Position numbers and translations under genes: made by a program. A DNA stretch of 64,000 nucleotides. Source: an uncultured Pelagibacteraceae bacterium. Its GTDB lineage: Bacteria; Pseudomonadota; Alphaproteobacteria; Pelagibacterales; Pelagibacteraceae. The number at the start of each line of letters is the position of its first letter. Position 1 is the first letter of the stretch. Location of the stretch: positions 183,392 through 247,391 of the forward strand of contig CACKJD010000002.1 in assembly GCA_902600485.1 (NCBI GenBank), given 5' to 3'. Shown one piece after another: positions 1-64,000 of this stretch. The notes under the pieces were generated by a model, which was not told where the DNA came from, ran no database searches, and worked only from the letters and a program-made list of their open reading frames with translations.

Positions 1-937
1 CCTTTTCTTGGCTATTAAGTAATTCTAATGTTCTAATTTTAGGGCAACCTATTACAGATCCACCTGGCATCATTGATTTAATAATATTTATTAATTTAAT
101 TTTTTTTCTTAAATTACCTTCTATCGTGGTTACATAGTGAAAAAGATGTTTATATTCCTCAACATATTTTTTTCTTGTTATCCTTACAGTTCCTGGTTTG
201 CAAATTCTTGATAAATCATTTCTTTCCATATCAACTATCATATTATGTTCTTTTGTTTCTTTATTATTATTCTTAAAAAAACTAAGTGCTTTTGATTTAT
301 TGAGCTTTGGGTTTTTTTTTAAAGTTCCAGCTATTGGTTTTGTTTTTAATTTTAAACCTTTTTTTTCAATCAATGTTTCGGGGGAACAGCTGACAATTGA
401 ATAATTTTTATCTCTTATCATAAAAGACTCTGGCGATGAATTTACTTTCATTAACTTCCAGAAAAAATTAACTGGGTTGATTACTGAATTATTTTTATAT
501 TTTGTGCAAATTTTAATTTGATAAGTTTCACCTTGTTTAATTTTTTTTGAAAATAAATTAAAAATTCTTTTATATTTATTGAAATCAGTATTTATTTTAA
601 AAGGACTTAAAATCTTTGTTGGATTGAATTTATTATTAAATTTATTTTGTTTAATATTTGATGAGATTTTTACTTTATCAGATATTGTAATTACAGTCTC
701 TGGTTTATAAAAAATACCTTTATAAAAATTAGTTTTTTTCTGATTTTTTAATCTTATATTTAATAGATTACACAATATTTCATATCCAAAAAAACCTATA
801 AATAAATCCTGCTCTTTTTTATATTTTTTATTTGAAAAACTACCTAAAAAATTTTTTATATTTGAATTATTAAGTATTATTTTTTTTGAGAAATCTGTAA
901 AAATTTTATACTTGTTTCTAAATTTATAGATAATCAT
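1..937 (-). CDS. pabB: Chorismate-binding enzyme, PabB/TrpE family (partial, 3' end off window)
   Basis: This gene is absent from the ORF track because its stop lies beyond the left edge. Reading the minus strand gives a long open frame with the chorismate-enzyme hallmarks in order: FIGFFGYE, KPIAGT, EHNMIVDMERNDLS and GGSVIGCPKIR. These are the C-terminal catalytic motifs of aminodeoxychorismate synthase component I and anthranilate synthase component I. No TrpG partner is visible, and a p-aminobenzoate (folate) role is preferred over tryptophan only by resemblance. The first ATG in frame is used here, but the frame stays open up to about 1037, so a TTG start near 1009, overlapping the end of the MFS gene, is also possible. 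It lies downstream of and in line with the MFS transporter. Confidence 0.85.
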   Translation of the reverse strand, partial: MIIYKFRNKYKIFTDFSKKIILNNSNIKNFLGSFSNKKYKKEQDLFIGFFGYEILCNLLNIRLKNQKKTNFYKGIFYKPETVITISDKVKISSNIKQNKFNNKFNPTKILSPFKINTDFNKYKRIFNLFSKKIKQGETYQIKICTKYKNNSVINPVNFFWKLMKVNSSPESFMIRDKNYSIVSCSPETLIEKKGLKLKTKPIAGTLKKNPKLNKSKALSFFKNNNKETKEHNMIVDMERNDLSRICKPGTVRITRKKYVEEYKHLFHYVTTIEGNLRKKIKLINIIKSMMPGGSVIGCPKIRTLELLNSQEK

Positions 938-986
938 TGGCTTATCAGATTGATATAGCTTTTCCAGATAAGGACTAAATCTTAGT

Positions 987-2204
987 TTATGCTTTTTGTA
1001 ATCTCTCAATAGCTTGCTCTTTAATTGGTAAGTGTATTAAACCTGCAAAAATTGATAATGCAATTGCCAAATACCACGCATAGTCATAAGAGCCATACAA
1101 ATCATAAAATAATCCTCCTAGATAAGCTCCAAAGAATGAGCCAATTTGATGGCTTAAAAAAACTAATCCATACAATAATCCCAGATACTTTGTTCCAAAA
1201 ATATGTGCAACTATCCCACTTGTTGCAGGAACAGTTGATAGCCACAAAATACCAAAGCTTGCCCCAAAAAAAATAGAACCTAAAGTGCTGGGAGGTAAGA
1301 AAATAAACAAACATATTGAAACACCTCTTAAGAAATAAATTATACTTAAAATTGTTTTCTTTTTTCTTTTTGTACAAAGATAGCCACTCATAAGTGATCC
1401 GAAGATATTAAATAACCCTATTAAAGATAATATCATCGCAGCAGTCCAATCCTCTAGGCCTCTATCAATTACATATTTTGGAACGTGAGTTCCTACTAAT
1501 GTTATATGAAAACCACAAACAAAAAAGCCAGACAAAAGTAATAAATAACTTTTATATCTAAAAGCTTCACTTAAAGCTTCAATGGTTGACTGACTGCCTC
1601 CATCTTTTGTTACATTTATTTGAGGCGAACGAACAAAAAATGATATCAAAAAACCTAACGACAAAAATAACATGAAATAAAACAATGTTTGTACCCATCC
1701 ATAGTTTCCAAGTGAGTAATTTGTAAATAAAGGTGATAAAAAATATCCAAATGACCCTACTGCCGTAACAATACTCATTGCAATAGTTCTATTTGATAAT
1801 GGAAAATGCTTACCAACAATCGACATTGGTATGCTAATTGCTGTTCCACCACAACCAACTCCAACGAGAACACCTAACCAAATTTGAAAGTAAATTCCTG
1901 TATTAGGACCATTATACAAAAAGTAGATACCAATAATGTAAAACACAAAAGCTAAAGATATAGCTTTATGCCCGCCATATTTATCAGCAATTGCTCCAAA
2001 AACTGGGCCAGATAAACCCCAGCCTAACATTTGTATACCAATAGCTAAACCAAATTCAGTGTTAGTAATTCCTAAATCTGCATTAAAGTCCATGAAGAAC
2101 ATGCCAAACACTTGTCTTACACTTAAAGATATAAAAACCACAAGTGATGCTGCAATTAAAGTAACTAATGCTAAATTACTTTTTATGAACTTTTCGGAGC
2201 TCAT
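987..2204 (-). CDS. Major facilitator superfamily transporter
   Basis: A 405-residue protein that is hydrophobic throughout, with about 12 predicted membrane spans. It carries the MFS signature between spans 2 and 3 (FGAIADKYGGHKA, the GxxxDRxGxR-like loop) and the typical central break around residues 190-215 (SFFVRSPQINVTKDGG). It most resembles the monocarboxylate / oxalate-formate branch of MFS proteins, but the substrate cannot be read from sequence. The start codon overlaps the stop of the upstream metC-like gene by 4 bp (ATGA), so the two are probably co-transcribed and translationally coupled. That hints at an amino-acid or organic-acid substrate, which is inference. Confidence 0.85.
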   Translation of the reverse strand: MSSEKFIKSNLALVTLIAASLVVFISLSVRQVFGMFFMDFNADLGITNTEFGLAIGIQMLGWGLSGPVFGAIADKYGGHKAISLAFVFYIIGIYFLYNGPNTGIYFQIWLGVLVGVGCGGTAISIPMSIVGKHFPLSNRTIAMSIVTAVGSFGYFLSPLFTNYSLGNYGWVQTLFYFMLFLSLGFLISFFVRSPQINVTKDGGSQSTIEALSEAFRYKSYLLLLSGFFVCGFHITLVGTHVPKYVIDRGLEDWTAAMILSLIGLFNIFGSLMSGYLCTKRKKKTILSIIYFLRGVSICLFIFLPPSTLGSIFFGASFGILWLSTVPATSGIVAHIFGTKYLGLLYGLVFLSHQIGSFFGAYLGGLFYDLYGSYDYAWYLAIALSIFAGLIHLPIKEQAIERLQKA

Positions 2205-3376
2205 CTAATAAATTTTAATGAATTTTTTAAGTCTTTTATTAAATCTTTAGGATCTTCCAAACCAATATGCAATCTAACAATGTGTTCATCTTTTGATAAA
2301 TTCAAGTATTTTCTTTTTCCTTGTTCTTTTATTTTTTGGTGCAACGCTAAACTTTCAAAACCTCCCCAACTATAACCATAACCAAACAATCTTAAAGAGT
2401 TAACAAATCTATCTATGGAGCTTATATTTCTAGATTTTATTTTGAGGCCCATTAGACCTGAGGATCCTTTATAATATTTTTTCCACATCTTATAATCTTT
2501 AGTTCCTTTTTTGTAAGGATATAAAACTGTAATCTTTTTATGTTTACTTAAAAAGGAAGCAATTTTTTTTGTATTTATCTCGTGTCTATCTAATCTTGTA
2601 TCCAAAGTTCTGAGACCTCTAATTACTAAATAAGCATCATCAGGTCCCATTCTTAAACCTGAAATTTTTTCTGCTTTTTGAACAAATTTAAATACCCTTT
2701 TATTGACTGCTAAACTTCCTCCCATTACATCTGAGTGTCCAGAATAATATTTGGTCGCTGATACAATAGCCATATCAAATCCTAATTTAATGGGTTTTAG
2801 AAAATATGGAGTTCCCCATGTGTTATCCATAGCTGTAAAAATTTTATTTTTTTTTGCAATAGAAATTATTTTTGAGAGATCTTGAAATTCAAATGTGTTA
2901 CTGCCTGGATTTTCAACAAATATTAACTTTGTTTTCTTTGTTATATTTTTTTTTAATGTGGACAAATCTCTTGGATTATAAAATATGGCTTTAATATTAA
3001 AATCTTTGAAAAAATCCTGAGTTAATATTCGCGTAGGACTGTATACTGGATCAGAAACTAGAATTTCATCTCCAGGTCTTACTACACTAAACATTGCAAG
3101 AAAAACAGAACCAAAACCAGTTGGTGTTAAGAAAACATGGTATGATTCTTCTAATTTAGTTAAAATTTTCGATAATGCAAATGTTGTCGAAGTTCCTTGC
3201 CTTCCATAATCAAAATGTCCTCCAGTAGGATCTTTTAAGTGTTTTTTTTGAGTTTTTCTAATGTCATTAAGAGATTTAAACAAAATTGTAGATGCTCTAA
3301 CAACCGGTGGATTTACAGACTGATTGTAGAAATCTTTAGCTGTATGTTTTAAAAAAGTTTTGAATGAATAACCCAT
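2201..3376 (-). CDS. metC: Cystathionine beta-lyase-like PLP enzyme
   Basis: A 391-residue member of the Cys/Met-metabolism PLP family (fold type I). The motif YGRQGTST near residues 58-65 and the PLP-lysine region SATKYYSGHSDVMGG (Lys about 209) are diagnostic, as is AMDNTWGTPY just before it. These enzymes cleave cystathionine or related C-S substrates to homocysteine, pyruvate and ammonia. Length fits the family (380-400 aa). Its distal gene is the MFS transporter, overlapping by 4 bp. A cystathionine gamma-synthase or methionine gamma-lyase activity cannot be excluded from motifs alone, although SATKYYSGHSDVMGG is most typical of MetC. Confidence 0.85.
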   Translation of the reverse strand: MGYSFKTFLKHTAKDFYNQSVNPPVVRASTILFKSLNDIRKTQKKHLKDPTGGHFDYGRQGTSTTFALSKILTKLEESYHVFLTPTGFGSVFLAMFSVVRPGDEILVSDPVYSPTRILTQDFFKDFNIKAIFYNPRDLSTLKKNITKKTKLIFVENPGSNTFEFQDLSKIISIAKKNKIFTAMDNTWGTPYFLKPIKLGFDMAIVSATKYYSGHSDVMGGSLAVNKRVFKFVQKAEKISGLRMGPDDAYLVIRGLRTLDTRLDRHEINTKKIASFLSKHKKITVLYPYKKGTKDYKMWKKYYKGSSGLMGLKIKSRNISSIDRFVNSLRLFGYGYSWGGFESLALHQKIKEQGKRKYLNLSKDEHIVRLHIGLEDPKDLIKDLKNSLKFIR

Positions 3377-3455
3377 AAAAAAATTTGATAACTAAATATG
3401 ACAATGCTATATCCCACATATAAGTCAATAAAATAATAATAAAAGGAGAAAACTT

Positions 3456-3539
3456 ATGGGATACCCAAAAAAACATCGTGGTAGAAGAAAGATGGGATCA
3501 AAAAAAAGAAGAGCTAGAAAAAAAAATAAGAAAAAATAA
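3456..3539 (+). CDS. 27-residue extremely basic small protein
   Basis: Too short for the ORF track. ATG at 3456 is preceded by the ribosome-binding site AAAAGGAGAA at near-ideal spacing, one of the best SD sequences in the window, and the frame closes at 3539 with TAA. The product begins MGYPKKHRGRRKMGSKKRRA and is more than half Lys/Arg, with no acidic residue. That composition suggests RNA or ribosome binding, as for very small ribosomal proteins such as bL36 or THX, but it matches none of them clearly. It stands just upstream of a membrane-protein gene on the same strand (11 bp gap). Coding status rests on the SD and the non-random start; the function is unknown. Confidence 0.6.
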   Translation: MGYPKKHRGRRKMGSKKRRARKKNKKK

Positions 3540-3550
3540 ATCTACTCAAA

Positions 3551-4240
3551 ATGGATACCATAAATAAAGTCAAATCCATAAGTATATGGATTTTTATAGT
3601 TCCCTTTTTTGCGATAAACATTTGTCTAATACTAATAACAAACTTTCATGAACTATTTCCAAACAAAGAACATATAATACATAATACAATTCCGTATATT
3701 GATGGAGGGGCCTCAATAAGTAGAACAGCTAGGGTTTTTCCAACATACTTAATTTTTAAACCTGCCATGTTTTTGACGGCGTACTTATTGATAAAATATT
3801 GGCTGTATATTAAAAAAATTATTTTAAATGTTCATGGAGAGCATAAAAATTTAGGAAAAATTTTAATATTTGGTATTGGTTCAGCTATCTGTTTAATCAT
3901 TCACTCAATTTTTTTAGGTATTAAATTTGATTATGATCTCTATAAATTATTCAGAAGAGTAATAATGTTAGTTTTTATTATTTTTGAAGTAGTAGCCCAG
4001 GCTTATTTAGTGATTACGTTGTACTCAATCAAAAATAAATTATTAAGTTTTATAAATTTAAAATTCTTAAAATTAAAAGCTATTTTAGTATCAATTTTAG
4101 TTTTTGTAATGATAGTAAGCATCCCGATAGTGAGTATGCCAGGTAATAAGCATATTAAGCATGCATTAGAGTGGGACTTTTTTCTGGGTGTTATATTATT
4201 TTACGTATTAACTTTCTTTATGTGGAAAAAGCAAAGCTAA
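3551..4240 (+). CDS. Six-span membrane protein of unknown function (possibly Frag1/Sfk1-like)
   Basis: A 229-residue protein with about six membrane spans: residues 12-32, 68-88, 103-125, 135-160, 176-198 and 208-225. A long polar loop after the first span contains HNTIPYIDGGASISRTARVFPT. That layout (short cytoplasmic N-terminus, one span, conserved non-cytoplasmic loop, five more spans) resembles the Frag1/DRAM/Sfk1 family, but the similarity was judged by eye and is weak. It ends one base before the convergent mnmA stop, so the genes abut tail to tail. No enzymatic motif is visible. Confidence 0.75.
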   Translation: MDTINKVKSISIWIFIVPFFAINICLILITNFHELFPNKEHIIHNTIPYIDGGASISRTARVFPTYLIFKPAMFLTAYLLIKYWLYIKKIILNVHGEHKNLGKILIFGIGSAICLIIHSIFLGIKFDYDLYKLFRRVIMLVFIIFEVVAQAYLVITLYSIKNKLLSFINLKFLKLKAILVSILVFVMIVSIPIVSMPGNKHIKHALEWDFFLGVILFYVLTFFMWKKQS

Positions 4241-5356
4241 TTATCGAGTAATCCAGCCTCCGCCTAAAACTCTATCACCATCTATATCTTTTTTATAAAA
4301 AACACATGCTTGACCTGGTGAAATACCATACTCATCTTCTAATAGTGTTAAAGAAGTTTTGTCATCATTTAAATTTAATTTAGATTTTAAAAGTTTGCCT
4401 GTAGATCTTACTTTTACAAAAATATTTTCATCAAAATATTTCTTATCAGCTAAAAGATTTAAGTTTTTTAAATTAATGTCTTTTTTTATTAATTCTTTTT
4501 TTTCACCAACAATTATTTCATTTTTATCAGAATTTATATCAATTACATATAACGGCTCTTTTGCTGCAATTTTAATTCCCCTTCTTTGACCAATAGTAAA
4601 ATTTACAATCCCATCATGTACTCCTAGGACTTTACCTAAAGAATTTTTTATATTCCCTTTTTTAAATGCATCAGGTCTAAATTTTTGAATAACTGACACA
4701 TAATCACCATTGGGAACGAAGCAAATATCTTGGCTATCTGGTTTATCTGCAACATTTAATTGAAGTTTTTGTGCTATTTCTCTAGTTTCTTTTTTTAATA
4801 AATTTCCTAGAGGAAATCTTAAAAAATTTAATTGATCTCTAGTAGTGTTGAATAAAAAGTAACTTTGGTCTCTGTTTGTATCAATGGCTCTATACATTTC
4901 CGTTTGATTATCTTTTGTTATACTTTTAACATAATGGCCAGTAACTAAAGCATCTGCTTTAATATTTAATGACTCTTGAAATAAATCATTAAACTTTACA
5001 GTCTTATTACATTGAACACATGGAATAGGAGTTTCTCCTTTTAGATAGCTGTCTACAAAGTTGTCTATTACACCCTCCTTAAACTTATTTTGATAATACA
5101 AAATTTTGTGTTCAATATTTAATTTGTTAGCTACCCTTTTTGCATCAAATATATCTTGACCTGAGCAACAAGTTTTTGAAGCAGCTACCTCTTTATTATC
5201 ATCATATAACTTCAGTGTGATCCCAATTACGTTATAACCTTCCCTTTTCATCATACCTGCAACAGTAGAAGAATCTACCCCACCTGACATTGCAACAACT
5301 ACAGTTGTATCTTTTGGGCTCTTTTCAAATCCAAGAGGGTTTAAAATATTTTTCAT
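4241..5356 (-). CDS. mnmA: tRNA-specific 2-thiouridylase MnmA
   Basis: MnmA inserts sulfur at C2 of the wobble uridine (U34) of Lys, Glu and Gln tRNAs, using ATP and a persulfide relay. The 371-residue protein shows the N-type PP-loop SGGVDSS (residues 24-30), the catalytic region [13 protein letters not shown] (Cys about 113 and 116), the target-binding stretch ITGHY-like VTGHYVK, and DSQDICFV with the second catalytic cysteine (about 212). The C-terminus ([19 protein letters not shown]) is the usual beta-barrel domain. Length is normal. It is transcribed alone, divergent from the DUF3553 gene. Confidence 0.97.
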
Positions 5357-5398
5357 AAGTTTGGAAATTATACTTTTTTCTATTATAAGTTAAACTAT

Positions 5399-5578
5399 AT
5401 GATTTTAGATTTTGAGCCAGGTGACAAAGTAGTTAATCCTAAACAAAAAGAGTGGGGAATCGGGCAAGTACAATCTATTATCAAAGGGAAAGTCACAGTT
5501 AATTTTGAAAATGTAGGTAAAAAAGTAATAAATTCAAATATAGTTGAGTTAACTAAATTAAAATCAAATGGAAGATAA
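5399..5578 (+). CDS. DUF3553 small protein
   Basis: A 59-residue ORF below the track's length cut-off. The translation starts MILDFEPGDKVVNPKQKEWG and contains GIGQVQS and KVTVNFENVGKKVI. This is the pattern of the DUF3553 family common in Alphaproteobacteria (FxPGDxVxHPxxxDWGxGQVQS, VNFExxGKxxI). The fold is probably a small SH3/Tudor-like beta barrel, as in CarD-type domains, but the function is unknown. It overlaps the start of cysQ by 11 bp, so the two genes are likely coupled. Confidence 0.85.
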   Translation: MILDFEPGDKVVNPKQKEWGIGQVQSIIKGKVTVNFENVGKKVINSNIVELTKLKSNGR

Positions 5579-6350
5579 ATTAAAAAAAAAAATAATTTAT
5601 GAATTAATCAAAACTTTTATTAATGCTGGAGATATTGCTCTTGAATTAAGAGAAAAGGGTTTAAAGAAAATTATAAAGGATGATAATACTCCTGTTACTA
5701 ATGGAGATTTAGAGGTCAATAAAATAATAACTAATAAACTAAAGGAAATAACTCCTGAAATTCCTATTGTTTCAGAAGAAGTATCTGACAATAAAAACTC
5801 TAATAATCTATCAACTTTTTGGTTGATAGATCCAATAGATGGAACATATGACTATTTAAATAATAAAGAAGAATTTACTTTAAACGCTGGTTTAATTATT
5901 AATAAAAAACCTGATATAGCGATTATTAATGCACCGGCAAAAAAAAGATTATTTTATACTTTTGGTGTCAATAATAGTTTTGAATTAAAAAATAATTTAG
6001 AAACGAAATTAGATTCTGGTGCCAATTCTAAAAATAAAGAACTAAGTGCTCTTGTTTACTCTGATAATATTAAAGGAGAAATAAAAAACATTCACAATAA
6101 CTATAACATAAAAAAAATAACAAAAATGAAAAGTTCTTATAAGTTTTGCGTTATTGCCTCTGGGGAGTTTGACTTGTATGTTGCAGACCCTAGGGCTTCT
6201 GAATGGGATATAGCAGCAGGTGATGCAATATTAAGAAATGCCGGAGGTTCATTAAAAGACATGAATGGAAATGAAATATTTTATGGAAAAAAGGATTTTA
6301 AAAATCCAAGTTTAGTTGTAAAAAGTGCAAGATTGCTAAATAATGAGTGA
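5568..6350 (+). CDS. cysQ: 3'(2'),5'-bisphosphate nucleotidase CysQ (inositol monophosphatase family)
   Basis: A 260-residue Mg-dependent, Li-sensitive phosphatase family member. The metal-binding motifs are all present: SEE (residues 69-71), DPIDGTYDYL (88-97) and WDIAAGDAIL near residue 214. The DPIDGTxxF/Y-N and SEVSD-like spacing is closer to CysQ than to SuhB, so the expected role is hydrolysis of 3'-phosphoadenosine 5'-phosphate left over from sulfonation chemistry. The start overlaps the DUF3553 gene, and the end overlaps a 49-residue membrane protein by 8 bp, forming a tight three-gene operon. Confidence 0.88.
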   Translation: MEDKLKKKIIYELIKTFINAGDIALELREKGLKKIIKDDNTPVTNGDLEVNKIITNKLKEITPEIPIVSEEVSDNKNSNNLSTFWLIDPIDGTYDYLNNKEEFTLNAGLIINKKPDIAIINAPAKKRLFYTFGVNNSFELKNNLETKLDSGANSKNKELSALVYSDNIKGEIKNIHNNYNIKKITKMKSSYKFCVIASGEFDLYVADPRASEWDIAAGDAILRNAGGSLKDMNGNEIFYGKKDFKNPSLVVKSARLLNNE

Positions 6351-6492
6351 ACAACTTAGAATTATCTTAATTATAATTGTTAGCGTATCAATTTTTGGCT
6401 TAATTGTCTTTGTAATAGTTAAAAATTTTATTAAATCAAAAATTGATTATTATTTAATAGAAAAAAATAAGAAAGCTAAAAAAGACGAGTGA
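6343..6492 (+). CDS. 49-residue single-span membrane protein
   Basis: Not in the ORF track. The ATG at 6343 overlaps the cysQ stop (ATGAGTGA) and the frame runs to TGA at 6490-6492. The product has one strongly hydrophobic segment (residues 7-26, IILIIIVSVSIFGLIVFVIV) followed by a Lys-rich tail, so N-out or N-in single-pass topology is likely. It overlaps the convergent recX stop by 17 bp. No family was recognised. Evidence for being real is the coupled start and the clean membrane-anchor design. Confidence 0.55.
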   Translation: MSEQLRIILIIIVSVSIFGLIVFVIVKNFIKSKIDYYLIEKNKKAKKDE

Positions 6493-7039
6493 TTTTCTCG
6501 TACTCTTCTTTAGAAAGATCCATAACTCGTTTTGATGTATCAAAATCAAAACCATTTCTTGCTAAAACTGCAATATCTTTTTTATAAAATAACGGTCTAT
6601 TGTCCTCTACTCTACATGGGCCAATTCTTCTTTTTTTACACACTTTTAACGCAGAAAAAAAATCTTGATCTTCATTTTCATCTTTTATTTTGTCTAAAGT
6701 TTCCTTAACAAATTTTTGATTGATACCTTTTGACATTAAATAATTTCTTATCTTGTTAATTGAGCTACCTCTTTGAATAAGATTTTTTGCTTTACTATTA
6801 GAATAAAATTTGTCATTTAAATATTTAGAGTTTTCAAGATCGCTCAGGACTACATCAATTAAATCTTTAATTTCATTTTTTTTTATCCCTACGGCTCCAA
6901 ATTTCAAATATTTTTTAAGTAAATAAGTCCTTAATTGCTGCTTTGATGGAGCATACTTTTCAATATACTTCATTGAAAAATCTCTCATCTCATGAACTGT
7001 ATCTTCAAAACTCTTTTTTTTATTTTTTATAGGAATCAT
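6476..7039 (-). CDS. recX: Regulatory protein RecX
   Basis: RecX proteins bind RecA filaments and modulate recombination. The protein is built of repeated three-helix units. Visible signs are the first-repeat stretch PSKQQLRTYLLKKYLK, the RGSSINKIRNYLMSKGI unit, and the C-terminal RRIGPCR region characteristic of alphaproteobacterial RecX. The track begins at a GTG at 7096 (MKKLLICS), but the ATG at 7039 (MIPIKNKK) leaves room for the divergent gene at 7068 and removes an unlikely N-terminal extension, so it is preferred. Length from this start is 187 aa. recA is not in this window. Confidence 0.8.
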   Translation of the reverse strand: MIPIKNKKKSFEDTVHEMRDFSMKYIEKYAPSKQQLRTYLLKKYLKFGAVGIKKNEIKDLIDVVLSDLENSKYLNDKFYSNSKAKNLIQRGSSINKIRNYLMSKGINQKFVKETLDKIKDENEDQDFFSALKVCKKRRIGPCRVEDNRPLFYKKDIAVLARNGFDFDTSKRVMDLSKEEYEKITRLF

Positions 7040-7067
7040 TTTAATTTTTAATATATTATAAACTTTA

Positions 7068-7541
7068 ATGATTGAACAAATTAATAACTTCTTCACAGTT
7101 CCAATGATTTACTTATGGTTGAATTTAGGTGTTCTGCCTTTTTGGATAGTGCTATTATTTTTCCCAAGCTCAGGTGTAAGTAAATATATGGTTAGGTCAA
7201 TATTTCCATTTATGATTTTTTCATTTGTTTATGCTTATTTATTATATTACTTTTTTCTAACAGAATTTGATTTTAAGAATAATTTTAATCTTTATCTAGG
7301 TTTGGAACAACTGTCTGGGTTATTTTCTAAAACAGGTTTTTTAATTATGTTTTGGTGCCATTTTTTAGCGATAAATTTATTTTGTGGTGCTTGGATTGTA
7401 AGTGATAGTTTAAAATTTTCTATGTCAAAATTTTTAGTTTTTTTTCCACTATTGATTACATATTTTATAGGTCCTATTGGACTATTTATATACTGGCTGA
7501 TAAGAATCTTTTTTGCAAAAAAATTATCATTGTATGATTAA
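7068..7541 (+). CDS. ABA4-like (DUF4281) membrane protein
   Basis: A 157-residue protein with four membrane spans. The pattern of an N-terminal span, PFWIVLLFFPSS, CHFLAINLFCGAWIVSDS in the third span region, and LLITYFIGPIGLFIYWLIR at the end matches the family of plant ABA4 (neoxanthin formation) and its bacterial relatives. Particularly telling are the HxLAxxLFxGxWIxxD and GPxGLxxY motifs. Bacterial members have no established reaction. It overlaps the following DsbA-fold gene by 8 bp. Confidence 0.75.
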   Translation: MIEQINNFFTVPMIYLWLNLGVLPFWIVLLFFPSSGVSKYMVRSIFPFMIFSFVYAYLLYYFFLTEFDFKNNFNLYLGLEQLSGLFSKTGFLIMFWCHFLAINLFCGAWIVSDSLKFSMSKFLVFFPLLITYFIGPIGLFIYWLIRIFFAKKLSLYD

Positions 7542-8118
7542 AGAAATTCAGTTTTATTACGATTTTTCAAGTCCGTATACATACATTGCCCACAAAAAAA
7601 TTAAGAAATTAAAGAATGATAAAAATATTAATTTTTTATACAAACCGATGCTTTTAGGTGGTTTGCACAAATTAGCTGGAATAACCGCGAATGCATTTAT
7701 TGGTCATAAAAACGAATTTATGATTCAAGATTGTGAAATGATTTCAAAGAAACTTGGTATCAATTTTCATTTTAACGAAAAATTTCCTATTAATTCTTTA
7801 TATTTAATGAGGGGAACATTAGTTTTAAAGGATAATTTACTTGAAAAATATATAGATACTTTTTTTGAATCCTACTGGCAGTTAAATTTAGATTTATCAG
7901 ATAGAAGTATTTTTGAAAAAAAATTAAAAGAAATAAATATTGATGTTGATAAATTTCTTTTAGATATTGAGAAAAGGGAGACTAAAGAAAAGCTAAAGCT
8001 GCTCACCGATGAAGCTTTTTCCAAAAAAATTTTTGGCGCTCCGACTTTTTTTTATAATAATAAAATTTATTGGGGACAAGACAGATTAGATTATGTAATT
8101 GATGAGGCAATTAAATAA
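7534..8118 (+). CDS. 2-hydroxychromene-2-carboxylate isomerase / DsbA-fold oxidoreductase
   Basis: The N-terminus IQFYYDFSSPYTYIAH is the kappa-class GST / HCCA isomerase signature (FYFDxxSPYxY), where the catalytic serine replaces a thioredoxin cysteine. The C-terminus FGAPTFFYNNKIYWGQDRLD is the usual cis-proline and glutathione-site segment (GVPTFxVxxxxFWGxDRL). Such enzymes act with glutathione in aromatic degradation or as general DsbA-fold reductases. The track start at 7513 lies inside the upstream gene; the ATG at 7534 puts the first strand at the normal place. Convergent with the rhodanese gene, with an 8-bp overlap. Confidence 0.85.
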   Translation: MIKEIQFYYDFSSPYTYIAHKKIKKLKNDKNINFLYKPMLLGGLHKLAGITANAFIGHKNEFMIQDCEMISKKLGINFHFNEKFPINSLYLMRGTLVLKDNLLEKYIDTFFESYWQLNLDLSDRSIFEKKLKEINIDVDKFLLDIEKRETKEKLKLLTDEAFSKKIFGAPTFFYNNKIYWGQDRLDYVIDEAIK

Positions 8119-8494
8119 TTTCAAAATCGCTTGCTTTAATAGTACTAAAACCACCATCAACATGAGACACATTTTTAAAACCCATGTCTTGTAAAGTTTT
8201 AGTGGCAAGAGCAGATCTTAAACCAGCTGCACAAAACAATATTGTTTCTTTTGATGGATCTATTTTTCCTTGTTTATAATATGGACTAGATGGATCCATC
8301 CAAAATTCTAACATACCTCTGGGAATATGAAGGGAATTTTTTACTCTTCCATCTCTTTCTAGTTCTCTAATATCTCTAATATCGATTAAATTACATTTGT
8401 TTTCCTTAAACAATTTTGCAGCCTCATTGCTTGTAATAGTTTTAATTTCTTTTAATGCATTATTAACTAGATCTTGTGATGATTTAATAGTCAT
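8111..8494 (-). CDS. Rhodanese-like sulfurtransferase
   Basis: A single rhodanese domain. NLIDIRDIRELERDG is the first conserved block, HIPRGMLEFWMDP the second, and ILFCAAGLRSALAT the active-site loop with its cysteine. GFKNVSHVDGGFSTI is the C-terminal signature. The loop (CAAGxRSxxA) suits a sulfur carrier or thiosulfate sulfurtransferase. The track start at 8518 is probably too early; the ATG at 8494 (MTIKSSQD) gives a 127-residue protein and leaves a promoter gap to the divergent gene at 8524. Confidence 0.88.
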   Translation of the reverse strand: MTIKSSQDLVNNALKEIKTITSNEAAKLFKENKCNLIDIRDIRELERDGRVKNSLHIPRGMLEFWMDPSSPYYKQGKIDPSKETILFCAAGLRSALATKTLQDMGFKNVSHVDGGFSTIKASDFEII

Positions 8495-8523
8495 ATATGT
8501 GTAATCTGTTAATATCAAAAAAA

Positions 8524-9516
8524 ATGAAAAAAAACATCTTTAAAAAATTATTTATAAAAATATCTAAGTTAGTAGGTTACGAATTAATAGATCAAAACGA
8601 ATTTTACTCACCAACTCTTGAAAAAAGTCTTGATGAAAAATTATCTAATAAAGACAAGTCAATAATTCTTCCTTTAGGTGAAGTAAAATTAACGAAAAAA
8701 ATTAAAAATTTGTCAATTATATTTAGGACTAATTCTAACATAGACATTTGGGACCAAAACAAAAAGAGAGTTTTTGAAGAACCCAAAATCGAATATGTAT
8801 TAAGATGTTTGTTTTCATTAATAAAATCTATTAACCGACTTAAAAAAGAGAATTCATCAATTAACGTTAACTTACTGATTATTGATGACAATTCTAAATC
8901 AGATAATTTAAATAAAATTAAAGATGTTTTAAATAGAAACCACTCAAAATATTTAATTATAAATAACAAAAAAGAGGAGCATAAGGGAAAAATATTTGAG
9001 AATACAAATGATCAAACATTTTCAAATTTATCTAGCTTATTAAAATGTTTCGAAACTGCAAAAAAAGAAAATAGCGATTTAATTTATTTTGTAGAAGACG
9101 ATTATTTACATTTTGAAAATTCTTTAACCGACATGATCAATACTTATGAAAGGGTAAGCTCACAAATTGAAAAAGATATTATAATTTGTCCTTGTGACTA
9201 TCCTTTTAATTATATGTCTAATGAAAAAACAAATATTTTAATAGGTAGTAATCAACACTGGAGAACAGTCCAAAAAATTTTATGTACCTTTATGATTTCT
9301 AAAAAAATGCTTGAAAAATATTGGGATAATTTAATAAAGACTTGTGAAAAAAGACACGACCCTTTTGAAAAATATATTAATGAAATTTTGATAAATGAGA
9401 TTGGTATATCGCCAATAAATACACTCTCTATTCATCTAGCAAATGTAAATTCAAGCTATGGCTTATCTCCCTTTGTAAATATCAAAAAACTTTGGGATGA
9501 AAACAATACTAGTTAA
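8524..9516 (+). CDS. Glycosyltransferase-like protein
   Basis: A 330-residue protein from the preferred ATG at 8524. The core has a GT-A-like arrangement: VNLLIIDDNSKSDN resembles the nucleotide-sugar binding start of family-2-type transferases, and LIYFVEDDYLHFENS gives the acidic DxD-type metal site. The middle contains HWRTVQKILCTFMISKKML, similar to the acceptor region of family-2-like transferases that modify polysaccharide. It could make surface glycans. It overlaps cutA at TAATG. The N-terminus is Lys-rich with no signal peptide. Substrate unknown. Confidence 0.6.
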   Translation: MKKNIFKKLFIKISKLVGYELIDQNEFYSPTLEKSLDEKLSNKDKSIILPLGEVKLTKKIKNLSIIFRTNSNIDIWDQNKKRVFEEPKIEYVLRCLFSLIKSINRLKKENSSINVNLLIIDDNSKSDNLNKIKDVLNRNHSKYLIINNKKEEHKGKIFENTNDQTFSNLSSLLKCFETAKKENSDLIYFVEDDYLHFENSLTDMINTYERVSSQIEKDIIICPCDYPFNYMSNEKTNILIGSNQHWRTVQKILCTFMISKKMLEKYWDNLIKTCEKRHDPFEKYINEILINEIGISPINTLSIHLANVNSSYGLSPFVNIKKLWDENNTS

Positions 9517-9827
9517 TGCAAATGTTTTTGTACATAACTTGTGCCAATATTAAAGAGGCAAAAAAAATTTCTTCAATATTAGTAAAAAAAAAATTAATAG
9601 CCTGTGCAAATATTTTTAATAATATTCAATCTGTTTTTTCATGGAAAAACAAAGTTAACTTCTCAAAAGAGGTTATAATAATGGGAAAGACTACAAAAAA
9701 ACGACAGGCTAAAATAATTTCAGAAGTAAAAAAAATACACTCTTATGATATGCCTTGTATTGTATTTTTTAAAATTTCATCAGGAAATAAAGAATTTTTA
9801 AAGTGGATTAGCAATTCTACAAGATGA
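9516..9827 (+). CDS. cutA: Divalent-ion tolerance protein CutA1
   Basis: A 103-residue CutA1 family protein, a trimeric ferredoxin-like fold. Visible signs are the opening FLYITCANIKEAKKISSILV, IACANIF, IQSVFSWKNKV (typical IxSxYxWxGKI block) and EVIIMGKTTKK followed by HSYDMPCIV. Length is normal. The exact role in metal tolerance is not settled for the family. The start shares a TAATG with the upstream gene, and the end overlaps bcp at ATGA, so the three genes form one operon. A second ATG lies two codons in. Confidence 0.9.
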   Translation: MQMFLYITCANIKEAKKISSILVKKKLIACANIFNNIQSVFSWKNKVNFSKEVIIMGKTTKKRQAKIISEVKKIHSYDMPCIVFFKISSGNKEFLKWISNSTR

Positions 9828-10276
9828 AAAAAGCAAAAAATTTTAAGCTATTAGGAACATCAAATAGGCTAGTTGAATTAAATAAAATAAAATCAAAATA
9901 TACGGTTTTATACTTTTATCCAAAGGATGACACTCCAGGGTGTACTCTCGAAACAAAAGATTTTAACTCGCTTTACAATAAATTTATAAAACTTAACTGT
10001 GAAATATATGGAATTTCTAAAGATACAATCGAAAGTCATTTAAAATTTAAGAAAAAATACAAAGTAAAATTTGAACTATTATCTGATGAAAATAAAATTG
10101 CTATTAAAGAATTTAAAGTTTGGGGTAAAAAAAAATTCATGGGGAAAGAATTTATGGGTTTAATTAGAAGTACCTTTTTATTGAAAAAAAATAATATCAT
10201 TAAAGAATGGCGGAATGTAAGGGTTAAAGGCCACGCAGAGGAAATTTATAATTTTATTAAAAACAATAAGCTATAA
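9824..10276 (+). CDS. bcp: Thiol peroxidase, Bcp/PrxQ-type peroxiredoxin
   Basis: A 150-residue peroxiredoxin. VLYFYPKDDTPGCTLETKDFN contains the peroxidatic cysteine in the PxxxTPxC motif; the usual resolving cysteine five residues later is replaced (CTLETK, no second Cys), which makes it a 1-Cys or atypical PrxQ. The WGKKKFMGKEFMGLIRSTFLL segment and C-terminal region fit the family. It reduces peroxides and alkyl hydroperoxides. Last gene of the operon; the hairpin at 10280-10305 follows immediately. Confidence 0.9.
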   Translation: MKKAKNFKLLGTSNRLVELNKIKSKYTVLYFYPKDDTPGCTLETKDFNSLYNKFIKLNCEIYGISKDTIESHLKFKKKYKVKFELLSDENKIAIKEFKVWGKKKFMGKEFMGLIRSTFLLKKNNIIKEWRNVRVKGHAEEIYNFIKNNKL

Positions 10277-10279
10277 AAA

Positions 10280-10305
10280 AAGGCCTCCTATTTCTAGGAG
10301 GCCTT
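10280..10305. terminator. Bidirectional hairpin terminator between bcp and amtB
   Basis: Perfect inverted repeat AAGGCCTCCTA / TAGGAGGCCTT with a 4-nt loop. On the minus strand the stem is followed by a run of seven Ts (TTTTTTTATAG), so it is a strong intrinsic terminator for amtB. On the plus strand the trailing sequence is TTAATTAAAC, a weaker end for bcp. The two genes converge here. Confidence 0.92.
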
Positions 10306-10339
10306 AATTAAACGTCAAACCACTAAGAGGGAGAGATGC

Positions 10340-11641
10340 CTAATCTCGTATAGCGTAACCTATTACGCCAGTTTCGACGACGTCAGTACCTTTAAGCTCT
10401 GCTTCTTTACTTAATCTAATACCAATTGTGCTCTTCATAAGTGCCCAAACGATATAGGCAACTACAAAAACAAAAACGTTAATTGATATAATACCAAGTA
10501 ACTGAGCTCCAAAAGTTGCATCTGGATTTGTTATCGGCACAGCTAATGTACCCCAAATTCCAGCAAATAAGTGTGCAGGAATTGCACCTACAACATCGTC
10601 AATTTTTAATGCGAATAGCAGTTTAGTACCATAAACAACAATTACACCACCAACAGCACCAATTAAAATTGCTGCGAAAGGTGAAGGTAATAATGGTTCA
10701 GCAGTAATAGCAACTAATCCACCAATACATCCGTTTAACATTTGAATTACATCCGTTTTACCAAAATGCAATCTTGTCATCGTTGCAGCTGCCATTACAC
10801 CACCAGCACCCGCTAAGAATGTATTCATGAAGATTTTTGCTACAGCAATTGCATCTGCACCTGTTCCGATTGCAAGTTGCGAACCTCCGTTAAATCCAAA
10901 CCAACCTAGCCATAAAATAAATACACCAATTGTAATTAATGGAATTGAAGAAGCTGCAAATGGTTTCATTGGAGCCGGTTCACCTTTTTTAGTGAATCTT
11001 CCAAGTCTTGGTCCCAGTAAAAATGCACCAGCAAGAGCAGCTGCACCACCAGTTGAGTGAACTAGAGTTGATCCAGCAAAATCTTGGAAATTAGCAGCAG
11101 CTAACCATCCGCCACCCCATTTCCAACCCATTACGATTGGATAAATAATACCTGATAAAATTGCAGCAAATAGCAAGAATGGCCACAGTTTAATTCTTTC
11201 AGCTAATGTACCAGAAACAATAGATACTGTTGTTGCACAGAATACCATCTGGAAATACCAGTCTGATGCATCTGAGTAACCAGTCTCTATCTTACTTGCA
11301 TCCGACCATGGCAAAAATTTTCCGATATATCCACCTTCTGGAATACCATATGCTAAATTATATCCAAATAACCAAAACATCATTCCGGCAATTGAAAACA
11401 ATCCAATATTTTTTGCACAAATTACTGATACACTTTTTGATGTTACACTTCCTGCTTCTAGCATAGCAAAACCTGCAGCCATAAACATGACCAAGAATCC
11501 ACACACTAAAAAGAGGAAAGTATTAAAAATAAATCCGACTTCAGCGGATACTGTAGTCTCAGCATAACCAACATTGGTCATATTAAGTAAGAACATAATA
11601 CTTACTACTGGTCCTAACAGTTTACATAAAAGTTTTTTCAT
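10340..11641 (-). CDS. amtB: Ammonium transporter AmtB
   Basis: A 433-residue ammonium channel of the Amt/Rh family, with a cleaved N-terminal signal sequence (MKKLLCKLLGPVVSIMFLLN, then YAETTVSAEVG) and eleven membrane spans. Family motifs include AMLEAGSVTSKSV, DFAGSTLVHSTGG (pore-lining DFAGSxxVH) and the histidine region HLFAGIWGT. The ATG has a strong RBS (AGGGAGG, spacer, ATG). A palindrome lies about 70 bp upstream. No glnK is adjacent. Main nitrogen-uptake gene of the window. Confidence 0.97.
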   Translation of the reverse strand: MKKLLCKLLGPVVSIMFLLNMTNVGYAETTVSAEVGFIFNTFLFLVCGFLVMFMAAGFAMLEAGSVTSKSVSVICAKNIGLFSIAGMMFWLFGYNLAYGIPEGGYIGKFLPWSDASKIETGYSDASDWYFQMVFCATTVSIVSGTLAERIKLWPFLLFAAILSGIIYPIVMGWKWGGGWLAAANFQDFAGSTLVHSTGGAAALAGAFLLGPRLGRFTKKGEPAPMKPFAASSIPLITIGVFILWLGWFGFNGGSQLAIGTGADAIAVAKIFMNTFLAGAGGVMAAATMTRLHFGKTDVIQMLNGCIGGLVAITAEPLLPSPFAAILIGAVGGVIVVYGTKLLFALKIDDVVGAIPAHLFAGIWGTLAVPITNPDATFGAQLLGIISINVFVFVVAYIVWALMKSTIGIRLSKEAELKGTDVVETGVIGYAIRD

Positions 11642-11712
11642 TAATCCTCCCTATTAAAAAATTTGTTATAGATTTTTATGATTTAATAACTATTGCTAAA
11701 TGGAATATATAG

Positions 11713-11731
11713 ATATGCATAATTTGCATAT
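11713..11731. promoter_or_regulatory. Palindrome upstream of amtB
   Basis: Inverted repeat ATATGCA-TAATT-TGCATAT, centred about 80 bp before the amtB start. The dyad with TGCA cores resembles nitrogen-regulator-type operators in form only. No experimental counterpart is known to me for this sequence. It could equally be a chance AT-rich dyad. Confidence 0.35.
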
Positions 11732-11735
11732 AGAA

Positions 11736-11770
11736 ACAGCCTTTATTAACTCTCAATTAATAAAGGCTGT
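11736..11770 (-). terminator. Intrinsic terminator of the HU gene
   Basis: Inverted repeat with 13-bp arms, ACAGCCTTTATTA and TAATAAAGGCTGT, around a 9-nt loop, starting 14 bp after the HU stop on the minus strand. It separates the HU transcript from the amtB control region. The 3' tail on the minus strand is TTTCTATATG, only moderately T-rich. Confidence 0.75.
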
Positions 11771-11783
11771 CTAGAGGAAATAT

Positions 11784-12059
11784 CTATTTATTGAATATTT
11801 CTTTAAGTGCTTTTGCAGGTAAAAATTTTACCTTTTGAGAAGCTGCGATTTGGATTTGTTCTCCAGTTCTTGGATTTCGGCCAATTCTAGCTTTTCTTTT
11901 AGCAACTTTATAAGTACCAAAACCCGCTATTTTTACAGAGTCATCGTTTTTTAATGCATCTAAAATAGTGTTAGTTATGGTATCAAATGTTCGCTCAGCA
12001 TCAGCCTTACTTTGGTTTAAAGAACCAGCTAATTTCGCGACTAGTTGTTTTTTGTTCAT
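11784..12059 (-). CDS. hup: DNA-binding protein HU
   Basis: A 91-residue HU/IHF family histone-like protein. The N-terminus MNKKQLVAKLAGSLNQSKAD is typical of HU; the DNA-contacting arm KIAGFGTYKVAKRKARIGRN followed by PRTGEQIQI contains the proline that intercalates DNA. It compacts and bends chromosomal DNA as a dimer. It has its own hairpin terminator, and a dyad (12141-12162) lies in its upstream region. HU rather than IHF is inferred from length and from residues in the arm. Confidence 0.95.
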   Translation of the reverse strand: MNKKQLVAKLAGSLNQSKADAERTFDTITNTILDALKNDDSVKIAGFGTYKVAKRKARIGRNPRTGEQIQIAASQKVKFLPAKALKEIFNK

Positions 12060-12140
12060 TTTAGCTCCGGTATTAGGTTATTTCTATAGTTAACAAAATG
12101 CTTTATAAATCAAGCTTTTTTTTAGTGTTTAATTTGGTTC

Positions 12141-12162
12141 TTAACACAATATATAGTGTTAA
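12141..12162. promoter_or_regulatory. Dyad symmetry upstream of the HU gene
   Basis: TTAACAC-AATATATA-GTGTTAA, perfect 7-bp arms. It sits between rseP (stop at 12207) and hup (start at 12059), about 80 bp before hup. On the minus strand the T-rich stretch precedes rather than follows the hairpin, so it is not a normal rseP terminator. An operator for hup is a possibility only. Confidence 0.3.
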
Positions 12163-12206
12163 AAAAACGTTGAATTTATTGATTTTTTTTAGGTTTAAAA
12201 AAGCCT

Positions 12207-13316
12207 TTAAAATAAGCCTAAATCTTTAAGATCATTAAAAGTTGCAAAAAACATTAGGGATAACAGTAAAAACATTCCGATTCGAAAAAAACCTTCTTGA
12301 GTTTTTTGTGTTAAAGGTCTTCCTAGAATTTTTTCAATTCCATAAAACATCAAATGACCTCCATCTAAAAGTGGAATTGGAAAAAGATTAATTAAACCTA
12401 AGCTTATAGATATGTAAGCCATCATGCTTAAAAACGGCACTATTCCAAATTCTGCAACTTGTCCTGAAATTTTTGCAATTCTAATTGGTCCACCAAGCTG
12501 TGAACTGTCACCTTTTCCAGTAATAATAGTACCTAAATATTTAAGTGTGGAAGTTGTCACAAAATATACTTCGGTAATAGAATAATAAAAGGCTTTTACA
12601 GGTCCAAGTTTTTGGTGATTGACGGTATCTTTATAAGGTGAAAGTTGAATACCAACCATCCTTTTTTTAATTTTATTTCCTAAGTTGTCCTCGGTCTCCA
12701 CGAAATTAGGTTTTACTTTTACATTTACTTCCTGGTCATACCGTGAAACTTTAAAATCAATAAATTCAGATGTCGATAAAGTTATAAATTTAGATACATC
12801 TAAAATACTCTTTACTTTATTGTTATCGATAGACAATATTACGTCGTTCTTTTTTAATCCAGCTACTTGTGCAGGGCTATCTTTAGTGACCTCACTTATC
12901 ATTGCTGGAGTAAAATCCTTTCCAACAAAAATATTTATCATTAAAAATATAAATATAGCTAATATAAAGTTAGCAAGTGGACCTCCAAAAACAATCCATG
13001 CTCTTTGATATAATGGTTTTAAGGTAAAAAGTTTTTCTCTATCTTTTTCATTATACTTTTTTAAAATTTCATCACGATCTGCTTGAGAAAATACATTTCT
13101 ATCTCCAAAAAATTTTACATAGCCTCCTAAAGGAATCCAGCATACTTTCCAACGAGTACCTGATTTATCGTTCCATCCAAATAATTCTTTACCAAAACCA
13201 ATTGAAAAATCTGTTACACCTACGCCATATCTACGAGCAAAATAATAATGTCCATATTCATGAACAAAAACTACAACGATTATTAATATTATAAAAGGTA
13301 AAACGAATTCAAACAT
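12207..13316 (-). CDS. rseP: RIP zinc metalloprotease RseP
   Basis: A 369-residue membrane-embedded site-2 protease. The zinc-binding motif HEYGH is at residues 19-23; a PDZ domain covers about residues 120-210 (PAQVAGLKKNDVILSID is its signature); and the third catalytic segment LINLFPIPLLDGGHL lies near residue 310. Membrane spans are at the N-terminus, around 105-125, 290-310 and 340-360. RseP cleaves anti-sigma factors and signal-peptide remnants. The usual partners dxr or bamA are not adjacent; thiV ends 18 bp upstream. Confidence 0.95.
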   Translation of the reverse strand: MFEFVLPFIILIIVVVFVHEYGHYYFARRYGVGVTDFSIGFGKELFGWNDKSGTRWKVCWIPLGGYVKFFGDRNVFSQADRDEILKKYNEKDREKLFTLKPLYQRAWIVFGGPLANFILAIFIFLMINIFVGKDFTPAMISEVTKDSPAQVAGLKKNDVILSIDNNKVKSILDVSKFITLSTSEFIDFKVSRYDQEVNVKVKPNFVETEDNLGNKIKKRMVGIQLSPYKDTVNHQKLGPVKAFYYSITEVYFVTTSTLKYLGTIITGKGDSSQLGGPIRIAKISGQVAEFGIVPFLSMMAYISISLGLINLFPIPLLDGGHLMFYGIEKILGRPLTQKTQEGFFRIGMFLLLSLMFFATFNDLKDLGLF

Positions 13317-13334
13317 CTTTATATAATAATATAT

Positions 13335-14765
13335 TTACTTTACTTTCCAAGTCAAAACTGGAAGTAATGTTGCCGCTATAAATGACAGAAATAAAAGAGA
13401 TTGTGTTACAAATTCTGGGAAATAGCTAGTATGGAATAAAATGCCAACTAAGATACTTTTTGAAAAATCAGGACTTGGAAATAACAATATACCACCTAAC
13501 AACCCAATTAAAATTGAGATATAAGCTGTTTTTTCACTAAATGATTTTGAGTAAAAACTATAAAATATACTTAAAACCGCCGCACAACAAAACAAGTCAG
13601 CTAGTAAAAATAGATACAAGATACTAAAACCTTTTGAGGCAACATATAAAGCGATAAAAGAAAGGCCTATAATTATATTTCTAGATAATTTTAAGGAATC
13701 TTTATTAGAACTTAAAACTTTTTTTCCATCAACTATTATCAGGCTAGATATAGCATTTATAAGTGTATCTATACTGCTTATAGTCAAAGATATACCAAGC
13801 ACAATGACTATAATAGACAACGTAGGTATTTCTTTATTTAATAATAATGAAAAAAAAGCAAGATCAGGTGTTACATTCAAATTTTTAGATACAGATACTA
13901 ATCCTGTAAAGCCCATCATATATACAATTGGAATTATAATTAAAAAGGAAAATAACAAACTCTTTTTTAAAACATCATTATTTTTTGCAGCATAAACTCT
14001 TTGCCAATTACCTTGGTGAAAAAGATTAGTAGCTGTAACAGCAATAAAGAATGTTAACCCTGCAGTAAAGTTAGGAATATAATTTTTACTTAATAAATTT
14101 GGTTTGTTTTTATTTATAAATTCAAAACTAAATTCGTTTGTATTAAATGAAAATAAATAAGAAAAAGATATTAACAACAATAATGTAAAAACTATAAATT
14201 GAATATTGTCAGTGAATATTGAGGCCCTTAAACCTCCATATAAAGTATATATAAGCGAACTAGAAATAACTATTAAAGCAGTAATCCACAATTTCACTCC
14301 TGAAATATAATTTATCAAAATTGATACAGCTGTAACCTCTGCAATCAAAAAAATAGTCATGTAAAATATAGATAAAATTAAGATCAACTTAAATATATGT
14401 TTTCCAAACCTTAATCTAATAACTTCAATTAAAGTTTTTGCTTTTGGGTAAGAATTTCTTAAAATTTTTCCAATAAAAATAATTGCAAATAAGGGAAATG
14501 CAGTTCCTAATGAATAACCAATAACCGCACCTATCCCACCCCACGTTGCGGCTGATGCAGGACCAAATAAAATCCAAGTGCCCAAAGCTGAGGCTACTAG
14601 GCTACATGTTAATGTGAATGTTCCAACTGATCTATTAGCTACCAAGTAATTGTTTAAACCTTTGAATTTTTTCGAGTAAAAAAAACCAACTAGGACAAAA
14701 GAAAAACTAATTAATAAAATTAGTGTGATAGCAGTTGTTGGATTTAAAATATTTTGTTGTTCCAT
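13335..14765 (-). CDS. thiV: Sodium:solute symporter, probable thiamin-precursor (HMP) transporter ThiV
   Basis: A 476-residue SSS/SSF family transporter with about 13 spans: the N-terminal NYLVANRSVGTFTLTCSLVASALG, the AEVTAVSILI region and the TVLYGGLRASIFTDNIQFI-like block are typical. A TPP riboswitch lies directly in its 5' leader, so it should be repressed when thiamin diphosphate is plentiful. SAR11 members in this position have been proposed in the literature to import the pyrimidine precursor of thiamin (HMP) and called ThiV. The specific substrate here is inferred from that precedent and from the riboswitch; the sequence alone shows only an SSS transporter. Confidence 0.82.
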   Translation of the reverse strand: MEQQNILNPTTAITLILLISFSFVLVGFFYSKKFKGLNNYLVANRSVGTFTLTCSLVASALGTWILFGPASAATWGGIGAVIGYSLGTAFPLFAIIFIGKILRNSYPKAKTLIEVIRLRFGKHIFKLILILSIFYMTIFLIAEVTAVSILINYISGVKLWITALIVISSSLIYTLYGGLRASIFTDNIQFIVFTLLLLISFSYLFSFNTNEFSFEFINKNKPNLLSKNYIPNFTAGLTFFIAVTATNLFHQGNWQRVYAAKNNDVLKKSLLFSFLIIIPIVYMMGFTGLVSVSKNLNVTPDLAFFSLLLNKEIPTLSIIVIVLGISLTISSIDTLINAISSLIIVDGKKVLSSNKDSLKLSRNIIIGLSFIALYVASKGFSILYLFLLADLFCCAAVLSIFYSFYSKSFSEKTAYISILIGLLGGILLFPSPDFSKSILVGILFHTSYFPEFVTQSLLFLSFIAATLLPVLTWKVK

Positions 14766-14836
14766 TTATCCCTTTCTGAATTACCGGACAGGTTCAATGG
14801 GTATTTCTCAGCCTTAACAGCACCCCATGAAATAAA
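14766..14836 (-). promoter_or_regulatory. TPP (thi-box) riboswitch upstream of thiV
   Basis: The minus-strand RNA contains, in order, CATGGGGTGC, GGCTGAGAAATACCC, GAACCTG and CCGGTAAT, which are the conserved pyrimidine- and pyrophosphate-sensing elements of the TPP aptamer. The thi-box 3' segment AAAGGGAT is part of the probable RBS (ATG follows at 14765). There is no room for a separate terminator hairpin, so control is probably at translation initiation by hiding the SD when TPP is bound; this is inference from the compact layout. Boundaries are approximate. Confidence 0.93.
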
Positions 14837-14871
14837 TTTATATAAATATTTTTTGATTGTAAATAATTAAT

Positions 14872-16149
14872 TTAAAATTGATCTTTTTCCGTAGAGCCTT
14901 CCATAGCGGTTGTTGAACTTTTTCCACCACTAATGGTATTTGATACAGCGTCAAAATATGATGTTCCAACCTCTCTTTGATGTTTTACACTAGTGTATCC
15001 GTCTTTTTCTCTAGCAAATTCCTGCTGTTGAATTCTTGAATATGCAGTCATACCTTCTTTTTTATACTTTTCTGCTAATTCAAAAATTGCAATATTTTGT
15101 GTATGAAAGCCCGCAAGTGTAATGAATTGAAATTTATATCCCATCGCACTAATTTTTTGTTGAAAAGTTGCAATTTCAGAGTCTGACAAATGTTTTTTCC
15201 AATTAAAAGATGGTGAACAATTATAAGCTAATAATTTACCCGGAAATTTATTGTGTATTGCGTCAGCAAATTTTTTAGCTTCTTCTAAATTTGGAGTTGC
15301 TGTCTCACACCAAATTAGGTCAGAGTATGGTGCATATGCAAGTCCTCTAGATATTGCCTGATCGATTCCGTGTTTAACATAATAAAATCCTTCTGGTGAT
15401 CTTTCACCAGTTAAAAAGGGTTTGTCGTTTTCATCATGATCATTTGTAATTAATTTTGCTGCATTAGCATCTGTTCTTGCTAAAATTATCAAAGGAACAT
15501 CGGCAATATCAGCAGCTAACCTAGCGGCTTTTAAATTTTTTATCATTGTACTTGTTGGAACCAATACTTTTCCTCCCATATGTCCGCATTTTTTCTCACT
15601 TGCTAGCTGATCCTCAAAATGAACTCCAGCAGCGCCAGCTTTTATAAATTTTTTAGCTAACTCAAAAACATTAAGTGGTCCACCAAATCCAGCTTCGCCA
15701 TCAGCAATTATTGGTAACATATAATCAACTCTATCTTTAGATTTCATTTGACCATCTTTAATTTCCATGTGCTGAATTTGATCAGCTCTCATTAAAGCAT
15801 TATTCATTGACTCTACAAGTTTTGGTGCGCTATCGTATGGATACAATGATTGATCTGGGTACATTTCACCTGCGCTGTTAGCATCTGCTGCTACCTGCCA
15901 TCCACTTAGGTAAATTGCTTTAAGGCCGGCTTTTGCATGTTGGACCGCGTGATTTCCAGACAATGAACCTAATGTATTAACGTAAGGCTCAGAGTTTAAC
16001 AGTCTCCACAATTTTTGAGATTGATGTTTGCACATCGAATACTCTATTTTTATAGATCCTCTTAATCTTTCTACATCTTCTGGGGTATAATCTCTTTTTA
16101 CTCCTGCAAATCTCTTTAGGTCATATGATATTTTAGACTCGGAGCTCAT
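14872..16149 (-). CDS. aceA: Isocitrate lyase
   Basis: A 425-residue isocitrate lyase, first enzyme of the glyoxylate bypass, converting isocitrate to glyoxylate and succinate. The catalytic signature [13 protein letters not shown] and the downstream [12 protein letters not shown] are clear, as are [12 protein letters not shown] and [11 protein letters not shown]. Length agrees with the family (about 430). A small ORF lies 38 bp upstream in the same direction, and repeats recognised by a ScfR/RamB-type regulator are likely placed before it. The AceB/GlcB partner is not in the window. Confidence 0.97.
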
Positions 16150-16187
16150 TTTTTCCTTTGAAAAGGTTAATAATTAAGACTTAAAAA

Positions 16188-16352
16188 TTAGTTACTGTTA
16201 TACTCGTTAGTAAACTCATTCATTCCACTTGAGCCCCAATCACAATGATCATCTCTTAAATAAATGCCAGAGTTGCCAGAGTGATTTTGATTCTCATGGT
16301 CAGAATTTAAAGCCTTATTTGCTTGATTTTTTATTTTGTTTTTGCTGTTCAT
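16188..16352 (-). CDS. 54-residue small protein upstream of aceA
   Basis: Not in the ORF track. ATG at 16352 to TAA at 16188 gives MNSKNKIKNQANKALNSDHE... with the more conserved-looking end GIYLRDDHCDWGSSGMNEFTNE. The composition is polar, with few Lys-rich AT-driven runs in the second half, which argues for a real coding sequence. It is soluble, with one Cys and no signal peptide. It sits 38 bp before aceA, and its start overlaps an inverted copy of the TTTACA repeat, so regulation with aceA is likely. No family recognised. Confidence 0.55.
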   Translation of the reverse strand: MNSKNKIKNQANKALNSDHENQNHSGNSGIYLRDDHCDWGSSGMNEFTNEYNSN

Positions 16353-16456
16353 GTAAACTTTATAATTTACAAAGTTTACAAAATCTACAAATAAGTTGTT
16401 AATGCTTGTAAAATCAATAAATTTATTGTAAATTATTATTTACAAAATTTACAAAT
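16352..16456. promoter_or_regulatory. Repeated TTTACAAA operators between aceA and scfR-like gene
   Basis: Two tandem runs of a 9-bp unit: TTTACAAAG TTTACAAAA TCTACAAAT at 16366-16392 and TTTACAAAA TTTACAAAT at 16439-16456. Inverted copies occur at 16352-16358, 16406-16413 and 16426-16433. The second run ends 8 bp before the regulator's ATG, so it may be autoregulated. RamB, a distant relative of this regulator type, binds AAAGTTTGCAAA-like sites near aceA in Corynebacterium; the similarity of these repeats supports an operator role but is not proof. Confidence 0.65.
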
Positions 16457-16464
16457 AGAAAATT

Positions 16465-17892
16465 ATGAGTCAATTAGATGTAAAAATAGGCCCAAAAATC
16501 AAGTCTTTTAGGAGACAATTGGGGCTTCAAGCTAACAAACTAGCTGAGCAACTAGGAATATCACCGAGTTATTTAAATTTAATTGAAAGTGGCAAGAGAA
16601 AAATTGATGGCGATCTTCTTTTAAAGGTTTGTGAAGAACTTAAAATAGAGCTTTCAGACTTAACAAATAAGTCAGATCTAAACTTGGTAAATGATATATC
16701 GGAATTATTGGATGATCAATTATTTGAGGATTTAGATATTCTTGGACCTGAAGTTAAAGATTTAGTAAATACAAATCCTAAGATAGCAAGAGCATTAATT
16801 AAATTAGGTGATAATTACAAACAAAAAGATAATGAAATAATCAATAAAGTTGAAACACTATCTGGCAAAATAATAGACAGTCGTAAAACTTCATTTCCAG
16901 GAGAAGTAATATCAGATTTTCTACAAGATAAACAAAATTATTTTCCAAAACTTGAAGAATTTGCAAATAAAATTTTTGAAAAAGTTCAAGTAAATAATAG
17001 AACTAGATATATTGCACTTTGTGATTTTTTAAATTCTGAATACTCAATTAAAGTTAAAGATGTAATTCCAGAAGAAGATAAACCTTTCTCAAAAATATTT
17101 AATAAAAATAAAAAAGAACTTCTCTTAAGTGACTATAATTCTTTGGAAACTAAAAAATTACACGCTGCAGCTCAAATAGCTCAAGAGGGTGCGGAAGAAG
17201 AAATTAATAGTTACCTATCTGAATTTAAGTTTCCTACTGATGAAGCAAAGAGATTAACAAAAATAGCATTACTAAATTATTGCGGCGCTGCAATATTAAT
17301 GCCTTATAAATTATTTCACTCTGAATGTAAAAAATTGAAATATGATTTAGAATTACTACAAAATACTTTTGCAACTTCTTTTGAGCAAGTAGCGCATAGA
17401 GTTACTTGCTTACAAGATCCAAAATTACCAGGAATACCTTTTCATATGTTACGAGTGGATATAGCAGGAAATATTTCAAAAAGATTTTCTTTATCTGGTA
17501 TTGAAATACCTAGATATGGGGGAGCCTGTCCAAGATGGAACGTCTATTCAGCTTTTACAAGACCAGGAGTAATTCAAGCTGCCGTAAGTAAGATGACTAA
17601 TGGTAAGAAATATGTTTGTATCGCTCGTACAGTTGAAAAAGGTGTTGGAAGATATGGTAAAAAGAAAAGTATGCTGTCTATTGGCCTAGGTTGTGAAGCA
17701 AAATATGCAAAGGACTTTGTATATACAGAAAATTTAAATTTAAATGATAAAAAAACTGAAATACCAATTGGCGTATCTTGTAGAACTTGTGATAGATTAG
17801 ATTGTTCTCAAAGAGCATTTCCTCCTCTTCATAAAAAATTTGATGTAGATATCAATTCGAGAGGAGTTTCTGTTTACGTGACAGATAAATAA
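16465..17892 (+). CDS. ScfR/RamB-type XRE regulator
   Basis: A 475-residue regulator with an N-terminal XRE helix-turn-helix (KIKSFRRQLGLQANKLAEQL ... LNLIESGKR, residues about 11-60), a central IrrE/ImmA-like region (residues about 230-300, HAAAQIAQEGAEEEI and YCGAAILMPY) and a C-terminal DUF2083-type domain with cysteines (SVGLGCEAKY-like, SCRTCDRLDCSQRAFPP). This is the architecture of short-chain acyl-CoA regulators (ScfR) that control acetyl- or propionyl-CoA use. Its divergent placement to aceA and the shared repeats suggest that it controls the glyoxylate bypass and itself. The ligand is not known from sequence. Confidence 0.85.
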   Translation: MSQLDVKIGPKIKSFRRQLGLQANKLAEQLGISPSYLNLIESGKRKIDGDLLLKVCEELKIELSDLTNKSDLNLVNDISELLDDQLFEDLDILGPEVKDLVNTNPKIARALIKLGDNYKQKDNEIINKVETLSGKIIDSRKTSFPGEVISDFLQDKQNYFPKLEEFANKIFEKVQVNNRTRYIALCDFLNSEYSIKVKDVIPEEDKPFSKIFNKNKKELLLSDYNSLETKKLHAAAQIAQEGAEEEINSYLSEFKFPTDEAKRLTKIALLNYCGAAILMPYKLFHSECKKLKYDLELLQNTFATSFEQVAHRVTCLQDPKLPGIPFHMLRVDIAGNISKRFSLSGIEIPRYGGACPRWNVYSAFTRPGVIQAAVSKMTNGKKYVCIARTVEKGVGRYGKKKSMLSIGLGCEAKYAKDFVYTENLNLNDKKTEIPIGVSCRTCDRLDCSQRAFPPLHKKFDVDINSRGVSVYVTDK

Positions 17893-17893
17893 T

Positions 17894-18949
17894 TTAAAAA
17901 CAAACTAAATGATCAATATAAACCGGTTTTTTTATACCAAATTTTTCATCTATATCATGTTGATGAATATGGTGAGAATGAACGAATACAGGTATTAAAT
18001 TCCCTTTTTCTGTTCTTAAAGTATAAATAAAATTAGTTCCTCTAAATTTTCTGTCTACCACATCAAATTTTAAGTTACTTTTGTCGTCATGAATAAGATC
18101 TTCGGGTTGTAATAATAATTTAACATTAGAACCAATTTCAGTAGGTTTAACAAATTTACCTTCAATAGTACCCAAATCATCATTTTCTAATGTGTTTTTT
18201 CCAGTGACTTTGGCTGGTATTAAAATTCCCCTGTTTAGAAAGTTAACCACACTAACAGAATTTGGATAATGATAGACTTTATAAGGATCATCAAACTGTT
18301 TTAATTTTTCATCTAAAATAACTCCACATTTATTACCTAAATAAAAAGCTTCATAGGAGTCGTGAGTTACTACAATTGTCGTTATTTTTAGATTTTTTAG
18401 AATTTTTTTTAATTGTATTTGTATTTCTTCCTTAAAGCTTTGATCAACGTTTGATAGCGGCTCATCTAAAAGTAATAAGTCTGGTTCAAATACTAGTGAT
18501 CTTGCTAGAGAAACACGTTGAGCTTCACCAGCACTTATTTGATGAGGAAATTTTTTTAAGACATTATTTAGATTTAACAATTTAATTATAAAGTCTGGAA
18601 TGATTTTTTTTGTTTTGTTTTTATTTCTATTTACAGCTATTTGAATATTTTTTTCTACAGTATAGTGAGGAAACAAACAATTATCCTGGAAAGCTAATGA
18701 TATATTCCTATTTTCTGGTTCCACATGATTATCTTTTGAAGATATTAACTGTCCTTTTAAAAAAATTTCACCTTTATTAATTTTTTCAAGCCCTGCTATA
18801 GTTCTTAAAATTGTAGTTTTACCTATGCCAGAAGGTCCTAACAAACAAATTATATCTCCCTCATTTTCTATGGAAAAAGAAACGTTTTTTACTTTTTCAA
18901 TTCCATCTACCGAAAAATTTACGTTTTTTATTTCAAAAATATTTTTCAT
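17894..18949 (-). CDS. fbpC: Ferric iron ABC transporter, ATP-binding protein (FbpC-type)
   Basis: A 351-residue ATPase. Walker A is LLGPSGIGKTTILR, the signature LSGGQ is degenerate as ISAGEAQRVSLARSL, Walker B is LLLLDEPLS and the switch histidine is VVTHD. The C-terminal extension (residues about 240-351) resembles the TOBE regulatory domain of FbpC/PotA-like importers. It energises uptake by the permease gene that lies immediately upstream (1 bp gap). The order binding protein, permease, ATPase on the minus strand is the normal Fbp/Afu operon. Confidence 0.92.
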   Translation of the reverse strand: MKNIFEIKNVNFSVDGIEKVKNVSFSIENEGDIICLLGPSGIGKTTILRTIAGLEKINKGEIFLKGQLISSKDNHVEPENRNISLAFQDNCLFPHYTVEKNIQIAVNRNKNKTKKIIPDFIIKLLNLNNVLKKFPHQISAGEAQRVSLARSLVFEPDLLLLDEPLSNVDQSFKEEIQIQLKKILKNLKITTIVVTHDSYEAFYLGNKCGVILDEKLKQFDDPYKVYHYPNSVSVVNFLNRGILIPAKVTGKNTLENDDLGTIEGKFVKPTEIGSNVKLLLQPEDLIHDDKSNLKFDVVDRKFRGTNFIYTLRTEKGNLIPVFVHSHHIHQHDIDEKFGIKKPVYIDHLVCF

Positions 18950-20563
18950 TTAATCTCGTAATATAAACTTAGATGTTGATAAAATAAATACACTAGCAAT
19001 TAAGATTAAAATTAAAGACGGTGCAGCAGCTGCCTCTAATAAATCCTCAGATGCGTATATATATGCAGTAGTTGCGAATGTCTCAAAATTAAATGGTCTT
19101 AAAATTAATGTAATTGGAAGCTCTCTAATTATTTCAAGAGAAATTAAAATTGCCACAAATAAAACTGAATTCCTTAAATAAGGTATATGTATATTAACAA
19201 ATGTTTTAATTTTTGAATATCCTAGTAAATATGCACTCTCATCAACAGAAAGATTAATTTTTTCGTATCCTGACTTTATACCGTTACAAGCCAACGAATA
19301 AAATCTTATAAAATAAACTATAACAAGTCCTAGTATTGAACCAAAAAATACCTTTTTAATAGATTCAAATCCAAAAAATTTTACAAAATTATTATCAAAC
19401 CATGCAATAAAAGTAATAAATGCAATTGCTAAGATTACACCAGGTATTGCATATCCAGATATTGATAGCGTGTTTATTATATTTAATGGTTTGCTTTTTG
19501 AGACTCTCATTCCATAATTAGATATAAATGAAAAAATAATAAGTGCTAAACTTGATAAGAAAACTAAATATAGGGTATTGTAAATTAGACTTAATACTTC
19601 TAAATCAAAAAGATTATCAGAATAAATAATTGTCCAATACAACATTTGACTAGATGGAAATATGAAGCTCAAAAAAAATATTACAAAGCAAAATAGAAAT
19701 GCCAAAAAACTTTTTCCTCCATCTAGTTTATATTTCTCTCGTTGTTTAAATCTGCTTGATGAGTTTGAATGATATTTTGCTTGTTTTCTTGATAAATTTT
19801 CTAAGATGAATAAGGCAAAAATAAATAACAATAAAAAGAATGAAAGCCTATTTGCAAATGCAAGGTCATCAAATGTTATCCATGAATTATATATTCCAGT
19901 TGTTAGAGTATTTATTGAAAAGAAGTCTACAGCGCCGAATTCTGCTAAAGTTTCCATTGCCACTAAAGATAATCCAGCAACTATTGCAGGTCTGGCAGAC
20001 GGTAAAATTACCTGTAAAAAAGCCCTTATTTTAGAAAATCCCAAATTTTTACTAAGGTCTATTAAATTTTGAGATTGATATAAAAAAGAAGCTCTGGCTA
20101 AAATGTATACGTAAGCAAACAAAGAAAAGGATAATGATAATATCGCTCCAAACATGCCGCTAAATTTAGGTATGTGTTTATTGTATTCCCCCTCACCAAA
20201 TAAATTTTTAAGAATGGTAAAAGCAGTTCCATAATTGTCAAAAAAAGCAAAAATAGAATACGCATAGATATAAGGAGGAACAGCAAAAGATAATATTAAA
20301 GCCCATTTAAAAAAATTACTCCCTGGAAAATCATAAAAAGAAACAAGATAAGCTGTGCCTGTTCCAAAGATAAAAGTTAAAATCAAAACTCCAACCAATA
20401 AAGTTACAGAATTATATATATATTCTAGTAAAAAGGTTTCTTTTAAAATTTTATAATATTCTGTTGTTTCCTCAAAAAAACTAAAAGAAACAGTTGCTAT
20501 AGGAATCAAAACTATAAATGAGATAAGAAAAGAGCTTAAGTACCAAATATTAATTTTTTTCAT
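18950..20563 (-). CDS. fbpB: Ferric iron ABC transporter permease (FbpB-type, fused)
   Basis: A 537-residue double-length permease, consisting of two BPD_transp_1 modules of six spans each. The EAA-like coupling helices are LIDLSKNLGFSKIRAFLQVILPSARPAI (around residue 180) and VDESAYLLGYSKIKTFVNIHIPYLR (around 450). This fused form is standard for FbpB/AfuB. It moves Fe3+ delivered by the periplasmic protein across the inner membrane. It abuts the ATPase gene. About 250 bp separate it from the binding-protein gene, filled by a small Cys-motif ORF and a hairpin. Confidence 0.92.
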   Translation of the reverse strand: MKKINIWYLSSFLISFIVLIPIATVSFSFFEETTEYYKILKETFLLEYIYNSVTLLVGVLILTFIFGTGTAYLVSFYDFPGSNFFKWALILSFAVPPYIYAYSIFAFFDNYGTAFTILKNLFGEGEYNKHIPKFSGMFGAILSLSFSLFAYVYILARASFLYQSQNLIDLSKNLGFSKIRAFLQVILPSARPAIVAGLSLVAMETLAEFGAVDFFSINTLTTGIYNSWITFDDLAFANRLSFFLLLFIFALFILENLSRKQAKYHSNSSSRFKQREKYKLDGGKSFLAFLFCFVIFFLSFIFPSSQMLYWTIIYSDNLFDLEVLSLIYNTLYLVFLSSLALIIFSFISNYGMRVSKSKPLNIINTLSISGYAIPGVILAIAFITFIAWFDNNFVKFFGFESIKKVFFGSILGLVIVYFIRFYSLACNGIKSGYEKINLSVDESAYLLGYSKIKTFVNIHIPYLRNSVLFVAILISLEIIRELPITLILRPFNFETFATTAYIYASEDLLEAAAAPSLILILIASVFILSTSKFILRD

Positions 20564-20596
20564 ATTATAATCCGCCTTATAATCATGAAATTAAAT

Positions 20597-20626
20597 ATGC
20601 CCATAGAGGAGATCGTCTACGGGCAT
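20597..20626 (-). terminator. Hairpin between the binding-protein cluster and the permease
   Basis: ATGCCCATAGA / TCTACGGGCAT inverted repeat with one G-T wobble and an 8-nt loop, followed on the minus strand by ATTTAATTTCATGATT. It may act as a partial (attenuating) terminator, giving more binding protein than permease, as is common for ABC operons. It could also protect the upstream mRNA 3' end. The T-tract is imperfect, so termination efficiency is uncertain. Confidence 0.55.
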
Positions 20627-20642
20627 ACAATCAAGAAATTAT

Positions 20643-20813
20643 CTAAAAATCAAAAACCTTTAGGATATGCGGAACCTCCTTATCTTTAATATCAGATAAA
20701 TTTCTTTTATTTATTCTGTCATTGATTTTTTTACACTCTGAAAGACACGGTGAGCATCCTTTAGAAGATTTATTATAATCTATTTCAGAAATAAATTCTT
20801 TTTTATCTTTCAT
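20643..20813 (-). CDS. 56-residue protein with CxxCxxxC motif in the iron operon
   Basis: Absent from the ORF track. ATG begins one base after the fbpA stop (TAA T ATG), so it is translationally coupled. The product is MKDKKEFISEIDYNKSSKGC... with SKGCSPCLSECKKIND, giving three cysteines spaced CxxCxxxC, then a charged tail ending HILKVFDF. There is no signal peptide, so it should be cytoplasmic. Placement inside a Fur-controlled ferric uptake operon suggests metal or Fe-S binding, but no family was recognised. Confidence 0.6.
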   Translation of the reverse strand: MKDKKEFISEIDYNKSSKGCSPCLSECKKINDRINKRNLSDIKDKEVPHILKVFDF

Positions 20814-20814
20814 A

Positions 20815-21840
20815 TTATTTCCAACCAGCTGCTGTCATTACTTCTAATGCATCAGCTTGTTTTGCACCATAACTTGAAACTTTAGTTTTTAGATCTTGTT
20901 TAAAATCTAATCCTATATTGTTCACAACCAGCGGGCTTGGAGAAACATCATCGATCATTGGAAACTCAAAAGTATTATTTGTAAAGTGCTCTTGAGCTTC
21001 TGTAGTTAATAAAAACTCTACAAGTTTAATCGCATTTGCTTTATTAGGTGCGCCTTTTACTAAAGCAGCACAACTAATATTCATATGTGTTCCTCTATCA
21101 TTTTGGTTAGGAAAGAAAGCTTTTACTTTTTTCGCAGCAGCTTGTTGCTCTGCTCCTTTGTTTCCTGATAACATTAATGCTAGATAATATGTATTAGCAA
21201 CGGCAATATCTGCTTCACCAGCAGCAACTGCCATAATTTGAGCTCGGTCATTTCCTATTGGTGTCCTAGCCATGTTTGCAACAACACCTTTTGCCCAATC
21301 AGCTGTAGCTTTTTTACCATTATTTTTAACTAATGATGCTACAAGTGATTTATTATAAATATTACCTGATGCTCTAATTACTAATCTACCCTTCCATTTC
21401 GGATCAGCTAAACTTTCATAAGTTAAACCTGACAACTCTGCACCTGATACTCTATCTGGAGCGTAGTAAACAATTCTTGCTCTTTTAGCAATTCCTGTCC
21501 AATGGTTTGTTCTAAAGTTTGACGGAACAGCTGCTTTTATTGCAGGTGAAATTAGACCACCTTGCGTCATACCTTTTGCTTTGAATGCTCCACATCGACC
21601 AGCATCAGCAGTGATGTAAAGATCAGCGGAAGAATCTGCTCCCTCTTCGATCATTCTTTTTTCAAGAGCTCCTGCTTTTCCGTTTATTAAATTAACTTTA
21701 ATTCCAGTTTTGTTTGTGAACTTACTGTAAAGTTCTGCATCAGCTTTATAATGTCTTGCATTAAAGATATTAACTTCAGCAGCTATCGTTAAACTAGAAA
21801 TGAAAGTTAAAAGTATTGTATATATACTTAGTTTTTTCAT
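20815..21840 (-). CDS. fbpA: Ferric iron-binding periplasmic protein (FbpA/AfuA-type)
   Basis: A 341-residue class III periplasmic binding protein with a signal peptide (MKKLSIYTILLTFISSLTIA, cleaved before AEVNIFNARHY). The YN/HY-containing N-terminus, the ADLYITADAGRC block, and the tyrosine pair ANTYYLALM at about residue 218 match the Fe3+-ligating residues of FbpA, including the Tyr dyad. It captures free ferric ion in the periplasm and delivers it to FbpB. Three tandem Fur-like boxes lie just upstream of the start. Confidence 0.93.
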   Translation of the reverse strand: MKKLSIYTILLTFISSLTIAAEVNIFNARHYKADAELYSKFTNKTGIKVNLINGKAGALEKRMIEEGADSSADLYITADAGRCGAFKAKGMTQGGLISPAIKAAVPSNFRTNHWTGIAKRARIVYYAPDRVSGAELSGLTYESLADPKWKGRLVIRASGNIYNKSLVASLVKNNGKKATADWAKGVVANMARTPIGNDRAQIMAVAAGEADIAVANTYYLALMLSGNKGAEQQAAAKKVKAFFPNQNDRGTHMNISCAALVKGAPNKANAIKLVEFLLTTEAQEHFTNNTFEFPMIDDVSPSPLVVNNIGLDFKQDLKTKVSSYGAKQADALEVMTAAGWK

Positions 21841-21866
21841 TTTATTAATTAACCTTCTTCCGCACT

Positions 21867-21932
21867 ATTGATAATGAGAATTAATCTCATTGAAAATGAT
21901 AATTAATCTCATTGATAATGATTATCAATCGC
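21867..21932. promoter_or_regulatory. Three tandem 22-bp Fur-box-like repeats upstream of fbpA
   Basis: Three head-to-tail units: ATTGATAATGAGAATTAATC, ATTGAAAATGATAATTAATC and ATTGATAATGATTATCAATC, each followed by TC or GC, at 21867, 21889 and 21911. Against GATAATGATTATCATTATC I count 14, 14 and 16 matches out of 19 by eye. The array starts 26 bp before fbpA's ATG and ends 28 bp before the LysR stop, so it can only serve the iron operon. Iron-responsive repression by Fur or a similar regulator is expected. Confidence 0.88.
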
Positions 21933-21960
21933 ATATATTGACGCAGGGGTCAAGCGATAT

Positions 21961-22851
21961 TTAAAATTCCCACTCTGAGATTTTGCTATATAAAAAGTTT
22001 CTAAAAGCCTGAACTCTGGCTACATTTTTCATTGATTGTGGGTAAACAAAATGGGCCTCGGTTATTGGGCCTTCAACGTTTGGTAATACTTTAACAATAT
22101 TAGGCTGATTTACTGTAATGTAGTCAGGTAAAGCAGCTAATCCTACTCCACTTTGAACAGCTAACAATAAGCCATAAACACTGTTAACTTTCATCACAGT
22201 TTTTCTTTTTTTATTATCTTTTGTACCTAATTTTAAAGCCCAATCAGGATTATAAACAGGTGAAGGAGCGCCTCTTCCAAATGATATAAAAGAGTGTTTG
22301 TTTAAGTCACTTGTATTTTTCGGAAAACCGTGTTTTTCCAAATATTTTGGCGAACCATAAATATGGTAATTTATATCTATTAATTTTTTTTGTATATAAT
22401 TTAGTTGTTTAGGTCTTCTCATAAAAATACCAATATCAGCTTGTCTAGTGCTTAAGTCTAACTCTTTGTCATCGAAAATAAGCTCTACTTCTATATCTGG
22501 ATTTAATTGCATGAATTCTTGGATTCTTGGAGTTAGCCATGTTGTCCCAAAACTTACGACAGTGGTGACAGTTAATTTACCGCTTGGTTTATTTTTTTGA
22601 TCTCCGAGTGAAGTTTCAACCTCTTTAAGCTTACTGATTACTTCATGGGCAGTTTTAAATACATACTCACCATTTTCCGTTAAAGTAAGACCTCTTGCGT
22701 GTCTCTCAAAAAGCTTAACTTTAAGATCTTCTTCTAAAGCCTGAATTTGTCTACTGATTGCTGATTGACTGAGATTTAGATTAACTGTTGCGCTTGTAAA
22801 ACTACCAGCTTCTGCAACTGCGTGAAATATTTTTAGCTTGTCCCAATCCAT
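21961..22851 (-). CDS. LysR-family transcriptional regulator
   Basis: A 296-residue LTTR. The N-terminal winged helix-turn-helix covers residues 1-60 (KLKIFHAVAEAGSFTSATVNLNLSQSAISRQIQALE), and the C-terminal substrate-binding domain is type 2 periplasmic-protein-like, starting at SGKLTVTTVVSFG. The ligand is unknown. Its ATG overlaps the stop of the acuI-like gene by one base and both are on the minus strand, so it probably belongs with that gene's operon and may control it. It is not related to the Fur array, which faces the other gene. Confidence 0.92.
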   Translation of the reverse strand: MDWDKLKIFHAVAEAGSFTSATVNLNLSQSAISRQIQALEEDLKVKLFERHARGLTLTENGEYVFKTAHEVISKLKEVETSLGDQKNKPSGKLTVTTVVSFGTTWLTPRIQEFMQLNPDIEVELIFDDKELDLSTRQADIGIFMRRPKQLNYIQKKLIDINYHIYGSPKYLEKHGFPKNTSDLNKHSFISFGRGAPSPVYNPDWALKLGTKDNKKRKTVMKVNSVYGLLLAVQSGVGLAALPDYITVNQPNIVKVLPNVEGPITEAHFVYPQSMKNVARVQAFRNFLYSKISEWEF

Positions 22852-23852
22852 TATTTATTAACATTAATAATGTATCTTCCAGAAGTTTTGCCTTCAAGCA
22901 TTTTTGAATATTCAACTAAAAGTTGTTCGAGACTTATCTCTTTAATGGACTTGTCAAGTAAATCAAAATCTACAAGTTTTGAAACTTCATCCCATAGAAA
23001 TTCTCTTCTCTTTATAGATACACTTACAGAGTCGATACCCCAAAGTTTTACACCTCTTATAATAAAAGGCATTACAGTAGTATTTAATTTTATACTTGAT
23101 GCATTTCCACACGCTGCAACTATTCCGTTGGGCTTAACATGAGATAAAATATTAGCTAAAATATTTCCACCAACTGTATCAACTGCACCATCGTACAATC
23201 CTTTATCCAGCGGTCTAGCCTCTTTATCTAAATCACCTGATTTTATTATATTTTTTGCGCCTAGTGATTTAAGATATTCTTCATTTGGTTTTGTTGTTGC
23301 GGCTGTTACATTGCAACCCATTTTACTGAGTATCATGACTGCAATACTACCAACTCCACCAGAGGCTCCGGTAACAATTACATCATTTACTTTTTCTCCA
23401 AGTAGTAAAACTTCTCTAGTTTGTTTAGTCGTAAAAGCACATTGGATTGCTGTCATGCCAGCAGTACCTAACATCATCGCTTGTCTCGATGTAATTCCTT
23501 TAGGTTTTTTTACCAAAAAATTTGAATTTACTTTTGCAAATTGAGAATATCCACCAAAGTAAATTTCACCAACTCTCCAGCCAGTTTGAATTATTTCATC
23601 GCCCTCTTTAAATTTTTCACTTTTACTTTCAACTACTGTACCTGAAAAATCAATACCTGGAATATGTGGAAATTCTTTAACTAATCTTGCCCCATTTTTT
23701 AAAATTAAAGCATCTTTAAAATTTAATGTAGAATAATCAACTTTAACTAAAACATCACCATGTTTTAAAAATGATTTCTCTATAGTTTTAATTTCTCTTG
23801 AAAACTTTTCACCCTCTTGATTTACGATTAATGCTTTAAAATTATCAGACAT
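22851..23852 (-). CDS. acuI: Acrylyl-CoA reductase AcuI-like (YhdH/YhfP oxidoreductase)
   Basis: A 333-residue zinc-free MDR-family quinone-oxidoreductase. Hallmarks are VDYSTLNFKDALILKNGARLVKEFPHIPGIDFSGTV, the glycine-rich nucleotide site VTGASGGVGSIAVMIL (about residue 155) and GWRVGEIYFGGYSQFAKV. Characterised members reduce acryloyl-CoA to propionyl-CoA with NADPH, in DMSP breakdown and other routes. The call relies on the conserved LNFKDAL and GWRVGE stretches. Co-oriented with LysR. Confidence 0.82.
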   Translation of the reverse strand: MSDNFKALIVNQEGEKFSREIKTIEKSFLKHGDVLVKVDYSTLNFKDALILKNGARLVKEFPHIPGIDFSGTVVESKSEKFKEGDEIIQTGWRVGEIYFGGYSQFAKVNSNFLVKKPKGITSRQAMMLGTAGMTAIQCAFTTKQTREVLLLGEKVNDVIVTGASGGVGSIAVMILSKMGCNVTAATTKPNEEYLKSLGAKNIIKSGDLDKEARPLDKGLYDGAVDTVGGNILANILSHVKPNGIVAACGNASSIKLNTTVMPFIIRGVKLWGIDSVSVSIKRREFLWDEVSKLVDFDLLDKSIKEISLEQLLVEYSKMLEGKTSGRYIINVNK

Positions 23853-23870
23853 TACTTTTTTTTTAATTTA

Positions 23871-24482
23871 TTAGATCTTGCTACTAATAAATCTTAGATA
23901 TCTATTTTGACAAGCTAGGTCGTCTTTAAATTTACCTAAATAATAATTAGTTATAGTTGTGGCTTGTTCCTTTTTAATCCCTCTAGTTGTCATACATTGA
24001 TGAGTTGCATTTATTGTTACAGCAACTCCTTTAGCCTGTAAAGAGTCCATCAAGGTTGTTGCAATTTGTTTTGTTAATCTTTCTTGAGTTTGCATTCTTC
24101 TTGAAAAAACTTCTACAACTCTAGCAAGTTTACTTAAACCTACAACTCTTTCATTTGGCATGTAAGCCACATGTGCAATTCCTAAAATCGGTGCCATGTG
24201 ATGTTCGCAATGGCTCTGGACTGATATATTTTTTTGTATTACCATATCGTTGTATCCCTCTACATCACCAAAAGTTTTGCTTAGTATTTTATTAGGATCT
24301 TCCTGGTAGCCTTTAAAATATTCTCTATATGCTTTTAAAACTCTTTTAGGTGTTTCTAATAAACCTTCTCTGCTTGGATCTTCCCCTATCCATTTTAATA
24401 TTTTGATATAAGCTTCTTCAGCTTCTTTATCCGATACTTCGTTATTATTTAATGGCTTATTTTGTTCTTTAACTAATTTCAT
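23871..24482 (-). CDS. folE: GTP cyclohydrolase I (FolE)
   Basis: A 203-residue FolE1. The motifs SVQSHCEHHMAPILGIAHVAYMP (zinc-binding Cys and the active-site His pair), RLTKQIATTLM and THQCMTTRG (second zinc-binding Cys) are textbook. It converts GTP to dihydroneopterin triphosphate for folate. It lies 18 bp upstream of the acuI-like gene, divergent from hisI. The N-terminus (MKLVKEQNKPLNNNEVSDKE) is a short poorly conserved extension. Confidence 0.97.
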   Translation of the reverse strand: MKLVKEQNKPLNNNEVSDKEAEEAYIKILKWIGEDPSREGLLETPKRVLKAYREYFKGYQEDPNKILSKTFGDVEGYNDMVIQKNISVQSHCEHHMAPILGIAHVAYMPNERVVGLSKLARVVEVFSRRMQTQERLTKQIATTLMDSLQAKGVAVTINATHQCMTTRGIKKEQATTITNYYLGKFKDDLACQNRYLRFISSKI

Positions 24483-24559
24483 CGCGATAGTTATATATAT
24501 AATTTAACCTTTTTAAAATATTTATTATAATCTTTTATGTGCTAAATACTTCTAAAAAT

Positions 24560-25027
24560 ATGTTTAAAAAAAGAGAAAATGTCACAGATATTGAAGAGGG
24601 AAATTTATTGTCCCCTAAATTTGATAATGATGGATTAATTCCAGTCATCACAACATGTTCAAAGACAAAAGAAATATTAATGCATGGTTATATGAATGTA
24701 GAAGCTTTAAAAAAAACAATTGAAACTAAAGAAGCTCACTACTGGAGCAGATCAAGAAATCAAATTTGGCACAAAGGTAAAACAAGTGGTTTTGTGCAAA
24801 AAGTTATTGAAGTTAGAATTGACGATGATCAAGATGCTGTATGGTTAACTGTAGATATTGGATCAGGATCAAGTTGCCATGTTGGATATAGATCATGTTT
24901 TTATAGATCCGTACCTCTAGGAAAAATAGATAATGCTAGAGAGATAAAAATGAAATTTGAAGAAAAAGAAAAGAAATTTGATCCTGAAGTTGTTTATAAA
25001 GGTCAACCAAATCCAACTAAAATATAA
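24560..25027 (+). CDS. hisI: Phosphoribosyl-AMP cyclohydrolase
   Basis: A HisI protein for step 3 of histidine synthesis. Signs are the opening LIPVITTCSKTKEILMHGYMNVEAL, then EAHYWSRSRNQIWHKGKTSG, and the metal-binding end SGSSCHVGYRSCFYRSV. The track starts at a GTG at 24539; the ATG at 24560 (MFKKRENV) is preferred and gives about 155 aa, still slightly longer than average at both ends. The downstream gene overlaps its stop by one base (TAATG). Not near the other his genes. Confidence 0.93.
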   Translation: MFKKRENVTDIEEGNLLSPKFDNDGLIPVITTCSKTKEILMHGYMNVEALKKTIETKEAHYWSRSRNQIWHKGKTSGFVQKVIEVRIDDDQDAVWLTVDIGSGSSCHVGYRSCFYRSVPLGKIDNAREIKMKFEEKEKKFDPEVVYKGQPNPTKI

Positions 25028-25647
25028 TGTCAAAAAAAATTAATATAATAAGTCCTTTTGGTCCTAAATTAGCAAAAATAAAACTTAGCAAAAAAGTTGT
25101 AAGCGATATTAATCAAGAGGTCGAAAGAATCATATTAAACGAAAAAAAATCTAAAAAAAAAGATTATTCTAAAAAATTAGTTGGTGAAGTATATCAAGAG
25201 ATTGAGCTTTCCAAAAATTTTATTAATAAAAAACTTAAAAAGTTTATTCATGAAAAAGTAAAAAATTATTTAAAAAGCACAATTAATAAATCAACCAATC
25301 AAATAAATATTAAAAATTTTTGGGTGGTAAGACAATTTAAAAATGAATACAACCCAGTTCATTACCATGATGGAAATATATCTGGTGTAGGATATCTTAA
25401 AATACCAAAAAACTTAAATTTTAGTAAAAAAAAAAAGAAAACTAATGGAACTATAGATTTTATAAATGGTTCTAGAATGTTTTTAAATAAAAGTATTTAT
25501 AATCATGTACCAAAAGTTGGTGATTTAATATTATTTCCAAACTACCTTATGCATACTGCATATCCTTTTGTCGTTGATGGCGAAAGAAGATCATTCTCTT
25601 TTAATGTTGAATTAGATAAAAAAGTTGCTGACGTTTTTCATGACTAA
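25027..25647 (+). CDS. 2OG-Fe(II) oxygenase-like protein
   Basis: A 206-residue protein with a C-terminal double-stranded beta-helix. The iron-binding triad is visible as NPVHYHDG (HxD) and FPNYLMHTAYPF (distal His), followed by ERRSFSFNVEL (the Arg that salt-bridges 2-oxoglutarate). This pattern fits the putative oxygenases related to phage and marine bacterial hydroxylases (PF13759-type). The N-terminal half is a Lys-rich linker of unknown use. Start overlaps hisI; end overlaps the next gene. Substrate not predictable. Confidence 0.75.
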   Translation: MSKKINIISPFGPKLAKIKLSKKVVSDINQEVERIILNEKKSKKKDYSKKLVGEVYQEIELSKNFINKKLKKFIHEKVKNYLKSTINKSTNQINIKNFWVVRQFKNEYNPVHYHDGNISGVGYLKIPKNLNFSKKKKKTNGTIDFINGSRMFLNKSIYNHVPKVGDLILFPNYLMHTAYPFVVDGERRSFSFNVELDKKVADVFHD

Positions 25648-26014
25648 AAAACAAAAAAACGTTTTAGGTGAGGATCTTGAATTATGCTCATCAAATCCAT
25701 TAACTGGTTGGTATAGAGATGGATGCTGTAATACAGATGAAAATGATAAAGGTGTTCATACAGTTTGTGCAAAAGTATCTAATGAATTTTTAAATTGGTG
25801 CAAAGATGCTGGTAATGATTTAATAACTCCTCATCCAGAATTTGGATTTCCTGGTTTAAAAGATGGTGATTGCTGGTGTGTTTGTGCAAGTTGGTATGCA
25901 AGAGCAATTGATGCAAACAAAGGATGTCCTATATTTTTAAAAAGAACTCACGAAAATACTTTGAAACTTATTCCGATTGAAACTTTAAAAAAATACGCAA
26001 TAGACTTATCTTAA
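25640..26014 (+). CDS. DUF2237 family protein
   Basis: A Cys-rich small protein. KNVLGEDLELCSSNPLTGWYRDGCCNT, HTVCAKVSNEFLNWCKDAGNDLITPHPEFGFPGLKDGD and CWCVCASWYARAI are the family's conserved blocks, found in many marine Proteobacteria and in eukaryotes. No biochemical role is established. The track start at 25625 lies in the upstream coding region; the ATG at 25640 overlaps the 2OG-oxygenase stop by 8 bp. Convergent with the ETF-QO gene (2 bp gap). Confidence 0.85.
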   Translation: MTKKQKNVLGEDLELCSSNPLTGWYRDGCCNTDENDKGVHTVCAKVSNEFLNWCKDAGNDLITPHPEFGFPGLKDGDCWCVCASWYARAIDANKGCPIFLKRTHENTLKLIPIETLKKYAIDLS

Positions 26015-26015
26015 A

Positions 26016-27635
26016 TTACATATTCCCGTATCTTGGACCACCACTTCCTTCAGGTGTTACCCAAGTGATATTTTGGGATGGTTCTTTGATATCACATGTC
26101 TTGCAATGTATGCAATTCTGAGCATTTATTACAAATTTCGGTGAACCGTTTTCATTTTGAACTTCGTAAACACCTGCTGGACAATATCTTTGAGCAGGTT
26201 CATCGTATTTTTCTAAAGTATATTTTATTGGTAATTCTTTATCTTTTAACTGGAGATGGACTGGCTGATTGTCCTCGTGATTTGTTCCAGTTAAATATAC
26301 AGAGCTAGTTTTGTCAAAAGTTAAGACGTTATCTGGTTTTGGGTACTCTATAACTGGCATTTTATTTGCTGGTTTTAAAGTTTCATGATCTGCATGCTTA
26401 TGTTTCAATGTGAATGGTAGCTTTCCTCTAAATAATATTTGATCAATTCCGGTAAAAATAATGCCTAAGATTAAACCCCAACTAAAGCTTGGTTTAACAT
26501 TTCTTGCTGCATGTAATTCTTCATAAGCCCAGCTTTTTTTGAATTTTTCCTCATAAATTGATAAATCTTTTTTATCTTTTAGATGCTCAACTATTGTTTC
26601 TGCTGCTATTAAACCACTTTTCATTGCTGTGTGTGAACCTTTTATTTTAGGCATATTTAAAGTACCAGCATCACATCCAATTAATAAAGCACCAGGCATA
26701 AACATTCTTGGTAAACTTTGAATTCCTCCCTCTATTAAAGCTCTTGCACCGTACGAAATTCTTTTACCTCCATTAAGCATTTTTGAAATAGCAGGATGTG
26801 TTTTAAATCTTTGAAATTCATCAAATGGAGATAGATGAGGATTTTGATAATCTAAACCAATTACATATCCTAAGTAAACTTCTTTGTTTTCAGCATGATA
26901 AACAAAACTTCCGCCGTATGTATTATTGTCTAATGGCCAACCTGCAGTATGCATAACTAATCCTTCTTCATGATTTTTTTCATCTACTTTCCAAATTTCT
27001 TTAAAACCGATACCATACTGCTGTGGATTTTTTCCTTTACTTAAATCAAATTTTTTAATTAGGTTTTTTCCTAGATGTCCTCTGCAACCTTCAGCAAAAA
27101 CAGTTACTTTTGCATGAAGCTCCATTCCAGGCTCGTAGCTATCTTTTTTTTCTCCGTTTTTATCTAGACCCATATCTTGCGTGATAACTCCTTTTACAGA
27201 TCCATCCTCATGATACAAAATATCGGATGCTGGAAAGCCAGGGAATATTTCTACACCTAATGCCTCTGCTTGTTCAGCTAACCATCTACACAAATTTGCA
27301 AGACTTATAATATAATTTTTATGATTTTGTTGAACTTTAGGCAGTAGCCATGTTGGCCAACTTATTGATTTTGTTTTACCAAGAAATAAAAATTTTTCTT
27401 TTGTAACTTTTGTTTTAATTGGTGAATTTAATTCTCTCCAATTAGGTATTAATTCATCCAAAGCTCTTGTTTCAAAAACATTTCCTGATAAAATATGGGA
27501 ACCAATTTCTGCTCCCTTTTCTAAAACACAAACATTAATTTCAGAATTTAATTGTTTTAGTTTTATTGCTGTTGCGAGTCCTGATGGTCCTCCACCAACA
27601 ATAACAACATCATATTCCATAACTTCTCTAGTCAT
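26016..27635 (-). CDS. Electron-transfer flavoprotein-ubiquinone oxidoreductase
   Basis: A 539-residue ETF-QO. The N-terminal FAD site VVIVGGGPSGLATAIKL is followed by SHILSGNVFE and GCRGHLGKNLIK. The C-terminal ferredoxin-like domain carries the [4Fe-4S] ligands in YCPAGVYEV ... NCIHCKTCDIKEP. It carries electrons from reduced ETF to the membrane ubiquinone pool. The gene lies 3 bp downstream of etfA in a consistent minus-strand block with etfB and the DMGDH-like gene, giving a complete route from flavin dehydrogenase to quinone. Confidence 0.95.
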   Translation of the reverse strand: MTREVMEYDVVIVGGGPSGLATAIKLKQLNSEINVCVLEKGAEIGSHILSGNVFETRALDELIPNWRELNSPIKTKVTKEKFLFLGKTKSISWPTWLLPKVQQNHKNYIISLANLCRWLAEQAEALGVEIFPGFPASDILYHEDGSVKGVITQDMGLDKNGEKKDSYEPGMELHAKVTVFAEGCRGHLGKNLIKKFDLSKGKNPQQYGIGFKEIWKVDEKNHEEGLVMHTAGWPLDNNTYGGSFVYHAENKEVYLGYVIGLDYQNPHLSPFDEFQRFKTHPAISKMLNGGKRISYGARALIEGGIQSLPRMFMPGALLIGCDAGTLNMPKIKGSHTAMKSGLIAAETIVEHLKDKKDLSIYEEKFKKSWAYEELHAARNVKPSFSWGLILGIIFTGIDQILFRGKLPFTLKHKHADHETLKPANKMPVIEYPKPDNVLTFDKTSSVYLTGTNHEDNQPVHLQLKDKELPIKYTLEKYDEPAQRYCPAGVYEVQNENGSPKFVINAQNCIHCKTCDIKEPSQNITWVTPEGSGGPRYGNM

Positions 27636-27638
27636 GAA

Positions 27639-28592
27639 TTACTTTTGAATACTATTGAGTTTATTTAATTCTTCTAAAAATTGAGGTAACGCTTCAAACA
27701 AGTCTGCTTCTAATCCATAATCTGCAACACTAAAAATTGGAGCTTCTCCATCTTTGTTGATTGCAACTATTACTTTACTCTCTTTCATTCCAGCTAAGTG
27801 TTGGATTGCGCCAGATATTCCAACTGCAATATACAAATCAGGTACAACAACTTTGCCAGTTTGGCCTACTTGATGATCGTTAGTGATATAACCTGCATCA
27901 ACTGCTGCTCTTGAAGCTCCTATCGCTGCGTTAAGTTTATCTGCGATTGCAGAAATTAATTTAAAGTTATCTGAATTTTGCATTCCTCTTCCACCAGAAA
28001 TAACAACTCTTGCAGTACCTAACTCTGGTCTATCAGATTTTATTTCTTCTCTCTTAACAAATTTTGAACTCTCAAACTTATCCCCTGGCTCGGATTTAAC
28101 TATTTCTGCTGATCCTCCAGTTGAAGGTGCTGGATCAAAAGATGTTGGTCTAATTGTAACACATTTTTTTTTGTCAGTGCTTTTAACAGTTGCAAACGCA
28201 TTACCTGCATAAATTGGTCTTAAAAAAGTATCTTCAGAAATAACATTTACTATATCGCTAACTTGTGACGTATCTAATAATGCTGCTACTCTAGGCATTA
28301 AATTTTTTCCAAATGTATTTGCTGAACAAACGATGTGTGAATAATTATCTACATGCTTTAAAATCGTAGATGTATAATTTTCAGCAGTAAAATTATCAAA
28401 TATTTCATTATCAACATGGATCACTTTTTTGACTAATGGTATTTCGCTTGCAGCTTTTGCAACACTATCTGATTTGTTGCCAAGAACTAAAACATGTAAA
28501 TCTTCATTAATTTTTGATGCTGCTGTAGCTGCATTAAAAGTAAATGGTCTAAGATCTGTGTTATTATGTTCCGCTATTAATAAAACTGACAT
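27639..28592 (-). CDS. etfA: Electron transfer flavoprotein alpha subunit
   Basis: A 317-residue EtfA. The C-terminal FAD-binding domain has the conserved GGRGMQ and the signature [44 protein letters not shown]. The N-terminal domain folds against EtfB. EtfA/B heterodimer carries one FAD and one AMP and shuttles electrons between dehydrogenases and ETF-QO. It shares one base with the end of etfB. Confidence 0.96.
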
Positions 28593-29341
28593 TATATTAC
28601 TTTAGCCTCATTTTTTAATTTTTGAACCAATTCTGATACACTTGCGACTTTTATACCAGCTTTTCTTTTTGGCGGTTCTTCTACTTTAATTTGCTCGATT
28701 CTCGCTTTAGTATCAACCCCTAAATCAGATGCATTTAATTGTTCTAAAGGTTTTTTCTTTGCCTTCATAATATTTGGTAAAGATGCATATCTTGGTTCAT
28801 TGAGTCTTAGATCACAAGTTACAATCGCAGGTATGTTTACTTCGATCGTTTCTAAGCCCTCATCAATTTCTCTAGTAACCTCTAAAGATTTTTCCTTAAC
28901 CTCAATTTTTGAAGCAAAAGTTGCTTGGGGCCAATTTAATATTGCAGCTAACATTTGACCTGTTTGATTGCAATCATCATCAATTGCTTGTTTTCCCATA
29001 AAAACTAAATCTGGATTTTCTTTTTCGACTATTTTTTTTAATATTTTAGAAACAGCTAGTGGTTCAACTATTCCATCAACTTTAACATGAATTCCTCTGT
29101 CAGCTCCTACAGCAAGAGCCTTTCTTACTGTTTCTTGTGCTTTATCATCTCCGATTGTAATTGCTACAACCTCTTTAGCTTTACCTGACTCTTTTATCTT
29201 CACCGCTTCTTCGATTGCATTATCGTCTGGTGGATTAGTAGACATCTTGACGTTGTCAGTTACAACACCAGTTCCATCATCCTTTACTCTAACTTGGACG
29301 TTATAATCAATTACTCTTTTTACAGCCACTAATATTTTCAT
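28592..29341 (-). CDS. etfB: Electron transfer flavoprotein beta subunit
   Basis: A 249-residue EtfB. The start [20 protein letters not shown] and the recognition loop [20 protein letters not shown] are diagnostic; the latter is where ETF docks with its dehydrogenase partners. The region [16 protein letters not shown] is the AMP-binding segment. Start and stop abut neighbours (29341 and 28592), so the block DMGDH-like - etfB - etfA - ETF-QO is likely one transcript. Confidence 0.96.
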
Positions 29342-31773
29342 TATGCTCTCAATAATTTATTTTCTGGATCATAAGGACTTTCATCCAGAATAGTTGCATC
29401 ATATTTCTCGCCTAAAATTTCAACTTTTAATTTCTGTCCTACATTTCCAAGCTCTGGTTTTACCATGCCTAATGCAATTGATTTACCTAATCTAAAACCG
29501 TAATCACCACCTGTTGCTCTACCAATAACACTTCCATTTTCATATATGGGATTATTTCCAAGAACATCTGCGTCTTTTGGATTATGAATTTCTAATGTAA
29601 CTAATTTATTATTAAATCCCTTTTCTCTCCACTTGTTTAAAGCTTCTAAACCAATAAAGCTTCCTTTATTTGGATGAATGAACCTGTCTAAACCACTTTC
29701 ATAAGGCGAGTATTCGATAGATAACTCTGTTCCAACTAGTTTGTATGATTTTTCAACTCTTAAACTATTCATGGCTCTAATACCAAAAGGTTTAATTCCT
29801 AAATCTTTTCCTGCTTCCATTAATTTATCAAAAATATGATTTTGATATTCAATTGGATGATGAAGTTCCCACCCGAGCTCTCCTACAAAATTCACTCTCA
29901 TTGCATTGACAGGCGCATAACCTACGTCAACCATTTTAGAACTTAGCCATTTAAAGTTTTCATTTGAAAAATCGTCTTTTGAAACTTTTTGCATTAGTTC
30001 TCTAGCTTTTGGTCCTGCAACAACAAGAACACCATTGCTATTTGTTAAATTTTCAAATTGAACAGACCCATCATTTGGCATCCATTTTAAAATCCAATCG
30101 TGGTCTAACCTTTGAAAAGCACCTGCAGAAACTAGATAAAAACTTGTTTCAGATTCTCTCATGATTGTAAACTCTGAGTGAACTCCCCCTTTTGTATTTA
30201 GTGCGTGGCAAAGATTAATTCTTCCAATTTTTTTTGGTAATTTATTTGCAACAAGCTTATCTAAAAAAGCTTCAGCACCAGGTCCTTTAATTCTACATTT
30301 TGCAAAAGCCGTCATATCCAGCAGGCCAACATTTTCTCTTACATTTTTGCATTCTTTTTCTATAGCGCTGAACCATTTAGATCTTCTAAATGACCAATCA
30401 TCTTTTTGTTCCATTCCATCTGTTGCAAAAAAATTCGGTCTTTCCCAACCAAATTTTTGACCAAACACAGCACCTAAATTTTTCATTCTATCGTAACACG
30501 GAGCTGTTCTTAGAGGTCTTGCTGCAGGTCTTTCTTCATCTGGGAAGTGATTTATAAAAACATGGCTATAAGCCTCTTCATTCTTTTTAATCAAATATGA
30601 TTTAGAGCAATAGTCGCCGTATCTTCTTGGTTCAACACCAAGCATATCAATTGTAGGTTCTCCATCAACAATCCACTCAGCTAATTGCCAGCCTGCACCT
30701 CCAGCTGCAGTTATTCCAAAACTATGTCCTTCATTAATCCAAAAATTTTTTAATCCCCAAGCTGGTCCAACAATTGGGTTACCGTCAGGTGTATAGCAAA
30801 TTGCACCATTGTAAACTTTCTTAACTCCAACTTCACCAAAAGCTGGAACTCTATGTATCGCACCCTCTATATGAGGTGCTAGTCTATCTAAATCTTCTTG
30901 AAATAATTCATACTCAGACTCTTTAGATGGTCCATTAACGTAACATGCTGGAGCACCATCTTCATATGGACCTAAAATTAATCCTCCTGCTTCTTCTCTC
31001 ATATACCATCTACTGTCACTGTCTCTTAAAACTCCCATTTCAGGTAAACCTTCTTTTTTTCTTTTTTGAATTTCTGGATGAGGTTCTGTAACGATGTATT
31101 GGTGTTCTACTGGTATAACAGGAATATCTAATCCTACCATTTTACCAGTTTGTCTTGCAAAATTTCCTGAACAAGAAATTACATGTTCACACTCTATTGA
31201 TCCTTTATCTGTTTCAACAACCCAACCGTTTTTAGTTTGTTTAATTCCTACAACTGTTGTGTTTCTATAAATTTCTGCACCTCTATTTCTTGCTCCTGTA
31301 GCCAAAGCTTGTGTTAAATCTGCAGGTTGAATGTAACCATCCTCAGGATGTTGAATAGCGCCAACTAAATCAGATGTGTTACATAGTGGCCAAATTTCTT
31401 TTACTTGATCTGGAGTTAAAAATTTTACATCAACACCAATTGTTTGTGCAACACCTGCATACTGAAAATATTCATCCATTCTGTCTTTATTGTTTGCAAG
31501 TCTAATATTAGATACTCTACTGAAGCCTACATTTTTTCCTGTCTCTTCTTCTAACTTACCGTACAAGTTAACTGCGTATTTATGTAATTGACCAACTGAA
31601 TAGCTCATGTTGAATAGAGGTAATAATCCCGCTGCATGCCAAGTCGATCCTGAAGTTAGTTCTTTTCTTTCCACTAGGACAACATCCGACCAACCTTTTT
31701 TTGCTAAATGATATAGTGCGCTAACTCCTACTACGCCGCCACCAACAACAACTACTTTAGATTTAGATTTCAC
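29341..31773 (-). CDS. Dimethylglycine/sarcosine dehydrogenase-like flavoenzyme with GcvT domain
   Basis: An 810-residue protein. N-terminal DAO-type FAD domain begins [17 protein letters not shown] and has [13 protein letters not shown], where the histidine is the one that carries covalent FAD in mammalian DMGDH/SARDH. The C-terminal half (from about residue 430) is a GcvT-type THF-binding aminomethyltransferase module with [15 protein letters not shown] and [22 protein letters not shown]. These enzymes oxidise N-methyl groups of dimethylglycine or sarcosine and form 5,10-methylene-THF, giving electrons to ETF. The close etfBA-ETF-QO neighbours support that route. Dimethylglycine versus sarcosine cannot be told apart. 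Confidence 0.9.
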
Positions 31774-31819
31774 AATATGGTTTTACTAAATTTTGATAAT
31801 TTACGAAACATAATTTTTG

Positions 31820-32023
31820 CTAATCATCCTCAAAGTCTCGCCAGTCTTTTATATACATAAGGTAACCTGCCACAGTAACGCTGATAGCGCCTACAATCAT
31901 TCCACAATTAAGACCCACTGCTTTACCCCAAAAATACCATCCAATTTGGGTTGCACCAATAGGTGGTAGGCAAAGGATCGCCATTAAAATTGGGATTCTT
32001 AAATAAAAAGGTGGCTTAGACAT
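31820..32023 (-). CDS. 67-residue two-span membrane protein
   Basis: Small membrane protein with two hydrophobic segments (residues 8-28 and 36-57) and an acidic tail (KDWRDFEDD). ATG at 32023 is preceded by weak purine-rich sequence. It is upstream of the DMGDH-like gene on the same strand (46 bp gap) and divergent from the next gene. No family was recognised. Confidence 0.65.
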   Translation of the reverse strand: MSKPPFYLRIPILMAILCLPPIGATQIGWYFWGKAVGLNCGMIVGAISVTVAGYLMYIKDWRDFEDD

Positions 32024-32075
32024 TTTGTGAAATTACCAAAATAGGGATCTTAATATATAATTCAAATGACGCACT

Positions 32076-32318
32076 ATGACAAAAAAAATATTAATTATAC
32101 TGAGTATTTTAGCTCCTTTTATAACTTTTTATTTAATTAAATTTGCTTTTAAATTGTCAGATAAAAAAATACCTTTCCTAGCACTTTCTTTAACAAGCTT
32201 AATACTTTTGATTTTAACTTTAGTTTACTTCAGGTTCGACAATAGTTTCCTCCCGGATACAAAGTATTCACCTCCAAAGATGGAAAATGGAAAAGTTAAA
32301 CCAGCTGAGAACAATTAG
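32076..32318 (+). CDS. 80-residue membrane protein, DUF6111-like
   Basis: Two membrane spans (residues 5-26 and 34-52) followed by a short tail, YSPPKMENGKVKPAEN. The tail resembles the YxPPHxEDGRxVPG end of small alphaproteobacterial DUF6111 proteins, a weak but specific hint. No function is known. It overlaps the convergent gene's stop by 4 bp. Confidence 0.6.
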   Translation: MTKKILIILSILAPFITFYLIKFAFKLSDKKIPFLALSLTSLILLILTLVYFRFDNSFLPDTKYSPPKMENGKVKPAENN

Positions 32319-32785
32319 ACGGAAGAACCTAGCACTTTTGGTGCTAAAACAGCTGTTGTTAACCAGCAATTTTTAAGTGGTCCTTCTTTATTATACTTTT
32401 CTACCTGCCACTTAAATTTATAGAATTTTTTATCTCTTCCTAAAATAACTACTTCATATGTAGCAACGTTTTCATTTTTAAACATCTCTTTTACTTCGTG
32501 AGATTTATGATTAATTAAGATTGAATATGAGTCTTTTTTAATCATATTTTTAAATTTATCATATGGACCAGTAAAACTTTTGTTTTTTGGATGTGCAAAT
32601 TCCCAGGTTTGTAAAATCCCAGAGTCGATGTTAGGAGAATTATTATTTTGTAAACTACTTAATTGTATTTTGACAACTTCAGATGGCAAAATAGAAATAT
32701 TAGGTTTTAAAATTTCTGCATAAGAAAAATTTGTATTAAAAAAAATGATTATAAAAAAAAATGTTTTAAAAATATTAAATTTCAC
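32315..32785 (-). CDS. Exported DUF4864-like protein
   Basis: A 156-residue protein with an N-terminal signal peptide (MKFNIFKTFFFIIIFFNTNFSYAEI). The mature part has IQLSSLQNNNSPNIDSGILQTWEFAHPKNKSFTGPYDKFKNMI and a C-terminal WLTTAVLAP, a pattern like DUF4864 (one cystatin-like domain). A periplasmic or outer-membrane-associated role is likely. Family assignment is by eye and tentative. Confidence 0.65.
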   Translation of the reverse strand: MKFNIFKTFFFIIIFFNTNFSYAEILKPNISILPSEVVKIQLSSLQNNNSPNIDSGILQTWEFAHPKNKSFTGPYDKFKNMIKKDSYSILINHKSHEVKEMFKNENVATYEVVILGRDKKFYKFKWQVEKYNKEGPLKNCWLTTAVLAPKVLGSSV

Positions 32786-32825
32786 AATTTTATAATATAG
32801 TATTTAAATATAAATTTAAGAAAAA

Positions 32826-33296
32826 ATGACTCTTTACTTAACATCAAAAAAAATAATTAAGGATTGGACTGATTATAATGGACACATGAATGTCGCATAC
32901 TACGTTTTGATATTTGATATATTTGGTGCAGAAATATTAATGAATAAGTTTCAAATGGGAGAAGAGTCTGCAAAAACCACAAAAAAAAGCACAATGGTTG
33001 TGGAGTCACATATTACTTATAATCAAGAAGTAAAAGAAGGAGAAGATGTAGATGTTAACTTAATTTTTTTTGATCACGACAAAAAAAGACTTCAATATAA
33101 GCTTGAAATGGTACACAAAGAAAAAAAATATATTGCATCAACAATTGAAGTTTTATCATTATATGTTGATTTAAATCAGAGAAAAGTTGCAGAGTTTGAG
33201 GATGAAAAAGTAAAAATTATGGATCAATATATTAAAGAAAACTCATCAAAATTTAATTCTGAGAATTTAAAATTTTCTAACAAGTTAAAAAAATAA
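32826..33296 (+). CDS. Hotdog-fold acyl-CoA thioesterase
   Basis: A 156-residue thioesterase. IIKDWTDYNGHMNVAYYVLIFD is the signature of the 4-hydroxybenzoyl-CoA thioesterase/YbgC-like family (DxxGHxNNxxY), where the Asp is catalytic. EGEDVDVNLIFFDHDKKRLQYKLEM is the central strand region. Relatives include betainyl-CoA thioesterases of carnitine breakdown, which would suit marine osmolyte use but is not shown here. Convergent with the quinone reductase-like gene. Confidence 0.82.
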   Translation: MTLYLTSKKIIKDWTDYNGHMNVAYYVLIFDIFGAEILMNKFQMGEESAKTTKKSTMVVESHITYNQEVKEGEDVDVNLIFFDHDKKRLQYKLEMVHKEKKYIASTIEVLSLYVDLNQRKVAEFEDEKVKIMDQYIKENSSKFNSENLKFSNKLKK

Positions 33297-33297
33297 A

Positions 33298-33867
33298 TTA
33301 TAAACTGGTAGCGGTATTTTCTACGTCTTTTAAATATTTTTTTCTTTTTTCATCTGATACGAAAGGAACCTCAAAATATCTTCTGTAAAGCACATCTTTG
33401 ATGCCGCAAATAAAGAAAACTCCTCTTTTTAATCGTCTTATAGGCATATTCAAAAAGAAAGTTGTCACTGCAAATCTTGGTGAGCCATAAGTACAAAATA
33501 TAATAACTTTTTTTCCTTTTAAATTTCCTTTTGGGTAACCATAATTTCCAAATAACTTTTTAAAAGTAAATGCCCAAGGCGGTGAGAGAACTCTATCAAT
33601 CCAACCCTCTACAATTGCTGGCATTCGATAGTTCCAAATAGGTGCTACTAAAACTATTACATCTGATTTATCAATTCTCTTTTGATGATCTAAGACTACT
33701 TCATCCGGTTTTTCGCCTGCATAGACTGGGTTGAACTTCTCTTTATATAAATCTACACAATCAACAGTGTGTCCCTTTTTTTGAGCAGCTTCTGTAAATG
33801 TATTCTTTATAGCTGCGTTAAATGAATTTTGGTTGTAGTGACCGTAGACAATAAAAATATTTTTCAT
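33298..33867 (-). CDS. Flavodoxin-like NAD(P)H:quinone oxidoreductase
   Basis: A 189-residue flavodoxin_2-fold protein. The start IFIVYGHYNQNSFNAAIK is the FMN phosphate loop, and VLVAPIWNYRMPAIVEGWIDRVLSPPWAF is the conserved aromatic stretch (xxPxWWxxxPAxxKGWxDRV) of KefF/MdaB-like quinone reductases. It likely carries out two-electron quinone reduction. The start overlaps the msrA stop by 4 bp (ATGA). Confidence 0.85.
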   Translation of the reverse strand: MKNIFIVYGHYNQNSFNAAIKNTFTEAAQKKGHTVDCVDLYKEKFNPVYAGEKPDEVVLDHQKRIDKSDVIVLVAPIWNYRMPAIVEGWIDRVLSPPWAFTFKKLFGNYGYPKGNLKGKKVIIFCTYGSPRFAVTTFFLNMPIRRLKRGVFFICGIKDVLYRRYFEVPFVSDEKRKKYLKDVENTATSL

Positions 33868-34436
33868 TTTTTCCAGATTTGATCCAGTCTATTCTCTCTA
33901 CCACAACCCTTTTTATAAAGTAAGTAGTTAATAAAATTAGTTTGATAATAATTTTGGTGGTAATCTTCAGCTTTATAGAACTTATCAAAATCTCTAACAT
34001 AAGTTACTACACTTTTATTATACTGAGTCTCAATTTCTTTGATTCTTTTTTCTATTAATTTTTTTTGTTCTTGGTTTTGGTAAAACGCAACTGATCTGTA
34101 GCTATATCCTTTATCACAAAATTGACCAGCTTTATCAAATGGATCTATATTTTTCCAAAAGACATTTAGTAAATTTTTAAAGTTAGTTATTTTACTGTCA
34201 TAGACAATTTCAACTACTTCAAAGTGTCCTGTATTTCCGTAAGTTACTTCTTTATATGTTGGATTTTTTGTTGTGCCGCCAGAATATCCAGATATTACAT
34301 CTTTTACACCTTCAGCTTTATCAAAAGATTCTTCCATGCACCAAAAACACCCTCCACCAAAGTAAACTTTTTTTAAATCTTCTGCAAAAACGTTGGTATT
34401 AAAAAGTAAAAATAAAACTAAAAATATTCTCAGCAT
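33864..34436 (-). CDS. msrA: Peptide methionine sulfoxide reductase MsrA
   Basis: A 190-residue MsrA with the active-site motif FGGGCFWCMEE (catalytic Cys first), then VISGYSGG and the ending WKNIDPFDKAGQFCDKGYSYRSVAFY. It has an N-terminal signal peptide (MLRIFLVLFLLFNTNVFA), so it repairs oxidised methionines in the periplasm or as a membrane-anchored form. A resolving Cys may lie in the C-terminal GCGRENR. Operon partner of the flavodoxin-like gene. Confidence 0.95.
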   Translation of the reverse strand: MLRIFLVLFLLFNTNVFAEDLKKVYFGGGCFWCMEESFDKAEGVKDVISGYSGGTTKNPTYKEVTYGNTGHFEVVEIVYDSKITNFKNLLNVFWKNIDPFDKAGQFCDKGYSYRSVAFYQNQEQKKLIEKRIKEIETQYNKSVVTYVRDFDKFYKAEDYHQNYYQTNFINYLLYKKGCGRENRLDQIWKK

Positions 34437-34448
34437 TTTATGGGTTGT

Positions 34449-34910
34449 TTAATTTTTTAATGCTGGAAAAACTGGATTAACTTTTTGAAAAATATTTTGA
34501 TAATCCTGTTTAATGCAGCGATTTGAAATATACTTGATTTTTGCATCATTAGCTATTTTCTCTGCTGCGTCATTTTTAATTCCGTACTGTAACCATAAAA
34601 CTTTAGCGTTAATTTTAACTGCATCCTCTGCTATTCCAGGAGTTTCTTTAGATGGTCTAAAAACATTAACTATATCTACCTTTTCATTTATATCACCAAG
34701 TTTAGCTACTACTTTCTCACCATGAATTACTTCTCCCACTGCAAATGGATTGACTGGTATAACTTTATACCCAAATTCTTGCATATACTTCATAACAATT
34801 GTTGAAGGTTTTCTTTTTAAATTTGTTCTATCCTCTTTTTCTTTTAAAGAACTAACTCCAATCATTGCAATTGTTTTTGAATTTTTTAAAATAGTTTCTA
34901 TCTCCTGCAT
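34449..34910 (-). CDS. CoA-binding domain protein (YccU-like)
   Basis: A 153-residue Rossmann-fold CoA-binding protein. TIAMIGVSSLKEKEDR is the dinucleotide loop, FGYKVIPVNPF and VNVFRPSKETPGIAEDAV follow the YccU pattern. The function is unknown; such proteins bind CoA or palmitoyl-CoA. It shares its last base with the enoyl-CoA hydratase-like gene's stop region and is co-oriented, which supports an acyl-CoA context. Confidence 0.88.
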   Translation of the reverse strand: MQEIETILKNSKTIAMIGVSSLKEKEDRTNLKRKPSTIVMKYMQEFGYKVIPVNPFAVGEVIHGEKVVAKLGDINEKVDIVNVFRPSKETPGIAEDAVKINAKVLWLQYGIKNDAAEKIANDAKIKYISNRCIKQDYQNIFQKVNPVFPALKN

Positions 34911-35683
34911 TATCTATTTTTCCATTTTGGAGATCTTTTTCCTAAAAACGCAGATATCCCCTCTTTTGCATCTTGTTTCATCATGTTTAAAGTCATCATC
35001 TTACTCGTATATGTGTAAGCTTGTTTTAACGGCATCTCTAATTGTTTATAGAAAGCTTTCTTTCCAATTCTAATTGAAGCATTGGATTTAGATGAAATAA
35101 CTTTTGCAACTTCTAAAACTTTTTTATTTAGTTTCGATTTTGGATAGTAATCATTTATTAAACCAATTTCTTTTGCGTATTTCGCATTAATTGGCTCACC
35201 TGTTAAAAGCATTTTCATCATTCTTTTTCTGTTAATTTTTCTACTTACTGCAACCATGGGGGTACTACAAAATAAACCTATGTTTACACCTGGTGTTGCA
35301 AATTTTGAATCTGTTGAACAATAAGTTAAGTCACAACTTGCAGCTAGCTGACATCCTGCTGCGTATGCTGATCCATGAACTTTTGCAATAACTGGTTTTC
35401 TACATTCAACTATATCAATCATTAATTTAGAGCATAAATTAAATAATTTTAAGTACTTAGATCTTGCTTTTAAACCTCTAACCTCTTTTAAATTATGACC
35501 AGCACTAAAACCTTTGCCATTTCCACTTATTACAATGACATGAGTTTTATTATCATTATTTAATTTTTTAAATATTTTTATTAAAGATCCTAATGTTTTA
35601 AAAGAAAGTGAATTATAAGTTTTAGGATCATTTATAATTACACTTTTGATACCATTTCCTAGATCTTTTAAAAGAACTGACAT
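34910..35683 (-). CDS. Enoyl-CoA hydratase/isomerase family protein
   Basis: A crotonase-fold protein of about 257 residues. VIVISGNGKGFSAGHNLKEV contains the oxyanion-hole region, and IAKVHGSAYAAGCQLAASCDLTY is the second one. In the second active-site position, FATPGVNIGLFCSTP, the catalytic Glu of hydratases is not obvious, so an isomerase or other crotonase role is possible. ATG at 35683 is preferred over the GTG at 35707; it follows the upstream stop by one base. Confidence 0.88.
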   Translation of the reverse strand: MSVLLKDLGNGIKSVIINDPKTYNSLSFKTLGSLIKIFKKLNNDNKTHVIVISGNGKGFSAGHNLKEVRGLKARSKYLKLFNLCSKLMIDIVECRKPVIAKVHGSAYAAGCQLAASCDLTYCSTDSKFATPGVNIGLFCSTPMVAVSRKINRKRMMKMLLTGEPINAKYAKEIGLINDYYPKSKLNKKVLEVAKVISSKSNASIRIGKKAFYKQLEMPLKQAYTYTSKMMTLNMMKQDAKEGISAFLGKRSPKWKNR

Positions 35684-35684
35684 T

Positions 35685-36059
35685 TTATTCAAGTTCTCCA
35701 TCTTCACGCATTTTTTTTCTAATATTTGTCGCAGATATTTTTTGAATATCCTCTGGTAATACTATTTCCTCAATTTTATATCCAACCCCACGTCCATAAC
35801 AAATATTTGTAATATTGGGCACTAACATTATTTTAAATCTTCCCTCAAACTTTGGATTTAATCTTTCTTCTATTTTCTTTTTTACTGTTTCAAAATCAAA
35901 AGGATTATCATCAACACCTTGCACATCTCTTATTTGAATGCAAACTTGTCCTGTTTTTTTTATGATTTCTTCAAACAAAGCATAATGACCATCATGAAAT
36001 GGTTGCCAACGTCCTAGCATTTGCGCCGTTGGTTTTTTATTATCCCACTGATAACTCAT
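35685..36059 (-). CDS. Nucleotidyltransferase-like protein (cytidylyltransferase fold)
   Basis: A 124-residue protein with the HxGH motif of nucleotidylyltransferases: QMLGRWQPFHDGHYALFEE. The C-terminal ISATNIRKKM is the ISxTxIR motif. The length is that of CoaD or TagD-like enzymes rather than NadD. It may make a CMP- or AMP-activated metabolite. A P-loop kinase of the adenylylsulfate-kinase type lies 2.4 kb upstream on the same strand, on the far side of the large surface-protein gene. Confidence 0.75.
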   Translation of the reverse strand: MSYQWDNKKPTAQMLGRWQPFHDGHYALFEEIIKKTGQVCIQIRDVQGVDDNPFDFETVKKKIEERLNPKFEGRFKIMLVPNITNICYGRGVGYKIEEIVLPEDIQKISATNIRKKMREDGELE

Positions 36060-36099
36060 ATATAATCCTTGTGTTTGAGTTTATTCTTAATAACTAAAA

Positions 36100-38403
36100 T
36101 TAAAAGACTTTATTTAACACTATATTAGCTTCTTTGTTATCTCCTAAGTTTGTCATGTCATCTTGAACATTAAAGCTTAGGTTTAATCCATCAACATTCT
36201 TTTTAAATTCTAACTTTGATAATAGATTTTCTGATCCATTAATTGTAAAAGCATATTCAGCACCCTCATAAGGCAAATAACCAAAGGCAATATGTATGTT
36301 ATCTGTATGTCCTGAGTTAATTGCTTGATTTCTTTCATATATTATAAATAAACTATATTTATCGGGTAAAACAATATCTAAACCAAGTTCTCCATTTAAA
36401 TTATGTAAGGATCCTGAATGTAAAGTTTCGCTTCCCACAACCTCTTTAGCATCTAACAGTTTATAATTAAAATTTGAGCTCCGATCAATATCAATTTGAT
36501 ATTCAATTTTTCCGTGTCTTTTAACTTTATATTTATCATTAGATAAATCTTGCACTGCAGCGAGTGCTGCTCTTAAATTTTTAGTTCTAACATGTTGATC
36601 ATCAACAATATATGCACCATTACCTTGGCCAGTTTCTTCATAACCATCTAATATAGTATGACCGATATCAAATTGAGCTGAAGGAATAAATGTAAAAGTA
36701 TTTTTTTTAATTTCATCCTTAATTTTCAATGTTCCGTATATTTGATTTCCATTTCTATCTGCAGTAAATTTTTTACTATCAACCACAGTTAAAATATCAG
36801 ATTTTATTTTTCCAATACCAAATATTTTATCAATATATTGTTTATTGTTCTGCATTGGTGTTGAACTATAATAAGTAAGGTTAAGAGTTTCTGCGTCTAC
36901 TTCACTTCCAAATTTACCAAAATCTATATGATCATTTCCATACCTGAATACATACCCATGTATGCCTTTTTTGTCTGTAAGTTTATCAAAACCGAAGGAT
37001 AATGAACTTACTTCAAATTTTTTAGGTGTAGAAATTTTGGTATCACCTGTTCTTCCAATTGAAACACTTCCCTCTGTCCAATGAAAATATTTTTTATCAG
37101 AATTATTTTTTTTTTGATTTGTTGATACTTTTTTAAATGAAGAAATTGGTAATTGCTTTAAAGACGAAAGTAAACTGTTAGAAAAATTTATTTTAATATT
37201 CTGATTGGATAAATTGTCTTTATCTTTATTTCTTCTAATCCATTTTAATCTATTTAGAGCCGAATTAGTTGAGAGTGTTATTGTTCTTTTAGCTAGTTCA
37301 GCTTGTGCCTCTGCTACACCTGTTCTGCCTTTTGAAGTATAAGATTTACAGGTTGCACCTGAGACAATATTAAAAGGACAAATTAAATCAATTTCGTTCA
37401 TATGCTCTCCACCATCATCTCCAGGATTATTTTGATCGGTTCCAACATACATTTTTAAACCAGAAGTACTAAAAGCAATACCCCTAGGCTCATCAAACGA
37501 GTCAAACCCATTTAAATCTTCTATGTCTACTGTGCCATCAATAGTAAATGAATTTGTTGAGTAAGCTACATTAAGTGAAATTTGAGTAACATCTGCTGAG
37601 TCGTTTTGGTGATCAAGAGTCCAGAGTCTTGTTCCATCTGGACTAAATACCAAACCGTTAGGGTTTTTAGTTTCATCCTCTAATTCAATTCCTCCACTTG
37701 TTACGAGTGATATAGTTGTTAAATCGAACGCAGTAGACATTGTATACTCTAATAATCTAGTATTTGCACCTTTATCCACAGCTAGTCTGCTGTGAAAAAT
37801 AGCAAATAATTTTGTACCATCTTTGCTAATGTCAAAACCTTGAAGAGTTACTTTGTCATCCCCTAGAGCAGTAATATCTCCTGCATTGCTACCATTTTGT
37901 AAAGCGTCTGAGTCTAAACCTGAAGTTTGATTATCAGAAAAAGAGCACGTCGAAACATCGAAAGGTGAACTAAGTTCAAAACCAAATACTCTATCATGAT
38001 CTGCTCCATCGGACAGTGCACCTCGGCCTACAAATAACTTCCTTCCATCACTAGAAAATTTAAGACCATAAACTCTATTAATTGGACCGGTTGTAGTATC
38101 ATTAGTGTTCAAACGACATTTTTCGTTATCACCAGCAAATATACTCGTCGAGATATCAAAAGGAATGCTTAAATTATACTCACTGACATGCGAATAAGTT
38201 TGAGTGTTTGATGCATTAAACACCACAAACATTTTAGACCCGTCGTCGTTAAAAGCAACTCCATTTCCAAAAAAACCATCATTATCAACTCCTGCAGTAC
38301 CTGATTTTTCCACTAAAACTCTTTGAACAAAAGATATTTCCGCAAATGAAAAAGTGGAAAATAATAAAAAGAATGTAAAGATAATTTTGTTTAACAGTCT
38401 CAT
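36100..38403 (-). CDS. Autotransporter-like protein with N-terminal beta-propeller
   Basis: A 767-residue exported protein with signal peptide MRLLNKIIFTFFLLFSTFSFA. Residues about 25-340 hold around five propeller-like repeats of the form FSxDGxKLFVxx...Y/F-x-L-S-x-P-F-D-(I/L)-S/T (SDDGRKLFV, SKDGTKLFA, SPDGTRLWT). A linker follows. Residues 440-767 resemble an autotransporter beta-barrel, ending in the outer-membrane C-terminal Phe (LNKVF). It should be displayed on the outer membrane. It is expressed from its own promoter, flanked by a nucleotidyltransferase (downstream) and a kinase (upstream). Confidence 0.8.
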   Translation of the reverse strand: MRLLNKIIFTFFLLFSTFSFAEISFVQRVLVEKSGTAGVDNDGFFGNGVAFNDDGSKMFVVFNASNTQTYSHVSEYNLSIPFDISTSIFAGDNEKCRLNTNDTTTGPINRVYGLKFSSDGRKLFVGRGALSDGADHDRVFGFELSSPFDVSTCSFSDNQTSGLDSDALQNGSNAGDITALGDDKVTLQGFDISKDGTKLFAIFHSRLAVDKGANTRLLEYTMSTAFDLTTISLVTSGGIELEDETKNPNGLVFSPDGTRLWTLDHQNDSADVTQISLNVAYSTNSFTIDGTVDIEDLNGFDSFDEPRGIAFSTSGLKMYVGTDQNNPGDDGGEHMNEIDLICPFNIVSGATCKSYTSKGRTGVAEAQAELAKRTITLSTNSALNRLKWIRRNKDKDNLSNQNIKINFSNSLLSSLKQLPISSFKKVSTNQKKNNSDKKYFHWTEGSVSIGRTGDTKISTPKKFEVSSLSFGFDKLTDKKGIHGYVFRYGNDHIDFGKFGSEVDAETLNLTYYSSTPMQNNKQYIDKIFGIGKIKSDILTVVDSKKFTADRNGNQIYGTLKIKDEIKKNTFTFIPSAQFDIGHTILDGYEETGQGNGAYIVDDQHVRTKNLRAALAAVQDLSNDKYKVKRHGKIEYQIDIDRSSNFNYKLLDAKEVVGSETLHSGSLHNLNGELGLDIVLPDKYSLFIIYERNQAINSGHTDNIHIAFGYLPYEGAEYAFTINGSENLLSKLEFKKNVDGLNLSFNVQDDMTNLGDNKEANIVLNKVF

Positions 38404-38474
38404 AAAATTATAAAGATATTAACTTAATCTCTATAATTTAAATTAAAAGACTTTAAATTCATTATAAATTTAAT

Positions 38475-38885
38475 TTATTTTTTTAAGTCCTCAAGTATTT
38501 TTGGCGCCCAATTTTTAGCATCCTGAGAAGTTACATGAAAGTCATATTTTTCAGGTTTTACGAACATCTGATTAGTGTCTTCAAATCTACCTTTTTGAAT
38601 AGTGTCAACCCAAACTGTATAATCTGCAGGGAACAAACTTCTTGCCTTTGGTGTTGGACAAATAAAGTCTGCAATAACGAAATAACCCTCCTCTTTTAAC
38701 TTTAAAGCAAAGTCTGCCATTCTTTTTGCTTGTCTAGTTCTTCCCTCTGGTGAAAAGTCCCAGTCATTTGCGGCCTTCCTAACTTCATCTGCATTAAGCC
38801 TTTTGGCTTTTAACATGGGGGCTAATTCATTGGCCAAGGTTGTTTTCCCAGCTCCAGGAAGACCCATTATTAGTATTATTTTCAT
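38475..38885 (-). CDS. P-loop kinase, adenylylsulfate kinase-like
   Basis: A 136-residue kinase. Walker A is LIMGLPGAGKTTLAN (residues 5-18) and the second half, FVIADFICPTPKARSLF, resembles the APS kinase segment. The length is short for CysC. The track start at 38891 is a TTG; the ATG at 38885 is preferred. It may phosphorylate a small metabolite, perhaps as the partner of the nucleotidyltransferase at 35.7-36.1 kb; this is inference. Confidence 0.78.
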   Translation of the reverse strand: MKIILIMGLPGAGKTTLANELAPMLKAKRLNADEVRKAANDWDFSPEGRTRQAKRMADFALKLKEEGYFVIADFICPTPKARSLFPADYTVWVDTIQKGRFEDTNQMFVKPEKYDFHVTSQDAKNWAPKILEDLKK

Positions 38886-39014
38886 AAGCAAATTTAAGAC
38901 TTATATAATAGATAAATTTCAACATTTGTAGATATAAATAGAGACCACTAAATCTCACTTTATGACGTCAATATTTATATAGACAGATAATTCAAAATAA
39001 ATAATGATCCTCGA

Positions 39015-39743
39015 ATGAATTTTTCTATAGAAATTGGACCAAAAACAAATCTAGATACTCTGCCAGCTTTAAAAGACGTCTACATTACAATGCTACCTGG
39101 TGGCGATTTTAAAGAGACAGCTCAACAAGCAGTCAACTTAGTTAAAAAGGGTTTCAACCCTGTCCCTCATTTTCCAGCTAGATCAATGGCGAATGAAGCA
39201 CAACTAAAAGAATATGTAACAATGTGTAAAGATGGTGGGGTAAAGCAAGCCCTTGTAATTGGTGGCGGCAGAGAGCCCATGGGAAAATTCGATAGTTCTT
39301 TCCAGCTTTTAGAGACTGGTTATTTTGAGAAAATGAAGATAGGAATTGCTGGACATCCAGAGGGGAGTCCTGATATATCCGACGAAGTGTTAGAAAAAGC
39401 AATGATTGATAAAAAGCCTTACGCTGATTACATTGTAACCCAATGGTTAATGCAGTCTGAACCAATTATTGAATTTATTTCTAAACAGTCTGTCCCAGTT
39501 CATGTTGGAATTACTGGACCTATGAAAATATCAAGCTTAATTAAGTTTGCAAATATTGTAGGTGCAAAAAATTCTATAAATTTTATTAAATCCAATTTTA
39601 GTAGGGCAATTGATTTATTAAAACCAAAAGACCCAAATGATCTAGTAGATAAAATTAAAGAGCATACGAAACATTTTCATATCTACACGTTTGGTGGGCT
39701 TAAGGAAACCAACAACTGGCTAAAGGAAAATAACTATGCCTAA
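39015..39743 (+). CDS. Methylenetetrahydrofolate reductase-like protein
   Basis: A 242-residue TIM-barrel protein of the MetF family but shorter than standard MetF (about 290-300). Features are YITMLPGGDFKETAQQAVNLVKKGFNPVPHFPARSM, QALVIGGGREPMGKFDSS and YADYIVTQWLMQSEPII, and GITGPMKISSLIKFA. It overlaps the following GcvT-like gene by 8 bp (ATGCCTAA). This pair is expected to move methyl groups between THF and a methylated substrate. Confidence 0.85.
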   Translation: MNFSIEIGPKTNLDTLPALKDVYITMLPGGDFKETAQQAVNLVKKGFNPVPHFPARSMANEAQLKEYVTMCKDGGVKQALVIGGGREPMGKFDSSFQLLETGYFEKMKIGIAGHPEGSPDISDEVLEKAMIDKKPYADYIVTQWLMQSEPIIEFISKQSVPVHVGITGPMKISSLIKFANIVGAKNSINFIKSNFSRAIDLLKPKDPNDLVDKIKEHTKHFHIYTFGGLKETNNWLKENNYA

Positions 39744-41148
39744 AAAAAGAAAAAAAACAAAAAAAAAGTCCAACGGAAAATTATCACCAAGCAGAATTAT
39801 TGAAAAAGTCGATTATTCAAAAGTATCACATACTACAAAAGTAGATCAATCAGACAGACACGTTCCATATAACTTAAGACAAAGCGGTCCAACAAAAGTA
39901 GAATTGTTAATGTCAACAAGAGTTAGAAAATCTCCGTACTGGCACTTATCAATGAAGGCAGGATGTTGGAGAGCAACAGTTTATAACAGAATTTATCACC
40001 CACGTGGATATGTAAAACCTGAAAAAGGTGGAGCGATGGTTGAGTATAAGGCTATTAAAAATCACGTTACAATGTGGAATGTTGCTGTTGAGAGACAAAT
40101 TAGAGTTAAAGGTCCTGATGCAGAAAAATTTACTGACTATGTAATTACAAGAGATGCAACTCGAATTTCACCGATGAGAGCTAGATATGTAATTCTTTGT
40201 AATTATAAAGGTGGAGTTCTTAATGATCCAATTTTATTAAGAATTTCACAAGATGAGTTTTGGTTTAGTTTGTCAGACAGTGATATAGGCTTATATCTAC
40301 AAGGAGTAAATGCAGATAAAAGATTTAATGTTGAAATAGATGAAATAGATGCATGTCCTGTGCAAATTCAAGGTCCAAAATCAAAAGCTTTGATGAACGA
40401 CTTAATTGGTAAGCAAGTTGATTTAGATAATATGCCTTATTATGGATTAGCTGAAGCAAAAGTTGGTGGAAGAAGTTGTGTAATTTCTCAATCTGGTTTT
40501 TCTGGTGAAGCGGGTTATGAAATATATTTAAGAAACGCAACACTTTACGCAGAAGATATGTGGAATGCAGTTTTAAAAGCAGGTAAAAAACATAAATTAA
40601 TGGTTATCGCTCCTGCGCATCACAGAAGAATTCAAGCTGGAATTTTATCTTGGGGTCAGGATATGGACAATGAACATAATCCATTTCAATGTAATTTAGG
40701 CTATCAAGTTTCATTATCAGGAAAAGGTGAATGGGCTAAAAAAGGAGATTACATTGGTAAAGAAGCACTAGAAAATATGAAAAAAGAATTATTAAATGGA
40801 CAAAAACCTTACAAACTTCAATTAGTTGGTATGGAACTAGGTGGAAAACCAATTGAAGAATATGCCCCAGATTTTTGGCTAATATCAAAAGATGGAAAAA
40901 ATCCAATCGGTTTTGTTACATCTCCTTGGTATCATCCAGAAAAAGGTACAAATATTGCAATGGGTTATGTTCCATTTGATGGAACGATTAACAAAAATGG
41001 ATTTCCTAAAGGTAATGTGGGTGATAAATTTAAAGTTCACTTACCTAAAAAATATTGTGAAAAAGGAAGTAATCCTGTTGATGCAGTTGTTGTGGATATT
41101 CCTTTTACAGAGTCTTATAATCCAAACACTAGGGAAGTTGCGAAGTAG
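39736..41148 (+). CDS. GcvT-family THF-dependent demethylase/aminomethyltransferase
   Basis: A 470-residue protein of the aminomethyltransferase/DmdA superfamily. After a 30-residue Lys-rich head come RVRKSPYWHLSMKAGCWRATVYNR, VTMWNVAVERQIRVKGPDAEKF, GGVLNDPILLRI, SQSGFSGEAGYEIYLRN and PAHHRRIQAGILSWGQDMDNEHNP, all GcvT/DmdA type blocks. It is longer than DmdA (about 370) or GcvT, so it is not assigned to DMSP. The upstream MetF-like gene supports a demethylation feeding THF. Substrate open (DMSP, vanillate-type ether, methylated amine). Confidence 0.8.
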   Translation: MPKKRKKTKKKSNGKLSPSRIIEKVDYSKVSHTTKVDQSDRHVPYNLRQSGPTKVELLMSTRVRKSPYWHLSMKAGCWRATVYNRIYHPRGYVKPEKGGAMVEYKAIKNHVTMWNVAVERQIRVKGPDAEKFTDYVITRDATRISPMRARYVILCNYKGGVLNDPILLRISQDEFWFSLSDSDIGLYLQGVNADKRFNVEIDEIDACPVQIQGPKSKALMNDLIGKQVDLDNMPYYGLAEAKVGGRSCVISQSGFSGEAGYEIYLRNATLYAEDMWNAVLKAGKKHKLMVIAPAHHRRIQAGILSWGQDMDNEHNPFQCNLGYQVSLSGKGEWAKKGDYIGKEALENMKKELLNGQKPYKLQLVGMELGGKPIEEYAPDFWLISKDGKNPIGFVTSPWYHPEKGTNIAMGYVPFDGTINKNGFPKGNVGDKFKVHLPKKYCEKGSNPVDAVVVDIPFTESYNPNTREVAK

Positions 41149-41173
41149 ATTTTTATAATTTATCTGTTTTTAT

Positions 41174-41275
41174 ATGACAAAAATTGTCATAATAATCGCA
41201 AGTATCATTATTGCTATTATTTTGTTAATATTTCCTTTAATAGTTTCATTAATTGAAAAAAAAAATAAAAAGTAA
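41174..41275 (+). CDS. 33-residue single-span membrane protein
   Basis: Not in the ORF track. ATG at 41174, TAA at 41273-41275 overlapping the ATG of the next gene (TAATG). The product is MTKIVIIIASIIIAIILLIF... with one span of about 20 residues and a KKNKK tail. Coupling to the Yip1-like protein supports a real microprotein. Function unknown. Confidence 0.5.
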   Translation: MTKIVIIIASIIIAIILLIFPLIVSLIEKKNKK

Positions 41276-41820
41276 TGTTTGCACAATTTTTAAGCATCGT
41301 ATTTAGATCAATTAAGCTCGATAAAAATCTTTATAGAGAAAGTAAGAGTTTTGGTGAGGCAGCAATATATTTTTCGGCTCTTGTTATGGTTTTAGATGGG
41401 GTAGCTGGAGCTATTGCAGCAAATACATTTTACAAAACATCGATCGGTTTATCCGCGATTACTGCTATTTTTACCTGGTTCGTTTGGGCAATATTTATAT
41501 TTGTAATTGGAGTAAAACTATTTCCAGACAAAGATACTAAGGTTCCATTTAAAAAAATACTTATAGCGGTAGGTTTTGCTCATGCCCCTGGCCTATTAAG
41601 ATTTTTCGCTATTACGCCAACTATGGTAATGCCAGTTATATTTCTTACTCAACTATGGATTTTCGCATCCCTTATAATTTCAACAAGAGAGGTGTTACAA
41701 TTAAAATCCAATTTTAAATCTTTTGGAATTATATTTTTGTCATTTTTAATACTAGCTATATTATCAGTGTCTTTTGTTATGAGTAGAATGGATACGTTGC
41801 CAATAAGTAATGTAACTTAA
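41275..41820 (+). CDS. Yip1-domain membrane protein
   Basis: A 181-residue protein with five predicted spans. ATGLSAITAIFTWFVWAIFIFVIGV-like segments and the cytoplasmic loop KVPFKKILIAVGFAHAPGLLRFF resemble the Yip1/YIP family of marine bacterial membrane proteins. No catalytic motif. It ends 4 bp into the stop of the convergent zinc-ribbon gene. Confidence 0.7.
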   Translation: MFAQFLSIVFRSIKLDKNLYRESKSFGEAAIYFSALVMVLDGVAGAIAANTFYKTSIGLSAITAIFTWFVWAIFIFVIGVKLFPDKDTKVPFKKILIAVGFAHAPGLLRFFAITPTMVMPVIFLTQLWIFASLIISTREVLQLKSNFKSFGIIFLSFLILAILSVSFVMSRMDTLPISNVT

Positions 41821-41978
41821 ATTGGAAATATTGTTTTAGACACTCTACAAGATTTACAAATTTTAAATCCTGTAAATATTAAATTATGGGTAACACTTTC
41901 GTCATTTTTTTTACATTCCTCACATAAATCGTCTAATGACTCTTCAGTATAATCAATGTTTGAGTTTTCTTTAGTCAT
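41817..41978 (-). CDS. 53-residue zinc-ribbon microprotein
   Basis: Not in the ORF track. ATG at 41978 overlaps the stop of the DUF3726 gene by 8 bp, and the frame ends at TAA 41817-41819. The sequence contains LCEEC and, later, KICKSCRVSK: two CxxC pairs about 20 residues apart, a probable zinc ribbon. An acidic N-terminal third (SNIDYTEESLDDL) precedes it. Last gene of the operon with DUF3726, the 553-aa protein and M19 dipeptidase. Confidence 0.7.
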   Translation of the reverse strand: MTKENSNIDYTEESLDDLCEECKKNDESVTHNLIFTGFKICKSCRVSKTIFPI

Positions 41979-42582
41979 TATCTGTCAAACCAGCTCCAGC
42001 AGCAGTATTTTTTAAGCTTTCATTTTCTTTGACGAAAGTTTCTTCAGATATTTTATATAACTCTTCCCAATCTTTTTCATCAAAAGTATTTTCGTTTTTT
42101 AAAAATTCTATTTCTAATATTTCAACTTTGTCTTTTAAATTACTTAAATTACTTTTTAAAAGTATGGACTGATTAAAATTAAGTAAAAAAGTTTCATTCT
42201 CAACTTTAAGGCTTAACCTTTTTCCAATTATTTCTGAAGATCTTGAAATAAATGGTATCAGTAATATTGGATAAGCCATATTGTTAAAAATTATTTTATT
42301 GTATTTTTCCAAAGAATGAATTTGATCCATAAAGTTTATACCTGTGATTAAAGGACAGTAAGGAATTTTGTTTGAAATATTTGTCTCTGTAATCAAGCTA
42401 ATATTCTGGAACTGGCTTCTTTTGATAACTTTAAAGTAGTTATTAAGATTTTTTAAACCTGGTAGTCCGAACATTTCCATCAGTTTTATAGATTTTCCAA
42501 TTTCTTCTGAGATTCCCCATGAAAAACCCATGCCTTTAGAAGCTCTTTTAGATATTGTATCAATTTCGCTTAATGATCTCAT
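41971..42582 (-). CDS. DUF3726 family protein
   Basis: A 203-residue protein. The opening SLSEIDTISKRASKGMGFSWGISEEIGKSIKLMEMFGLPGLKNL fits the DUF3726 pattern (SLxExxxxxxKAxRGxGxxWGxAEExGxAxRxLxxxGLPG). No biochemical role is known for the family. It overlaps the 553-aa gene by one base and its own end overlaps the zinc-ribbon ORF. Confidence 0.8.
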   Translation of the reverse strand: MRSLSEIDTISKRASKGMGFSWGISEEIGKSIKLMEMFGLPGLKNLNNYFKVIKRSQFQNISLITETNISNKIPYCPLITGINFMDQIHSLEKYNKIIFNNMAYPILLIPFISRSSEIIGKRLSLKVENETFLLNFNQSILLKSNLSNLKDKVEILEIEFLKNENTFDEKDWEELYKISEETFVKENESLKNTAAGAGLTDND

Positions 42583-44243
42583 TAGTTTAAAGAATTATAA
42601 ATCCAATTATCTTTAAAATTATTTAAATCCTCAGGCAAAGGTGCTCCTTGAAACATGCAAATCCTTAACCACTTGTCTGATCTTGGGTCAAATTTACAAG
42701 CGCCAAAGAAAGATAATTTAAGTCTAAGCATGTCAATTGGAATTAATTTATGCCCGATTGTATTATCTTGTATTTCTGAATATGGGAATTTTTCAATAAG
42801 GAAAGCTCTTCTGACAACATGTCTTAAATCATTATTATCTAACAAAAATCTACTTACTGGCAAACTTTGTTTAAAATTAGTAGCTCTAAAATATAATTGA
42901 TTTATATCTCTTGCTATTGCAAGCGGTTGTTCTAATTCAGAACCTTGTTCTTCAAATCTATTTGCAATTCTTGGTTCTTCTTTATTTTGAGAAATAAACC
43001 AAAAATTTTGGTTATTTTCATTTTTTTTAAAATCGATCTTTATTAAATTTCCATAATATTTTTCTAAAATATTTAATAAATCTCTAACAGTTTTATGAGT
43101 TGGGATATTAAAATATTTATCCTCATTTGAGCTCATTGTTGCAATTAGAGGTTCGATTATGTCATCAAAAGGTTCCATTAACATTGAAACTATATATTCA
43201 ATGCCCTCTTCACTTAAGTTTTCCTCAGCCCATAAATAAAATTCATTGAAAAAATAATCCTTTTTTTCAGAATAATTTGTATCTAAGAAATCTATTACTT
43301 TTTTTAAATCATCTTTTAAATTTTGTATCTTTTTTTTTTGATAATCACTATCTGTTTCCCAAGAAAAAATATTCTTTAGAGACTTTTTTAAACAATCTAA
43401 AAAATAGCTATAATCTTTAACATTAATTCTTTTTAATTCTCTAATCTTTTTTAATGCAACTTCCCTCGCAGTTATCCAATTATTTAATAAAGTTGGATGA
43501 TTTATTATAAATGGTGCCATACCTAAACCTGTGGAATTGCCTATGCCCAAACTTCTACATATATTTTTATCCAATTCGACTGCTGACTTAGGGCTCTTTG
43601 ATTTTGCAATATGATTAACTTGATCAAAAGTAAATTGTCTTACAAAATAAACTAACATCATTTCTAATCTAAAAGGACCAACTATTTCTGGCCTATCTTT
43701 AATTCTAAATCTGTCTGCTAAACCAAATTTTCCTGAGCCATATACTGCAGTAGTTCTGTAAAGGTATCCAATTTTGCCTATTGTGCTTTTATCTGGTTGT
43801 TTTCCATTTGATAAACAATCGACTACATAATTAAAAGCTCTTAATGATTTATTGGCTCTTGATAAAGTAAGTTCTTTATAAGTCATTCTACCTATTTCTT
43901 GTTTTGGTACATTTTGTTTTAATCTATCAATATCTTTTTTGGTAGGCACACCATCAAAGAGTGTAAAGCTTGCATCCCATTTAGTAGCAATAACCCTATC
44001 TGATCTTTCATGATCATCAATTTTATTTGAAAAACAAATTAATGAATAATTTCTATTTTTTTTCTTAAAAGAATAGACAGCAACGCCATGTCCATTTTCA
44101 TCTAAATCAAACATGTCTCTTTTATAATCCCAGTCTTTAAATTCTCTTAAGAAAGATCTTAAAAATGATAATTTTGATTGATGGAATGAACCCAATCTTG
44201 AGAGTTTCATAATTTTTTTTGGATCTCTTAATTCAATTTGCAT
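42582..44243 (-). CDS. Uncharacterised 553-residue protein
   Basis: A soluble protein with no signal peptide or membrane span. Possible landmarks are GLADRFRIKDRPEIVGPFRLEM, HHVVRRAFLIEKFPY-like DLRHVVRRAFLIEKFPYSE and GNSTGLGMAPFIINHP. Charged and helix-rich; residues 250-340 look coiled. I do not recognise the family. It lies between M19 dipeptidase and the DUF3726 gene, with 1 bp gaps, so it is part of a four-gene operon. Confidence 0.75.
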   Translation of the reverse strand: MQIELRDPKKIMKLSRLGSFHQSKLSFLRSFLREFKDWDYKRDMFDLDENGHGVAVYSFKKKNRNYSLICFSNKIDDHERSDRVIATKWDASFTLFDGVPTKKDIDRLKQNVPKQEIGRMTYKELTLSRANKSLRAFNYVVDCLSNGKQPDKSTIGKIGYLYRTTAVYGSGKFGLADRFRIKDRPEIVGPFRLEMMLVYFVRQFTFDQVNHIAKSKSPKSAVELDKNICRSLGIGNSTGLGMAPFIINHPTLLNNWITAREVALKKIRELKRINVKDYSYFLDCLKKSLKNIFSWETDSDYQKKKIQNLKDDLKKVIDFLDTNYSEKKDYFFNEFYLWAEENLSEEGIEYIVSMLMEPFDDIIEPLIATMSSNEDKYFNIPTHKTVRDLLNILEKYYGNLIKIDFKKNENNQNFWFISQNKEEPRIANRFEEQGSELEQPLAIARDINQLYFRATNFKQSLPVSRFLLDNNDLRHVVRRAFLIEKFPYSEIQDNTIGHKLIPIDMLRLKLSFFGACKFDPRSDKWLRICMFQGAPLPEDLNNFKDNWIYNSLN

Positions 44244-44244
44244 T

Positions 44245-45210
44245 TTATATTTCTTTATAAAAATTAAACCAATTGTTGCCTAATATTGCATTAATATCAT
44301 TGTTATCGAAACCAACTTTTTTAAGTCCATTTTCAATATTATTAAATCCTCTCGCATCTTTAAACCATTCAGGTTGATCAGGAAATCCTTGATTGTTTTT
44401 TGACCCCTCTCCTAAATTTTTTGACTTTGTCCATGTTCCATTTCTCATCCACTCAACAACACTATCAGGCTGATTTAGACAAAGATCTGAGCCAATACCA
44501 ATATTTTTAATCCCCATGACATCGACTAATCTTGCTACCATTTCGCAAAAACTATCTAGTGAACAATTTGTTCCATCTTTTAAATGATGTGGATAAAGTG
44601 ATAGACCTAGCATACCTCCACTTTTTGATAATGTTTTAAGAAGATCATCAGACTTACTTCTTTTAGTTTGATGCCAAAAAGATGGATTAGCGTGAGTAAT
44701 TGCAATAGGTTTTTGGCTTAAGTCAATTGCATCGTAAGTACTTTTTTCTCCTGAGTGAGACATATCAACAACAATTCCTAATCTATTCATTTCTTTAATT
44801 GCTTCTCTTCCAAAATTAGTAACACCTCCATCATTTTTTTCATAACATCCTGAGGCTAATAAAGATTGATTATTATAAGTGAGCTGCATAAATCTGCACC
44901 CATGCTCATAAATCTTTTCAATTAAATTTATATCATCCTCAATTGGCGAACAGTTTTGAAAACCAAAAAAAATTGCTGTTTTATTTTCATTTTTTGCTTT
45001 CTCAATATCTTTGAAGTTTTTACCTAAAAAAATTAAATCTTTGTTTTCCTCAAAATTTTCTTTCCACTCTAAAAGTCTCTTTTTAAATTCATCAAAATCT
45101 TCATGATAAACAACCGTTACATGTACTGCATCTAAATTAGCTTCTCTATTAATCTCAAAAACAGATCTTTCCCATTTGCAGTATTGTAAATTGTCAATTT
45201 TGAAATTCAT
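44245..45210 (-). CDS. Membrane dipeptidase-like (peptidase M19) hydrolase
   Basis: A 321-residue M19 metallopeptidase-fold protein (renal dipeptidase family). Metal ligand regions are seen in DAVHVTVVYHEDF, GIVVDMSHSGEKSTYDAI, PIAITHANPSFWHQTKRS and NIGIGSDLCLNQPDSV. There is no signal peptide, so it acts in the cytoplasm, unlike eukaryotic enzymes. The substrate is likely a dipeptide or other amide. First gene of the operon with the uncharacterised protein, DUF3726 and zinc ribbon. Confidence 0.88.
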   Translation of the reverse strand: MNFKIDNLQYCKWERSVFEINREANLDAVHVTVVYHEDFDEFKKRLLEWKENFEENKDLIFLGKNFKDIEKAKNENKTAIFFGFQNCSPIEDDINLIEKIYEHGCRFMQLTYNNQSLLASGCYEKNDGGVTNFGREAIKEMNRLGIVVDMSHSGEKSTYDAIDLSQKPIAITHANPSFWHQTKRSKSDDLLKTLSKSGGMLGLSLYPHHLKDGTNCSLDSFCEMVARLVDVMGIKNIGIGSDLCLNQPDSVVEWMRNGTWTKSKNLGEGSKNNQGFPDQPEWFKDARGFNNIENGLKKVGFDNNDINAILGNNWFNFYKEI

Positions 45211-45257
45211 AACAATAGTTATATATTAGTAGATAATTTTTTGGTATTAAAAGATAA

Positions 45258-45749
45258 ATGAGTAATAAAAAATTAAATAAAGTAGCAATTATAATGGGTA
45301 GTCAATCTGATTACTCTACTATGAAGTATTCAAAACAAGTTCTTCAAAGCTTTGGAATAAAATCTGATGTTAAAATAGTTTCAGCACACAGAACTCCAAA
45401 AAGAATGTTTGAATTTGCAAAAAATGCTGAGAGAAATAACTACTCTGTGATTATTGCTGGAGCCGGTGGTTCAGCACATCTTCCTGGCATGATTGCATCT
45501 TTGACTAGCATTCCAGTTATTGGAGTTCCTATTGAGTCTAAAAAATTAAAAGGTATGGACAGTCTTTTATCAATAGTGCAGATGCCAAAAGGTATCCCAG
45601 TTGGTACAGTTGCAATCGGTAAAGATGGCGCGATAAATGCTGGACTTTATGCTGCATCAATTATTGGACTTCAAAATAAAAAAGTTAAAAATTCATTATT
45701 AAAGTTTAGATTGAAACAATCAAAATCAGTAAAAAAAAAACCTAAATAG
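45258..45749 (+). CDS. purE: N5-carboxyaminoimidazole ribonucleotide mutase PurE
   Basis: A 163-residue PurE class I mutase. IIMGSQSDYSTM begins the protein; HRTPKRMFEFA contains the catalytic histidine; AGAGGSAHLPGMIASLTSIPVIGVPI is the AIR-binding block. The C-terminal extension (KKVKNSLLKFRLKQSKSVKKKPK) is Lys-rich. It is followed by purK after one base, the normal purine pair. Confidence 0.96.
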   Translation: MSNKKLNKVAIIMGSQSDYSTMKYSKQVLQSFGIKSDVKIVSAHRTPKRMFEFAKNAERNNYSVIIAGAGGSAHLPGMIASLTSIPVIGVPIESKKLKGMDSLLSIVQMPKGIPVGTVAIGKDGAINAGLYAASIIGLQNKKVKNSLLKFRLKQSKSVKKKPK

Positions 45750-45750
45750 A

Positions 45751-46800
45751 ATGAGTAAAATTTCTTTAGGTATAATTGGTGGAGGCCAACTTGGATCTTT
45801 GCTTTGCGTGGCAGCAAAAAATATAAAAATAAACACAGTAGTGATTAGCGACGATGAAGACTCGCCAGCCAAACATTTTGCAGATCATTTTATTTATTCT
45901 AAGTATGACAATGAGGAAAATTTGACAAAGTTTACTTCAATGGTAGATAAAATAACCTATGAATTTGAAAATATTCCTTATGATGTGTTGTCAAAATTAA
46001 ACAAAGTTAAAAAAGTAGATCCTAATCCAGAAGTTAACAAAATTGTTCAACACAGATACTCAGAAAAAAATTTTCTAACTAATAAAAATATAAAAACTAC
46101 AGAATTTGAAAGAATCGTTAATGAAAGTGATATAAAAAAAAATAAAAATTTATTACCTGGAATACTAAAAACTTCTACACTTGGGTACGATGGTAAGGGC
46201 CAATATAAATTAAATAATTTGGAAGATTTAGATAATCATAAAATTATCTTTGATAGAGAATTTGTACTAGAAAAATTAGTAAATCTAGAAAAAGAAATTT
46301 CTGTAATAATTACAAGATTTTCTAAAGATAATTACGAAATATATGAACCAATAGAAAACTTACATGAAGAACAAATTTTAAAATATTCAACCATTCCAGC
46401 CCAAATTAATTTGTCTCATTTTAAAAAATCTCAAGAATGGGCTAAACTTATTTCTGAAGAACTTCAGTATGTTGGAACTTTATGTATTGAATTTTTTATA
46501 GATAAAGATCAAAATTTATATGTAAATGAAATTGCACCAAGAGTTCATAATTCAGGTCATTTAACTATAAATGCCTATAATATTAGTCAATTTGAAAATC
46601 ATATCAGGGCTGTTTGTGGATTAGAAAAAATTAAACTAGAAAAAATATGCAATGCAAAAATGATAAATATTATTGGTGATGAAATAAATAATTACAGAAA
46701 TAAAAAATATACTGAAAAAGAATTTTTTTTTGATTATTTAAAAAAACAAATTAAACCTAAAAGGAAAATGGGACACTTAACTATAATTGAAAATAAATGA
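45751..46800 (+). CDS. purK: 5-(carboxyamino)imidazole ribonucleotide synthase PurK
   Basis: A 349-residue ATP-grasp enzyme that carboxylates AIR. LGIIGGGQLGSLLCVAAKNI is the ATP-grasp N-terminal loop, TSTLGYDGKGQYK the glycine-rich loop, and FFIDKDQNLYVNEIAPRVHNSGHLT the metal site. The overlap with the next gene is 4 bp (ATGA). Confidence 0.96.
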   Translation: MSKISLGIIGGGQLGSLLCVAAKNIKINTVVISDDEDSPAKHFADHFIYSKYDNEENLTKFTSMVDKITYEFENIPYDVLSKLNKVKKVDPNPEVNKIVQHRYSEKNFLTNKNIKTTEFERIVNESDIKKNKNLLPGILKTSTLGYDGKGQYKLNNLEDLDNHKIIFDREFVLEKLVNLEKEISVIITRFSKDNYEIYEPIENLHEEQILKYSTIPAQINLSHFKKSQEWAKLISEELQYVGTLCIEFFIDKDQNLYVNEIAPRVHNSGHLTINAYNISQFENHIRAVCGLEKIKLEKICNAKMINIIGDEINNYRNKKYTEKEFFFDYLKKQIKPKRKMGHLTIIENK

Positions 46801-47837
46801 AAAAATTTTTATTCATTTTATTTTTAATTATCATTACAAACACTATTGCAATGGATAATAAACCTTCACATCATCAGTCTAACGGAACATTTAAAAATCC
46901 TGAGGGCTCGCCAGAACGTTCTGGAAAAGTAAAATGGTCTTGGAGTACGTTTAATAAAGAGAAAAAAAAATTAGATATGACCGTACCAAAAAGCCATGTT
47001 TTAAATAAAAATGAAGTTTTAAAAAATTTAGAACTATATAAAGATAAAGATTACATTGGGTGGATTGGTCATGCTACTTTTTTAATAAAACTTGGAAATA
47101 CAACTATTATTACTGATCCAGTTTTTTCTAAAAATGCGGGACCATTAATATTTGGCCCAAAAAGATATGTTGATCCAGCTTTAAGTTTAAAAGAAATTCC
47201 TAAAGTGGATTTATTTTTACTTACGCATAACCACTATGACCATCAAGATACAGCAACAATCAGAAAGTTTCCTTATAAAGATGCAAATGTTATTGTGCCT
47301 CTTAAGTTGGGAAAGTATTTTACCAAATACAATTATAAAAAAGTTAATGAGCTCGATTGGTTTCAAACAATTCAAGTAAATGATTTAAAAATAACATTGC
47401 TACCAGCTGTTCATTGGTCAAAAAGAAGTTTGACAGATACTAATAAAACACTTTGGGGAAATTTTTTAATAGAATATAAAAATAAAAAAATACTGTTTGC
47501 ATGTGATACGGGGTATGGACAAATATATAAAAAACTTGGTGAAAAATTTGGTCCAGTCGATCTTACGATGATTAATATAGGTGCATACGACTTTAGACCG
47601 ATGTTTGAAAAATCTATTTACCACACAAATCCAGAAGAGGCTTTACAGGTTGCAAAAGATCTTAAAAGCAAAAAAGTAATAGGAACTCATTGGGGTACTT
47701 TTGTGCTTTCTTTAGAACCTATTATGGAACCTCCTGTTCGTTTTAAAAATAATGCAGAAAATTTTGGTTTTCAAAAAAAAGATGCCATTATTTTTAAAAT
47801 TGGAGAAATAAGGCCTCTGCAAGAAATATTAGATTAG
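46797..47837 (+). CDS. Exported metallo-beta-lactamase-fold hydrolase (NAPE-PLD-like)
   Basis: A 346-residue protein with signal peptide (MKKFLFILFLIIITNTIA). LFLLTHNHYDHQD is the zinc-binding HxHxDH motif, LPAVHWSKRS provides the next histidine, and ACDTGYGQIY the bridging Asp. The N-terminal region resembles NAPE-hydrolysing phospholipase D (SPERSGKVKWSWSTFNK) and related UlaG-type proteins. Likely periplasmic or lipid-linked; substrate unknown. Confidence 0.82.
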   Translation: MKKFLFILFLIIITNTIAMDNKPSHHQSNGTFKNPEGSPERSGKVKWSWSTFNKEKKKLDMTVPKSHVLNKNEVLKNLELYKDKDYIGWIGHATFLIKLGNTTIITDPVFSKNAGPLIFGPKRYVDPALSLKEIPKVDLFLLTHNHYDHQDTATIRKFPYKDANVIVPLKLGKYFTKYNYKKVNELDWFQTIQVNDLKITLLPAVHWSKRSLTDTNKTLWGNFLIEYKNKKILFACDTGYGQIYKKLGEKFGPVDLTMINIGAYDFRPMFEKSIYHTNPEEALQVAKDLKSKKVIGTHWGTFVLSLEPIMEPPVRFKNNAENFGFQKKDAIIFKIGEIRPLQEILD

Positions 47838-47882
47838 TTTTTATTTGATAAATTAAATTTTCTATATAGATATTCAATTGAT

Positions 47883-48338
47883 ATGAAAACTATTGAAGGT
47901 AATTTTGATAATCCTGAAGTTAATAAACTTTTAAAAAAACACTTTATCGAATTAAGATCCGTTTCACCTGAAGGAAGTACCCACGTACTAGACATTCAGG
48001 GTTTGCAAAACAAGAGTATTAAGTTTTGGAGTATATATGAAAACGATGAGTTAATTGGGTGTGGAGCTTTAAAATTTTTAGATCCTAAGCATGGTGAATT
48101 CAAATCAATTCGTGTTTCAGATTCTTTTAGAAAAAAGGGTTATGGAAATAAAATTATTAAAGTTCTAATTGATAAATCTCGAAAATTAAATATTCAAAAA
48201 ATTAGTGTTGAAACGGGGTCAGGTGAATTTTTTCTACCAGCTCGTAAATTATTTAAAAATTTAGGTTTTACAGAATGTAAACCTTTTAGCCATTACGTTG
48301 ACGACCCAAACTCATGTTACATGTCTCTAAAACTTTAA
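47883..48338 (+). CDS. GNAT-family acetyltransferase
   Basis: A 151-residue N-acetyltransferase. ELIGCGALKFLDPKHGEFKSIRVSDSFRKKGYGNKIIKVLID contains the acetyl-CoA pyrophosphate loop (RxxGYG). The C-terminal region (ETGSGEFFLPARKLFKNLGFTECKPF) is typical of YsnE/putative acetyltransferases. Substrate not predictable. Confidence 0.88.
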   Translation: MKTIEGNFDNPEVNKLLKKHFIELRSVSPEGSTHVLDIQGLQNKSIKFWSIYENDELIGCGALKFLDPKHGEFKSIRVSDSFRKKGYGNKIIKVLIDKSRKLNIQKISVETGSGEFFLPARKLFKNLGFTECKPFSHYVDDPNSCYMSLKL

Positions 48339-48350
48339 AAAGTTAATTGA

Positions 48351-49460
48351 TTATCTTTTTTCTATGACGAATAATTCATTTTTAAAATATAAGCCTTTAT
48401 ATTTATTAACCACTTGTTGAACTATTTTTTGATAATTTTTAGATCTTTGCACTTTAAAAATTTGTTCATCTGTCATTTGATTAACATATACTGCTGCATT
48501 CCAAGCTGAAAAAATTAAAGAAGTAGCAATACCACCTTTTATTTCATTTGGAAGAGCTCTTAAAACATAACTAATTTTTTTTACCTTATGAAATTTCAAA
48601 GTTTTTAAAAATGGTTTTTCTGTATTAGATTTTATATATTTTTCAATTGAAGAATACAGGTAAGGGAATGGGTTTTCTTTCGGCCACAACTTTTTAATTA
48701 TCTTATTGCCTGGATCTCCGCCGCATGCGTGCACTACAACTAATTTTCCTTTTTTAGCTAAAGATCTTAACATTGGATCAATCACATATTTTACTTTTTT
48801 TTCAGCAGAAACTCTCGATCGATAAGGTTGTGATGCAATAATTAGATCATAATCAGTTTTGCCATTATTTTTTTGTGGGATTACATTTTTAAGAACAAAT
48901 TCTTGATCTTTTCTGTAAATTACTATTACTGATGGTTCTTTGTAAGTTGATGTACCAGTTTTAGGATTTGTTTCAACTTGCCATTTTTTTGCTAAAAATT
49001 CTTGATTAAGTTTTCTTAATTGATTTGAAAAATCTAAAGATGAATTTCCTTTAAGTTTTACAACTTTCCAATTCATTTTTTTTTGTTTTTTAATATTTCT
49101 AGATTTTAAAGAGGTAGATTCAACATAATTTAAATTTGATATTACAAAAACAGTATTTTTATGTTCAGCAAACCTATCTGGAAGTTTTTCTAAACCAAGT
49201 CTAACATCTTCCATACTAATTTCTTTTGTTGAAACTAGTAAAGGTATGTTTGGCATTTTTTGATGACATTGTCTCATTACATTCATTAGCAAAGACCCGT
49301 CTCCCATACCAGCATCAAAAATTTTTAATGCAGGACTTTTAGGTTTTAAATTTTGAACAATCGGTCTTAAAGCATCAGCAATTTTATTTTTTTCATTAGT
49401 AGTGGTAACAAAAAGTAGATATTTTTGTCTATTATCGAAAAAACGGAAATTTTTTTTCAT
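48351..49460 (-). CDS. SAM-dependent methyltransferase-like protein
   Basis: A 369-residue protein from the ATG at 49460 (track starts at a GTG). ALKIFDAGMGDGSLLMNVMRQCHQK carries a glycine-rich SAM loop, IFDxGxGDGSLL, and DYDLIIASQPYRSR a likely motif IV. The C-terminal half is large and unusual, with VHACGGDPGNKI near the middle. This resembles histidine-type methyltransferases only loosely. I would treat it as a class I methyltransferase of unknown target. Convergent with the GNAT gene. Confidence 0.65.
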   Translation of the reverse strand: MKKNFRFFDNRQKYLLFVTTTNEKNKIADALRPIVQNLKPKSPALKIFDAGMGDGSLLMNVMRQCHQKMPNIPLLVSTKEISMEDVRLGLEKLPDRFAEHKNTVFVISNLNYVESTSLKSRNIKKQKKMNWKVVKLKGNSSLDFSNQLRKLNQEFLAKKWQVETNPKTGTSTYKEPSVIVIYRKDQEFVLKNVIPQKNNGKTDYDLIIASQPYRSRVSAEKKVKYVIDPMLRSLAKKGKLVVVHACGGDPGNKIIKKLWPKENPFPYLYSSIEKYIKSNTEKPFLKTLKFHKVKKISYVLRALPNEIKGGIATSLIFSAWNAAVYVNQMTDEQIFKVQRSKNYQKIVQQVVNKYKGLYFKNELFVIEKR

Positions 49461-49554
49461 CACTTAAGATATGTATTATGTAATTAAATGTCCATTATAA
49501 ATATTTCTTTTAAAGTAGACAAATAAAGTATAAACACCCTTAAAAACTCGAGTA

Positions 49555-51243
49555 ATGAAAAAATTTAAATCTGATATTGAGATTGCAAGAGGTTGTAAAC
49601 TAAAACCAATCTCAAAAATTTTAAAAAAGATAAATGTTCCAGATAACCCAAAAGCTTTTAGTCCCATGGGAAGACACATAGCTAAAATAAATTTTGAATT
49701 CTTGGATAAACTTAAAAATAAAAAAGATGGTCATCTTATTCTTGTAACAGCAATAACACCAACCCCAGCTGGGGAAGGTAAAACTACAACATCTGTTGGT
49801 CTAAATGATGGATTAAATAAAATTGGAAAAAAATCTATTGTTTGTTTGAGAGAGCCTAGTCTTGGCCCTTCTTTCGGAATGAAGGGAGGTGCGGCGGGAG
49901 GTGGTAATGCACAGGTAGTTCCTATGGAACAAATCAATCTTCACTTCACTGGTGACTTTCATGCTATTACATCAGCACATAATCTTCTGTCAGCTTTAAT
50001 CGATAATCATATTTATTGGGGAAATAAACTTAACATTGATGAAAATAAAATTGTTTGGAAAAGAGTTGTAGATATGAACGATCGGGCTTTAAGATTTATA
50101 GATATAAATACTAAAGGAGTAGCAAAGGATTTTGTTAGAGAGGATGGTTTTGATATTACAGTAGCATCTGAGGTAATGGCAATTTTTTGTTTATCTAATG
50201 ATTTGTCTGATTTAGAAAAAAGAATTGGAAACATCACAATTGCTTATGATAAAAATAATAAGCCAGTCTATGCAAAAGACCTAAATGCTCAAGGTCCAAT
50301 GACAGTCCTTCTGAAAGAAGCAATTAGGCCAAATGTTACTCAAAGTTTAGAGCATAACCCAGCTATAATTCATGGAGGACCGTTTGCTAACATTGCTCAC
50401 GGATGTAATTCAGTAATTGCAACAAAGTCAGCTTTAAAGTTATCTAAATACGTAGTAACGGAGGCAGGCTTTGGTGCTGACCTTGGCGCTGAAAAATTTT
50501 TGGATATAAAATGTAGAAAAGCAAATATAAAACCAAGTTGTGTTATTATAGTTGCCACAGTTCGTGCTTTAAAAATGCATGGTGGTGTGGAAAAAGAAAA
50601 TTTAAAAACTGAGAATATTGATGCTTTAAAAGAAGGATTATCAAATTTAGATAGGCATATAAATAATATTAAAAAATTTGGCATAGAGCCAATAGTTGCG
50701 ATTAATCATTTTGTTTTAGATACTAAAAAAGAAATACAAACAATAATTAATTTTTGTAAAAATTTAAATGTTGAAGTTAGTAATTGTAAACATTGGGCAG
50801 AAGGTGGAGCAGGAACAGTTGATTTAGCAAAAAAAGTTGTACGAGTTTGTAATGATTTAAAAAAACAAAAATTTAAATTCTTGTATAACGATAGTAAAAG
50901 TTTATGGGAAAAAATTGAGATTATTGCAAAAGAAATATATAGAGCTGATAAAATTACAGCAACTGAAGAGATTAAACAAAAATTAAAAACATTTGAGAAG
51001 AATGGGTTCAAAAATTTTCCAGTTTGTGTAGCAAAAACTCAATATAGTTTTTCTACTAATCCAAAATTAAAAGGTGCACCAACAAATCATGAAATACCAA
51101 TTAGAGACGTAAGATTATCCTCTGGAGCAGAATTTATTGTTGTGATATGTGGATCAATTATGACTATGCCAGGCTTGCCGAAAATCCCTGCTGCAGACAA
51201 AATTAAATTAAATAAAAAAGGTCAGGTAGAAGGTTTATTTTAA
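49555..51243 (+). CDS. fhs: Formate-tetrahydrofolate ligase
   Basis: A 562-residue Fhs. It joins formate and THF with ATP, producing 10-formyl-THF, a key entry or exit of C1 units. [17 protein letters not shown] is the ATP-binding P-loop; [38 protein letters not shown] is the long family signature. The C-terminal [18 protein letters not shown] is standard. Overlaps the convergent gshB by 9 bp. Confidence 0.97.
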
Positions 51244-52170
51244 TTTTTCTAGCTCGTCCCAATAATTTTTTGCAAGATTTACTCCTGTTAATTCTTTAAA
51301 TTGAGGAAGCCCTGTTGGTGATGTTACATTTATATCACCAATTAGATATCCAGAAACTAGATCTATACCTGCAAAGAATATTCCATTTTTTTTTAACACT
51401 TTAGCTACTTGATTTGAAACTTTAATCTCTTTATGGCTAAGAGTAGTTTTTACAGCTTTGCCTCCTTGGGATAAATTTGATAAAATTGAATTTGATGAAG
51501 GCACACGGCTTATTGCACCTTTAACCTTGCCGTTAATTATAAACACTCTTTTATCACCATATTTAATTCCTGGTAAATATTTTTGGGCCATAACATGACC
51601 AATTTTTTTTAAATATTGTCTAATTTTTTTTACATTTGTTGTGCTGTTAATATAAATTATGTCTTTTCCTGCATACCCATGTATAGGCTTTAATACAATT
51701 TTTTTGTTAATTTTTATAAATTTTCTAATCTCATCTAAATTTTTAGTGAAAATTGTTGGTGGCATAAGTTTTTTAAAATTAATTGAAAATAATTTTTCAG
51801 ATATATTCCTGATAGAGGTTGGGTCATTAACTATCTTTACGCTATCTTTTATAGTATCTAAGAATAATGTAGAAGTTACATAATCCATATTGAAAGGTGG
51901 ATTTTGCCTTATAAAAATAACTTTTGATTTTTTTAATTCAAACTTCTTTTTTGATATAATTTTAAAGTAAGTTTTATTATTTTCTAAAAATTTAATATGA
52001 CACACCTCGGCAATCAATTTAGAATTTATAAAATTTATATCTTTTGTCTCATACCAGTAAATCTTATAATTTCTTCTTTGTGCCTCTAGAGCTAAAAGAT
52101 ATGTTGTGTCTGTGATAATGTTGAGATTTTTAAAAGAGTTACCTTGTATTGCTAATATTTTTCCTGCCAT
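51235..52170 (-). CDS. gshB: Glutathione synthetase
   Basis: A 311-residue ATP-grasp glutathione synthetase, joining gamma-glutamylcysteine and glycine. [22 protein letters not shown] is the substrate-binding start, [17 protein letters not shown] the glycine-rich loop, and the ending [27 protein letters not shown] the metal site. Length normal. It follows gshA by 2 bp, the typical order for glutathione synthesis. Confidence 0.94.
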
Positions 52171-52172
52171 AT

Positions 52173-53429
52173 TTATAATTTTTCCAATACTTTTTCTGCT
52201 CTAGTTTTTTTTTCATTTAGTATATTTTCAACATTTTTTAAAAAAACTGTCTCATCTTGATTATTACTATTTATGTATTTTCTTCTTTTTAAACCATCTT
52301 TTGAAAGATCTAGGAAAATCTTACCCCATTCTAAAATGGTTTTATTATTTATTAGTGTATTTAAACCTTTTTTTGGTGAGTCATAATATGCATTTAAAAT
52401 TTCACTTTGGTCCCATTTTTTTATCACATCTAAAGACTCCTCTAAATTCCCGTAAATTAAACCGGTATAAAATGCCGGCCCTGCGCAATGACAATCCCAT
52501 TCGCACTCATCTATTGATCTAACCTCTAAATATTTTTTTAATCTTACCTCGGTAAATATTGTACTTAAATGAAGTCCAAGATCTTTATCAGTTGGTATAG
52601 ATTTGTTAGATTGTAAATTTCCCTCCATAAAGTCTTTGAATGTTTGGTCGCCCCCATAATGGTAAGAGTTATTTTTTTCAATAAATAATAGGGGAAATTT
52701 AATAATGAAATCTGCATATTTTTCAAAATCCATGTTTTCTAAAAATATTTTCGGTAGACCTGCTCTTGCGGTATTTTGCCAGACTTTTGCACGATAAGAT
52801 AAATAACCACTTGCTCTGTTCTCATATACGGCTGAATTAGCAAATATGCCAATTGCTAAAGGTGTTAAGTAACACATCAACTTAAATTTTTTTTTAAAAT
52901 CTTCTTCAGAGCTATAGTCCATATTTACTTGCGTTCCAGATGTTTGATACATCATATTTAAACTTAGCTCGCCACCTTTTGGCATTTCGTTTGTCATTAT
53001 TTTGTATCTTTCTTTAGGATTATTGGGTGCATCCTTTAATTTAGTCACAGGATCGTACCCTGTTGCCATGTTTGTTAAATTAGTATCAAAACAAGCTAAG
53101 TCTAATTCTTTTTGAAAATTGTGTAACTCTACACAAACTTCATGAATATTTTTTAATTTGTCTCCTGATAACTCAATTTGATTTCCTGGCTCTAGCGATA
53201 TTGATTTACCATTAAATTTTAGCCCTATTAAATTTTCATTTTCCTTAATTTCTTGCCAGCCAAATTTTGTTATAAAAATTTGTAATAATTTTTTAATATT
53301 TTCATATTCAGCTCTTTTGTTTGTTTTAATGTTGAATAAAAACTGCTCATTCTCAACACCTATTAATTCATCTTGTTTAATGCCTGATGCAAAATAATCT
53401 ATGATGTCATTTTTAGATTTAATTTCCAT
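52173..53429 (-). CDS. gshA: Glutamate-cysteine ligase, plant/alphaproteobacterial type
   Basis: A 418-residue GCS2-family ligase, shorter than plant enzymes. LIGVENEQFLFNI is the N-terminal Glu/Mg site, SLEPGNQIELSG the substrate binding strand, GGELSLNMMYQTSGTQVNMDYSSE the conserved core. The Cys-rich segment EVRSIDECEWDCHCAGPAFYTGLIYG is an interesting feature. It makes gamma-glutamylcysteine. It overlaps the upstream amidotransferase by 11 bp. Confidence 0.92.
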   Translation of the reverse strand: MEIKSKNDIIDYFASGIKQDELIGVENEQFLFNIKTNKRAEYENIKKLLQIFITKFGWQEIKENENLIGLKFNGKSISLEPGNQIELSGDKLKNIHEVCVELHNFQKELDLACFDTNLTNMATGYDPVTKLKDAPNNPKERYKIMTNEMPKGGELSLNMMYQTSGTQVNMDYSSEEDFKKKFKLMCYLTPLAIGIFANSAVYENRASGYLSYRAKVWQNTARAGLPKIFLENMDFEKYADFIIKFPLLFIEKNNSYHYGGDQTFKDFMEGNLQSNKSIPTDKDLGLHLSTIFTEVRLKKYLEVRSIDECEWDCHCAGPAFYTGLIYGNLEESLDVIKKWDQSEILNAYYDSPKKGLNTLINNKTILEWGKIFLDLSKDGLKRRKYINSNNQDETVFLKNVENILNEKKTRAEKVLEKL

Positions 53430-54213
53430 TTATACTACCTAGCCAGTTCTTTAATTCTATCATTCTATGATTTATTTCAGATTTTGATAATTCATTTTTT
53501 ATCAAACTTATATGATGATCGATTTCATCATATGATTTAAAAGCTTTTCTTTGATTTATTAATCTATCTTTTCTAAATTTAATTAATTCTATCATTTTTT
53601 CATATTTAATCTCTGGATGATATTGAATTCCCCATATTTCACTTTTTTCATGATTAAAAGATATGCTTGAAATTTTATTGATATTATTTGAAGCTAATAG
53701 AATTGCATCTTTTGGTAAGGTAACCACTTCATCAAAATTAAAAGCTGGAGAACAAAATTTATTTTTTTTTCCTTTATAAATAGGATGTCTTTGGCCATTA
53801 GGATTTAATTCAATATCAAAAGCAATACCTATATGAGATCCGTTAGATGATTTTTTAACCTCTCCCCCTGCTGCAACCACAGCAACTTGCATGCCCCAGC
53901 AAATTGCTAAAATCTTTTTTATTTTTTTTTGACATTCTTTCATAAACATAATTTGTCTCTTAATTTCATCCGTATTATTGTAAATATTTAAACTACTGCC
54001 ACCCCACACTGTCCCATCATATTTTTCTAAATTTCCAATATTTTCAAAAATTTTAGGATCAGCAGATGGATTAACAACATCTATGTCGAGATCTTTGGTA
54101 ATGTAACCAAGACTATCTTTTAAACTTTCTGTATGTGTTTGAATGCCAGCGTTTTTAAAATTTTGATTTTCCTCTTGTAGGTTTCCTTCAACTATTAATA
54201 ATTTAATTGTCAT
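53419..54213 (-). CDS. Class I glutamine amidotransferase-like protein
   Basis: A 264-residue GATase-1 protein. LAICWGMQVAVVAAGGEVK contains the nucleophilic Cys, and IWGIQYHPEIKYEKM the His-Glu pair. Related to GMP synthase-type amidotransferases and gamma-glutamyl hydrolases. Its overlap with gshA suggests a role with gamma-glutamyl compounds, for example hydrolysis of gamma-glutamyl peptides. Alternatively it serves a purine or glutamine pathway. Confidence 0.82.
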   Translation of the reverse strand: MTIKLLIVEGNLQEENQNFKNAGIQTHTESLKDSLGYITKDLDIDVVNPSADPKIFENIGNLEKYDGTVWGGSSLNIYNNTDEIKRQIMFMKECQKKIKKILAICWGMQVAVVAAGGEVKKSSNGSHIGIAFDIELNPNGQRHPIYKGKKNKFCSPAFNFDEVVTLPKDAILLASNNINKISSISFNHEKSEIWGIQYHPEIKYEKMIELIKFRKDRLINQRKAFKSYDEIDHHISLIKNELSKSEINHRMIELKNWLGSINGN

Positions 54214-54234
54214 GATTAAAGATTAATTAAAATA

Positions 54235-55263
54235 TTACCAACTGATTTCTAATTTTTTATTTTCACAAATACATTCAATAATGCTTAACATAAGAGGAAA
54301 ATCTTTTTCATTTAAGTCTTGTTTTAATTTTTTTCCCACTTCAATTGCAAGTTCTGCTCCCTCAACAGTAACTTCGTCCATAAATTTCTTTTTTGCTTCT
54401 TTGTATAGGTATCCCTCGCCTAAGTATTTTCCCATTTGACTATTTCTTCCGCCAATTGCGCTTACATACAAATCTCCAAGTCCAGCTAATCCATAAACAG
54501 TATTTGATTTACCTCCATAGTGTTTTACAAATTTTGCCATTTCAGAAATTGATTTATGTATTAATGAAGCGGATGTATTATGAAAATATTTAGATTTAAC
54601 CTCGCTTTTTGCAGATGAACTACTTAATCCCTCTGAGGCTCCGATAATCATAGAATAAATATTTTTAATTGCTCCAGATAATTCAACTCCATTGAGATCC
54701 TCTGAAATTTCTGTTGAGTAATAATCTGTTGAAATTATTTTTTGTAATTTTTTGGCTTCATCAATATTAGGGCTTGCAATTAATGTGCTTGTTCTAATTT
54801 TGTTAGCTAGACCAGCTGCTAAACAAGGGCCTTTAATTGCAGATATATTTGTATATTCAATTCCTTTTTCACTTAATATGTTTTTTATCTTATCTGAAAT
54901 AGTGCTGAGTTTTTTATTAACAATTGAGAGACCTTTGGTGAGTATTACCAAAGAGGTTTTGTTATCAATTTTGTCTGCAATTTTATCTACAAACCAGTCA
55001 ATTCCGATAGAGCTTACTCCAACAACCAACACATCTGGTATTTCCTTCATCAAATCATCAAGTTTTTCAATTTTTTCTACTTTTAATTTTGAAGGCAAAC
55101 TTACATTTAATTTTGGATGAAAATTATTTTTAGATTTAATCATTTCAATCAAACTATCTTCGAGATGGGTCCCTATAAGTGATACATTATTATTATTTTC
55201 AACACATGGTACTGAAAATGCTGAACCCATTGCTCCTGCACCAACAATTAAAATATTTTTCAT
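54235..55263 (-). CDS. gpsA: Glycerol-3-phosphate dehydrogenase GpsA
   Basis: A 342-residue NAD(P)-dependent enzyme for phospholipid glycerol 3-phosphate. ILIVGAGAMGSAFSVPCVENNN is the Rossmann loop; AIKGPCLAAGLANK, ELSGAIKNIYSMIIG and VYGLAGLGDLYVS are family motifs with the catalytic Lys. Length fits. First gene of the gsh block on the minus strand (21 bp gap), probably co-transcribed. Confidence 0.9.
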   Translation of the reverse strand: MKNILIVGAGAMGSAFSVPCVENNNNVSLIGTHLEDSLIEMIKSKNNFHPKLNVSLPSKLKVEKIEKLDDLMKEIPDVLVVGVSSIGIDWFVDKIADKIDNKTSLVILTKGLSIVNKKLSTISDKIKNILSEKGIEYTNISAIKGPCLAAGLANKIRTSTLIASPNIDEAKKLQKIISTDYYSTEISEDLNGVELSGAIKNIYSMIIGASEGLSSSSAKSEVKSKYFHNTSASLIHKSISEMAKFVKHYGGKSNTVYGLAGLGDLYVSAIGGRNSQMGKYLGEGYLYKEAKKKFMDEVTVEGAELAIEVGKKLKQDLNEKDFPLMLSIIECICENKKLEISW

Positions 55264-55357
55264 GATATAAAATTTATTACAATCAAATTAATACTTAGTT
55301 TTATAAATTGATATAAAATTTTTATTAGTTGTTTAGCGATTAATTTTAAATGAGGTA

Positions 55358-55392
55358 TAAAAAAAAGGCCCCATATATGAATACGGGGCCTC
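55358..55392 (-). terminator. Rho-independent terminator of the GMC oxidoreductase operon
   Basis: Minus-strand GAGGCCCCGTATTCATATATGGGGCC, stem closed by AGGCCCC/GGGGCCT plus one G-U pair, directly followed by TTTTTTTT. It begins 14 bp after the GMC gene's stop. A textbook intrinsic terminator. Confidence 0.95.
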
Positions 55393-55406
55393 TTTAAATT
55401 AGTTAA

Positions 55407-56969
55407 TTAAACGTTACCTTTTTTTAGTTGATCAGCAAGATATTCACCTTGTCTGATAGCTAATGCAGTAATCGTTAATGTTGGGTTACATGCTGCACCT
55501 GTAGTCATGACAGAACCATCTGATACGAAAAGGTTTTTCACATCATGGCATCTGCCCCATTTATCTACAACACCATCTTTTGCCTTAGCACTCATTCTCA
55601 TAGAGCCAAGGTTGTGTGTGTGTGGATATGGTGTAACTCTGTATGTTTGTGTTGCGCCAACAGCTTTGTATATTGCTTCACCTTTTTCATACGCATGATT
55701 TCTCATTGCAGTATCATTTGGGTGATCATCAAAGTGAACGTTAGGAGCAGGAAGACCAAAAGCGTCTTTTGCTGATCCTAAAGTTATTCTGTTGTTTGCT
55801 TGAGGCATATCTTCACCTACAATCCACATACCAGCCATATTTTGATATCCATCCATCATGTCAGCAAATTTCTTACCCCATTTACCTGGATCTAAGAAAG
55901 CTCCTAAGAATGATGGTCCTAAAGCTAATGTCTCAAGATAGTATCCACCTACGAAACCTCTTTTAGGATTGTGTTTTACTTCATCTGCTAAGAATCCAGC
56001 CATAGTTTCTCCTCTGAAGAAGTTAACTGGCTTATCAAATGTAGCATAAACTGAACCTGTTAAGTGTCTCATGTAGTTTCTTCCAACTTGATCTGAGCTG
56101 TTAGCTAAACCATTTGGAAATCTTGATGAAGCACTCATTAAGAACAATCTTGGTGTCTCAATTGAGTTACCAGCAACACAAATAACTTTAGCTTCTTGTC
56201 TGTGTAAAGCTTTAGTTTTTGTATCCATGTATAAAACACCATCAGCTTTTCCTGAACTGTCAGTAGTTATCTGAACAGCTTGAGAGTTTGTTCTTAGTTC
56301 TAATTTTCCAGTTGCAAGGGCTTTTGGAATTTCACTTACGTTTGGATTCCATTTTGAACCATTTTTATCACCTTGGAAATTAAAACCATCTTGAATTGAT
56401 GCTGGTCTTCCATCATATGGAGCTGCATTAGTACCGTAAGGTCCTGTTGCATAGAACTTGTAACCATTTCTTTTTGCTCCTTCAGCAAAAACTTTATAGT
56501 TGTTGTTTGCTGGTAATGGAGGACGTCCACCTCTATGTGTTGATCCGATAGCATCTTCAGCCTTTACGTAGTAAGGCTTCATCTCTTTTCCATCGATCGG
56601 CCAGTCCATTAGAGTTGCACCGTCAACGCTTCCGTATGTTGATTTAGTTTTCCACTCATAGTCAAGAAAACGTGGAGTAGCACCTGCCCAGTGTGTAGCA
56701 GTTCCACCTACAGCTTTTACTAACCATGTTGGTAAACCATTAAAGTCTTTAACTATTCTAGCGTTACCTGACATAGTTCTCTTATCTAACCAAGCCATTT
56801 GGCTGAAAGCTGGCCATTCTTCATTTACGTACTCTTCTTTCATAATACGTCTTCCAGCTTCTAAAAGAACAACAGGAATACCCTGTTTAGTTAATTGATA
56901 AGCTACTTGTGCGCCACCAGGACCAGATCCTATAACGACAACAGCTTTTTCTTTTTTGTCTATTTTCAT
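55407..56969 (-). CDS. GMC-family oxidoreductase (large FAD subunit)
   Basis: A 520-residue glucose-methanol-choline oxidoreductase. VVVIGSGPGGAQVAYQLTK is the N-terminal FAD loop, NSIETPRLFLMS the second signature, and YPHTHNLGSMRMS with NLFVSDGSVMTTGAACNPTLTITALAIRQGEYL the C-terminal block with the catalytic histidine and Asn/His. It follows a Tat-secreted small subunit by 17 bp. RBS GGGGAGA. Similar pairs oxidise sugars, sugar acids or polyols with cytochrome acceptance; substrate not predictable. Confidence 0.92.
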   Translation of the reverse strand: MKIDKKEKAVVVIGSGPGGAQVAYQLTKQGIPVVLLEAGRRIMKEEYVNEEWPAFSQMAWLDKRTMSGNARIVKDFNGLPTWLVKAVGGTATHWAGATPRFLDYEWKTKSTYGSVDGATLMDWPIDGKEMKPYYVKAEDAIGSTHRGGRPPLPANNNYKVFAEGAKRNGYKFYATGPYGTNAAPYDGRPASIQDGFNFQGDKNGSKWNPNVSEIPKALATGKLELRTNSQAVQITTDSSGKADGVLYMDTKTKALHRQEAKVICVAGNSIETPRLFLMSASSRFPNGLANSSDQVGRNYMRHLTGSVYATFDKPVNFFRGETMAGFLADEVKHNPKRGFVGGYYLETLALGPSFLGAFLDPGKWGKKFADMMDGYQNMAGMWIVGEDMPQANNRITLGSAKDAFGLPAPNVHFDDHPNDTAMRNHAYEKGEAIYKAVGATQTYRVTPYPHTHNLGSMRMSAKAKDGVVDKWGRCHDVKNLFVSDGSVMTTGAACNPTLTITALAIRQGEYLADQLKKGNV

Positions 56970-56986
56970 TTATATATCTCCCCTAG

Positions 56987-57556
56987 TTAAAATGTTTTTT
57001 TAATTTTCAAAGACGCATATTTTTTCGGCGAGCTGTCGTCTAGAAAAGCAGTTAAATCTGGGTGCTCCTCAATTCTTGGCTCCGGTAACCATGATAGGTC
57101 ATTGTATTCACCGTCTTTGTATCCACCTTTATCAAAGCTTGCACCTTGGTATCCAAAGATTTTGTGAACTTCTTTGTGATCATAAAGTGCTACTACCGTG
57201 TGACCTCTTACTAAGCCAAAGAACGGAGTGTTCTCTATTGATTTTAGGTATTTAGTTTGTTTTTTAAAGTTCATCTTGTCGAACTTATTAATTTTCAAGC
57301 CATCTAAACCAGCTCTAAAGGAAATTTTTGCACCTGTATCTGCATTTCCTTTTTTGATAGCTCCAGCAGCTACATCCATGTAGATACTCATTGGGAATCT
57401 ATCATGCGGATATAGAGCTTTGCACATAGAAGCAATCATTTCTTGATCACCTGGCTGCGCAGCGATATTAACTTCAGCATTAGCTAGTGAACCCAACTGT
57501 GAGTAAGCAAGTAAAGATCCAGCGCTAATAAGAAGTTCTCGTCTAGTTATTTTCAT
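56987..57556 (-). CDS. Gluconate 2-dehydrogenase subunit 3-like, Tat-exported
   Basis: A 189-residue small subunit. MKITRRELLISAGSLLAYSQLGSLANAEVN is a Tat signal peptide (TRREL plus hydrophobic stretch, ANA cleavage). The rest (DQEMIASMCKALYPHDRFP, FFGLVRGHTVVALYDHKEV, YGYQGASFDKGG-like FGYQGASFDKGGYKDG) is the family of gluconate 2-dehydrogenase subunit 3, which pairs with GMC subunits. Good SD (GGAGG). The pair acts in the periplasm as a membrane-linked dehydrogenase; no cytochrome subunit is adjacent. Preceded by a structured leader (57575-57615). Confidence 0.88.
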   Translation of the reverse strand: MKITRRELLISAGSLLAYSQLGSLANAEVNIAAQPGDQEMIASMCKALYPHDRFPMSIYMDVAAGAIKKGNADTGAKISFRAGLDGLKINKFDKMNFKKQTKYLKSIENTPFFGLVRGHTVVALYDHKEVHKIFGYQGASFDKGGYKDGEYNDLSWLPEPRIEEHPDLTAFLDDSSPKKYASLKIKKTF

Positions 57557-57574
57557 CTATTCTTCCTCCAATTG

Positions 57575-57615
57575 TTGAGAGCGGGAAACTTGAGGGCTTC
57601 AAGTGGCACTCTCAA
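57575..57615 (-). promoter_or_regulatory. Nested hairpin leader upstream of the Tat subunit / GMC operon
   Basis: Minus-strand RNA TTGAGAGTGCCACTTGAAGC... with outer stem TTGAGAG/CTCTCAA (7 bp), inner stem ACTTGA/TCAAGT (6 bp) and loop AGCCC, separated by an asymmetric internal loop. It ends 18 bp before the GMC small-subunit ATG, next to its SD (GGAGG). The organised form suggests a cis-regulatory RNA or a small ligand or protein site. It does not match riboswitch consensus sequences I know. Confidence 0.55.
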
Positions 57616-57751
57616 AATTTAACGTTTAATTTATCTAATGATAAATTTTATAAATTAAATTTAACATGATCTAAAAAAAGAAGTCAATTATATTGATAAT
57701 AATTCGCAACGAAAAAAATTATTTTAATCAACTTCAGATTGTAAAATCTTG

Positions 57752-58303
57752 CTAAATTTTTCCCATCTCTTTTACGATATTTGCAACTTTTTTTGATTGA
57801 ACAATTTCAATCCAATATCCATCTGGATCTTTTATAAAAGCCAAACCTTTCATGGATCCATCGTCTGGTTTTTTAACAAATTCAACTCCATTTTCCTCGA
57901 ATTTTTTGCAAGCTGCGTATATATCAGGAACTGAAAAACATATGTGTCCAAAACCTTTTGGTTCTGCATTCCCATCATGGAATTTTACTTTATCATCATT
58001 TTCTGATCCCCAATTATGCGTAAACTCGAGCATTCCTTTTTGGGTGAAAGTCCATGAAGACCTATCAAAATTATCTTTTGGAACATTTTCAATTTCCTCA
58101 TCTGTAAGATTGCCTAAAAAATATAGAGAAAACTTCATTGTTGGAAAGTCAAATTTTTTAATTAGTCTCATTCCCATCAATTTTGAGTAGAAATTTAATG
58201 TTTTTTTGGGATCTTTTATTCTTAGCATTAGATGGTTAAAAACAAATCCATCAGTGTCTTTGTCTGGAGCCATTAAACCATCGGCTTCTTCACAGTGTTT
58301 CAT
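57752..58303 (-). CDS. gloA: Lactoylglutathione lyase-like (glyoxalase I)
   Basis: A 183-residue vicinal-oxygen-chelate protein. The track starts at 58345, but the ATG at 58303 has a near-perfect SD (GGAGGAAATATG). [26 protein letters not shown] is the first metal site (His), [12 protein letters not shown]-like [13 protein letters not shown] the second, and [12 protein letters not shown] the third; [14 protein letters not shown] the last (Glu). This set is glyoxalase I. It detoxifies methylglyoxal with glutathione, whose biosynthesis genes lie 5 kb away. Confidence 0.92.
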
Positions 58304-58437
58304 ATTTCCTCCGTAATTAGTTCTTTGAAATTGGTAAGCTAGCATTAATAAGTATAAAATTAAATAATTATTTCACAAATATTATAATAAAATACACCTA
58401 TACGTTTAAAAATTTTTAAAATAACTTAAAAAAATAA

Positions 58438-59583
58438 ATGGCAAAAAAATATTTAAATTTTAAATTTTCTGAATTTACTATTAATAAAAATTTTAATTTT
58501 AACAGGAAAAAGATACTCAAAGTACTACCAGAAAAGCATCTATTAGATGCTCATAAAGTAATTTCAAAATGGAAAAGATATAAAAAAACCCCTCTAATTA
58601 ATCTAAGGATATTATCTAAAAAATTGCGTACAAATAACATTTTTTACAAAGATGAGTCTAAGAGATTTGGTTTAAAATCTTTTAAAGCATTAGGTGGGGC
58701 TTATGCAGTAGAAAAAATTGTTAAAAATAAAAAAAAAGTAACAGTATCAACTGCAACAGCCGGAAACCATGGGAAATCTGTGTCTTGGGGAGCAAAAAAA
58801 ATAGGATCAAAATGTAAAATTTTTATTAGTGAAAATGTGAGTAACACTAGAGCTATTGAAATGGAAAAACTCGGAGCTGATGTAATTAGGGTGAAAGGAA
58901 ATTATGAAAAATCTTTAAAAGTTTGCAAAGAAATATCAAAAAAGAAAGGATGGAAAATTATTCAAGATGTTGCCTGGCGGAATTATGAATATGTTCCTAA
59001 ATTAACAATGGCTGGATATTCGGTAATGATCAAAGAAATTTCTAATCAAACGAAACATTACATAACGCATGTTTTTCTTCAAGCTGGGGTTGGTGGCATG
59101 GCGGCAGGAATTATAAGTGGGATTGCTAAATATTTTAAAAGAATTCCAAAAATAATTGTTATTGAACCAGAGAATGCAAATTGTGTGATGAAAAGCATTA
59201 GATTTGGGTCTCTTAAAAAAGTTAATATCCAAAAACAAAGTATTATGGGTGGAATGTCTTGTGCTGAAGTATCTTTGGTCCCATGGCGAATTTTAAAAAA
59301 TGCTGTAAATAATTGTGTGAGTGTATCAGATAAATATGTGCCTCAAACTTTAACAATGTTAGCAAAAAAAAAATTTAGTGACAAAAAAATAATTGCAGGG
59401 GAATGTTCTACTCCTGGTGTAATAAGCGTAATCTCTTGTTGTAATGATCCACTTGTGAAAAAAAAATTAGAAATAAATGAAGAATCTAATATTTTAATAA
59501 TTGGTTGTGAAGGTGATACAGACAAAAATTTATACAATAAATTGTACAAAATAGGTAATCAGAAATTAAAAAAATATGATTAA
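58438..59583 (+). CDS. dpaL: Diaminopropionate ammonia-lyase-like PLP enzyme
   Basis: A 381-residue fold-type II PLP enzyme. FYKDESKRFGLKSFKALGGAYAV carries the PLP lysine in the family motif KDExxRFGLxxFKxLGGxYA. STATAGNHGKSVSWGAK is the PLP phosphate site and FLQAGVGGMAAGII the glycine loop. This motif is specific for diaminopropionate ammonia-lyase and its close relatives. It overlaps the photolyase start by 8 bp. Confidence 0.85.
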   Translation: MAKKYLNFKFSEFTINKNFNFNRKKILKVLPEKHLLDAHKVISKWKRYKKTPLINLRILSKKLRTNNIFYKDESKRFGLKSFKALGGAYAVEKIVKNKKKVTVSTATAGNHGKSVSWGAKKIGSKCKIFISENVSNTRAIEMEKLGADVIRVKGNYEKSLKVCKEISKKKGWKIIQDVAWRNYEYVPKLTMAGYSVMIKEISNQTKHYITHVFLQAGVGGMAAGIISGIAKYFKRIPKIIVIEPENANCVMKSIRFGSLKKVNIQKQSIMGGMSCAEVSLVPWRILKNAVNNCVSVSDKYVPQTLTMLAKKKFSDKKIIAGECSTPGVISVISCCNDPLVKKKLEINEESNILIIGCEGDTDKNLYNKLYKIGNQKLKKYD

Positions 59584-60994
59584 AAATTCTATAGTTTGGA
59601 TAAGAGATGATTTTAGATTACAGGATAACCCCGCGCTATCTTTTGCAACAAGCAATCATGAATTTGTTTCTGCAATTTATATTTATGATAAAAAAGAATT
59701 TGATAATATTAGAGAAGCTCAAAAGTGGTGGATATCTAAGTCTTTAAAAAGTTTAAATGAGGATCTGCTTAAAAATAATGTAAATTTAGAAATTATTGAA
59801 GACAATCAAATTAATTTTTTTAAAAAATTTAAATCAAATGATATCGCAGTTTATTGGAACAAAATTTATGAACCACAAGAATTAAAAAAAGATAAAGAAA
59901 TAATCACTGAATTGGAAAAAAATAAAATAAATTACAAATTTTTTAAAGGCAATGTTCTCAATGAATATAATGAAATTACTAAGAATGATGGTACTCCATT
60001 CAAGGTTTACAGTCCTTTTTGGAGAAATGCTGAAAATTACTATATCGAAAGTGTTCCACTAAAAAATAAATCTTTAAAAAAATTAAAAAAAATTAAAAAC
60101 TTATTCAAAAATAAAGTGAAACCTGAAAAAATACTACCCAATAAAAATTGGTATAAAAAATTTGAAAAATATTGGACACCTTCAGAAAATGATGCTGGTA
60201 AATTACTCCAAAATTTTATTACTAAAAAAGTAAAAGATTATGGTACATTAAGAGACTATCCAAGTATCAATGGAACGTCCAGACTTTCTCCATATATAAG
60301 AAGTGGTCAAATACACGTAAGTTTAATTTGGAGAAAATGTAACGAAATAAAACCAAAAAATATTGGTATAAAAAAATATGTAAATGAAATCGGGTGGCGC
60401 GAATTTTCACATAGTTTAATAAACTATTTTCCAGAAATGCTTAAAGGGAACCTAAGAAAAGAATTCGATAGATTCCCTTGGGTAAAAAACAAAGAATTTT
60501 TGAGTGCTTGGAAGCAAGGTATGACCGGTTATCCTATTGTAGATGCTGGAATGAGACAATTATATGAAACAGGTTGGATGCATAATAGAATAAGAATGGT
60601 TGTGGGTTCATTTTTGGTAAAACACTTGAGGATAAATTGGGTCGAGGGCGAAAAACATTTTAGAAATTGTTTATTAGATTTTAATGAAGCTAACAATGTT
60701 GCACAATGGCAATGGGTAGCCGGATGCGGTGCAGATGCAGCTCCATATTTTAGAATTTTCAATCCTATATTACAGGGTGAAAAGTTTGATAAAGAAGGAA
60801 CATATGTTAAAAAATGGGTTCCTGAACTTAGTAAAGTTCCATCAAAATATGTTCATAAACCATGGGAAATGGAGGATAAATATCAGAAAGCCATAAATAC
60901 TGTTATAGGTAAAGATTATCCTAAACCTATAGTTATCCATGAAAAAGCAAGAGCTGAAGCTTTAAAGGCGTTTCAAAGTATAAAAAAAAATTAG
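59576..60994 (+). CDS. phrB: Deoxyribodipyrimidine photolyase
   Basis: A 472-residue class I CPD photolyase. WIRDDFRLQDNPALS begins the alpha/beta antenna domain; the FAD domain shows TSRLSPYIRSGQ, EIGWREFSHSLI, GYPIVDAGMRQLYETGWMHNRIRM and WQWVAGCGADAAPYFRIFNP. It repairs UV-induced pyrimidine dimers with light. Such genes are common in surface-ocean bacteria. It may form a couple with dpaL, which is an unrelated function. Confidence 0.96.
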   Translation: MIKNSIVWIRDDFRLQDNPALSFATSNHEFVSAIYIYDKKEFDNIREAQKWWISKSLKSLNEDLLKNNVNLEIIEDNQINFFKKFKSNDIAVYWNKIYEPQELKKDKEIITELEKNKINYKFFKGNVLNEYNEITKNDGTPFKVYSPFWRNAENYYIESVPLKNKSLKKLKKIKNLFKNKVKPEKILPNKNWYKKFEKYWTPSENDAGKLLQNFITKKVKDYGTLRDYPSINGTSRLSPYIRSGQIHVSLIWRKCNEIKPKNIGIKKYVNEIGWREFSHSLINYFPEMLKGNLRKEFDRFPWVKNKEFLSAWKQGMTGYPIVDAGMRQLYETGWMHNRIRMVVGSFLVKHLRINWVEGEKHFRNCLLDFNEANNVAQWQWVAGCGADAAPYFRIFNPILQGEKFDKEGTYVKKWVPELSKVPSKYVHKPWEMEDKYQKAINTVIGKDYPKPIVIHEKARAEALKAFQSIKKN

Positions 60995-61410
60995 TCACCA
61001 ATGTAATGATGAACAATAGTTCTTTTATGACTATCTAATCTATGTTCAAATAAATAAATACCTTGCCAAGTTCCTAAAATTAATCTTGATTCTTTTATAC
61101 TTAAAGAAATTTGATTGTTAGTTAGTGCGGACTTTATATGTGCTGGCATATCATCTTTACCCTCAGATGAGTGAATATAAAGTTGATCATCCATAGGCAC
61201 TAATTTATCGAAATAATTTATTAAATCTTTTTGCACATCGGGATCTGCATTTTCTTGCACTATAAGCGATGCGCTAGTATGTTGAATACTTAAATTCAAC
61301 ATTCCATTTGTAAAATTATTTTTTTCAATCCATTCGATTGTTTGATCTGTAATTTCGTATAATCTTTGACCTGATGTATTAACTACAAGGTTAAAAAAAT
61401 TTTGTCTCAC
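60991..61410 (-). CDS. YjbQ/UPF0047 family protein
   Basis: A 139-residue YjbQ family protein. LNLSIQHTSASLIVQENADPDVQKDL is the conserved block, followed by IHSSEGKDDMPAHIKSAL and ILGTWQGIYLFEHR. The E. coli relative has weak thiamin-phosphate synthase activity, but the family role is not settled. Overlaps the photolyase stop by 4 bp in antisense and the cupin gene by 4 bp. Confidence 0.92.
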   Translation of the reverse strand: MRQNFFNLVVNTSGQRLYEITDQTIEWIEKNNFTNGMLNLSIQHTSASLIVQENADPDVQKDLINYFDKLVPMDDQLYIHSSEGKDDMPAHIKSALTNNQISLSIKESRLILGTWQGIYLFEHRLDSHKRTIVHHYIGD

Positions 61411-61838
61411 TTTATTTTAGTATTAAAATCAATTCCATATTCGGATCTTGGTCCTTTTCTTAGTCCGAAGGGTCCCGAAATAAAAAGTGTTAGAGGTTTA
61501 GTTCCAGGTTTTAAATCTACTCTGTGATGAGTGTTTGCTGATCTAAAACCTATATAACCTGGTGGTCTCCAATGTCTTCCGCTTTTAAGTGTTTCCCAAT
61601 ATCCATCTCTTAAAATAATCGTTATAAATGGAAATAAGTGATTATGCACCCCTTCACCATGATCATCTGCGAGCATTTCATGTATTAGAATATTAAATGG
61701 AAACCATTTTGGTCTATGCCTAAAAATCAAATAATATCTGTTCATCCATGGTTTTGCTTCATTAAATTTTGGGTGTGACGGCCCTCTATCTAAAACAACT
61801 TTTTTTCTTCCAACTTTTTCTAAAAATTTTAAAAACAT
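61407..61838 (-). CDS. Cupin-like protein
   Basis: A 143-residue protein with cupin-type motifs: EMLADDHGEGVHNHLFPFITIILRDGYWETL (first motif, two His) and GYIGFRSANTHHRVDLKPGTKPLTLFISGPF (second). No family name is certain. It may bind a metal and act on a small molecule. Its ATG overlaps the bamB-like stop by one base. Confidence 0.7.
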   Translation of the reverse strand: MFLKFLEKVGRKKVVLDRGPSHPKFNEAKPWMNRYYLIFRHRPKWFPFNILIHEMLADDHGEGVHNHLFPFITIILRDGYWETLKSGRHWRPPGYIGFRSANTHHRVDLKPGTKPLTLFISGPFGLRKGPRSEYGIDFNTKIK

Positions 61839-63124
61839 TAATTAATCCTAATTATTGAATTATCTTTTGCAATATATAGTTCTTTATTAAAAAAAATGGG
61901 TCTTTGTATTTTCTCCCTATCTAATTTAAGTATTTTTTGAAATGTACTGTCGGAAAAGTTTATTATAAATAATCTTCCATTTTTAGTTGAAACATAGACT
62001 TTGTCGTTACTTATAATGAAACCTACTGGAAGGTAATTTTTTCTTCTCTTTTTTTTTATGTTTTTGAGAATATTATTTATTCTTATTATATTACCGTCAT
62101 TTTTGTTTAATAATATCATCAACCCCTCATTTGATATAGTTACTATATAATCAGAAATCACTACAGGTCTAATCTCAGAGTTTATCTCTTGTTTCCACTT
62201 AATTATTCCAGTTTTACTATCTAAAGCTGCGAATTGGTTTTTATTACTTGAGATAAATACAAATTTACCATCGGAAACTATATCGGAATTTCTTAGTGTA
62301 ATATTTTTTGCAAAACCTAGAATTTGAGTTGGTGTTTGCCAAATTTTTTCGCCACTTTTTAAATCAACTGCTGTTAAATCGCCAATTGAGTTTGAAAATA
62401 TAACCATATTTTCAACTATGATTATTGATTGTTTTTTTTGTGAACTGATCACAGTCAATTCAGTTGGTACTGACCATAAATTATCACCATTTTTTATAGA
62501 AAAACATCTGAGGGTATTTTCCATATCCACAACAAAAATTTTACCATCTTTAATTTTTATTTGCGAATTAAATGAGGAGGTATGTTTTTTTTTCCATTTC
62601 AAATTTCCATTTTCTTTATTGAGCAGATAGTAATTGGCATTGTTATCAGCTATAAATAAATTATTATCCTCTGAAGCTAAAAATAAAATTGGATTATTTT
62701 TTTTGTCTGATTTTGAGTAATAATTCTTCTTCCATTGAATTTTTGAGCCTTTGTTAAATTTGATTATTGATCCTTTATTATCAAAATAAAATAAATTTTG
62801 ATTATCAATTAAAATTTCGGGCTCATATCCCGAGAAATTTTCTATTTTAGAAAAGTTATATTTAGAAAATTTATTACCAGTAATATTTTCACGAGTAAAT
62901 CCATCATTGTTAAAAATATATTTAATATTTTGAATATTTTTACTTGGTAAATTTACCTTTAGTTTTGGATTAAATTCTTTTTCGTTAGGTTTTATGTCTT
63001 TAAATAGTATTTTTGTAATAATCTTATCTGTCTCAACTTTTTTTGTTTGTGACCAAAAAGCCGAGTCAGAGTTTAATGAGCAACTTAAAATAAAAATTAA
63101 ACCAATATAAACAAGTCTATTCAT
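61838..63124 (-). CDS. bamB: BamB-like PQQ-repeat lipoprotein
   Basis: A 428-residue beta-propeller protein. It begins with a lipoprotein-type leader (MNRLVYIGLIFILSCSLNSDS, lipobox around LSCS). Repeats of the pattern G-x-L/I-x-W-x-x (GNLKWKKKH, GDNLWSVPTE, GEKIWQTPT, GIIKWKQEI) match PQQ-like propeller blades of the outer-membrane assembly factor BamB. The upstream TPR-like gene overlaps it by 8 bp, which is the usual yfgM-bamB arrangement. Confidence 0.85.
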   Translation of the reverse strand: MNRLVYIGLIFILSCSLNSDSAFWSQTKKVETDKIITKILFKDIKPNEKEFNPKLKVNLPSKNIQNIKYIFNNDGFTRENITGNKFSKYNFSKIENFSGYEPEILIDNQNLFYFDNKGSIIKFNKGSKIQWKKNYYSKSDKKNNPILFLASEDNNLFIADNNANYYLLNKENGNLKWKKKHTSSFNSQIKIKDGKIFVVDMENTLRCFSIKNGDNLWSVPTELTVISSQKKQSIIIVENMVIFSNSIGDLTAVDLKSGEKIWQTPTQILGFAKNITLRNSDIVSDGKFVFISSNKNQFAALDSKTGIIKWKQEINSEIRPVVISDYIVTISNEGLMILLNKNDGNIIRINNILKNIKKKRRKNYLPVGFIISNDKVYVSTKNGRLFIINFSDSTFQKILKLDREKIQRPIFFNKELYIAKDNSIIRIN

Positions 63125-63758
63125 TAAAATCTCTGTTTAGCCTTCTTTCAACATCTAATTTTATTTTAGGGTTTACATCACTTAGTTGAGTTATTTTTTC
63201 AAAAAATTCTTTAGATTTAGTATATTGTTTTTTATGGAAATAATAATCTCCCATTAACAAAAAAGCATGCTGTTTCCATATACTTTCAGAGTTAAGTAAA
63301 GGGTTTAAAATTTCTAACATTTTGGACTCTGTATATTTATCTGAAAAATATAATGCTTTTTTAAAAACAATTAAATTCTTAAGTTCATAATCTTTATTTA
63401 TTGAAATAACTTTATCAAATAAATCACTTATTGTATTTTGGTCGTCGATTAAATTATTATCAATTAAATGATATAGTGCTAAAGTTGAATATGTATCTAC
63501 TTTTTCGTTAATAATTTTAATCATCTCATTTTTTATATCGTTTTGATTATATTTATCTGTATTGAAGATGATGCGGTTATAGTCTGTGGCAATTTTTTCT
63601 TTTTTTCTTTTTTTTATTTCATCATAAGCAAAAAAAGATATTACTATTGCAATAATAAATACCACTGATATTGCTATATTTTTTGAATTATTTTTAAAAA
63701 AATTTTTTATTAAAGAAATTCTTGTATTTTCGTTTACTATTGCAATATCTTCATCCAT
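63117..63758 (-). CDS. YfgM-like TPR membrane protein
   Basis: A 213-residue protein with an N-terminal single span (residues 25-47, NIAISVVFIIAIVISFFAY) and a periplasmic TPR-like helical tail (KQYTKSKEFFEKITQLSDVNPKIKLDVERRL). Such proteins lie beside bamB in many Proteobacteria and act as periplasmic chaperones. It follows acnA by one base. Confidence 0.8.
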   Translation of the reverse strand: MDEDIAIVNENTRISLIKNFFKNNSKNIAISVVFIIAIVISFFAYDEIKKRKKEKIATDYNRIIFNTDKYNQNDIKNEMIKIINEKVDTYSTLALYHLIDNNLIDDQNTISDLFDKVISINKDYELKNLIVFKKALYFSDKYTESKMLEILNPLLNSESIWKQHAFLLMGDYYFHKKQYTKSKEFFEKITQLSDVNPKIKLDVERRLNRDFNE

Positions 63759-63759
63759 T

Positions 63760-64000
63760 TTAAATCATGTTTCTAAGAACGTATTGTAAGATTCCGCCGT
63801 GTTTAAAATATTCCAGCTCATTATTAGTGTCAATTCTACATAGCATTTCTATTTTTTTTGTATCACCTTTTTTATATTTAAACTCAACTGAAACTTTATC
63901 GCCTGGTTTTAGACCTTCTTTAATTCCTTTAATCGAAATTAATTCTGAACCCTCTAAATTCAATTTTTTTCTGTTTTGGCCGTCAATAAATTGTAAAGGT
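63760..64000 (-). CDS. acnA: Aconitate hydratase, C-terminal end (5' end off window)
   Basis: Only the last 80 codons are inside the window. The translated piece PLQFIDGQNRKKLNLEGSEL ... ends LCRIDTNNELEYFKHGGILQYVLRNMI, the unmistakable AcnA C-terminus (LCRIDTxxExxYYxHGGILQYVLR). Aconitase interconverts citrate and isocitrate, substrate of the isocitrate lyase at 15 kb. The track ORF starting at 63963 is an internal Met; the real gene starts beyond 64000. Confidence 0.95.
   Translation of the reverse strand, partial: PLQFIDGQNRKKLNLEGSELISIKGIKEGLKPGDKVSVEFKYKKGDTKKIEMLCRIDTNNELEYFKHGGILQYVLRNMI

Follow-up and report, generated by a model that had tools for sequence, protein, structure and literature searches.

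The aceA locus and its array of boxes

We analysed a 64,000-nucleotide stretch of SAR11 DNA (hereafter the window, to which all coordinates refer), in which the isocitrate lyase gene aceA is divergent from the gene of an ScfR-family regulator, with a compact array of short boxes in between. The features of this locus are the following:

14872..16149, minus strand: aceA, isocitrate lyase (NF011645, 730 bits against a cut-off of 562)
16188..16352, minus strand: unannotated gene for a 54-aa microprotein with the core GIYLRDDHCDWGSSGM, the first gene behind group A
16366..16391, no strand assigned: box group A on the aceA side, made up of A1, A2 and A3
16366, plus strand: box A1, TTTACAAA (group A)
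16375, plus strand: box A2, TTTACAAA (group A)
16384, plus strand: box A3, TCTACAAA, degenerate (group A)
16405..16412, minus strand: box M1, CTTGTAAA, single inverted box with an invariant GTAAA core
16425..16432, minus strand: box M2, ATTGTAAA, single inverted box with an invariant TGTAAA core
16439..16455, no strand assigned: box pair B, TTTACAAA-A-TTTACAAA, on the regulator side, with plus-strand boxes at 16439 and 16448
16465..17892, plus strand: ScfR-family regulator of 475 aa, with an HTH, an IrrE-like middle and a ScfRs C-terminal domain
17894..21840, minus strand: Fe(III) ABC transporter (ATPase, permease and binding protein), context outside the array

The initial annotation placed the array between aceA and the regulator, but it had missed the conserved microprotein gene, which the array faces in place of aceA itself; aceA follows after 38 bp. 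Defining a box as a match to TTTACAAA with at most one mismatch on either strand within 16352-16456, we found seven boxes across 16366-16455 (five direct and two inverted), separated in order by gaps of 1, 1, 13, 12, 6 and 1 bp. The five direct copies form two runs with an exact 9-bp period, as originally described (16366, 16375 and 16384; 16439 and 16448). Between group A and the microprotein start codon there are 13 bp, and pair B stops 9 bp short of the regulator ATG (16465), the 8 bp given earlier being correct for the last 9-mer. Two of the three inverted copies first proposed were recovered (16405 and 16425), while the third, CATGTAAA at ~16350-16357, carries 2 mismatches and holds the start codon of the microprotein gene. 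The description of neighbouring copies as lying on nearly the same DNA face proved loose, as a 9-bp step turns the helix by ~309 degrees and leaves neighbouring boxes ~50 degrees apart.

The seven boxes compare with a mean of 1.67 and a maximum of 6 in 5000 dinucleotide shuffles of the 105 bp, and the three exact same-orientation 9-bp steps with a mean of 0.011 and a maximum of 1 in the same shuffles. The single 8-mer TTTACAAA was not enriched (18 occurrences in the whole 64-kb window versus 18.05 expected). Pattern searches, on which all of our genome-wide counts are based, found the 17-mer TTTACAAA-N-TTTACAAA in two exact copies in the 1.09-Mb genome, both within the array, and a reversed-pattern control for this 17-mer pair returned 0 matches. 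The commonness of the repeat elsewhere had been named at the outset as a point against an operator, and here the outcome was divided: the 9-mer alone is indeed common, whereas the tandem pair is unique to the array locus. Among the matches listed with at most 2 mismatches to the 17-mer, all other sites but one lay inside open frames of at least 100 aa; the exception, at 41844, falls inside a 53-aa reading frame (41817-41978, minus strand) whose CEEC and CKSC motifs make it possibly a small zinc-ribbon protein. A wider regulon was rejected, with no second intergenic pair in the genome among the matches listed and the 41844 candidate inside that short frame, and the array looks dedicated to a local target as far as the genome shows.

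The microprotein is present at nearly all of the 110 loci that we read, with a dN/dS of 0.04 in the core and 0.12 over the whole, and its core follows the pattern G[IVL][YF]x[RN][DE]D[HD][CQ]DWG[SA][SA]GM. It had no match in Pfam or NCBIfam, no phage match and no credible PDB match, and its AlphaFold model (pLDDT 60) gave no confident fold. In the SAR11 genomes searched it was found at the aceA locus only, and it was absent where the regulator or aceA was absent. A single weak class-level match outside the aceA locus (E 0.005, in genome G506) was discarded as part of an unrelated ORF. In genus g5 (loci L130, L131, L134, L136 and L138) the microprotein is replaced by an ORF that starts MTHREKH or MTRREKH and overlaps the start of aceA.

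Conservation of the array and its linkage to the regulator gene

We drew 297 SAR11-family genomes, of which 119 matched the regulator and 114 had it located, the remaining 183 forming the set without a located regulator. At every locus read (110/110), aceA was divergent from the regulator with boxes in between, which bears out the conservation expected of the array in relatives. Across the 81 different sequences from the genus, the boxes kept a rigid order and spacing, with A1, A2, (A3), M1, M2, B1 and B2 at about -98, -89, -80, -59, -39, -25 and -16 from the regulator start. The majority base averaged 0.955 in box columns, leaving out A3, versus 0.698 in inter-box columns of these 81 sequences, and none of 111 circular shifts gave as large a contrast. 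A1 and A2 were conserved at 91-98%, A3 at 84% and pair B at 96-99%. The array is real, conserved and operator-like.

Genera whose regulator is 64-68% identical have pair B the other way round, as TTTGTAAA-N-TTTGTAAA, extending to the ATG with an unchanged 9-bp step. From A1 to B1 there are 73-74 bp throughout the genus, and A and B lie 81 or 89 bp apart in other genera. Wherever a clear pair could be read, both copies within it pointed in the same direction, whereas A and B had either the same or opposite orientation. Since direction is constant within pairs and variable between them, the conserved unit looks to be the box pair rather than the entire array.

The 17-bp spacing of M1 and M2 in the window also fits the -35 and -10 elements of a regulator promoter. 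We discarded it as a full account because the TGTAAA of M2 is conserved but the bases behind it, at the expected place of a -10, are not, though M1 could double as a -35-like element. A promoter search gave weak matches only, with no clear conserved -10 or -35 on the aceA or the regulator side.

The boxes followed the regulator gene closely: 95 of 97 exact 17-mers in the 114 genomes with a located regulator lay within 150 bp of its start, and all 183 genomes without a located regulator together held 8 matches. Among the 23 genomes without the regulator or with weak matches only, 20 had no aceA proper. The sole genome with aceA and a true loss of the regulator (G002) lacks the microprotein too, and the 1.5 kb preceding aceA contain no perfect box. 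G166 and G168, two further genomes that seemed to have aceA but no regulator, were set aside as contig ends, and the remaining apparent cases as weak partial matches of at most 52 bits that are not aceA. Among the 26 best class-level homologues from outside the order, 19 likewise face an isocitrate lyase gene (57-66% identity), and 9-bp pairs are seen at some. Both pairs are present at a locus of another family (L166, regulator identity 44%), in whose genome we found no aceA match; there a 59-aa ORF of unrelated sequence (3043-3222) occupies the microprotein's divergent place next to the array.

The regulator, related systems and iron context

The regulator matched HTH_3 (48 bits), PF06114 (46 bits) and PF09856 (202 bits, cut-off 24), and scored 215 bits against the structure of Mycobacterium tuberculosis PrpR. 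Testing the ligand pattern C-X2-C-X4-C plus one Cys in the GAF-like domain, we found all four [4Fe-4S] ligand positions (C439, C442 and C447, with C355 in the GAF-like domain); CX2CX4C occurred in 102/102 homologues and both cysteine motifs in 100/102. The protein thus has the domains and cysteines of the ScfR / IsaR group of short-chain fatty acyl-CoA, Fe-S regulators, while its score against the RamB equivalog NF038139 (376.5 bits) is below the cut-off of 700. That it senses iron or acyl-CoA is plausible. Nine of ~84 genus regulators (L038, L039, L040, L041, L044, L045, L074, L086 and L113; ~565-580 aa, two HTH_3 matches) have a duplicated N-terminal HTH. On the tree this duplication needs three state changes, pointing to repeated gain, loss or exchange, and two DNA-reading heads per chain would suit a 9-bp direct repeat.

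The M. tuberculosis PrpR/RamB site is a 17-bp element, TTTGCAAA-N-TTTGCgAA, found at prpR-prpD and icl1 (PMC6765138). The SAR11 pairs resemble it in having two 8-bp boxes separated by 1 bp, beside an ScfR-family gene and ahead of isocitrate lyase. They differ in that the SAR11 core is asymmetric (TTTACAAA/TTTGTAAA) and does not match the palindromic box TTTGCAAA, in that two pairs and two single inverted boxes share one divergent region, and in that the A/B orientation varies between genera. In Paracoccus denitrificans, the motif of RamB (class 2), genetically an activator, comprises two boxes with 18 bp between them and lies 82 bp upstream of malate synthase (PMC10370305). Here too an alphaproteobacterial ScfR regulator is divergent from glyoxylate-cycle genes and the boxes are near-identical, but the SAR11 boxes adjoin start codons and repeat at a 9-bp step, without the 18-bp spacer. 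Repression of isocitrate lyase by an ScfR-family regulator, as predicted in SAR11, is shared with RamB-aceA of Corynebacterium and Mycobacterium (class 1), from which the SAR11 system differs in its sub-cut-off regulator (376 bits versus 700) and in having, on the evidence of the genome, just a local target. Sites of this kind are already known, and the use in SAR11 is new for this organism; we found no description of that use or of the microprotein in the literature searched.

The binding protein of the adjoining transporter is closest to FutA/FbpA-type structures. In the window the transporter is convergent with the regulator, on its far side from the array, and in L286 it lies on the aceA side. 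Of 12 other genomes examined, 2 (L286 and L295) have it next to the locus, so this linkage is not general. The gene order in L286 (sfuA, sfuB, sfuC, a 97-aa ORF, aceA, microprotein, array, regulator) matches SAR11_1236-1242 of P. ubique (PMC2864753), where arrays under iron limitation showed sfuC up 16-fold, aceA (SAR11_1240) up 1.58-fold (P 0.091) and the neighbouring 'transcription regulator' SAR11_1242 up 1.60-fold (P 0.054) (PMC2864753). Equal co-induction of this kind would be expected of an autoregulated repressor that lets go when iron is short, but the rise is modest and may also reflect Fur-type control.

A proposed operator and competing explanations

The initial proposal of an operator through which the divergent ScfR-type regulator controls aceA and itself is partly supported, and well supported on comparative grounds (conservation, co-occurrence, loss with the regulator, and the 8+1+8 geometry shared with M. 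tuberculosis). With a probability of roughly 0.8, we propose that the ScfR regulator acts at the array on both sides, as at an operator-like region, and the likeliest reading is that of an ScfR operator, dedicated and autoregulated. The 8+1+8 layout, as in the M. tuberculosis site, and the protein family make the ScfR regulator the natural ligand, so that its binding to the boxes is inferred from what is known of the family. The recognition unit would be two 8-bp boxes at a 9-bp step, TTTACAAA-N-TTTACAAA, with group A serving the microprotein-aceA operon, pair B serving the regulator, and M1 and M2 in between. Because the two divergent promoters, their start sites or the ribosome sites have to lie where A and B are, a regulator bound to either should keep transcription or translation from starting, and for this reason we somewhat favor repression on both sides, the effect that RamB has on icl1 in M. 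tuberculosis. As no conserved -10 or -35 could be assigned, this repression geometry is drawn from the start-codon distances. By analogy with PrpR/RamB, release would follow a change in the acyl-CoA ligand and/or the [4Fe-4S] cluster, after which aceA and the regulator would rise together. Against this reading count the asymmetric core in place of the palindrome, the marginal P values of the P. ubique arrays, the single genome with a true loss of the regulator, and the at least partly activating role of two relatives studied by experiment (PrpR and Paracoccus RamB).

The main rival has the opposite sign: the regulator would activate aceA from group A and perhaps repress itself from pair B. Precedents exist, as in Paracoccus the glyoxylate operon is switched on by RamB, which uses two boxes (PMC10370305), and PrpR activates prpDC, and icl1 (PMC6765138), and the lack of a good -35 at aceA is what an activator-dependent promoter would show. 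However, with 13 bp between group A and the first start codon, an upstream activator site there would call for an unusual promoter, and M. tuberculosis RamB represses icl1; we consider activation a serious but clearly less probable reading.

Repression might instead act through a small DNA loop, in which a tetramer bridges A and B and locks both promoters. PrpR is a D2 tetramer (PMC6765138) and the 73-74 bp from A1 to B1 throughout the genus span about seven helical turns, but 73 bp of DNA is stiff, and the 81 or 89 bp between A and B in other genera, where pair B is flipped, are not whole-turn changes. These distances argue against looping at a fixed helical phase, and we regard a loop as improbable. 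It is more doubtful still that the boxes belong to another regulator, such as an iron regulator, with the ScfR protein incidental: an iron transporter does neighbour the array region both in the window and in L286, and these genes go up when iron is limiting, but the pair tracks the ScfR gene across genera, is nearly absent without it and matches a known ScfR-family site. Neutral AT-rich tandem repeats without function, a reading that the AT-rich genome and the chance frequency of the single 8-mer would allow, are already refuted by the conservation data, with near-invariant boxes in variable spacers, a count that shuffles never reach and loss along with the regulator.

Returning to the autoregulated ScfR operator, a bolder and rather unlikely extension would make the array an iron-sensing control point of SAR11, at which the [4Fe-4S] cluster and acyl-CoA hold the regulator on the boxes, iron shortage loosens it, microprotein-aceA and the regulator switch on together, and the microprotein directly modulates isocitrate lyase. 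A passage in PMC6618146, citing Beier 2015, states that SAR11 raises its glyoxylate shunt under iron scarcity, and no regulator for this rise was found in the literature searched. SAR11 cells are among the most abundant in the ocean and have kept few regulators, and isocitrate lyase is a carbon-saving enzyme. Together, the apparently dedicated operator, the candidate Fe-S/acyl-CoA sensor and the microprotein gene ahead of aceA make the question of glyoxylate-shunt control testable on defined boxes.
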